Part shown: positions 1 to 29,777 of the stretch, in pieces
How the letters are laid out: each line of letters opens with the position of its first letter
Numbering within the stretch: the stretch's first letter is position 1
DNA from: a virus
IMG/VR virus record: IMGVR_UViG_3300047548_000100
Location: 1 to 29,777 of that record
Length of the DNA stretch: 29,777 nucleotides
Strand: one strand, 5' to 3'
Program-made: the position numbers and the translations under genes
Notes under the pieces: generated by a model
The model's database searches: none
Told to the model about the DNA's origin: nothing
What the model saw: the letters and a program-made list of their open reading frames with translations, nothing else

Positions 1-1
1 A

Positions 2-85
2 CGTTCTAGATCCTTCTTTAAAGTAGTAGGATTTTCTCTTATCTTTGCCTTGATAGTTATAGCCATCTTTGAACTCTTCTACTAA
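2..85 (+). CDS. C-terminal end of a membrane protein (5' partial)
   Basis: An open frame enters from the left edge and ends at a TAA at 83-85. The 27 visible residues hold a hydrophobic stretch (FFKVVGFSLIFALIVIAIFE) that fits one membrane helix at the extreme C-terminus. The stop shares one base with the ATG of the next gene (TAATG), the coupling seen between many genes here, which supports real translation. The start is outside the window, so function cannot be judged. Confidence 0.5.
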   Translation, partial: RSRSFFKVVGFSLIFALIVIAIFELFY

Positions 86-402
86 TGAATGATTTTGCAA
101 ATAAGATTTCATCTTACCTTTTAGAAATCCGTGAACTGCTGATTACCAAAAATTTGAAGTACGGGAATTCTGCCCTTGAGCCTATAGGCATCTTCTCAAA
201 ACTAGATCCTAGGGAAGGTTTGCTTATCAGGATAGATGATAAACTCAAGCGGATAAAAAACGGGAGCCTGGAAAAGGATGATGAAGATGTGATCAATGAT
301 TTGATAGGCTATCTAGTCCTGCTCAAGATTCAAACACAAGAGGATAGTTACAAAAGGAACAGGGAAAACAGGCTGAAAAATAGGATAGCAAACGAAGACT
401 AA
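85..402 (+). CDS. Nucleotide-modification-associated domain 1 (DUF1599-like) protein
   Basis: 105 residues, nearly all one small domain. The middle matches, as I recall it, the DUF1599 / Nmad1 pattern of phage proteins: KNLKYGNSALEP (about residues 23-34), then IFSKLDPREGLLIRIDDKL (about 36-54), then an acidic stretch and DLIGYLVLLK (about 71-80). The family was named from its co-occurrence with phage nucleotide or DNA modification genes; its biochemistry is uncertain. It is one of only two plus-strand genes in the window and is coupled to the membrane-protein tail upstream. A modification role is inferred from the family name and from the methyltransferase and PP-loop genes elsewhere, not from catalytic residues. 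Confidence 0.7.
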   Translation: MNDFANKISSYLLEIRELLITKNLKYGNSALEPIGIFSKLDPREGLLIRIDDKLKRIKNGSLEKDDEDVINDLIGYLVLLKIQTQEDSYKRNRENRLKNRIANED

Positions 403-421
403 TTCGGAAAAAATCCGAATT
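401..421. terminator. Palindrome shared by two convergent genes
   Basis: A perfect 8-bp inverted repeat, AATTCGGA (401-408) and TCCGAATT (414-421), with an AAAAA loop. It overlaps the stop codons of both convergent genes (TAA at 400-402 plus, 420-422 minus). Placement suggests a bidirectional terminator, but neither side has a long U tract, so termination is inferred. Confidence 0.5.
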
Positions 422-665
422 AATCCAGGTCACTTTCCTGATCTAGGTGAAGGATCTCGCTTCGGATGTCTTGATACCTGCCCTTGATTAGGCAGGAAGT
501 ATTATCGTAGAAGTAGATGATCTGGATATCATGCAGTAACTCCTGCACATATTGGATGTCCCCGATCCTTACCATCCGCCTTGACCATTCGTGCTGTACC
601 TCTAAGCCTAGAGATTTCCAGTCAATGGTTTGGCCTGATAGCATGACTTCGATTTCAATCCACAT
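420..665 (-). CDS. Hypothetical protein, last gene of the leftward operon
   Basis: 81 residues, acidic C-terminus (LDQESDLD), no family recognised. The ATG at 663-665 directly abuts the TAA of the preceding gene, so it is probably co-translated with the lysis region. No membrane segment or signal peptide. It is the last minus-strand gene before the convergent palindrome. Confidence 0.6.
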   Translation of the reverse strand: MWIEIEVMLSGQTIDWKSLGLEVQHEWSRRMVRIGDIQYVQELLHDIQIIYFYDNTSCLIKGRYQDIRSEILHLDQESDLD

Positions 666-1214
666 TTAGAATAGTTTTTTAGATACACCTATTTGATGCA
701 CTCCCTGTAGTGGTTGGAATTGGTATTCAAATAGGTACTTGTTATCAAGGTAAGAAATTTTTGCGCTAGGTTGAAGCAATGAGTTGACTCCGGCACCTAG
801 GTAGATCCCCTTCGGCTTTATGACTTTTGTTTCTGTTTTTGTTTCGGTTATTGTGTTCGTAACCACAGGTATTTTGAAATCGTTTGTAGCAGTCATTTTA
901 AGCACTTCTCCAAGGACTTCACCACTCACATAGGTACTTCCATAGTCCGAAGGAAAGGATGTCTTAAACAGGCTTATTTTAGGCTCATATTCTTTTAGAA
1001 CCGTATCCCTTAAAACCTGAGTTTTAATCCTAGTTTTTGGGATGTAAATAGTATCTACCACATGAGAGTAAATTGTATCCGTTTCTACCTTCGTTTCTGT
1101 TTTGTAGACTGTCTCTACTTCTGGTCTAGGATAGATCACAAAAGCAAGGATCACCCCTATCAAAAAAGAGATGGTAGCAATCCTGATCCGTTCATCATCT
1201 AGCAGTTCTTTCAT
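666..1214 (-). CDS. Inner-membrane-anchored envelope protein, possible spanin-like lysis protein
   Basis: 182 residues. Residues about 11-28 form one N-terminal membrane helix after a short charged start, as in an N-in, periplasm-out protein. The periplasmic part is rich in Thr, Val, Glu and Lys, with two similar stretches near residues 38-47 and 122-131. The last 45 or so residues (GIYLGAGVNSL..., ISYLDNKYLFEYQFQP, ...GVSKKLF) alternate like beta strands and end in an aromatic residue, as outer-membrane beta proteins do. Its place in the lysis cluster, with ATGA overlap to the gene before it, suggests a link between inner and outer membranes. A spanin role is inference; a plain membrane-anchored phage protein is equally possible. 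Confidence 0.55.
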   Translation of the reverse strand: MKELLDDERIRIATISFLIGVILAFVIYPRPEVETVYKTETKVETDTIYSHVVDTIYIPKTRIKTQVLRDTVLKEYEPKISLFKTSFPSDYGSTYVSGEVLGEVLKMTATNDFKIPVVTNTITETKTETKVIKPKGIYLGAGVNSLLQPSAKISYLDNKYLFEYQFQPLQGVHQIGVSKKLF

Positions 1215-1432
1215 TGAGTTATAAAAAGGTCTTCATCATAAAACATAGCCCTGAACTGATCTCTGCATTTTTGCAAGGTTTGGTACTCCTCATCCGTGAG
1301 ATCCTCGTACTTGATTTGATTTTTAAGCCATTGGTCAAAGTCATAGGTGATACCTCTTAACTTCTGCCCGTTAATGGCTGCTCGGAAGTCTTCCTCTTCC
1401 TCTGGTAAGTTAAATGATAGTTCTACTTTCAT
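1211..1432 (-). CDS. Small acidic phage protein of unknown function
   Basis: 73 residues, cytoplasmic in character. It starts with a beta-like stretch (MKVELSFNLPEEEEDFRAAI), then a Trp-containing segment (DFDQWLKNQIKYED) and a C-terminal helix. Similar small proteins with the NLPEEEEDF and DQWL pattern recur in phage genomes as I remember them, without known function. ATGA overlaps on both sides, with the amidase upstream and the membrane protein downstream, place it firmly in the lysis operon. Confidence 0.65.
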   Translation of the reverse strand: MKVELSFNLPEEEEDFRAAINGQKLRGITYDFDQWLKNQIKYEDLTDEEYQTLQKCRDQFRAMFYDEDLFITQ

Positions 1433-1851
1433 ACGATTCCTCTGTATTCCGCCTTCGCATCAAAGCATGGACAGGCTTTGTTTGCATTTGGAAAATCCCT
1501 ATGCCCTTGAATTATCAGGAACTTATTATCTGCCCACTCAATCACCTCATTTATGCACAACAAAATTGCTTTTTTTTGCGCATCGGTTCGGTTGTCAATC
1601 GGCTTTCCTTCCTTGGTTATCCCTCCAATGTAAGAAATGTGAATTGATTCCTTATTAAAACCCCTTACCCCGTTTGCTATTCTGTTAAAATCCATTAGCC
1701 TATGGATCGTTCCATTAGGTTCAATCAGTAGATGATAGCCTGGAGACTTCCATCCTAGCGTATCTTTCCAATGCCTTTGAATGGCTGCCACGGTAGCAGT
1801 AGGTTGTGAAGCCGTGCAATGAATAGCAATATATTTTATAGGTCTTTTCAT
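1429..1851 (-). CDS. N-acetylmuramoyl-L-alanine amidase (endolysin, T7-lysozyme type)
   Basis: 140 residues, a single amidase_2 domain, near the 151 of T7 lysozyme. It should cut the bond between N-acetylmuramic acid and the L-Ala of the peptide stem at lysis. Expected zinc ligands are His11 (IAIHCTAS), His117 (QGHRDF) and Cys127 (NKACP). Tyr39 (PGYHLL) and Lys125 match the catalytic Tyr46 and Lys128 of T7 lysozyme. There is no signal peptide or wall-binding domain, so release needs a holin, and two small membrane proteins lie upstream in the same operon. It overlaps both neighbours by ATGA. Unlike T7 lysozyme there is no sign of an RNA-polymerase-binding extension. Confidence 0.93.
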   Translation of the reverse strand: MKRPIKYIAIHCTASQPTATVAAIQRHWKDTLGWKSPGYHLLIEPNGTIHRLMDFNRIANGVRGFNKESIHISYIGGITKEGKPIDNRTDAQKKAILLCINEVIEWADNKFLIIQGHRDFPNANKACPCFDAKAEYRGIV

Positions 1852-2570
1852 AGTTCCATCATTACATTAAAGGGAAGTTTTCCGTAGTCTAAGGTAATAC
1901 CTACACCTATAGCAGGTTTCTTTCCTGCCTTTGCGTATGCCATTGCGTAGGTCTGCTTATTTATTCCACATCCTACTTGCTTTCCAAATAGTTTGAAGTT
2001 CTTTCCTACTGCGAAATTTGTGTAGGCTTCCGTATGTCTATGCCCCTGAATGGTAGAAATTAAATCTGATTTAGCCCTTGCTATAGCAGTACCCTGTTCA
2101 CCATGAACATAGAGATTGTCATAAAGGATATGCTCCTCAACAAAGTCCCAGCCTGGAGTTTCAAGCACTTCTTTATAGGTCTTAATCCACTTCTTTGAAA
2201 TCCCTGCCGTGTAGGCTTTTCTCATTACTAGCCTGTCATGATTTCCAATAATTACCATGGCTTCAGGAAAAGCATCCCTCCACTTTTTGATTCTATCTAT
2301 AGCATGGTTCAATTCATCCAAAGCACTCATTCCATCAGGATCAGTCTCATGATAGGATGCGTAGTGATTGTCAATGATATCACCTAGGAAAACTACCTTT
2401 TCAGTTTTATACCTATGCTTCTGCTCAATGCAGAAATCTAAATATTCATCTAAACAGAAAGGCTCATGCAGATCTCCAATCTCCAAAACCCCACCGCCTC
2501 TTTTTGCATTTCTAATTCCCTGAATGATCTCCCATTCATGCTGATTTAATCTTGGTCTGTATTGCTCCAT
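1848..2570 (-). CDS. Calcineurin-like metallophosphoesterase
   Basis: 240 residues with the full two-metal phosphoesterase signature: GDLH (D33, H35), GDIID (D64), GNHD (N110, H111, D112), an invariant-type His at VHG (H156) and GHRH (H177, H179). These enzymes hydrolyse phosphomonoesters or diesters with Mn or Fe; the substrate cannot be read from sequence. The start overlaps the stop of the holin-like gene (TAATG) and the end overlaps the amidase start (ATGA), so it is built into the lysis cassette, an odd place for a nuclease or phosphatase. No signal peptide is visible, so it acts in the cytoplasm unless released at lysis. Confidence 0.88.
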   Translation of the reverse strand: MEQYRPRLNQHEWEIIQGIRNAKRGGGVLEIGDLHEPFCLDEYLDFCIEQKHRYKTEKVVFLGDIIDNHYASYHETDPDGMSALDELNHAIDRIKKWRDAFPEAMVIIGNHDRLVMRKAYTAGISKKWIKTYKEVLETPGWDFVEEHILYDNLYVHGEQGTAIARAKSDLISTIQGHRHTEAYTNFAVGKNFKLFGKQVGCGINKQTYAMAYAKAGKKPAIGVGITLDYGKLPFNVMMEL

Positions 2571-2806
2571 TAGATGACTAAGGATGTGATAATGATATGA
2601 AGGAACTCTAAAAAGTATTTGAGAGATTCAGGCTCAAGAACATAGGCTGCCACACTTGCTATCACTATCAAAGAAATAGCCCAAATGGTCAAGCGTTTTC
2701 TATCTGCCTTGACCTCTGTACTTTTTAGGTCTGCTTTCGTTTTTTGCATATGATTTTTTAGCCTTCCCTTTTCTGCGCTTCCCAAATGCAGAAGCCTTCT
2801 GAACAC
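2570..2806 (-). CDS. Small two-helix membrane protein, holin candidate
   Basis: Up to 78 residues. A basic N-terminal half is followed by a hydrophobic helix (TIWAISLIVIASVAAYVL) and a second apolar C-terminal stretch (YFLEFLHIIITSLVI). Size, topology and the gene two places before the amidase fit a holin or antiholin. The longest reading starts at a GTG that overlaps the upstream TAG; an internal ATG at residue 20 (MQKTKADLK), preceded by an A-rich stretch, is a good alternative and would make a 59-residue protein. Dual starts are typical of some holin/antiholin genes, but here that is inference. Confidence 0.6.
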   Translation of the reverse strand: MFRRLLHLGSAEKGRLKNHMQKTKADLKSTEVKADRKRLTIWAISLIVIASVAAYVLEPESLKYFLEFLHIIITSLVI

Positions 2807-3009
2807 TACTTGCCTTCTTCATCTTTCCTGCTGTCAAAGATTGCTTTTTCGTTTTTTATTTTATACACTAGCCACACGATTGAAAGCAGCGAAATGATCA
2901 TAGTCAAGACCACATTTAAGAAGTCTATACCTATGGCCTGGAAAACATTCGCAAGGACTGCTACTAATGTGGAGGGTACTCCTATTTCATCTTTCTGCAA
3001 GATATTCAT
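2806..3009 (-). CDS. Small one-helix membrane protein, second holin candidate
   Basis: 67 residues with one strong membrane helix (VVLTMIISLLSIVWLVYKI, about residues 33-51) after a mildly amphipathic segment, and a highly charged tail ending KDEEGK. It is the first gene of the lysis cluster. The charged tail, single helix and adjacency to another small membrane protein fit a holin/antiholin pair; which is which cannot be told. Confidence 0.6.
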   Translation of the reverse strand: MNILQKDEIGVPSTLVAVLANVFQAIGIDFLNVVLTMIISLLSIVWLVYKIKNEKAIFDSRKDEEGK

Positions 3010-3013
3010 TTCA

Positions 3014-3448
3014 TTATTCGGTAGGGATTTGGCACATATTTAAAGGCATTGGAGCAGTAACCTGTACAGAGATTGATACACCGGCTGTAAAGTCATCAAA
3101 GCGTTCTTGGAAAAATTCCAGAGTCGAATTAGGAGCAGTATTAAAGGTGTAGTCATTATCAAGTTTTAATTTTGCTAGGACATCCAAAGCCACGAGCATC
3201 TGGTCACTTTGAATCTGTAGCCTATTGCTTTTGTCTTCAGTTAATAGATCAGCAAAGAGAAGGACTAGATCGTAGCGTAGAGTAGTAGAATTATAGATTG
3301 CAGGCCGTACCACAGTCCAAAGTACAGGGTATTGAATCTCTCCGCCATTATCTACATAGTCATAGATGTCACCCTCTCCGAAGGTTCGGATCATTGGGTG
3401 CGCTTCTTGGATTGCTTTTAACTTTTTGACTAGGTCTACTAATGTCAT
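3014..3448 (-). CDS. Probable head-tail joining / tail completion protein
   Basis: 144 residues, mixed alpha-beta, no membrane segment. The start (LVKKLKAIQEAHPMIRTFGE) and the middle (LFADLLTEDKSNRLQIQSDQ, then LVALDVLAKL) are like small proteins encoded after the portal and connector in Bacteroidota phages, and have the size and composition of tail-terminator or neck proteins. The position right after the connector-like gene and before the holins supports a completion role. No catalytic motif is seen; assignment is by context and remembered similarity. Confidence 0.55.
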   Translation of the reverse strand: MTLVDLVKKLKAIQEAHPMIRTFGEGDIYDYVDNGGEIQYPVLWTVVRPAIYNSTTLRYDLVLLFADLLTEDKSNRLQIQSDQMLVALDVLAKLKLDNDYTFNTAPNSTLEFFQERFDDFTAGVSISVQVTAPMPLNMCQIPTE

Positions 3449-3500
3449 GCTGCTTGCTTAGGAATTCTTTTAACTTTTTTTCGTTTTTAGAATAAGCCAT
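3369..3500 (-). CDS. Possible small overlapping ORF
   Basis: A 43-codon frame starts with ATG at 3498-3500, two bases after the stop of the connector-like gene, and begins with a lysine-rich stretch (MAYSKNEKKLKEFLSKQ). It then runs out of frame through the first quarter of the 144-residue gene. It fills an otherwise empty 54-bp gap, so it may be a leader peptide or a true overlapping gene. The overlapped part looks low in complexity, so confidence is low. Confidence 0.28.
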   Translation of the reverse strand: MAYSKNEKKLKEFLSKQHDISRPSQKVKSNPRSAPNDPNLRRG

Positions 3501-3502
3501 TT

Positions 3503-4096
3503 TTAGAATGGTTTTTTGTATCTGTTCCCTTGGTATCTTTCGCTGTATGGTCTGTGATCTTCATAGTCCCCACGGCCTAGATTGATAGCCACCTTGTACT
3601 GATTGCTCACAGGCTGAATAGTAGTCACATCAGATCCTGGATTTAAGTATTCCGGATACTGCTCAGAATTAGCACATAGGTAATTGATCGCCCGTTCAGC
3701 GTACCACTCGGCATATCCCTTGTAGTATTGGCTGATGCTCTGCAATTCTGCGAAGGTAGGTTCTGTGATGTTCTCAGACTTCCGCTTCACTACCCCTTTA
3801 TTAACAAACTTGTACTGCATAGCCATAGGCAATTCACCTAGGACATAGTTGAAAAGCGTATCTGTAAGGTAGGAATCTAGAAAGGTCTTGTAGACTGCAT
3901 TCCCTCCTTGACCTATAGTGCCATTTGAAATGAGTAGAAGGATCTTGTCATAAAGCGCAGTCCCACAGATAGGATGTATATACCTATCCTGAGTCATCTT
4001 AATTACCTGAGTAACATTCTTCAGGTCAATATTTGCGGAGGCTACCGTGAAATCCTTGAAGGATTGTTCCGATATCATTAAAACATTTGCGCTCAT
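3503..4096 (-). CDS. Probable head-tail connector (adaptor) protein
   Basis: About 197 residues from the ATG at 4094-4096. I chose this start because it overlaps the portal stop as TAATG; a frame start 12 codons earlier would intrude into the portal gene. The sequence is helical with aromatic clusters (MTQDRYIHPICGTALYDKI, then LDSYLTDTLFNYVLGELP and YYKGYAEWYAERAINYL), as in gp6-like or DUF6712-type connector proteins of Bacteroidota phages. These rings attach beneath the portal after packaging. The C-terminus is basic and disordered-looking (RYQGNRYKKPF). Immediate position after portal supports the call. Confidence 0.65.
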   Translation of the reverse strand: MSANVLMISEQSFKDFTVASANIDLKNVTQVIKMTQDRYIHPICGTALYDKILLLISNGTIGQGGNAVYKTFLDSYLTDTLFNYVLGELPMAMQYKFVNKGVVKRKSENITEPTFAELQSISQYYKGYAEWYAERAINYLCANSEQYPEYLNPGSDVTTIQPVSNQYKVAINLGRGDYEDHRPYSERYQGNRYKKPF

Positions 4097-6099
4097 TATG
4101 ATGTTTTTTCTACAACTACGTTTCTTTTCCACTCATGTCGGCAGAAAGGTGTTCTTCTACCCGTGTTTGGATTGGTATACCATCCTCCACAAAGTTGAAA
4201 TACCGAATAGCCTAACTGATTGGATATGTTTTGAATCTCTTCTCTGGTAAAGAATAGCCCACTTCCGTACAACTTCTCACACAAAGGTCTAGATCCACTC
4301 TTTGCTTCCGGTACGTTTGGTCTTTCCTCATAGGAATAAAGCACCTTAAAGGATGTAACAGGCTGAAGTCTCTTGATAGCCGCTTCTCCTGTTCTAGTCA
4401 CCGATCTAGTGATCAAGCCTTCTCTTGAGATCTTCTCAACTAGCACCTGGTCATCTATCAAGGTATTGATTCTTGAGATCACGGATGCCTCATCAATCCC
4501 TACAGCCTTTGCAATTTGTGGAATAGTCACCGCATCATTTCTTTGAATCTGAGTAAGGATCTTTTTCTGCACCTCATTGAGTAGGTACTCGGCAAATAGA
4601 TCTTGCTTGATAAAGTCTTCCATGCTTGAGAAGTGCATCTTTGAACTTTCAATCACCTTAAATTTATCCTTAGATACCCCTTTGCCTTCAAACTTTTTTA
4701 GGATATCTGCATCGTGTTCTGAGATTGAACATTCAAGGTGGAGGTGATCAGAGAAAGCAGCAGCAGGTTCTTCTCCAATATTTGCAGGAGTCACTATCTC
4801 AGTCCTTACAGGTAGACCAATCAATTGACGCAATTCATTTACATCCATGCTCTCAACTACCTTAGTAGCAATCAATGGAGAAAGGCTGTTCAATGAGTTG
4901 ATAATGTCCTGTGATCCTTGGCTCTCTTTCTTCTCGATTGGAGCAAGTCCCAACTTCTCACGAATTTCATCCTGAGTCATGTTAGTAGAAATAATCTGCT
5001 CACTAAATTGGAAAGAAATAGGCTCAGTTTTCTTGATCTCAAGTTCTGCTACTATGTCATTGAATTTCAAGAGGTAATTCACCACCTCTTCAAGGCTTTG
5101 TTGCTTTGCATTTACATAGGTGTTCTGGAACAACTCAGATGCTTCCCGAAGTTCTGCTCTACCGCCTAGTTGCCCTTCTGTTTTAACCCCGAAAAGCATA
5201 GGGCTAGTAACCTTATGACCGGTAAAAATCTCCTGCTGTACAGTCTTATTTAGAAGGTCAAAGTGCTTGTCTAATTCAGTACCGGAAAGGTCAACTATTG
5301 AAGGCTCATTCTCTTTTGAATCATTGAAAGCAAGCATGAATTTTCCTGCGTTCTTTGATCCTGAGAATTTATCCTTGAATTGTCTTTCGATTCTATCCTC
5401 TTCCTCTTGGCTTACCTTACCCCCGTTTAGGTTGATAAGTTTAGAAGAGAACATCCCGTTATTAATCGTGTTCAGGTGGTATTCACCAATAGAGATATCT
5501 AGTTCAATGTAGGAAATAGCCCCTCTGTAATCAGGTAGGGAGTAGGTATTTGCCCCTGCTCTGTATTCTTTGAAGTACAGGATCTGTGTGCCTGTGGTGT
5601 TATTAGGATCAAAAGCCGGGTAGGTCTCAAAATCAGGTCTAGGATTTACGTTATCGTTCTTGATCCAATTATCCGAAACGTAGAATTCGCTATTGTCTAG
5701 GTTCGTTCTAACCTTATAGTAGTCGACATGATAAAGTTCTGCAATTTCACCGGTGCCTTTTGTCCAGATTACCTGTAGGTAGTAGCCTCCAAAAATAGAT
5801 AAATCGGTAACAAGTTTTTTAGTCAACTCATTAAGGCTTTCTTCCTTGGTGTTGATTCGATCAATCAAGCCGAATGCTTTCGCCTTCTGCATCTCATCCT
5901 CAGCCTTGACAGTCCACCCATTACCGCAGATATAGTCTACCTTACCTGTAATGATAGCGTTATTCTTTGCGCTATTGTTGTAGATCCGCAGTAGGTAGTT
6001 AGGGTAGTCATTTTTTTCCCCGTAGTAAACGTATTCTTTCCCTTTTACTTCTTTGTAAACGGGTAGAGGCACTTGGTCAAACTTGAATAATTTTATCAT
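4096..6099 (-). CDS. Portal protein with winged-helix and MuF-like C-terminal domains
   Basis: 667 residues, long for a siphovirus portal (often 400-550). Residues about 1-430 look like the portal core: YVYYGEKNDYPNYLLRIYNN near the start, GKVDYICGNGW, a central region with SFQFSEQI, and LGLAPIEK. Residues about 514-578 form a winged-helix-like unit (VTIPQIAKAVGIDEASVISR). Residues about 583-660 resemble the end of MuF-type minor head proteins: SRPLCEKLYG, FTREEIQNIS, GGWYTNP and FCRHEW, with Cys607, Cys637, Cys653 and His655. No separate MuF gene was seen, so the portal may carry that role. It lies after the capsid gene, not before it. The start overlaps the preceding stop by ATGA. Confidence 0.8.
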   Translation of the reverse strand: MIKLFKFDQVPLPVYKEVKGKEYVYYGEKNDYPNYLLRIYNNSAKNNAIITGKVDYICGNGWTVKAEDEMQKAKAFGLIDRINTKEESLNELTKKLVTDLSIFGGYYLQVIWTKGTGEIAELYHVDYYKVRTNLDNSEFYVSDNWIKNDNVNPRPDFETYPAFDPNNTTGTQILYFKEYRAGANTYSLPDYRGAISYIELDISIGEYHLNTINNGMFSSKLINLNGGKVSQEEEDRIERQFKDKFSGSKNAGKFMLAFNDSKENEPSIVDLSGTELDKHFDLLNKTVQQEIFTGHKVTSPMLFGVKTEGQLGGRAELREASELFQNTYVNAKQQSLEEVVNYLLKFNDIVAELEIKKTEPISFQFSEQIISTNMTQDEIREKLGLAPIEKKESQGSQDIINSLNSLSPLIATKVVESMDVNELRQLIGLPVRTEIVTPANIGEEPAAAFSDHLHLECSISEHDADILKKFEGKGVSKDKFKVIESSKMHFSSMEDFIKQDLFAEYLLNEVQKKILTQIQRNDAVTIPQIAKAVGIDEASVISRINTLIDDQVLVEKISREGLITRSVTRTGEAAIKRLQPVTSFKVLYSYEERPNVPEAKSGSRPLCEKLYGSGLFFTREEIQNISNQLGYSVFQLCGGWYTNPNTGRRTPFCRHEWKRNVVVEKTS

Positions 6100-6455
6100 G
6101 CTGTTGTATAGGTCTTATAAGTACCATTGTAGCCGTTGTATCTTACCACTCCTGTAGTGGATAGATTAGGTGCAGTTAACTCCATTTTCCCTGTGGCAAT
6201 AACATCAGCACCGCTTCCCGTTTGGGTAACATAGTACCGCCAAAAGCCTACTGTGCTACTAGTAAAGGATGCTTCGCTAATTGCAAATTCTGAATATCTA
6301 TCTTTGAATTGACTCACATCTGTTAGGTTTAAAGTCACTTCCTCCTTTGTTACTTCATGCTGAAATAAAAAGGTATAGGAATTGCTGCTAGTTTCTCTTT
6401 TATCAAATAGGGCTATATAGATCACGCTATTCGCACCCTTCTCAATTATCACCAT
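6096..6455 (-). CDS. Small virion-associated protein, unknown role
   Basis: About 119 residues from the ATG giving MVIIEKGANSVIYIALFDKR. I chose this start because the longer reading would run back into the terminator hairpin at 6490-6517. The protein is beta-rich with no charge clusters. Small proteins beginning with a similar IIEKG segment and ending in a YNGYNGTY-like stretch occur in head-tail gene clusters of Bacteroidota phages as I remember them; a decoration or adaptor role is a guess. It overlaps the portal start by ATGA, so it probably sets portal translation. Confidence 0.6.
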   Translation of the reverse strand: MVIIEKGANSVIYIALFDKRETSSNSYTFLFQHEVTKEEVTLNLTDVSQFKDRYSEFAISEASFTSSTVGFWRYYVTQTGSGADVIATGKMELTAPNLSTTGVVRYNGYNGTYKTYTTA

Positions 6456-6489
6456 ACCTTTAAATATTAAAACCCTTAAGTATGTACAC

Positions 6490-6517
6490 AAAAAAAACAG
6501 CCCCAAAATTAGGGCTG
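6490..6517 (-). terminator. Intrinsic terminator inside the structural operon
   Basis: On the minus strand the hairpin has a CAGCCC / GGGCTG stem (arms 6512-6517 and 6498-6503), extendable by a T-G pair, directly followed by eight T residues (6490-6497). It sits 30 bp after the probable tail-tube gene and before the small virion gene and portal. Partial read-through would give much capsid and tail tube but little portal. Confidence 0.8.
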
Positions 6518-6546
6518 CTTTTCACATCTAAACAACAAACCAAATA

Positions 6547-7050
6547 TTAATCAACAGGAGGAGTGCCAGTAAATAGGGCAGCAAGTTCTTTCTCGTTTCC
6601 TGTGAATGTCAAGGTGTAGCCGTTACGATCACCGAATGCAGTACCTGATCCTGAACCGCCACCGGTTAAATCAAGTCCGTTATCAATTCCTAGAACCCAG
6701 GTCTTGTTATTGTTATCCTGAACAAGGGCAACTAGTCTATTCTTAGCAAGTAGAAGGATCTCATTACGAGTATTTACCTGCAATTTATTTAGGATGATCT
6801 CCAAGGTCTGAGCATAGAAAACAGTTCCATTCTGAACGTTGGTATTCACGGCTTCAGCAAAGTTGGAAGATTCCTTTACTAGGTCATACTTCCAGAAATA
6901 TTTGCCTGAATCCATAGTCACACCGGTATAAGTTCCGGCAGTACCTGTCCATGATGCAATATCTTCTACGGCTGCAAACCATACTGCCTTCAAACCACCG
7001 ATAGAATCTTTGCAGTCAAGGGTATAGTTCTGAGTTAATGCGCAAGCCAT
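6547..7050 (-). CDS. Probable major tail (tube) protein
   Basis: 167 residues, beta-rich. It begins MACALTQNYTLDCKDSIGG, has a central NTRNEILLLAKNRLVALVQD and ends in a Gly/Ser-rich loop followed by GDRNGYTLTFTGNEKE, the kind of closing strand pair seen in tail-tube proteins. Size fits a siphovirus tube subunit. It is the gene right after the capsid, flanked by a hairpin before and a terminator after, as expected for a product needed in many copies. I rely on context and remembered family look; a head decoration protein is the main alternative. Confidence 0.62.
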   Translation of the reverse strand: MACALTQNYTLDCKDSIGGLKAVWFAAVEDIASWTGTAGTYTGVTMDSGKYFWKYDLVKESSNFAEAVNTNVQNGTVFYAQTLEIILNKLQVNTRNEILLLAKNRLVALVQDNNNKTWVLGIDNGLDLTGGGSGSGTAFGDRNGYTLTFTGNEKELAALFTGTPPVD

Positions 7051-7079
7051 ATTTTATTTTTTTAAAGATTAGTAAAATA

Positions 7080-7102
7080 GGGTAGGGGTGAATCCCCTAC
7101 CC
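7080..7102 (-). promoter_or_regulatory. Strong intercistronic hairpin after the capsid gene
   Basis: A perfect 9-bp inverted repeat GGGTAGGGG / CCCCTACCC (arms 7080-7088 and 7094-7102) with a 5-nt loop, 10 bp after the capsid stop. Downstream on the minus strand comes TATTTTACTAATCTTT, only moderately U-rich. It may be a leaky terminator or protect the capsid mRNA 3' end. Confidence 0.75.
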
Positions 7103-7112
7103 GTGATTTGAA

Positions 7113-8069
7113 TTAAGGAGCAACGTACTTCTTCCAGAATACTACTTCATCCGGGAAGGCAAGTTGACATCCTAGTTTGAACTCAACTACGAATCTCATT
7201 TCATCCGCCTCTTTTGCATAGAACAATTCGAAACGATCTTGCTCATTCAAAAGGTCAGTACCTAGGTACATATTGCTCATAGAAAGACCTACTAGGTAAT
7301 CAGTACCATTCAAGCCGTTAACACCAATCAACTTGATGTTTGTGCCAGGTACTACTAGTTCCATGTTAGCAGCATCTACAGGGTAGTGGAAGTAGTTAGC
7401 CTCTCTCAAAGCAATAACATACTCTCTGAAAGTATCATTACCGCAGAAGATTACCACATCATCCTTGTCCAAAAGGGCAGCAGGAAGGGCAGCGAATACC
7501 ATGTCAACAGCAGCAATCACGTTGCTAGAAGTCAAAGTAGTCTGGTTGCCTGTGTTACCATTGATAGGGTCACCTGAACCACCGAATCCAAGAGCATTGA
7601 TGATAGTTGCAAATCCTTGGAACTTGTTCAATTGACCATTTTGAGATGAAGTATCTCCCTGCCAGATAGCAGTCTCAAGGGCAGCACCGATTCTTGCTAC
7701 TTTCTGAGCAGAGAATTCAGCACCATAAGCCATGTAGTCATAGGTAGATCCTTCACGCAAAGCCTTCTGAGTGTACTTAGCCTCGAATGCTTTAGGGCAG
7801 ATGCTTTCCTGAATTTTGATTTTGCCTACTGTGATAGTACGCTGTGTGATAGTGGTAGTTCCTGAAGAGTTGAAACCGCAAGTTCCACCTGCTTGGAATA
7901 CCGCATCGGTAGTCATGATGTTGATAGTCTCAGCGGATTTTACACCCACCTGAACGTTACCAAGTGCTTCGATCAAAGAAGCAGTTTTTGCTGAGAAGAT
8001 CGCAGCAGATGTCAACTGCAATTCGTTCTCCTTCACATAGTTAGTTAATCCTGATAAATCTAGTGCCAT
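7113..8069 (-). CDS. Major capsid protein (HK97-fold)
   Basis: 318 residues. The order of features fits a HK97-type capsid: an N-terminal helical arm (LTNYVKENELQLTSAAIFSA), an E-loop-like segment with repeated beta strands (TTITQRTITVGKIKIQESIC), a spine-helix-like region with AEFSAQKVARIGAALETAIW, and a late A-domain (VIFCGNDTFREYVIALREAN, LVVPGTNIKLIGVNGLNGTD) ending FPDEVVFWKKYVAP. It is preceded by scaffold-like and protease genes and followed by a strong hairpin. There is no long N-terminal delta domain; the separate scaffold-like gene may supply that role. Confidence 0.82.
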   Translation of the reverse strand: MALDLSGLTNYVKENELQLTSAAIFSAKTASLIEALGNVQVGVKSAETINIMTTDAVFQAGGTCGFNSSGTTTITQRTITVGKIKIQESICPKAFEAKYTQKALREGSTYDYMAYGAEFSAQKVARIGAALETAIWQGDTSSQNGQLNKFQGFATIINALGFGGSGDPINGNTGNQTTLTSSNVIAAVDMVFAALPAALLDKDDVVIFCGNDTFREYVIALREANYFHYPVDAANMELVVPGTNIKLIGVNGLNGTDYLVGLSMSNMYLGTDLLNEQDRFELFYAKEADEMRFVVEFKLGCQLAFPDEVVFWKKYVAP

Positions 8070-8073
8070 TTTT

Positions 8074-8670
8074 TTATTTGTTTTTTAATTTTTGAAATGC
8101 GCTTTGAAGGTTGGTATACCTGTCATTTTTTTCTACTTTCAACTGCTTTGCAAATTGGTTTGGGCTAGTGATAGGCTTATCACTTGGCTCTTTTGCAAGA
8201 GACTCAAGGACTACTGCGGACATCTTTACCGCTTCCTTTACCTCTTCTGCTTTCTCTTCCATTGCCTTAACTTTTGCAGTCAATTCTTCTACCTTTTTTT
8301 CAAGGTCACCCATGGCTTGCTCTACCTTAGCCATTGCTTCATCCTTCTTAGGATCTTCTTCAGCAGGCACTTCAGCAGCAGCCTCAATCTCTACTTCGAT
8401 CTTAGGCTCTTCATCTGCTTTCTTTACCTCTGCAATTTTACCTTCCTCAAGTACTACCACTACCTCACCTGACTCAAGTTGATGCTCTCCAACAGGTGCA
8501 GGGATTTGTGCCCCATCTTCACCGATTACAAAGATCGAACCCGCCTCAAGATCGTAGGCTACTACTGTGCCGTCCACAAGTTTACCTTCAACCAATGCGA
8601 AGGCTGCCTGCTTTTCTGCCTCTGAGAAAAGTAGTTTTTTGATTTCTGCTAGTGCTTCTTTTGCGTTCAT
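8074..8670 (-). CDS. Scaffold-like head protein with beta domain and acidic coiled coil
   Basis: 198 residues in three parts. Residues about 20-85 are beta-like and acidic (KLVDGTVVAYDLEAGSIFVI, LESGEVVVVLEEGK). Residues about 86-150 are an Ala/Glu/Lys-rich coiled coil (VEQAMGDLEKKVEELTAKVK). The C-terminus is basic and helical (NDRYTNLQSAFQKLKNK), like the capsid-binding end of scaffolds. It lies between the protease and the capsid gene, 4 bp before the latter, where scaffolds normally sit. It is likely the target of the protease. The function is from architecture and position, not sequence identity. Confidence 0.68.
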   Translation of the reverse strand: MNAKEALAEIKKLLFSEAEKQAAFALVEGKLVDGTVVAYDLEAGSIFVIGEDGAQIPAPVGEHQLESGEVVVVLEEGKIAEVKKADEEPKIEVEIEAAAEVPAEEDPKKDEAMAKVEQAMGDLEKKVEELTAKVKAMEEKAEEVKEAVKMSAVVLESLAKEPSDKPITSPNQFAKQLKVEKNDRYTNLQSAFQKLKNK

Positions 8671-8693
8671 AATTGTAAATATTAAATTGATTT

Positions 8694-9734
8694 TTAATGT
8701 TCAATTTGAGAAAGTATCTTGAAGATCTGCTGCATGATCTGCTCCTCCTGAGTTACTACTTTGTTGGTCTTCTCATAGCGGAAAAGTCCCTCCACAGAAA
8801 AGCCTTTGAAAGTACCTGCTTTCACTTCATTCCATATCTTCTCGTTATCAACTTTGAAAGACCCAAACCATGAGCCATTTGAGATATCTTCAAAGCCCTT
8901 CGGAGGCATGATACCTTTCTCCCTGTCAATGATGTAGGATTCAAACATATAGACCCCATCTACCGGAGTGCTATGCTCTACATTTACCTTGGATTGGTAG
9001 CCTTTCTTAAAGAATCTTTGCACAATCTTCTTGATCTCGGCAGCAGAGAAAGAAACGTAGTACTCCTCATCCTGATCCCTTCTGTAGATAGGTAGATCTG
9101 CAACCATCAAAGGCCCGGTCACGATTCTCTGATCCTGATTCTCAATACTGAATTTGTTAAAACCTACAGCCCTGAAATCTTCCTGATTCATTTTGCTCTC
9201 AGCCCATCTAAGCATAGGCTCACCACCCCACAAAAGATATGAGATAGTCCCGCAGGCTTCGGTATCTTCAGGGTTATAGTACTCGGCAGCCCTGCTTAGG
9301 TAGGAGTATGTTCTTCGGATGGTCTCTCTCGACAAGTTTTCGCCTGCCATTATTTGAGTCGCACGAACTTTTCCTACCTGAGTAGCGCATCTATTCCCTA
9401 TTGCCTCATTCAAACGGATACCCCTTTCGGCATTATCCTTTGCTGATTGAGGGTAGTCATTGTATGAATCTTCTTGAAATCTACCTTCCCATTGAGTCGA
9501 GCAGATAGCCACCGCCTGGTCGGATTCCTTACCCTCATTAATCATGTATTCAATGCATCTAGGTAGAAAGTCTTCTTTGCTTTCCCCTTGGCTAGGCTCT
9601 ACGAACTGCTGCGAAAAGGCTAAAAAGTTTTTCTGAATTGCAGGGTATTCTACTAAGGCAATGAAGTCTACTTCCTCTTCGCCTTCAATAGTATCCCCGA
9701 TCATCATTTCATATAGTGGTAGTTTCTTTTCCAT
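8694..9734 (-). CDS. XkdF-like prohead serine protease with two inserted domains
   Basis: 346 residues. The XkdF-type protease appears split: residues about 22-41 (VDFIALVEYPAIQKNFLAFS) and then about 200-325 (VTGPLMVADLPIYRRD, VEHSTPVDGVYMFESYIID, NGSWFGSFKV, FKGFSVEGLF). Candidate catalytic residues are His254 and Ser288 or Ser313, by analogy with prohead proteases. Between the halves are two extra segments: about 54-85 with paired cysteines (FLPRCIEYMINEGKESDQAV, then CSTQWEGR), and about 97-182, a helical unit with GNRCATQVGKVRATQIMAG and the YLLWGGEPMLRWAES ending. Position before scaffold and capsid is classic for a maturation protease. Confidence 0.78.
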   Translation of the reverse strand: MEKKLPLYEMMIGDTIEGEEEVDFIALVEYPAIQKNFLAFSQQFVEPSQGESKEDFLPRCIEYMINEGKESDQAVAICSTQWEGRFQEDSYNDYPQSAKDNAERGIRLNEAIGNRCATQVGKVRATQIMAGENLSRETIRRTYSYLSRAAEYYNPEDTEACGTISYLLWGGEPMLRWAESKMNQEDFRAVGFNKFSIENQDQRIVTGPLMVADLPIYRRDQDEEYYVSFSAAEIKKIVQRFFKKGYQSKVNVEHSTPVDGVYMFESYIIDREKGIMPPKGFEDISNGSWFGSFKVDNEKIWNEVKAGTFKGFSVEGLFRYEKTNKVVTQEEQIMQQIFKILSQIEH

Positions 9735-9745
9735 ATCCTTAACTA

Positions 9746-11953
9746 TTAAAATCCTGCTCTACGTTCAATATCTGCTACTCGCTTCTGTGTCCCTGTCACT
9801 TCGCTTTCTACCACATAAGCCCGTAAAGGTTGTGTAGGTTGCATGGCAGCACCTAATGCCGTGATAGGGCTGTTCCCGATAGTAGGCACTTGAGGAACAC
9901 TACCAGGAGCAGCAGCCGAAATCGAAGGAGCAGATGCAGCACCACCTCCAGGCACCTTAGTTTTCACGATCTCCCTCACGTTCTTAATACCACCGGCTAC
10001 CGCAATAGCAGCAGCAATGGCAGCCCTGATAGGGGATGAAGGATCACCTGGAATCAACTGCGAAGTATAGGCTTTCTGCGCACCTAGATAGGTGTCTATA
10101 GTTGTAGCCGCTATAGCCGTAGCCTTTCCCGCTGCCGTGTTCTTTCCTACTAGATCTGAGACAGTACCTAGAAGACCTGCAGCCATAGCAGCATTTGCCA
10201 TCTTTGCCTCATTCTCTTTTTTATCAATCTCCATACGAGCCTCAGAGTAACCCTTCAAGGCTTCATTGTATTGCTGCTCATTGATTAACCCCTTTTGAAA
10301 CTGCTCAAGGGATAGGGCTTCTTTCTGGTCAATTAAATCCTTTTGAATTTGGAAACTTGCCTCCGCCTGTTTCATCTCTGCATCTAGTTCTGCTATAGCC
10401 CTTTCTGAATTTGCTAGATCAATGGTCATTTGAAGATTATCCAAAGCCTGCTTTTCTTGCTGTGCAAGTTCTAGTTGAAGGGCAGTCTTCTGCTCGGAAG
10501 TTAGTTTCTCGTTATTGAGAATTTCATCTCTCTGCTTCTGGTATTCTATCAGGATCTGCTCCCTTGCTTTTTCATTCTCATCTTTAATACCATCTAGTCG
10601 GATCTGAGTCCTAATATCATTTAATTGCTTCTGGAATTCTGCTTCTTTATCCGCTTCCTCCTTTTGGAATTTATCCCGTACCGCCTGAAGTTCTTTGCTT
10701 CTTGCAGCCTCTAGACTGCCGTCATCTTTCACTCCTGCTTCATCTAGTTTCTTTTGCTTTTCAGCATAGGTTTTCTTGATTGCTTCCTCCTGCTGCTGCT
10801 GCTCATTTAGCATTTTAGTTCTTGCCTCCTGAAGGATAGCCTCTGCCTCCATCTCCTTCTGCATCTGCTTTTCTCTTTCTGCTGATGCCTTTTCTCCGTC
10901 TGCTTTCTGTGCTTCCATAGATGCCAAATCGTAGCCTGCTCTTTGCTCCTTCAATCGGTCAAGAGTACTCCGCGCTTCTTTTATCGTAGCATCTCCCTCT
11001 TCCGCTACTGCTTCAGGATCGAATACAAAAGAGGCTAAATAATTAGCCGAATCATTTACTAAATTGGTAGCCTCCTCAATAACACCCAACTGCTTCAATG
11101 CTCCGCTGATATTATCAATCGAAGCAAGGATCATTGTCAATGGTAGCGAAACGAATTTCAGTATCCCTGCAAGGATAGCCTGATTCCTTTTTGCCGCTTC
11201 TACCTGTGCCTGCTTGGTAGCCTCTGCATTTTGAAGATTAATCTCAGCCGATTTGATAGCCTCATCGGTTTGTGCCATCTTCAACTGAAGGATTTCCTCC
11301 TCAGATTTTCCTTGAAGTTTCAATTGATTAGTCTGCCCATCAATTGCCTCAAGTTTTTCCTGATTCGCTGCTAGGTCTTTTTGAGTCTGTTCATTGAGTT
11401 TTTTCTGCTCACTTGATACACCGCCAACCAAGGCCATGATATCCTCCCAATAGGCCACTAATAAGCCCACAGCCACTACTAGCGCACCGATACCCGTAGA
11501 GATCAAAGCCTTTTTAAATCCGTTCGCCCCTGCTGTCAATCCCTTGAAAGTGATGCTCAACTGCTCACCTACTTTGCCTATGTCTTTCAATTGTGAAAGC
11601 CCCTGAGAAAGTGCCATTGCAGACTGAACTTTCAAGAGTGCTTTTTCTACATCTTCGGATTCGTTACCGAATAAAGCCATAGCACCCTGAACTGCTGCAA
11701 TACCTCCGGCCGCTGTGGAGGCTGCTGTGGTTAATGCCTGAAACCTTTTGCCTGGATCAAATAACTGAGCCGCCTCATTGGCATCTTCAATAGAATCACG
11801 GATGCCTGCTACCTTTTGCGCTGCCTGTACCGCTTCATCACTTAGTTCACCGTACTTTTGCCGTGCTTGTTGTAACTCTTGAGTCGCTTCCCTTAATTGT
11901 TTCTTAAGTGGTTTGACATCTGCATCTAAAATGATCTTATTTTCTTCAGCCAT
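9746..11953 (-). CDS. Tail tape measure protein
   Basis: 735 residues, dominated by long Ala/Glu/Gln/Lys coiled coil (about residues 180-590), the mark of tape measures. A hydrophobic stretch (STGIGALVVAVGLLVAYWED, about 152-171) and a second one near 265-285 are the membrane-active segments usual in these proteins. The C-terminus is Ala/Pro/Gly-rich and ends VESEVTGTQKRVADIERRAGF. With the usual ratio of about 1.5 Angstrom per residue, tail length would be around 110 nm (inference). It sits downstream of the tail fibre and upstream of the head genes, not the usual order. Confidence 0.85.
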   Translation of the reverse strand: MAEENKIILDADVKPLKKQLREATQELQQARQKYGELSDEAVQAAQKVAGIRDSIEDANEAAQLFDPGKRFQALTTAASTAAGGIAAVQGAMALFGNESEDVEKALLKVQSAMALSQGLSQLKDIGKVGEQLSITFKGLTAGANGFKKALISTGIGALVVAVGLLVAYWEDIMALVGGVSSEQKKLNEQTQKDLAANQEKLEAIDGQTNQLKLQGKSEEEILQLKMAQTDEAIKSAEINLQNAEATKQAQVEAAKRNQAILAGILKFVSLPLTMILASIDNISGALKQLGVIEEATNLVNDSANYLASFVFDPEAVAEEGDATIKEARSTLDRLKEQRAGYDLASMEAQKADGEKASAEREKQMQKEMEAEAILQEARTKMLNEQQQQEEAIKKTYAEKQKKLDEAGVKDDGSLEAARSKELQAVRDKFQKEEADKEAEFQKQLNDIRTQIRLDGIKDENEKAREQILIEYQKQRDEILNNEKLTSEQKTALQLELAQQEKQALDNLQMTIDLANSERAIAELDAEMKQAEASFQIQKDLIDQKEALSLEQFQKGLINEQQYNEALKGYSEARMEIDKKENEAKMANAAMAAGLLGTVSDLVGKNTAAGKATAIAATTIDTYLGAQKAYTSQLIPGDPSSPIRAAIAAAIAVAGGIKNVREIVKTKVPGGGAASAPSISAAAPGSVPQVPTIGNSPITALGAAMQPTQPLRAYVVESEVTGTQKRVADIERRAGF

Positions 11954-11973
11954 TGGATAGGTATTTTAAAGGT

Positions 11974-11997
11974 TTGGGGAATCCCCAAGAATTCCCC
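11974..11997 (-). promoter_or_regulatory. G/C-rich hairpins in the tape measure leader
   Basis: Plus-strand TTGGGG-AAT-CCCCAA (11974-11988) is an inverted repeat, and the next bases ATTCCCC (91-97 of that line) can pair instead with GGGGAAT, giving two mutually exclusive stems. It lies between a 48-residue gene and the tape measure start. No good U tract follows. A control on tape measure translation is possible but not shown. Confidence 0.5.
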
Positions 11998-12006
11998 ATT
12001 TGTTTA

Positions 12007-12153
12007 CTACTCTGCTTCTACTTCTTCCTTCGGGTTCTGCTCCTGCACTTGCTGCGCTAGGAATTGGATGAAGGACATCCCGTACTTTGTGGGCAATTCG
12101 TTTGCCCATGCTTCTAGCATTTTGATTTGGTCTTCTGTTAGTGTGATTTTCAT
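12007..12153 (-). CDS. Small 48-residue protein between tail fibre and tape measure
   Basis: ATG at 12151-12153, TAG at 12007-12009. The protein begins MKITLTEDQIKMLEAWANEL, is helical and ends acidic (KEEVEAE). It starts 7 bp after the tail fibre stop, behind an A-rich leader typical here, and fills the gap before the tape measure. No family recognised. The codon make-up and coding spacing look genuine. Confidence 0.62.
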   Translation of the reverse strand: MKITLTEDQIKMLEAWANELPTKYGMSFIQFLAQQVQEQNPKEEVEAE

Positions 12154-12160
12154 TTTGTTT

Positions 12161-14797
12161 TTATTTGGTTTTAAGTGAATCTATTTCTGCTTTAAGTTCT
12201 TGAATTGACTTGACCAACAAAGGAACTAATTCTGATTTTGCTACTCCCCAATTTCTATCTTCATCTCCTTCAGAAACATATTGAGGAAGAACTTCAAAAA
12301 GTTCTTGAGCCACAAATCCGAAATCTTCTTTTATGTCGGTATCCTTCCAATCGTATTTTCTAACTTTTATCTGTAGGACTTTTTCAATTGCATTATCACT
12401 ATCTGAGATATTTTCTTTCAATCTTTCATCAGATGTGGCAGTATATGCTCCTGTAGAATTGTTAATATTTGCAACAGAAGTACCGCCATTATTATAGAAG
12501 TTGAAATTTGAATTTGAACTATCAACACCAATTCCCCAAGCGTAAGCACCTGCGGATCTAGCCATTCTTATTATTTGACCATTAGAGCCTGAAGGCAAAA
12601 CAACTTCTAGTTGAGCACTTGGACTAGCCGTGCCGATGCCTACATTGCCGGAGGAATTCCAAGTTAAGACAGAAGTTCCTGTAGTCCCTAATGAAGCACC
12701 ATATCCTAAACTAAAAACATTTGCAGAATTATTTAAAATAAATCCGTAGTTTGATCCTGCTGAATTGATAGCGAAAACATTCCCTCCATTATTATTCCCT
12801 AAAGTAACACCTGTTATCTCTAGCCTAGTACTAGGACTAGTCGTGCCTATGCCTACGTTGCCGGAGCCTGTAATTCTCATTCTTTCTACAGGTGTAGAAA
12901 AAGTTGGGTTTGTATAAAATAATAGATGATGCGAATTATCATCCAAAGGTGTTACTGCTTGAATAGCCGCTGCCCTTGTTGTATTATTGTTAGTAGTTAA
13001 CCATAAAGTACCACCTGTAGATGGTGTTGATGGAGTGCCTAAATTTATTAATACATTGTTGCTAGCCGTCACGCTACTTGAGAAGGTAGCCGCGCCTGTG
13101 GAGGCTATTGTCAGTCTATCGGTATCACCTGTTTGTAAAATAAGTGGAACTGAAGTTGTTCCTAATACTACAGATGTTGTTCCATTTGCATAAAAATATC
13201 CTCTCGCACCACTATCCCTGTTGACATATATAATGCCATTACTAGACCCACCTACTACCAAGTTTGTAAACCCTGAAGCAATATTTGAACTAGCAGTTCC
13301 TATACCTACATTTCCTGTAGTAGCCAAAGTGATCTGAGGAGTAGTGCCTCCCGCTGCCATAGTTATAGCAGCAGCAGATACCAAAGCCAAAGGTAAAGTG
13401 CCTACGCTTTCTACTCTATTGGTAGTACCTCCTGAATTAGGAGTCAAAAGAATAGATTGACTTGAGGCAGCAGCAATGAGTCTAGTACCGCTTTGAACAT
13501 CACCGCTAAAAACTGCGGAAGTACCATTTAAAGCACCTGTCAAAGTACCTCCTGCCAAAGGTAGGTAGGCACCCAATTGACTCGCTAAGGCAAGCGTTCC
13601 ATCCGCATCCGGAAGAGTGTAATACCTTACCGCAGCATTTGTCCATTGAAGTACTCCTCCATTTGAAAGGCCTTTTCCGAAGTAGATATTATTTGCACTA
13701 TTGAAGCCTATCTGATTCAAGGTTGCACTACCTTCGTGTATAGTTCCAATGTTGACCAATCTAGTCACCTGATTGCTACCTCCTGCAGAGGGTAAAGATA
13801 AGCCATTTGCAAAGGTCTTAACCCCTCCAAAAACTTGGCTTCCTGTAGTGACTGCACCCCTATTCGAGGCAGAGGCATCTGGAAGATTAAAGGTATGGGT
13901 AGTGCTTGCGCTTGAGATATTGAAATCCGTGCCACTTGTACCCGTTGCAAAGTTTTGCACTTGAGCAGTCAACCCATTCAAAGCAGTTAAGCCCGTAGTG
14001 AATGTAGTAATGATTTGACAAAGGGTATTGTTTTCAGTATGTAGCGTGATAGTCCTACCTGAGTGAGTCACATAGTAACGGATAGCAAGCCTATCTGTAA
14101 GGGCTAGGGTAGTAGTAGGTACTGCCAAAGAAGAAAAGTAAGGGGTAGTATTAGTACCGAAAGCAATCAACTCAGGACTTCCGCTGCTAGTCGCTATCAA
14201 GGTAGCCGTACCACCTGAACTTACCTTATAAAGTTCTACATAGAAGGAAGGAGTTCCACCTCCTGAAGATGCTTGAAAGTAGGTTTCAAAATTCCAATTT
14301 CCTCCAGGTATTTCTAGAAGGCTAGGATCTCCGGCATCAGTAATGAATGAGGCTATATAGCCATCTGCATTGATGGTGAAATCTGTGCCTGATCCTAAGA
14401 TAGGTGATTTGCTCAATTCAAGATAAGCCACACCCCCGATAGTACCCTGAGATACTGATCCATTTAGGTAGTAAGAAACGGAAGCACCTCCTCCACCTAT
14501 ACTTGAAGGGAAGTCTGCTAGGCTACCATCACCTCGGATGTACTGCGCTGTAGTACCTGCTCCTGAAATAGTGATATTTCCGCTTGTAGTTACAGGGCTA
14601 CCTGATACAGTAAAGGCAGAAGGTACTGAAAGACCTACCGAAGTCACCCCTACATCTAGGTTGTCTTGCATCCAATCCTGAAGGGTTGATACAGTTACCT
14701 TGTTGGTAGTGGTAGCACCGCTTGCTACTATAGGAAGGACATCGTTATTAGCAATGTCCGTTCTCTCAATCAGTTGACTTATTCTCTTATCTGCCAT
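12161..14797 (-). CDS. Tail fibre with self-cleaving S74 chaperone domain
   Basis: 878 residues. The N-terminus (MADKRISQLIERTDI) is likely the tail attachment end. The long middle is rich in Gly, Ser, Thr and Asn, as in beta-helical fibres, and has three copies of a GNVGIGT-type repeat (DNA near 12630, 12841 and 13296). The last 91 residues are an intramolecular chaperone of the S74 / endosialidase type: SDERLKENI with Ser789 and Lys794 spaced as the known Ser-Lys cleavage dyad, then KYDWKDT, FGFVAQELFEVLPQYV and a closing coiled coil (LVPLLVKSIQELKAEIDSLK). The domain folds the trimer and cuts itself off. This is the likely host-recognition protein. Confidence 0.9.
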   Translation of the reverse strand: MADKRISQLIERTDIANNDVLPIVASGATTTNKVTVSTLQDWMQDNLDVGVTSVGLSVPSAFTVSGSPVTTSGNITISGAGTTAQYIRGDGSLADFPSSIGGGGASVSYYLNGSVSQGTIGGVAYLELSKSPILGSGTDFTINADGYIASFITDAGDPSLLEIPGGNWNFETYFQASSGGGTPSFYVELYKVSSGGTATLIATSSGSPELIAFGTNTTPYFSSLAVPTTTLALTDRLAIRYYVTHSGRTITLHTENNTLCQIITTFTTGLTALNGLTAQVQNFATGTSGTDFNISSASTTHTFNLPDASASNRGAVTTGSQVFGGVKTFANGLSLPSAGGSNQVTRLVNIGTIHEGSATLNQIGFNSANNIYFGKGLSNGGVLQWTNAAVRYYTLPDADGTLALASQLGAYLPLAGGTLTGALNGTSAVFSGDVQSGTRLIAAASSQSILLTPNSGGTTNRVESVGTLPLALVSAAAITMAAGGTTPQITLATTGNVGIGTASSNIASGFTNLVVGGSSNGIIYVNRDSGARGYFYANGTTSVVLGTTSVPLILQTGDTDRLTIASTGAATFSSSVTASNNVLINLGTPSTPSTGGTLWLTTNNNTTRAAAIQAVTPLDDNSHHLLFYTNPTFSTPVERMRITGSGNVGIGTTSPSTRLEITGVTLGNNNGGNVFAINSAGSNYGFILNNSANVFSLGYGASLGTTGTSVLTWNSSGNVGIGTASPSAQLEVVLPSGSNGQIIRMARSAGAYAWGIGVDSSNSNFNFYNNGGTSVANINNSTGAYTATSDERLKENISDSDNAIEKVLQIKVRKYDWKDTDIKEDFGFVAQELFEVLPQYVSEGDEDRNWGVAKSELVPLLVKSIQELKAEIDSLKTK

Positions 14798-14802
14798 ATC
14801 GA

Positions 14803-16983
14803 TTAAATATAAAATCTGGAACTTCCGTTTTCCTGTAGCATATAGGCATCATTCTCAAGGAGTATGTAGTCATAGTCCACAGGGCTGATATTTCTCAGGA
14901 TCTTGAATAGTGAAACGTAGGAAAGTCCGTTCGCTATCGGGTTGTATTTGTCCACCTTCTCAAGTTGGAAGTAGTGAACACCTACCTTCACGATAGTTCT
15001 AAAATCTAGGTTTGAAATATCGGTAGGAGTTAGGTAGAAATATCCCTCTAAAAGCCTACTATTCCTGTCACCTATGGAAGTGATTAGCCCCGCGTAATAC
15101 TCCGTGTATAGGTTATTATTTTGAGGGTATAGACCAATCGAGAAATAGACCTCTCTAGGGAATGAGAATAGCACATCAGTCTGCGGCTCGATAGGATCAT
15201 CTAGGTGACCTGCATAGGGATAGTTGGTATAAGGTACATCTACATTACCTGCATATCTAATCTTCCACTGAGGACATTCTACCTGTGGTTTCCAATACGC
15301 TATTCTAGGCTTGAAGTTATCAGGGACTTTGACCCCATTCTCTACCTTGTAAAGATGAATCATTACTCTACCCGCTACCTGCTCTCGCATTACAGGAGGA
15401 GCAAAGATTACCTTGACAGTCTTTGTATCTAGTATGAAATCATTGTCTATTATAGTCCTAGATTCCCCATAAGCCTCATTAAATTTAGTCTTATAGGAAG
15501 TACTCCAATAATCGCTATCATCATCAAAGGTAAGCCTGTATTCCTTTGCTGATAGTTCGGATAGAGGGGTGATAGTGATGTCCTGTGATTGATCTAGTTT
15601 ATCACTCCAATCAAGTGCCTGATCTTTGAAGGTTCTGTAGAACTCATTGTAGGGTACTATCTCAAGGACATTTGTCCGAAGCCTGTCCTGAGTCACATAA
15701 AGATTGTACATCGAAATGATAGACTTCAAGAAATCCCTCTGCTTCATTGACTTTGGCAAGGTGTAGCCTATCTTCATAGTATCCCCTTCCTCAAGTTCTA
15801 CCGCCACGGGTACTGTGTTGCCTATCTTGAATGATCCCATAGGTGCTACTACTACCTGAGTTTCTAGGTTTACCCCATAGCCTCCACCGCCTGCAACCTC
15901 ACCGGTCAGCCTGATTTGGAAATAGTCATTTTGTGCTAGATCAATGCCTCCGGTTATTGCCACATCCCAGATAAATAGTTGACCCTGCTGAATGAAGGTG
16001 ACATTCCTAGAAGAGTATAGCACCTCTGATCCGTTCTTCAAAACAGAGACAGTCCACACGTTATCCGTGTACGCTTGTAATGCAGTTAAGTTTACCCTCA
16101 AGTTTAGGTTCAATCCCGTGTTCAAAGGCTGTGCCTTAGTCCATGTGAACTTTGACCCTAGTTCTGAGATGGTAAATCCTGAAGCCTCCACCGAACTAAA
16201 GCGAAGGATAGTAGAATAGTCAGGATCATTGGTGACATTTACCTGTAGAAGGTTAGGAGTCTGGTTTAGTAGGGTAGTGCTTTCCCGTGTGATAGTCTTC
16301 TCTGCCGTAATCAGTAGCAACTTTCTGAAATAGAAACTTTCAAAGAAAGGTGCAGTTAGTTGAAAGTTAGCCTCGGAGAAGATACGCTTCAGAATCTCTG
16401 TGACAAATACAGCAGGCTTGAAGTTCTTGATCGGGTAGGTGATTGAGTCAACTGAATAGCCATAATCTACCAAGGGGTAGACATAGTTCTGCGCACCTTC
16501 TACCCATTCAGTCCTGCCCCAACTATTCTCTATATTGGTTCTGTTCCAGACGTGGTCATAGTCCGCAAAATTTAGTTCTGCCAGAGTCTTATCTCCTAGT
16601 TCGTGGAGGATATCCCGAAGCCTTCCAAACATATTGACCTCATAAGTGATGTCCCCTTCCCTAGAATTAATCTTAGACATCCTTAAAACCCCGTCAAATA
16701 TTTTGACATTATCAAGGAATATCTGAGCCTTTGCCTGTTTAGCAGGGTTGAAGTTTACCCCGATATTGACATCCTCTTCATAGTAGTCATTATTCACCGA
16801 AATATCAAAGATGTTCCCAAAAAGGCTTTGATTTTTTGCCGTGTTTGGCAGGATGATAGTCTTTGAATAGGAAGTATTTCGCCTTTCAATGTCGCTAACA
16901 TCAGCCACAGAGAAGGTGAAATCAACATCGATATCTCCAAGGGTATCCGCTTCGATCCCTTCTACGAATAGCCTAGCACTCAT
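14803..16983 (-). CDS. Large tail tip / hub-like protein
   Basis: 726 residues, beta-rich, no membrane segment. The N-terminal 150 residues (SVADVSDIERRNTSYSKTII, LFGNIFDISVNN, VNIGVNFNPAKQAKAQIFLD, FDGVLRMSKI) have the look of a baseplate or tail-hub entry domain conserved in Bacteroidota phages as I recall them. The remainder has many Tyr- and Asn-rich strands and ends in a segment with repeated YDYILLENDAYMLQENG. It lies between the Dit-like gene and the fibre, so it probably carries the fibre at the tail tip. It overlaps its upstream neighbour by ATGA. Function is inferred from position and size. Confidence 0.6.
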   Translation of the reverse strand: MSARLFVEGIEADTLGDIDVDFTFSVADVSDIERRNTSYSKTIILPNTAKNQSLFGNIFDISVNNDYYEEDVNIGVNFNPAKQAKAQIFLDNVKIFDGVLRMSKINSREGDITYEVNMFGRLRDILHELGDKTLAELNFADYDHVWNRTNIENSWGRTEWVEGAQNYVYPLVDYGYSVDSITYPIKNFKPAVFVTEILKRIFSEANFQLTAPFFESFYFRKLLLITAEKTITRESTTLLNQTPNLLQVNVTNDPDYSTILRFSSVEASGFTISELGSKFTWTKAQPLNTGLNLNLRVNLTALQAYTDNVWTVSVLKNGSEVLYSSRNVTFIQQGQLFIWDVAITGGIDLAQNDYFQIRLTGEVAGGGGYGVNLETQVVVAPMGSFKIGNTVPVAVELEEGDTMKIGYTLPKSMKQRDFLKSIISMYNLYVTQDRLRTNVLEIVPYNEFYRTFKDQALDWSDKLDQSQDITITPLSELSAKEYRLTFDDDSDYWSTSYKTKFNEAYGESRTIIDNDFILDTKTVKVIFAPPVMREQVAGRVMIHLYKVENGVKVPDNFKPRIAYWKPQVECPQWKIRYAGNVDVPYTNYPYAGHLDDPIEPQTDVLFSFPREVYFSIGLYPQNNNLYTEYYAGLITSIGDRNSRLLEGYFYLTPTDISNLDFRTIVKVGVHYFQLEKVDKYNPIANGLSYVSLFKILRNISPVDYDYILLENDAYMLQENGSSRFYI

Positions 16984-18161
16984 ATTACCTGTCGGGTGTT
17001 TAGTAGTTGGAATTCTACGTCTATTTCTAAGTTGAATAACTTATCCGAAGCAGTTTTCTTTACCTCGTAGGTGGTAGCATTTGGCTTCACCGGTATCCAT
17101 GAAGGAGTGATGTAGTTATCATTAACCAAGTTCAAATAAACCAAAGGGCTTGAGTACAGTTCCCTGAGAAGTTCCGCCTGCACATCATTGATGTAGTCCG
17201 AAATGATTCTCCAATTCTGTGTCTCCTTAGTGAAGTAGATTGGGTTCACGTTCTTCACCACGATCCCATTCGCCTCATAGATATCCCCGTTGTAGTTTCT
17301 CTCATAGCCCTTCTTTTCAATCTGAAAAGTAGTCTTATTTACTAGGTCAAAGTTGAAGAAATCATAAACCCCGAACTTGTTTAGGTAGGCTATACGCATA
17401 GGATCGTATCTGCCACAGGATTGAGTGTAAAGGATTGCAAATTTGTACCTCCTTGCTGAGCCGTTATTCCAATTCACAAAGAGTTGGATAGATACCACAC
17501 TACCGCCATAGGTCAAAGGTGTGATCTGAATGTAAGTGATGTGAGGGCTAGTTACTGTGGTCGGTGTGATATAGTAGGTCTGAGTTGTAGCGTTATTGTA
17601 TGTCACCAATAGTTCTACATTGGTCAATAAACCTGTATTGATAAAGCCAAAAACCTGAGCATCGGTCTCTCTTAGTTTGATAGTATCCCATGCCGTCAAA
17701 GGCTTGTATACTGTGGTGCTAGATCCCCAATATTGAGCCTGGCCTGAGTACCAATTCTTCAACTCAAGCAAAGGCAAAGCACCTGCGAAAGCGTACTTGG
17801 TTTCACTCACTACTTCGCTTGCTAGGACTATGACAAATTCCCCATCAACTTCGTAGTATTCGTAGCACTTCAGGTAGTATCCCTTGATAGCATTCTTTGA
17901 ACTTGAGGAAGTAGCCGTTTCATAGAATCCCTTGCTGTAGGTAAAGTCTACAGAGACATACTTTGAAACGTCAAATTCTACAGGATCTCCAGGATCAGCA
18001 GGGCTGTCATAGTATGCTGTAGTCACGAGTTCATCATCTGAGTTGTATACCTTGACCACATACTTAAAGCCAATCTCTTCAGAGTTCGTGCTGCTTATCG
18101 TGTAGTTAATCCGATTGAATGCCGGAAGGATATCTATGCTTGGTTCTACTAGGGTTATCAT
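16980..18161 (-). CDS. Beta-rich tail tip protein (distal-tail-like candidate)
   Basis: 393 residues. The N-terminal 120 residues resemble Ig-like or fibronectin-like strands (YTISSTNSEEIGFKYVVKVY, YYLKCYEYYEV). A middle part has a TQSCGRYDPMRIAYLNKFG segment, then FFNFDLVNKTTFQIEKKGY, and a C-terminal strand-rich part ends EIDVEFQLLNTRQVI. The pattern and the position before the large tail tip gene fit a distal tail (Dit) or baseplate protein. It overlaps the gp10-like gene before it and the 726-residue gene after it by 4 bp each. No enzyme motif is seen. Confidence 0.55.
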   Translation of the reverse strand: MITLVEPSIDILPAFNRINYTISSTNSEEIGFKYVVKVYNSDDELVTTAYYDSPADPGDPVEFDVSKYVSVDFTYSKGFYETATSSSSKNAIKGYYLKCYEYYEVDGEFVIVLASEVVSETKYAFAGALPLLELKNWYSGQAQYWGSSTTVYKPLTAWDTIKLRETDAQVFGFINTGLLTNVELLVTYNNATTQTYYITPTTVTSPHITYIQITPLTYGGSVVSIQLFVNWNNGSARRYKFAILYTQSCGRYDPMRIAYLNKFGVYDFFNFDLVNKTTFQIEKKGYERNYNGDIYEANGIVVKNVNPIYFTKETQNWRIISDYINDVQAELLRELYSSPLVYLNLVNDNYITPSWIPVKPNATTYEVKKTASDKLFNLEIDVEFQLLNTRQVI

Positions 18162-18787
18162 TTGCTTATTCTTAAAACGAGTGAGTCTGCTCCAATGGTT
18201 TGAATGTCAACATTGAACTGAGGTGCTGCTTCATCTACTGATTTTTTTATGAAGTTTCTTCCTGCAATTCCGTACTTTTTGATGTAGTATGCTAATCTAG
18301 TAGCACTACTTGATATCTGAGGAAGCATCTTTCTACCCTCTATCAGGTTAGTAGCCTCTATCTCCATGTTCTTTCTCTGCATCCAACCTTGCAACTGCTC
18401 TAAGGCTGCAGGAGGCATTCCGTAAGTCTTGAATTGGTAGTATTTTCCTTCTTGATTTGGGTAAACCTTTCTATTCTTGATGCTGTGCTGTACACCTTTG
18501 ACTCCTTTATCTATATAGTCATAGTAATCTGCACCCGTAGGAATCTCTACCCTATACCCTGTTTTGGTTTCTGTGATTTTAGGCTCTCCAAAGGATCGCT
18601 TCATAGCACCTGAATCCATTGGAGCATTCGCCTCAAGTTTATCCGCTAAATTGTAACCAAGTCGAAGCAAAGCACCTTGAATGTTCTTAAGGAGTATTTC
18701 ATCAAACTTCAAGACATACTGATTCCCTGAAAGTTTACTGCCTCCAATCGTAATATTTGCTACTTTATCTTTTGTTGCAACGACCAT
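18158..18787 (-). CDS. HK97 gp10-like tail completion protein
   Basis: 209 residues. The core LEANAPMDSGAMKRSF followed by VEIPTGADYYDYIDKGVKGV is the gp10-like / neck protein pattern (a helix, an Asp-Ser-Gly turn and strands ending YxxxIDKG). The C-terminal part is helical and basic. These proteins complete the head-tail joint or tail end. Here the gene follows the tail chaperone rather than the head connectors. The ATG at 18785-18787 lies inside the last codons of the frameshifted chaperone frame (28 bp overlap), so the two are probably coupled. Confidence 0.68.
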   Translation of the reverse strand: MVVATKDKVANITIGGSKLSGNQYVLKFDEILLKNIQGALLRLGYNLADKLEANAPMDSGAMKRSFGEPKITETKTGYRVEIPTGADYYDYIDKGVKGVQHSIKNRKVYPNQEGKYYQFKTYGMPPAALEQLQGWMQRKNMEIEATNLIEGRKMLPQISSSATRLAYYIKKYGIAGRNFIKKSVDEAAPQFNVDIQTIGADSLVLRISK

Positions 18788-19487
18788 TTTTTATACTGCG
18801 CTTCTTTATCCTTATTGTAATCCTTCAAATATGCTAGGCTGTTCAAGTACTCAACTACCCTTAAATCATAGGCATCATTCACCTTTATATTCTGGAAGTC
18901 TGCGACCTGCTTAGTGCTAAATACCCAGCCCCACCTTGCCATAAATCCACTACCTTCTTCGCCATCTCCTGATTCACCATTGAGGAGGTTATGGTATTGC
19001 TTATTAATTCGCTGAATAATTGACAAAAAAAAAGCATACAAGCATATACTTCTATGAATTTTGCCCCTAGCAAATCATCTGCCACCACATCGTGAGGCAC
19101 TACCCCGTACCCCTGATATCTCTTTCCTTTCATCGGTAGAAAGAAACAAGCAGCAATCTTATTCAACTGCATGATCTCCCCGCTAAAAGCAAGAATGTCA
19201 ATGTACTGACCTGCCGTGATCTCGTGTAGTTCATGGCAGAATTTGTATCTATTCTCCCCTACCTGCAAATAGTCTACAGGTTTGGTCTGTGGTATATTAT
19301 TGAAGAAATCCAACTTCTCTGCGTAGGTGTGCATCAAGTCCCTATACTTGTAGGTATCATAATGCTCCTCACTTTTCCCCTCCACGATAGCAAGCATCTT
19401 TGCCTGCTTCTCAATGATATTCAGATTTGCGTTCGTTTCAATATCGTACAGGCTGATGAACTGCCCGACAGTCAATTTATCCCACAT
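18760..19487 (-). CDS. Tail assembly chaperone, -1 frameshift product (gpGT-like)
   Basis: Two overlapping frames make sense together. The first runs from ATG 19487; at Met151-Leu152-Phe153-Phe154 it crosses nine T residues. A -1 slip there continues in the frame reading LSIIQRINKQYHNLLNG and then FMARWGWVFSTKQVADFQ to the stop at 18760. The fusion would be about 242 residues. The downstream frame has no normal start (only a TTG within the overlap), yet its sequence is protein-like right to its stop, next to the gp10-like start. This is the classic arrangement of lambda gpG/gpGT-type chaperones that bind the tape measure. The alternative is a homopolymer length error joining one plain gene. 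Confidence 0.72.
18885..19487 (-). CDS. Tail assembly chaperone, zero-frame product (gpG-like)
   Basis: 200 residues, starting MWDKLTVGQFISLYDIETNA. The first 150 residues are helical and acidic, as in small tail chaperones (IIEKQAKMLAIVEGKSEEHY, YAEKLDFFNNIPQTKP). The 46 residues after the T9 tract (CQLFSELISNT... to SRSQTSRI) overlap the -1 frame and look less conserved in style. In known systems this unshifted product is made in excess over the fusion. It starts 32 bp after the large terminase stop, an unusual neighbour for this gene. Confidence 0.68.
   Translation of the reverse strand: MWDKLTVGQFISLYDIETNANLNIIEKQAKMLAIVEGKSEEHYDTYKYRDLMHTYAEKLDFFNNIPQTKPVDYLQVGENRYKFCHELHEITAGQYIDILAFSGEIMQLNKIAACFFLPMKGKRYQGYGVVPHDVVADDLLGAKFIEVYACMLFFCQLFSELISNTITSSMVNQEMAKKVVDLWQGGAGYLALSRSQTSRI
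19026..19032 (-). promoter_or_regulatory. Slippery heptamer T-TTT-TTT for -1 frameshifting
   Basis: In the zero frame the codons are CTT TTT TTT TGT, so T_TTT_TTT fits the X_XXY_YYZ rule, inside a T9 run (19025-19033 as A9 on the plus strand). Both tRNAs can re-pair perfectly after a -1 slip. The next codons become TTG TCA ATT, the frame of the downstream coding sequence. Confidence 0.7.
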
Positions 19488-19519
19488 GATTAGAAATATA
19501 TTTTTAAGGTTTGATGTAT

Positions 19520-20680
19520 TTATCGGAAGGAGTACTTCCCTAGATGGCTGTTGCTGATTTTATTCACCACCGAATACCTGAGAGCATCCAGAGCATGGTT
19601 GAAATTGTCCACGGGACGATTAGTTAGCAAATTGTTTTTATCTTCTATGTATTTGTAGTTCCGGAGTTCCTTGATTAGGTTATAACTTCCTTCCGTTGCA
19701 AATAATTTGTATCTCCTGATGATGTCTATGCCTAGATTGATTGCACCCTTCACTACAGGCTTCACGTTCCATCCCATCCGGTAGATTTCTTCAATGCTTT
19801 TCGGCTCTGCTGAATCGGCAAATATTTCATTTGACTTGTCTAGCCCCAGGCTCTGCATTTCTTTTGCTATGTCTTGGTTGGTCATGCCTGTTCGGTAGAT
19901 CAGTTCATCTACATACATCGAGTCATCTAAGATGTAAGTCCGAACCAATGCCGTAGGATCATTGCTAAATCCAAAGTCCAAACCATATGCCACAAGTTTA
20001 GCCTCCTTTGGTATCTGCTTGGTAGTACTGAAGGTATATACTAGAGATCGGCTCTGCCCTCTTTCACCTAGCCCGTAGACCCTCCAATAGTTTTCATCTA
20101 TCTCCTTGAGCCTTTCAATTTCCGCCTTGATCTCTGCCCCTAAAAATGGGTTATCCTTGTAGGTAGTTTGGTAGAATTCTACATCCTTTCTAGGTAGCAC
20201 CTGGTCATAGATCCAATGAAATTCTTCCGAAGGGTTGAAGTCAATGATCACCTTCTCATTCGTTCTGAAAAGCAACTGCTGCCAATCTTCAAAGGTCAAC
20301 TCGTTAGCCTCATTTGCAAAGAGTAGATCTCGCTTTCTACCCCTGATCTTCTGAGGCATATCCAAAGAAATGAATTCAATGGTGTTGCCATTCAACTTGT
20401 ATTCAGATGCTGTCTTTGAGTGGTCATCTTCCGAGTAGATCTCGTGATCCTTGAGGATAGTCAAAAAGTCTCGCATGACAGTACCCCTCAAAGCAGGGTA
20501 TGTCTTTCGGCATATCGTAATGATCTTGCCCGTGTTCTTTTCGCAGTATGAAAAAATTATCCAGAGAAGGATGTTATAGGTCTTCCCTGATCTAGTGCCA
20601 CCTTGCTGTACTATTATCTTGCTTTTGCTACTCTCAAGATGGCGAAATACTTTGTTTGTCTTGATGCTAATTACCTGCAT
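19520..20680 (-). CDS. Large terminase subunit (Terminase_3 type)
   Basis: 386 residues. The packaging ATPase has Walker A GGTRSGKT (27-34), Walker B DLLFANEA with catalytic Glu124, and a coupling-type segment IIDFNPSEEFHWIYD. The RNase H-like nuclease shows its three acidic positions at GLDFG (Asp235), FADSAEP (Asp289) and NHALDALRY (Asp365). It cuts the concatemer and drives DNA into the prohead through the portal. It is a little shorter than many TerL proteins (about 420-480) but all motifs are present. It overlaps the small terminase by 14 bp, the normal pairing. Confidence 0.95.
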   Translation of the reverse strand: MQVISIKTNKVFRHLESSKSKIIVQQGGTRSGKTYNILLWIIFSYCEKNTGKIITICRKTYPALRGTVMRDFLTILKDHEIYSEDDHSKTASEYKLNGNTIEFISLDMPQKIRGRKRDLLFANEANELTFEDWQQLLFRTNEKVIIDFNPSEEFHWIYDQVLPRKDVEFYQTTYKDNPFLGAEIKAEIERLKEIDENYWRVYGLGERGQSRSLVYTFSTTKQIPKEAKLVAYGLDFGFSNDPTALVRTYILDDSMYVDELIYRTGMTNQDIAKEMQSLGLDKSNEIFADSAEPKSIEEIYRMGWNVKPVVKGAINLGIDIIRRYKLFATEGSYNLIKELRNYKYIEDKNNLLTNRPVDNFNHALDALRYSVVNKISNSHLGKYSFR

Positions 20681-21002
20681 CTAAAATGCTAACTTGAAAA
20701 ACTTTTTGACCTTGAGAAGTAATATCTGTTTTTTGCTCAATCTTTCCATGAGCCGAATCCATAAGTTCTCTATAGGCTTGTACATCACCCTCCCTAGCCT
20801 TTTTAATTAGGGCTAATGTCATCAAGTCCTGCTGCTCTAGTTCCTCTGTTTGACCTGTTAAAGGATTCCTTTCCTTCTGCTTTACCTCGAGCCATTCCCT
20901 TACAATAGTAGATCTATTCCTTGATCCTTTAGGTCTACCGCTAGGGTTTCCACTTTCTCCAGGTTGGAATTTATGAGGCTCTATATTTTCAGGGTTTGGC
21001 AT
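20667..21002 (-). CDS. Small terminase subunit (DUF5681-type)
   Basis: 111 residues. The N-terminus FQPGESGNPSGRPKGSRNRS is the signature of DUF5681, found at the start of many small terminase-like proteins and probably binding DNA. The rest is helical (LMTLALIKKAREGDVQAYRE, LMDSAHGKIEQKTDI), as in TerS oligomers. The gene sits directly before and overlaps TerL. It should recognise the packaging start site on phage DNA. Confidence 0.85.
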   Translation of the reverse strand: MPNPENIEPHKFQPGESGNPSGRPKGSRNRSTIVREWLEVKQKERNPLTGQTEELEQQDLMTLALIKKAREGDVQAYRELMDSAHGKIEQKTDITSQGQKVFQVSILDAGN

Positions 21003-21018
21003 CGCTGTATTTTCGTTG

Positions 21019-21213
21019 TTAATCTAGTTTTTGATTTCCTTCTTCTATTACTTCAGGTACTTCTACTTCTTTCTCCTCTACTTTGTTCGGGATTCCTGCA
21101 TCATCTAGCAACTTTTTAAACAAGTACGCTAGTTGAAAGATTCCTTCTTCTTCATCTAGGGTGATACTCACTACCTTCTTAGGGCTGTTGAAATTCAATT
21201 GAAAGTTTGACAT
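21019..21213 (-). CDS. Small acidic hypothetical protein
   Basis: 64 residues. A short N-terminal beta-like stretch (FQLNFNSPKKVVSITLDEEE) leads into a helix (FQLAYLFKKLLDDAG) and a Glu/Val-rich tail ending KLD. No family recognised. It lies 16 bp before the small terminase in the same operon. Confidence 0.6.
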   Translation of the reverse strand: MSNFQLNFNSPKKVVSITLDEEEGIFQLAYLFKKLLDDAGIPNKVEEKEVEVPEVIEEGNQKLD

Positions 21214-21225
21214 GGTTTGTGGTTT

Positions 21226-21513
21226 TTAAAATGGTAGATCGTATTCTTCGGCTTGATAAGGTACAGGTGCAGTAGGCATCTTGTTTGTCTGTGGTGCTGC
21301 TCCTTCTTCCTTCTTGTAATCATTCAGGGTGATGGCAACATCCTTGCCGTACTCATTCGGCTTGTCATAGATATTGATATTCAAGTTCACATACTTCTTC
21401 CCGTTGTAGGTGTATGAATGTGCCTCAGCATCTGATAGGCAGATAGCTGCTGTGATCCATGAATCACTTCTTTTCTTTCCGTTTCCTAGTCTAGTTTTTG
21501 GTTTGTTGTCCAT
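21226..21513 (-). CDS. Possible single-stranded DNA-binding-like protein
   Basis: 95 residues. The N-terminus is basic (KPKTRLGNGKKRSD), followed by strands that could form a small OB-like barrel (WITAAICLSDAEAHSY, KYVNLNINIYDKP, DVAITLND). A linker with Pro, Ala and Gln leads to the C-terminal tip EEYDLPF, very like the acidic -DDLPF/-DDIPF tip by which bacterial SSB recruits partners. It is shorter than standard SSB (about 110-180) and the OB fold is not certain. It lies among replication-side genes before the terminase. Confidence 0.45.
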   Translation of the reverse strand: MDNKPKTRLGNGKKRSDSWITAAICLSDAEAHSYTYNGKKYVNLNINIYDKPNEYGKDVAITLNDYKKEEGAAPQTNKMPTAPVPYQAEEYDLPF

Positions 21514-21521
21514 GTTTTTAT

Positions 21522-21872
21522 TTATTTGGTTTTTCTTCTTCTCTTTATTGGCTTATTTTCTATAACCGGTGGTTGTGTAGTAAATACTACCTGTACCTCT
21601 TGCACTTGTTCCTCTGCTGCTTCTTCAGTTTGCTTTCTGTACCAGGTGGTATTTGCCTCATTCGTATACCACCCATATAGGTAGTTGACTAGTTCTGCTC
21701 TACAGCTACTGCACCAATGGGAGAAGTTGTGCTTCGGATTCACATAGGTAGTGTATAGGTGAATGAGTTCCGCATATACTTCCTTGGAGTAGTTCCGAAT
21801 GAAAGCGTGTTTTTTGTAGCACTCATAGAGTTCAAAGTGCTTCTTGAATAGTTCTAAATCTTCAGGTGTCAT
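21522..21872 (-). CDS. Hypothetical protein with a CxxC motif
   Basis: 116 residues. The first two thirds are helical with many aromatic residues (FKKHFELYECYKKHAFIRNY, VYAELIHLYTTYVN), then HWCSSCRAELVNYLYGWY with a CxxC pair that may bind metal. The tail is Glu/Gln/Val-rich and ends very basic (IKRRRKTK). No family recognised with confidence; similar CSSC-containing proteins are seen in phages of this type as I recall. It overlaps its upstream neighbour by 11 bp. Confidence 0.6.
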   Translation of the reverse strand: MTPEDLELFKKHFELYECYKKHAFIRNYSKEVYAELIHLYTTYVNPKHNFSHWCSSCRAELVNYLYGWYTNEANTTWYRKQTEEAAEEQVQEVQVVFTTQPPVIENKPIKRRRKTK

Positions 21873-22110
21873 ATTTTTCTAGTTCGTTTTTAACTTCATA
21901 CCAATACTTTCTAAATTCATCTCTTGCAGTAAGTCCTGTTTCAGTATTTCTACCTCCCCAAATCATTGCTGCATTACTAAGCATCTCATTAACCAATATT
22001 ATTGCGCATCTGTTGGCAGCGTGTAAATCTCTCACATCATTGTATCCCTCTGTGCATTCACTCATTTTAAACTTGATCAGCAATTGATCAGCCTTTGCCC
22101 TTGGTGTCAT
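21862..22110 (-). CDS. Small hypothetical helical protein
   Basis: 82 residues, helical, starting MTPRAKADQLLIKFKMSE. It has a NRCAIILVNEML core and ends in RKYWYEVKNELEKYDT. Small proteins with this MTP-KA-LI-KF start and a Cys/Ala-Ile core are frequent in Bacteroidota phages as I remember them; function unknown. It overlaps the membrane protein gene upstream by 4 bp. Confidence 0.62.
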   Translation of the reverse strand: MTPRAKADQLLIKFKMSECTEGYNDVRDLHAANRCAIILVNEMLSNAAMIWGGRNTETGLTARDEFRKYWYEVKNELEKYDT

Positions 22111-22373
22111 ATTTCAAACTTATTAGTGAAATGATCCTCCACATTTAGGTAGATGAAGGGTACTATACTACTGATAAATATCGCTTCTAGCAAATCCGTT
22201 TTTAAGATTAGAAAAAACAGGCTAATCCAGAAGGACATACAGAAGGAGCAAGAGAAAGGCTTGACTAGTTTCCGCTTTGTTACCCTTGTGAATACCGCAG
22301 GAATATTTAGGATGTAGAAGTAAATCAAGGTTATCCCAATTGACCCTAGTATACTAGTTGCTGCTTGATACAT
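22107..22373 (-). CDS. Small multi-pass membrane protein
   Basis: 88 residues with about three hydrophobic segments: ILGSIGITLIYFYILNIPAV, FCMSFWISLFFLIL and AIFISSIVPFIYL. Between the first two lies a basic patch (RVTKRKLVKPF) and SCSFC, a CxxC pair at the membrane edge. It might act on the host envelope, for example in superinfection exclusion, but nothing shows that. The start lies within the end of the sigma-like gene (28 bp overlap). Confidence 0.6.
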   Translation of the reverse strand: MYQAATSILGSIGITLIYFYILNIPAVFTRVTKRKLVKPFSCSFCMSFWISLFFLILKTDLLEAIFISSIVPFIYLNVEDHFTNKFEI

Positions 22374-22831
22374 TTTCTGATATTTTTAATTGTTATAAAA
22401 ATTGAAGTATGTGGTATGCCTGTCTGCTTTGATACCTTCCGGACTGACCCGAGTTCCACATACATTTTGAGTATTTCCTGATCGTACCAGTACAGCCCCT
22501 CCACTATCTTTGAAATTGAGTCTGCTACTGCTTGGCTGTTATCGATCTCCTCCTCTTCTTTAATGAACTTGACTATGTCCTCCACGGGTACAAGGGCAGC
22601 ATACATCCTGCCAAACTTCCCATATTTGCTATTAGTTTGATTGCAGCAGATCCTAACAATCCAGAACTTGAAAACCTGCTTTCCTTTGGCTTCTAATTCC
22701 CTGAGTTTTTCCTGATCGTATTCTAGGACTATGACTGCTACCTCTTGCCTTAGATCTTCCCATAGATCTTTTCCTATGTTCTGAAATACATATTTAAACT
22801 CCTGATCATATAGCCATCCAATCGCTTTCAT
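22346..22831 (-). CDS. Sigma-factor-like regulatory protein
   Basis: About 161 residues from the ATG at 22829-22831, chosen because it overlaps the upstream stop as ATGA; a longer frame would add 20 residues inside that gene. The layout is that of a short sigma-70-like protein: a region-2-like helix pair (GKDLWEDLRQEVAVIVLEYD, VFKFWIVRICCNQTNSKYG), an acidic middle, and a region-4-like HTH (GSVRKVSKQTGIPHTSIFIT). Region 2 promoter-melting aromatics are not obvious, so it may be an anti-sigma, adaptor or late-gene activator. It is a good candidate to switch on the terminase and virion genes just downstream. Confidence 0.58.
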   Translation of the reverse strand: MKAIGWLYDQEFKYVFQNIGKDLWEDLRQEVAVIVLEYDQEKLRELEAKGKQVFKFWIVRICCNQTNSKYGKFGRMYAALVPVEDIVKFIKEEEEIDNSQAVADSISKIVEGLYWYDQEILKMYVELGSVRKVSKQTGIPHTSIFITIKNIRKCIKQQLVY

Positions 22832-23079
22832 TTGAGGCTTATTACTTCGCCTGTGGGGAGTCCTGCGTAGTCGCATAGCCATCCGTTCCATTCGAACCTG
22901 ATCTCTTTATCACGGCCTTTAAATGAAGCCGCAAGAAGCCTGATTTGACTCTGTACTAATTCGATACTTTGAAAACTACCTTTGCCCTTATTCATCCACT
23001 TAGACCACTCCCCGCTTGAAAGCCTGTAGCGGATCTCAAGGGAGTAATCTAGTCGGGATTTTGGAAGCATTCTAGGCAT
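22828..23079 (-). CDS. Hypothetical protein
   Basis: 83 residues, basic N-terminus with two possible starts (Met1 and Met4), then YSLEIRYRLSSGEWSKWMNK and a strand-helix pattern ending WNGWLCDYAGLPTGEVISLK. The SSGEWSKW segment resembles a small beta sheet. No family recognised. It overlaps the sigma-like gene by ATGA and so is probably co-translated with it. Confidence 0.58.
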   Translation of the reverse strand: MPRMLPKSRLDYSLEIRYRLSSGEWSKWMNKGKGSFQSIELVQSQIRLLAASFKGRDKEIRFEWNGWLCDYAGLPTGEVISLK

Positions 23080-23081
23080 TT

Positions 23082-23222
23082 CTATTTCTTGTTTTCATCG
23101 AATAAATCTTCACCCTTATAATCAGGAAAATTGTCCTGCATATAGTCTATCCCTTTAACCCAAAAGATCGAGATAATCAAGGATAAAATGAAGATGATTA
23201 AAGCACTGATAAGTAATTCCAT
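23082..23222 (-). CDS. 46-residue single-helix membrane protein
   Basis: ATG at 23220-23222, TAG at 23082-23084. The first 23 residues are one membrane helix (MELLISALIIFILSLIISIF, then W-V-K), the rest is acidic (NFPDYKGEDLFDENKK). It starts just after the XRE gene stop (TAAAAATG) and fills the gap to the next gene. Function unknown; a small inner-membrane effector is possible. Confidence 0.6.
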   Translation of the reverse strand: MELLISALIIFILSLIISIFWVKGIDYMQDNFPDYKGEDLFDENKK

Positions 23223-23224
23223 TT

Positions 23225-23431
23225 TTATACCTGCTTCTTTTCTCGGATGACTACCTCCAGACCTACTGCCTCGCAGATCATTCTAAGATTGAAAAGGCTG
23301 ATAGATTCCCATCCATTCTCAACTTGGTTAATAGGTGCATGGCTTATGCCTAGTTTCTTGCAGAGTTCTAGTTGGGTAAAGCCGCTTTTCTTCCTGGCTT
23401 GTCTTATGAATCTTCCTTCTTCTACGCTCAT
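23225..23431 (-). CDS. XRE-family helix-turn-helix regulator
   Basis: 68 residues from ATG 23429-23431. The longer frame to 23524 was rejected because it overlaps the PP-loop gene and crosses a good promoter. The protein is a single Cro/CI-type HTH: FIRQARKKSGFTQLELCKKL, then GISHAPINQVENGWESISLF, with the recognition helix around HAPINQVENG, and an extra helix ending LEVVIREKKQV. It lacks a dimerisation or cleavage domain, so it is more Cro-like than CI-like. With its own promoter it may control the early operon; a chromosomal-style antitoxin is less likely since no toxin gene is next to it. Confidence 0.82.
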   Translation of the reverse strand: MSVEEGRFIRQARKKSGFTQLELCKKLGISHAPINQVENGWESISLFNLRMICEAVGLEVVIREKKQV

Positions 23432-23448
23432 TGGTTTGTTATTTTCTA

Positions 23449-23476
23449 CGAATATAGGATAAAAATTAATATCCAA
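23449..23476 (-). promoter_or_regulatory. Bacteroidota-type promoter before the XRE gene
   Basis: On the minus strand TTG (23474-23476), a 17-base spacer, then TATATTCG (23449-23456), which differs from TAnnTTTG at one fixed position. It sits in the only gap here, 17 bases before the XRE start and after the PP-loop stop. The same octamer recurs at 28128-28135. Confidence 0.5.
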
Positions 23477-23496
23477 GGTAAAAGGATGAATTTTGT

Positions 23497-24351
23497 CTAA
23501 TCTGTACAGCCTCCCATGTCGCAAGATGTTCCTTCAAAATCAAATTCTCCGGTGAATTCCATTTCGAATTTTTTTCTATAGGGTATCATATCATCATGCC
23601 AAGTATTGTACTTTCCTTTTTCCTCCTGCCTTGCGAACCATTCAAGAATTTGTGGCTCTATATAGTAGTTTTCTTTAATTAGTTTTGGGCTTTTGTGATG
23701 GCAGCCTTGACAATTACTAAATTCAGGGAAAATAAATTCAGGATAATTTTTCCAGTATTTATCAATATCATTTTTTTCAATTCTATTGGTGATCAGAGGA
23801 TATGACTTATAGGAAACTAGTACATTTTTTGACCACTTATTTCTTTTGCTTCCTGTCAAAGATGTATCAGAAGGAAAATCAAAATATTTTTCAACTTTCA
23901 ATTTAGGCTTTTGACCTTTCTTGATTTCGTATGCCCTTTGAAGTTCATCATATCTAAATCCAATCTGCTCTTTAACGATCCCGTATCTGAAATAAAGATA
24001 CTCAGTCATGGGCTTGATCTTCATGTCAGTAGTACAAAATCTTCTGCTCCAGGAAGGTAAGCATCCTGCATTATCAATTACTTCATCAAAACTTTTGCCT
24101 CTTACCCAAATTATCTCTTTCCCTAGTTTTTGTTCTAATTGCATCATTATCTTCAGAGTCTTTTCAGATTCAGCAGATGCAATAAAATCACCGTTTAATT
24201 TGTTTTGAGCATAGGCCAAAACTGTAAGATCCTTTGGCATACAAAGAGGATCATCGATACAAACACAAGCAAAAATATTTACATCAGCAGGATAATGAAT
24301 CGCCATGTAGGAAGACGTTTTGCCTCCGCTTAAACTATTGATAGTTTTCAT
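23497..24351 (-). CDS. PAPS-reductase-like PP-loop protein
   Basis: 284 residues. The PP-loop SGGKTSS (8-14) at the very N-terminus binds ATP or an adenylated substrate. It is followed by CLPSWSRRFCTTDMKIKP (Cys97, Cys106), a segment typical of phage PAPS-reductase / adenine nucleotide alpha hydrolase proteins. Cys214-xx-Cys217 (NCQGCHH) and Cys277 and Cys282 near the end could bind iron-sulfur or zinc. Family members reduce sulfate esters or activate RNA and DNA bases, including DndC-like DNA sulfur modification. No dnd partner genes are seen in the window. Neighbours are a RusA-like gene and a DNA methyltransferase, which favours a nucleic-acid role over sulfur assimilation. Confidence 0.8.
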   Translation of the reverse strand: MKTINSLSGGKTSSYMAIHYPADVNIFACVCIDDPLCMPKDLTVLAYAQNKLNGDFIASAESEKTLKIMMQLEQKLGKEIIWVRGKSFDEVIDNAGCLPSWSRRFCTTDMKIKPMTEYLYFRYGIVKEQIGFRYDELQRAYEIKKGQKPKLKVEKYFDFPSDTSLTGSKRNKWSKNVLVSYKSYPLITNRIEKNDIDKYWKNYPEFIFPEFSNCQGCHHKSPKLIKENYYIEPQILEWFARQEEKGKYNTWHDDMIPYRKKFEMEFTGEFDFEGTSCDMGGCTD

Positions 24352-24353
24352 AT

Positions 24354-24695
24354 TTAAAAAGGTAACATTTTATAAATTCCCATTTGTATAAATTCCTCTC
24401 CCTTCTTCACTATGCACTTCCTGACATTTAACTCAAATACCATTTTATCATTAAAGCCGTACTTCTTCTGTGCTAGGTCTATCAAGGGCTTGCAGGGATT
24501 ATCTATGTCCGCTGCCTTGCTACTGAATCCGAAGAAGAACTCAATCCTTAGCATATCTGTTGAATCAATCTTACCGGCAGGCATCATAAAAAGCATAGTC
24601 TTTTCGTACTCCCTGTATGCTGCTGATTTGATCTTCCTACCTAGAAATGCCCCATTGACTGAAAGAGGCTTTTCATTGATCTTGAATTGTATCAT
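24354..24695 (-). CDS. rusA: RusA-like Holliday junction resolvase
   Basis: 113 residues from the ATG at 24693-24695, which overlaps the upstream TGA (ATGA); a TTG two codons earlier is less likely. The pattern fits RusA: SVNGAFLGRKIKSAAYREYE near the start, then AADIDNPCKPLIDLA with Asp63, Asp65, Asn66, Lys69 and Asp73, and FNDKMVFELNVRKCIVKKGE with Asp83. RusA homodimers cut four-way junctions, here probably to resolve recombining or replicating phage DNA before packaging. Length is close to the usual 115-120. The C-terminus is KMLPF. Confidence 0.78.
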   Translation of the reverse strand: MIQFKINEKPLSVNGAFLGRKIKSAAYREYEKTMLFMMPAGKIDSTDMLRIEFFFGFSSKAADIDNPCKPLIDLAQKKYGFNDKMVFELNVRKCIVKKGEEFIQMGIYKMLPF

Positions 24696-24868
24696 CTGCA
24701 AGCCTTATAGATTAGATCCATCCCTATAGTGTACAGGGCTACGATCACCATGAAAAGAAAGCCTACTTCAAATTCAAAATGCAGCAGGGTAAAGATCGAA
24801 AGCAAGGTAGACTGTATGCTGAATAGATCCTGCTTTGAAGGTGTGAAACTTTTGAGTATTTTTTTCAT
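24692..24868 (-). CDS. 58-residue membrane protein
   Basis: ATG at 24866-24868, TGA at 24692-24694, ATGA overlap with the RusA-like gene. A basic start (MKKILKSFTPSKQDL) leads to two hydrophobic segments: SIQSTLLSIFTLLHFEFEVG and FLFMVIVALYTIGM. Likely a small inner-membrane hairpin. No family recognised; it lies 3 bp after the methyltransferase stop. Confidence 0.6.
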   Translation of the reverse strand: MKKILKSFTPSKQDLFSIQSTLLSIFTLLHFEFEVGFLFMVIVALYTIGMDLIYKACR

Positions 24869-24871
24869 TTT

Positions 24872-25951
24872 TTAAATTTTTGAAAGCCATTGTGAGTAAA
24901 TTTCTGTAGCAATTTGTGCAGTCATTACAGGAGGTACAGACATCCCTACTAAATAAATTACTTTATTTTTTTTGAAATCATAATCTAATGGATAAGTTCC
25001 TATCATTTTTATTTCATTCTCTTCTATTCTGTACGGAACATCTTTTTTAACGTGTTCAGATTCATCATTTGCACATAAAGTCAATGACACCTTTTCATCA
25101 TCTATAAATTTTAACCCGAATCTATTTATTTTATTATTCAATCTCATATTAATTTCTCCGAAATCATTATCTGTAGGAAGTCTTTCTTCCCAAAGTAATC
25201 TGGTCTGACAAGTCAATTCTCTTCCCATGATTCCTGTTTTTAATTCTTTATAAACTATTTCAGGTTCATCAAAATTTAAACTTAATTTTGGCAGAGATGT
25301 GAAAAAATCAACTTGTTGAAGAAAAGGCTTTGCAAGATCTTTTCTCAAGCAAATAAAGAATACTCTTTCCCTTCTTTGTGGCACCCCCATTTTTGAAGCA
25401 TCAAGTAGCCAATGCTGGCAGTAGTATCCTGCCTGGTCAAACTGCTTATAAATTTTTTTAACATACTCAATAGCATTCCCTAGAAGTAATCCCTTAACAT
25501 TCTCAGCCACTACTACTTTTGGCTGTAGTTTTTTTGCTAAATCAATAAAATCAAAAAACAAAGTATCAAGGACTTGATCAGCCTGGCCTTCTCTAAATTT
25601 CTTTTCCTTTCCCCAATCGGATTCCCTATTCCCTGCCATAGAAAATGAACTGCATGGAGGTGATCCATCTAGTATGTCAAGGTTATAAAGTTCTTCTGGA
25701 AGATCCTCTCTAAGTTTGAACGTTTGGATACCCTCAAGAAAACAATACTTTGGATTGTGATTTTCCTTGTATGCTTCCATCATTTTAGGATCAATTTCAT
25801 TGCATCCTAGTACATCAAACCCGGCTAACTTGTAGCCCATTGTAGAGCCTCCACCGCAGGCAAAGCAGGAAAAAACTTTTCCTTTATCCTTGGTAAATAC
25901 TGCATCCTTTAGATTCCATTTGTACGGGAATCTGTGCTTATTGTCTTTCAT
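24872..25951 (-). CDS. DNA (cytosine-5) methyltransferase
   Basis: 359 residues with the ordered C5-MTase motifs: I, FSCFACGGGSTMGYKLAGF (27-45), with Gly-rich SAM loop; IV, GSPPCSSFS with catalytic Cys100; VI, AENV with Glu150; VIII, QRRERVFF (192-199); X, LVGMSVPPVMTAQIATEI near the C-terminus. The target-recognition region lies between VIII and X (about 210-310) and has no obvious relative. No restriction enzyme gene is adjacent, so it is an orphan that may protect phage DNA from host enzymes or mark it. Coding lies between helicase and small membrane protein in the replication block. Confidence 0.93.
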   Translation of the reverse strand: MKDNKHRFPYKWNLKDAVFTKDKGKVFSCFACGGGSTMGYKLAGFDVLGCNEIDPKMMEAYKENHNPKYCFLEGIQTFKLREDLPEELYNLDILDGSPPCSSFSMAGNRESDWGKEKKFREGQADQVLDTLFFDFIDLAKKLQPKVVVAENVKGLLLGNAIEYVKKIYKQFDQAGYYCQHWLLDASKMGVPQRRERVFFICLRKDLAKPFLQQVDFFTSLPKLSLNFDEPEIVYKELKTGIMGRELTCQTRLLWEERLPTDNDFGEINMRLNNKINRFGLKFIDDEKVSLTLCANDESEHVKKDVPYRIEENEIKMIGTYPLDYDFKKNKVIYLVGMSVPPVMTAQIATEIYSQWLSKI

Positions 25952-27004
25952 TTAAAATGGTGCGTTTATTTCTTGATTGAATTCAAAATCTTCTAGTCCA
26001 GATCTTTGGAACTTCTCCACTCTTGGCTCAGGTACTGGTTGAGCCTTTGCATTCTCAAAGTAGTCAAAGCCATCCTTCCCCATGTACCTATTTTTCTTTC
26101 TATTGAAGTCTATCTCAATTTCAAAAGGTACACCTACCAATTTCTGCTTTTTGATCTTATCCGTTTTAATAATCACGGTTGTATCATTTGGATCAGTAGC
26201 CCTGTTCGGTCTCCATACTGAGATAGAATTATCCGTAGAGTCTGCAAATGTTCCACCGCCTTTGATTTGGTATAGGCTAGGTGGAGGGTAGTTTCCATCC
26301 TTCTCCTTTCTAGGTGTAGTTTGGTGCATGACTAGGTGATAGGACACATTATTCTTCCGTGTGAAGTTGATCCTATCCATCATAAACCTAGAAGCGTACA
26401 GGTGTTCAGGCTCTCCTGCTGTCATCTCATGCCTAATCTTGATGTATGGATCTACAACTACCGCCTTGACATCTTTCTCCCAAACTAGGAATTCAAAGAC
26501 TGATTCAATCTGCTCGATAGTAAAATCAGGCACCCCGTTCTTTTCCGGATAGACAAAGTAGAAAGAGTCCTTCACCATGTCAAAAGCCTTGAGATATTCC
26601 TGCTCAGATACATCAAAATTCTTGTAGAATCTATCCGTACTTTTTCCAAGAATAGTGTGGATGATGTCATCAAAAAACTCATCCGGAGGGTAGTTTTCAG
26701 GGCTGAAGAAAGCGAACTTCCAACCTTCATTTATTGCCTTTAGTACGCAGAGAAAAATTAGGAACTGGCTTTTCCCTTCATTGTTGTATCCTGTCCACAG
26801 GTTGAATTCTCCTGCCTTCCAAGACCACATTTTATTCTGTATGCCTCCACTGCTGATTTGGTCAATGTCCCTTACATAGGTCTTCGATCCTGCCTCCTTA
26901 CCTTTCCTGAAGTTTTGAAGCATTGAATCTCTCTGCCCCGCAAAGGTTTTGATAGATGCCTCGCAGAAGTCCAGGTCAAAGATCTTATCTGTTTTCTTTT
27001 TCAT
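25952..27004 (-). CDS. DnaB/RecA-like replicative ATPase (helicase core)
   Basis: 350 residues. Walker A is GYNNEGKS (72-79), Walker B VVVDPY (Asp185), the sensor-like VMHQTTPR has His227-Gln228, and IKGGGTFADSTDN with the following SISVWR (247-265) is the DnaB motif 4 region that contacts DNA. The fold looks like the C-terminal domain of DnaB-type helicase with a short N-terminus and no primase or TOPRIM part. It should unwind the replication fork after loading by the initiator two genes upstream. The tail ends EFNQEINAPF, acidic and ending Pro-Phe like SSB tips. It overlaps the preceding gene by ATGA. Confidence 0.82.
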   Translation of the reverse strand: MKKKTDKIFDLDFCEASIKTFAGQRDSMLQNFRKGKEAGSKTYVRDIDQISSGGIQNKMWSWKAGEFNLWTGYNNEGKSQFLIFLCVLKAINEGWKFAFFSPENYPPDEFFDDIIHTILGKSTDRFYKNFDVSEQEYLKAFDMVKDSFYFVYPEKNGVPDFTIEQIESVFEFLVWEKDVKAVVVDPYIKIRHEMTAGEPEHLYASRFMMDRINFTRKNNVSYHLVMHQTTPRKEKDGNYPPPSLYQIKGGGTFADSTDNSISVWRPNRATDPNDTTVIIKTDKIKKQKLVGVPFEIEIDFNRKKNRYMGKDGFDYFENAKAQPVPEPRVEKFQRSGLEDFEFNQEINAPF

Positions 27005-27309
27005 TCAGCAAAGTGTTTGTCTATGTTTTCCTTCATTTCTTGATAGGCATGATTTCTTTCTGCTACATCCCTGAACCATTGCTTCTCAAATTGATTCCTG
27101 ATCCTCATTTCATCTTGAAGCATCAAGGTAGTACCTTTTACCTCATAATCCATGATATTGATAAGATTTATATACTTTTTTTGTAAGGAATAGAGCCTCT
27201 TCAAGTTTACTTCAATCAATGCCCAGTTCTTAGTCTTCTGTGCCTGTACTATCATTCCCCAAATATCCCTATTCAGGTCATTCATTTTCTGTATGTCTTT
27301 CGTTTCCAT
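27001..27309 (-). CDS. Small helical protein between initiator and helicase
   Basis: About 102 residues from ATG 27307-27309, chosen because it overlaps the initiator stop as TAATG; a GTG two codons earlier is the alternative. Helical throughout, with DLNRDIWGMIVQAQKTKNWA and a charged C-terminus (QEMKENIDKHFAE). No family recognised. Its place between initiator and helicase is where helicase loaders are often found, but it lacks a Walker motif, so that role is only a guess. Confidence 0.6.
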   Translation of the reverse strand: METKDIQKMNDLNRDIWGMIVQAQKTKNWALIEVNLKRLYSLQKKYINLINIMDYEVKGTTLMLQDEMRIRNQFEKQWFRDVAERNHAYQEMKENIDKHFAE

Positions 27310-28022
27310 TACCACCAGTTATCTTCTATAGTTGACTTTGCGTATTTAGGCTTATGTACTTCTTTGCTTTCGCTGTATCCTGTGCTTGCATTATTCTTCA
27401 GGTAGAGATTGAAGGAGTTCTGTGCTTTGCTAATAGTCATTGCTTCTCCTTCCTTCAGGATCTTCCAATTCTTAAATGCTTCCTTTACCTTCTTTTCATC
27501 TAGGTTGTAGATGTATTGCATTCTAATAAAGAAAGATCTTTGCATTGGCTTTTCCTTACCCATCTCTTCTTCTACTTCATCCAAAGAAATCAAAGTCTCT
27601 TTACTTATTTCATTCTTTAATTCTTTTACTTCTTTAGTTGGTTTCACTTGCGTTTCACTTGCGTTTCGTGTGCGTTTCACTTGCGTTTCACTATCGTTTC
27701 GTTCACCTTGGTAAGTATCATATTTACAGATAGTTAGCCGTGTCGTAACTGTTTCGCTTTTTAGTACGATCATTGAATCTTTTTCAAGCATTTTTAAAAA
27801 CCTCAAAACCTTAGACTTATTGATTTTCCATCTATTCGCCCAAGTTTCATAGGAGTAAATTACCTCACCCCTATTAACTTCTAGAAGTTGACCCTTAATC
27901 AAAACCTTCTTTGGCTCTATGTTAGCCGACATTAAAATGTCAAGCCACCATTTTAAATACTCCGGCTTTGACCAGACCCAATGCTCCTGAAGTTGTCTGT
28001 GTACTTTAATCCATCCGCTCAT
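27309..28022 (-). CDS. Replication initiator with winged-helix N-terminus
   Basis: 237 residues. Residues about 1-105 resemble the DnaD/phage-O-like winged-helix: MSGWIKVHRQLQEHWVWSKP, LEVNRGEVIYSYETWANRWK, INKSKVLRFLKMLEKDSMIV. Residues about 106-127 are encoded by the 11-bp repeats and show an 11-residue protein repeat (SETQVK twice). Residues about 155-237 are a helical part (FFIRMQYIYNLDEKKVKEAF) and a linker ending IEDNWW, where helicase or loader contact is likely. The origin inside the initiator gene, followed by a helicase gene, is the lambda O/P style layout. Translation starts 11 bp after an intrinsic terminator. Confidence 0.78.
   Translation of the reverse strand: MSGWIKVHRQLQEHWVWSKPEYLKWWLDILMSANIEPKKVLIKGQLLEVNRGEVIYSYETWANRWKINKSKVLRFLKMLEKDSMIVLKSETVTTRLTICKYDTYQGERNDSETQVKRTRNASETQVKPTKEVKELKNEISKETLISLDEVEEEMGKEKPMQRSFFIRMQYIYNLDEKKVKEAFKNWKILKEGEAMTISKAQNSFNLYLKNNASTGYSESKEVHKPKYAKSTIEDNWW
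27642..27707. repeat. Six tandem 11-bp iterons, probable replication origin
   Basis: Plus-strand units: TTTCACTTGCG (27642-27652), same (27653-27663), TTTCGTGTGCG (27664-27674), TTTCACTTGCG (27675-27685), TTTCACTATCG (27686-27696) and a weaker TTTCGTTCACC (27697-27707). The 11-bp spacing puts the sites on one DNA face. An AT-rich stretch at 27601-27640 next to it could melt. The array lies inside the initiator gene, as in lambda. Confidence 0.8.
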
Positions 28023-28032
28023 TTTTTGAAAA

Positions 28033-28066
28033 TAAAAAAGCCCGACAGGTGGAAGACTGCCAGGCT
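28033..28066 (-). terminator. Intrinsic terminator just upstream of the initiator gene
   Basis: Minus-strand stem AGCCTGGCAG / CTGTCGGGCT (10 pairs with two G-T wobbles), loop TCTTCCAC, then six T (28034-28039). Only 11 bases separate it from the initiator ATG, so no promoter fits between and the replication genes must be reached by read-through. Confidence 0.85.
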
Positions 28067-28127
28067 CAGGTTAGTTTTAACCTATGGAATCATTCTCGCT
28101 TCCACACAGGAATGATTCTTGAATGCA
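28033..28127 (-). ncRNA. Structured leader RNA with three hairpins and a kissing loop
   Basis: Read on the minus strand: hairpin 1, GAATCATTC (28118-28110) and GAATGATTC (28095-28087), 9 perfect pairs, 14-base loop; hairpin 2, GGTTA-AAAC-TAACC (28082-28069); hairpin 3, the terminator. Loop 1 contains GTGGAAG (28105-28099) and loop 3 contains CTTCCAC (28055-28049), perfectly complementary over 7 bases. No ORF crosses it. A TATATTCG box at 28128-28135 lies directly upstream but lacks a clear -33 TTG, so the RNA may instead be part of the early transcript. It may control read-through into the replication operon or be a separate small RNA. I do not recognise it as a known family. Confidence 0.6.
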
Positions 28128-28148
28128 CGAATATAATACTTTTTTTAA

Positions 28149-28298
28149 TTATCCTACTAGATGCCTTTTTTTTAATTCAGCAAAGACAGTCCCGTAGCAT
28201 CTACCTAATTCAATAGCAATCACCTTTATCGGCTTTCTATCCTGCCAACCTTCAAAGATCATCTGCTTTTCCTCTTCAGTTACTCTCCTTCTTTTCAT
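28149..28298 (-). CDS. 49-residue HTH-like protein
   Basis: ATG at 28296-28298, TAA at 28149-28151. The start is very basic (MKRRRVTEEEKQMIFEGWQD), then a helix-turn-helix-like stretch (KPIKVIAIELGRCYGTVFAE) and a basic end (LKKRHLVG). It looks like a minimal homeodomain-like DNA-binding protein. It overlaps the preceding gene by 23 bp and its stop lies just before the leader RNA, so it could be the regulator of that element. Confidence 0.62.
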   Translation of the reverse strand: MKRRRVTEEEKQMIFEGWQDRKPIKVIAIELGRCYGTVFAELKKRHLVG

Positions 28299-28641
28299 GC
28301 TTATCTAGGATTTCTTCTACTGCATTCAGGCAATCATGGAAGATAGATCCTCCTTCATCGATGGCCGTGTGCAGTCTTTCGAATAAGGTCACGAATTCGT
28401 GAAACTGCTTGATAGTCGCTTCGCCATTATCGTACCCCTCAAGGTATCTGAATGCCTGTGTAGACTTCCGCTTCAAGGCATTGATCATGTTCTTGTGCTT
28501 TGTCTGTAGATCCAGGTCAAAGAACTTGAGCATAGATACATCCTCATAGTAGTCTAGCATGATCTCCTGCAGGGCTAGGTACACCAAGTACTTTTGGGTA
28601 GACCTGTGGTTTAGTTCGGTGATGATTTCTTCTCTGGTCAT
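28276..28641 (-). CDS. Hypothetical helical early protein
   Basis: 121 residues, nearly all helix: QKYLVYLALQEIMLDYYEDV, then TKHKNMINALKRKSTQAFRY and a basic-acidic tail (LDKHEKKESN). No family recognised with confidence; no metal or nucleotide motif. Early position and small size suggest a host-takeover or regulatory factor, which is inference only. ATGA overlap with the HTH gene upstream. Confidence 0.62.
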   Translation of the reverse strand: MTREEIITELNHRSTQKYLVYLALQEIMLDYYEDVSMLKFFDLDLQTKHKNMINALKRKSTQAFRYLEGYDNGEATIKQFHEFVTLFERLHTAIDEGGSIFHDCLNAVEEILDKHEKKESN

Positions 28642-28844
28642 TTGTTCAGGTAGTATTTTGCTATACGTTTATCATTTACATTCACCATGTCGGTGACAAT
28701 GTCAAGACCTTCCTCTCGTAGGTTGGCAATCCTAGCAGATAGCCGGAAGCATCCGAACATATTCAAGGCATCTAGTTGAGTGATCGAGTAGCCATTCAAT
28801 AGCCACCCCTTGATCAAGGCAGTCTGTGAGTCTGTGGATTTCAT
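28638..28844 (-). CDS. HTH_39-type DNA-binding protein
   Basis: 68 residues. The stretch LIKGWLLNGYSITQLDALNM followed by FGCFRLSARIANLREEGLDI fits the HTH_39 pattern found in many phages (a helix, ITxxDAL turn, and a basic recognition helix RLSARIANLR). It ends basic (DKRIAKYYLNK). It overlaps both neighbours by 4 bp and belongs to the early cluster. Confidence 0.72.
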   Translation of the reverse strand: MKSTDSQTALIKGWLLNGYSITQLDALNMFGCFRLSARIANLREEGLDIVTDMVNVNDKRIAKYYLNK

Positions 28845-29146
28845 AGCGAGTAGATTAATTTTTTAGCAGCATTTAGGTGTGAAGTGAATTCCTCTTCTGT
28901 GATCTCTTCTAGGTTATCAGCCTTGAGAATGTAGGTCACATACCTGATGTGCTCCACCTTGATAGATGGCCACAATTCAAGTGCTACCAAGTTATCTAGT
29001 TTATCAGTAAAGTAGTTAACTGCTATGACTGCCGAATCTGAAAGCAGTTTGTAGTGATAGTACTTATTCAAGGTGAAGTACTTTGGGATAGAGACTTCGC
29101 TCTCTACTTCCTGAGTTTGTGTGATTTTGATTTTGAAATTTTCCAT
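28841..29146 (-). CDS. Hypothetical early protein
   Basis: 101 residues, beta-rich at first (FKIKITQTQEVESEVSIPKY), then helix and strands (LVALELWPSIKVEHIRYVTY) and a C-terminal helix (TSHLNAAKKLIYSL). Soluble and acidic in parts. No known family; small proteins with an ITEEEF segment near the end recur in phages as I remember. ATGA overlap with the HTH gene downstream. Confidence 0.6.
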   Translation of the reverse strand: MENFKIKITQTQEVESEVSIPKYFTLNKYYHYKLLSDSAVIAVNYFTDKLDNLVALELWPSIKVEHIRYVTYILKADNLEEITEEEFTSHLNAAKKLIYSL

Positions 29147-29166
29147 AGGTGTTTTTGGTGTTTAGA

Positions 29167-29265
29167 TTAAAGTTTCATTCCTAGCATATATCCAAGTGCA
29201 AAGATTGGAGACATTGCCACGATAAAATAGATGATTTTGCCTGTGATTTGAAGTGCTTTTTTCAT
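29167..29265 (-). CDS. 32-residue membrane peptide
   Basis: ATG at 29263-29265, TAA at 29167-29169. The sequence is MKKALQITGKIIYFIVAMSP followed by IFALGYMLGMKL: two lysines, then a single hydrophobic helix. It is preceded by a UUCG hairpin and followed 20 bp later by the next gene. It may be a small membrane effector of early infection. Short length keeps confidence moderate. Confidence 0.5.
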   Translation of the reverse strand: MKKALQITGKIIYFIVAMSPIFALGYMLGMKL

Positions 29266-29280
29266 GGTGTAGAAAGTTAT

Positions 29281-29294
29281 GCCCCCGAAGGGGC
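29281..29294. promoter_or_regulatory. GC-rich tetraloop hairpin
   Basis: GCCCC / GGGGC arms around CGAA on the plus strand (UUCG on the minus strand). As minus RNA it is the very stable C(UUCG)G hairpin before the 32-residue gene; as plus RNA it is followed by TTTT and could stop antisense transcription. Confidence 0.55.
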
Positions 29295-29303
29295 TTTTGA
29301 TTA

Positions 29304-29498
29304 TTACTGTGAATCTTCAATAAATGAAATCAAATGATTTGCTATTAGGTACATTACAGCAGTTTGATTTTCATTCCATTCCTTAGCAGGTATCCCGTTA
29401 TCTTTCATAAATTGAATGCAAAAAGGAATAAATGCAGGATTGGAAAACAATTCAGTTCTTTTGTTTACAAAATTTTCGATGTCAAATTGAGTTTTCAT
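29304..29498 (-). CDS. Hypothetical early protein, first gene after the promoter
   Basis: 64 residues, helical, starting MKTQFDIENFVNKRTELFSN and containing FMKDNGIPAKEWNENQTAVM and a hydrophobic LIANHLISFIED end. No family recognised. It is the first complete gene after the promoter at 29534-29564 and its product is therefore likely the earliest made. Confidence 0.62.
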   Translation of the reverse strand: MKTQFDIENFVNKRTELFSNPAFIPFCIQFMKDNGIPAKEWNENQTAVMYLIANHLISFIEDSQ

Positions 29499-29533
29499 AG
29501 TGTGTTTTGGTTAGATGTCCTTGTTTGTTGAGT

Positions 29534-29564
29534 CAAATATCTTAGGAATAAATTAGAAAACAAA
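29534..29564 (-). promoter_or_regulatory. Bacteroidota-type early promoter
   Basis: On the minus strand TTTTG ends with TTG at 29561-29563, then a 19-base spacer, then GATATTTG (29534-29541), which matches TAnnTTTG except for its first base. It lies in the gap between the partial HTH gene (stop 29570) and the first gene (start 29498), giving a leader of about 30 bases. Confidence 0.62.
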
Positions 29565-29569
29565 ATATT

Positions 29570-29777
29570 TCAGCAAAATTTTTGAATTAATTTTTTATTC
29601 CGTGCTTCCTTGATTACCAGAGTGACATTCTTGACAGGCAAATCTAGATCCTCGGCAATTTCATAGTTATTGTAGCCCCAACAGGAAAGGGTTATTATCC
29701 TGTTCACCTGATCCTTTGGCAGAACTTCCATCAAGTTGCTTCTTGGATTGCTCTTATTTACTAGGAGGATCTTATAT
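29570..29777 (-). CDS. HTH-like protein (5' partial at right edge)
   Basis: An open frame enters from the right edge and ends at TGA 29570-29572. Visible: NKSNPRSNLMEVLPKDQVNR, then IITLSCWGYNNYEIAEDLDL and PVKNVTLVIKEARNKKLIQK. The middle reads like a homeodomain or sigma-region-4-like HTH (turn at GYNNYEIAEDLDLP, recognition helix VKNVTLVIKEAR). The true start may be the internal ATG (MEVLPKDQ) or lie beyond the window. A regulator of the early region is likely. Confidence 0.62.
   Translation of the reverse strand, partial: YKILLVNKSNPRSNLMEVLPKDQVNRIITLSCWGYNNYEIAEDLDLPVKNVTLVIKEARNKKLIQKFC

Follow-up and report, generated by a model that had tools for sequence, protein, structure and literature searches.

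The replication genes of the virus in IMG/VR record IMGVR_UViG_3300047548_000100 (positions 1 to 29,777; this whole 29,777-nt stretch of analysed DNA is called the window) are preceded on the minus strand by a leader RNA, in which the loop of the first hairpin is complementary to the loop of an intrinsic terminator. On comparative grounds the loop-loop contact is real, because both loops change together in dozens of relatives. The kiss probably decides whether the replication genes are expressed, and we cautiously favour the reading that the leader is a transcription attenuator of the phage replication operon, built on this loop-loop (kissing) contact.

Leader anatomy

The leader interval occupies positions 28135-28033 of the minus strand, with a predicted RNA of ~95 nt. 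The features of the region are as follows:

28149-28298, minus strand: 49-aa HTH_38 protein, upstream of the promoter
28135-28128, minus strand: promoter -7 element TATATTCG, fitting the Bacteroidota consensus TAnnTTTG
28118-28087, minus strand: hairpin 1, arms GAATCATTC..GAATGATTC, perfect 9 bp, close to the predicted RNA 5' end
28105-28099, minus strand: element A, hairpin 1 loop GUGGAAG (DNA GTGGAAG), 5' half of the kissing helix
28083-28068, minus strand: hairpin 2, spacer hairpin, AGGTTA-AAAC-TAACCT
28067-28038, minus strand: intrinsic terminator hairpin GAGCCTGGCAG-TCTTCCAC-CTGTCGGGCTT, 11 pairs
28055-28049, minus strand: element B, terminator loop CUUCCAC (DNA CTTCCAC), 3' half of the kissing helix
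28039-28029, minus strand: U-tract, 3' of the terminator hairpin (first T run ends at 28034)
27309-28022, minus strand: DnaD-like helicase loader, 237 aa (phrog_2514, E=1.6e-32), the gene presumed to be controlled

Three hairpins and a 7-nt kissing pair had been proposed in a sequence-only reading of this DNA. Direct reading bore them out: loops A and B are exactly complementary over 7 nt (GUGGAAG/CUUCCAC), and the predicted fold (-34.8 kcal/mol, z = -4.8) was equalled by 0/200 shuffles. The stem of hairpin 1, 9 bp in the window, is longer in some relatives. Hairpin 2, present in most leaders of the window's kind (group 1), exists as proposed and has 6 bp in the predicted fold, not the 5 bp given earlier. 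Among seven terminator-like sites in 20000-29777, the leader terminator has the most stem pairs. Its U-tract is separated from the initiator ATG (28022-28020) by ~10 nt, which agrees with the earlier statement that the terminator leaves no room for a promoter before the ATG. A terminator standing between a promoter and the replication genes is likewise supported. Internal promoters may serve the downstream virion and lysis genes, which that reading had made largely dependent on read-through.

When the terminator stem pairs were forbidden in folding, the remaining fold was unchanged and no mutually exclusive antiterminator fold was seen; in the absence of a competing fold, a classical two-state attenuator is not present. 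Further copies of the loop code in the window were chance-level 7-mers inside genes only, and a seqC-like third copy was found neither in the window nor in group 1. A leader peptide was considered and rejected: no conserved ORF was seen, and relatives with GAATAATTCC have lost the ATG found in GAATGATTCC.

Promoter and adjoining genes

The -7 consensus of Bacteroidota promoters is TAnnTTTG (PMC7366714), and a -7 box was found in 95/95 group-1 leaders. In the AT-rich window the motif alone is no rarer than expected by chance, so the box counts as evidence by its fixed place upstream of hairpin 1, not by its rarity. A clear -33 box was not found upstream of the leader. Because the -7 box is conserved in 95/95 relatives, the leader RNA has its own promoter, which the sequence-only reading had not named as such, even though 28128-28135 falls inside the interval that it described. 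The conserved box and the U-tract both lie on the minus strand, and the element makes, by prediction, a self-contained RNA of ~95 nt with an inferred 5' end.

Immediately 5' of the promoter, a C-terminus similar to that of the HTH_38 protein (..LVG-stop) is encoded in 74/95 leaders, and the 49-aa protein is a candidate regulator. The leader was found 5' of three initiator families (DnaD-like, Lin1244_N and DUF6291). The initiator proteins (27309-28022 and relatives) seem modular, their N-terminal domains and C-terminal parts looking recombined among the three families. In L252 and L263, a nuclease-like gene (HSDR_N-like, MANKF..) separates the leader from the DnaD-like gene.

Co-variation of the two loops

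The relatives compared were metagenomic viral contigs. Those found via the initiator protein (34 viral contigs) carry the same leader with varied loops, and complementarity is kept. DNA-pattern scans blind to the terminator yielded 69 distinct stretches; a terminator hairpin was present by the finder's rule in 65/69, and 65/65 of these have at least 7 Watson-Crick loop-loop pairs, while loops of different codes pair over at most 5. The remaining four stretches comprise L162, also a complementary leader, and three chance pattern matches. L190, L196, L229 and L178 matched the DNA pattern by chance and were rejected as leaders. Seven group-1 loop codes were seen, of the form GUNNNAG.

Pair counts were taken from an element-wise alignment (36 distinct rows, picked as complementary), because in the MAFFT alignment the position of the A loop varied with the length of the hairpin 1 loop (short or long). 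As these rows were picked for complementarity, the unbiased test is the 65/65 set, which was not chosen for B. Compensatory changes in stems and loops were looked for in the relatives and were found, strongly favouring the structure first proposed: beside the 65/65 leaders, 18/25 pairs of the 36-row alignment have both-sided changes, with 99.7% of cells paired. Both-sided changes occur in 8/9 pairs of hairpin 1 and in 7/9 core pairs of the terminator, and the pairing was destroyed when the partners were offset by one to three bases. In these rows, chosen as complementary, the kissing helix is paired in 252/252 cells. Both-sided changes affect 3/7 of its pairs, one of which takes all four Watson-Crick forms, and there are zero G-U pairs and zero one-sided changes. 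Where a stem pair changes on one side only, the result is a G-U pair when read on the minus strand, as expected for minus-strand RNA. The clearest example is a natural double mutant: between L100 and L047, the sole difference from hairpin 1 to the U-tract is one base of A and its partner in B.

As a chance control, terminator loops were re-dealt among the other terminators of the related contigs: a partner of at least 7 nt in an upstream hairpin loop was then met in ~0.5% of cases.

Group 2

Group 2 is a separate family with exactly complementary loops of 6 or 7 nt, the lengths of which co-vary. When it was searched without regard to loop letters, complementarity between the loops (7-7 or 6-6 nt) was full or nearly so in 41/43 matches. 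In 35/41 of these group-2 leaders, a third copy of A lies just 5' of the start codon (A-B-C on one strand). A-B complementarity was present in all leaders examined. Within the terminator stem, group-2 leaders (L077, L284-L365) have an AGUA/GAA internal loop that is kept across loop codes and, by eye, resembles a bulged-G (sarcin-ricin-like) motif.

A proposed attenuator of the replication operon

The position of the leader, as far as its sequence tells, speaks strongly for replication-operon attenuation. The layout of an intrinsic-terminator attenuator was found: a promoter, a structured leader, a terminator, and then a gene without another promoter. Since the terminator follows the only promoter nearby and precedes the start codon, read-through is a condition for expression from the leader promoter.

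In the proposed attenuator, hairpin 1 would be transcribed first and B would exit the polymerase ahead of the terminator 3' arm, allowing A to capture B; with A made first and B out before that arm, the kiss can precede the terminator hairpin. The kiss would then gate the terminator (promotion and delay of closure are both possible), most transcripts would stop as the ~95 nt RNA, and the initiator would be supplied by read-through. Against the attenuator reading, a loop-loop kiss alone would not stop the terminator hairpin from forming, an antiterminator fold was not seen, and group 1, to which the window belongs, is without the third copy. The kiss might promote termination or delay it, and might do so in cis or in trans. 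In group 2, B could pair with the third copy beside the start codon, blocking translation.

Initiator attenuation by antisense RNA is known in plasmid pT181. Kissing loops also occur in ColE1 RNA I/RNA II and in purine riboswitches, which share with the leader a short loop-loop contact between hairpins; ColE1 differs by having two RNAs from opposite strands, and the purine riboswitch by placing the contact in the aptamer, not in a terminator loop. In plasmid pIP501, loop-loop pairing with the opposite-strand RNAIII causes premature termination in the initiator leader (PMC4981023). Two loop pairs are reported to be needed in pIP501. Like pIP501 and pT181, the leader would place an initiator gene under premature leader termination with loop-loop pairs decisive; in those plasmids the inhibitor comes from the opposite strand, whereas here both partners are in one RNA. 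Functionally, plasmid initiator attenuation (e.g. pIP501) and the P4 leader RNA system (P4 literature is listed in PMC4825925) come closest. The leader is filed under neither, because both pairing partners belong to the same RNA, the complement of loop A is the loop of the terminator, and a search for lysogeny found no sign of it.

Loop codes and a possible role in trans

The commonest codes (GUGGAAG, GUGAGAG, GUCGGAG and GUGGUAG) each occur 5' of all three initiator families, and the rarer codes 5' of one or two. For the three families, trees of the downstream proteins give at least 7, 6 and 17 code changes, and in L168 and L202 the first 130 aa of the downstream protein are identical and the codes differ. 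Cross-code duplexes are several kcal/mol weaker than matched ones. Rapid code turnover, weak cross-pairing and the third copy of group 2 together suggest that pairing may occur between molecules too.

This bears on the strongest alternative, to which we give a minority chance: a trans-acting leader RNA of the P4 CI / P1 C4 kind, in which the terminated RNA silences the replication operon of the same phage or of a superinfecting phage with the same code. In P4 CI / P1 C4 immunity, the leader of a replication operon yields a small RNA flanked by complementary same-strand segments, and premature termination is the output. Like these systems, the RNA here would arise in a replication-operon leader and have termination as its output; its complementary same-strand segments (A-B, or A-B-C in group 2) resemble P4 seqA-seqB-seqC, and both the fast turnover and the weak cross-code duplexes favour such a role. 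It is unlike them in that the complement lies within the terminator loop itself, group 1 is without a seqC-like copy, no sequence relation was found, and there is no sign of lysogeny. Tyrosine integrase was found in 0/35 records and serine recombinase in 0/33 (records possibly incomplete), and lysogenic immunity is disfavoured because no integrase was found in 35 records.

The trans-acting reading is also weakened by the scarcity of relatives in bacterial genomes. A covariance model applied to 396 genomes of the phylum gave no convincing leader and two weak matches; the one inspected, L367, proved to be a plain terminator whose stem is GCCCGTCAG. A separate weak match, L366 in the L156 genome, sits where an acyl-carrier-like gene meets its neighbour. 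When the genome collection was searched with the initiator, it returned one distant match only, in a Bacteroidetes genome bin; from this match and the promoter type, a Bacteroidota-type host is inferred. In addition, the kissing pairs vary no faster, visibly, than the stems (36-row alignment), which speaks against a role in trans and leaves diversifying selection on the loops unsupported. Because both loops are always together in cis, pairing in trans would face competition from the cis contact.

The attenuator reading can itself be extended, more speculatively, in this direction. Free terminated RNA, carrying A and B, might pair with the A and B of nascent leaders; feedback on read-through as genomes accumulate would then act as copy-number timing, and the loop codes would make it phage-specific. 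If trans action is true, this would be an RNA-coded system of replication control and compatibility in phages without sign of lysogeny.

Other readings of the leader

For HK022 put, action is via the zinc-binding domain of the RNA polymerase beta' subunit. The put RNA is ~70 nt, has two stem-loops and stays bound to RNA polymerase (PMC9378689). The comparison with put made in the sequence-only reading holds as a broad functional idea, both being structured phage leader RNAs near a promoter that would affect termination, and fails in the particulars: the leader is ~95 nt with three hairpins, the last of which is a terminator, and no kissing terminator loop is described for put. Put and P4 immunity are taken as functional analogies, not as memberships. 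We consider it improbable that the kissed, folded leader binds RNA polymerase in put-like cis antitermination and so secures passage through its own and later terminators. The leader does adjoin the promoter upstream of long co-directional operons, and its shape is conserved while the loop letters vary; however, one partner of the kiss is the loop of the terminator, which does not exist until the termination point is reached, and put is described without a terminator of its own (PMC9378689).

A similarly low probability attaches to an ordinary terminated small RNA or insulator, in which the kiss merely compacts and protects the RNA and the initiator comes from basal read-through. A strong terminator and an own promoter would suit it, but it leaves unexplained both the repeated siting right before replication initiators and HNH-type genes and the third copy of the loop that group 2 has at its start codon. 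That A and B act as a DNA-level inverted repeat (operator or recombination site), not as RNA, is scarcely credible: they are inverted repeats in the DNA, but each occupies the loop of a co-varying hairpin, stem changes on one side only are minus-strand G-U as in RNA, and the loop lengths of group 2 co-vary.

Novelty and rarer architectures

With Rfam 15, no family reached the gathering cut-off in the window; the best match, to the Rfam trpB motif (22.8 bits vs a cut-off of 59, E=0.2-0.8), was dismissed as chance, and 11 relatives gave nothing up to E=0.5. Cultured phages, searched at the DNA level for the initiator region and for three leaders, gave no real match and no close relative; distant DnaD relatives occur in phages of other hosts. 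The novelty of the leader is judged against Rfam and the open-access literature searched. It is a compact RNA device outside Rfam, ahead of replication genes in many environmental Bacteroidota-type phages, in which gene control is little known. Matched and re-coded loops occur naturally, so that ready-made double mutants are available for testing what the loop-loop contact does in termination.

Quite tentatively, the leaders may represent a kind of phage regulatory RNA not described before, defined by an interchangeable code of 6-9 nt that is matched between the loop of an upstream hairpin and that of the terminator. As a self-addressed counter, such an RNA would time or cap replication, with code turnover keeping co-infecting relatives from mutual silencing.

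A sequence-blind scan revealed further types with loop pairs of 7-9 bp (L079, L084, L085, L132, L133, L147). Five of these contigs (L079, L084, L085, L133, L147) share a third architecture, in which the loops pair over 8-9 bp and the terminator contains a conserved, purine-rich internal loop; it is located 5' of a small ORF or the DnaD-like gene. Another type was found by the same scan 5' of HNH-like genes (L283, L235). Kissing-terminator leaders with their own code lie at ~3312-3205 (minus strand) in L283, near minus-strand position 6229 in L235 and at ~3714 (plus strand) in L313, immediately 5' of ORFs starting MEIWK.. (HNH/NUMOD4-like by eye). These three contigs carry a replication leader as well, and the two leaders of L283 have different codes.
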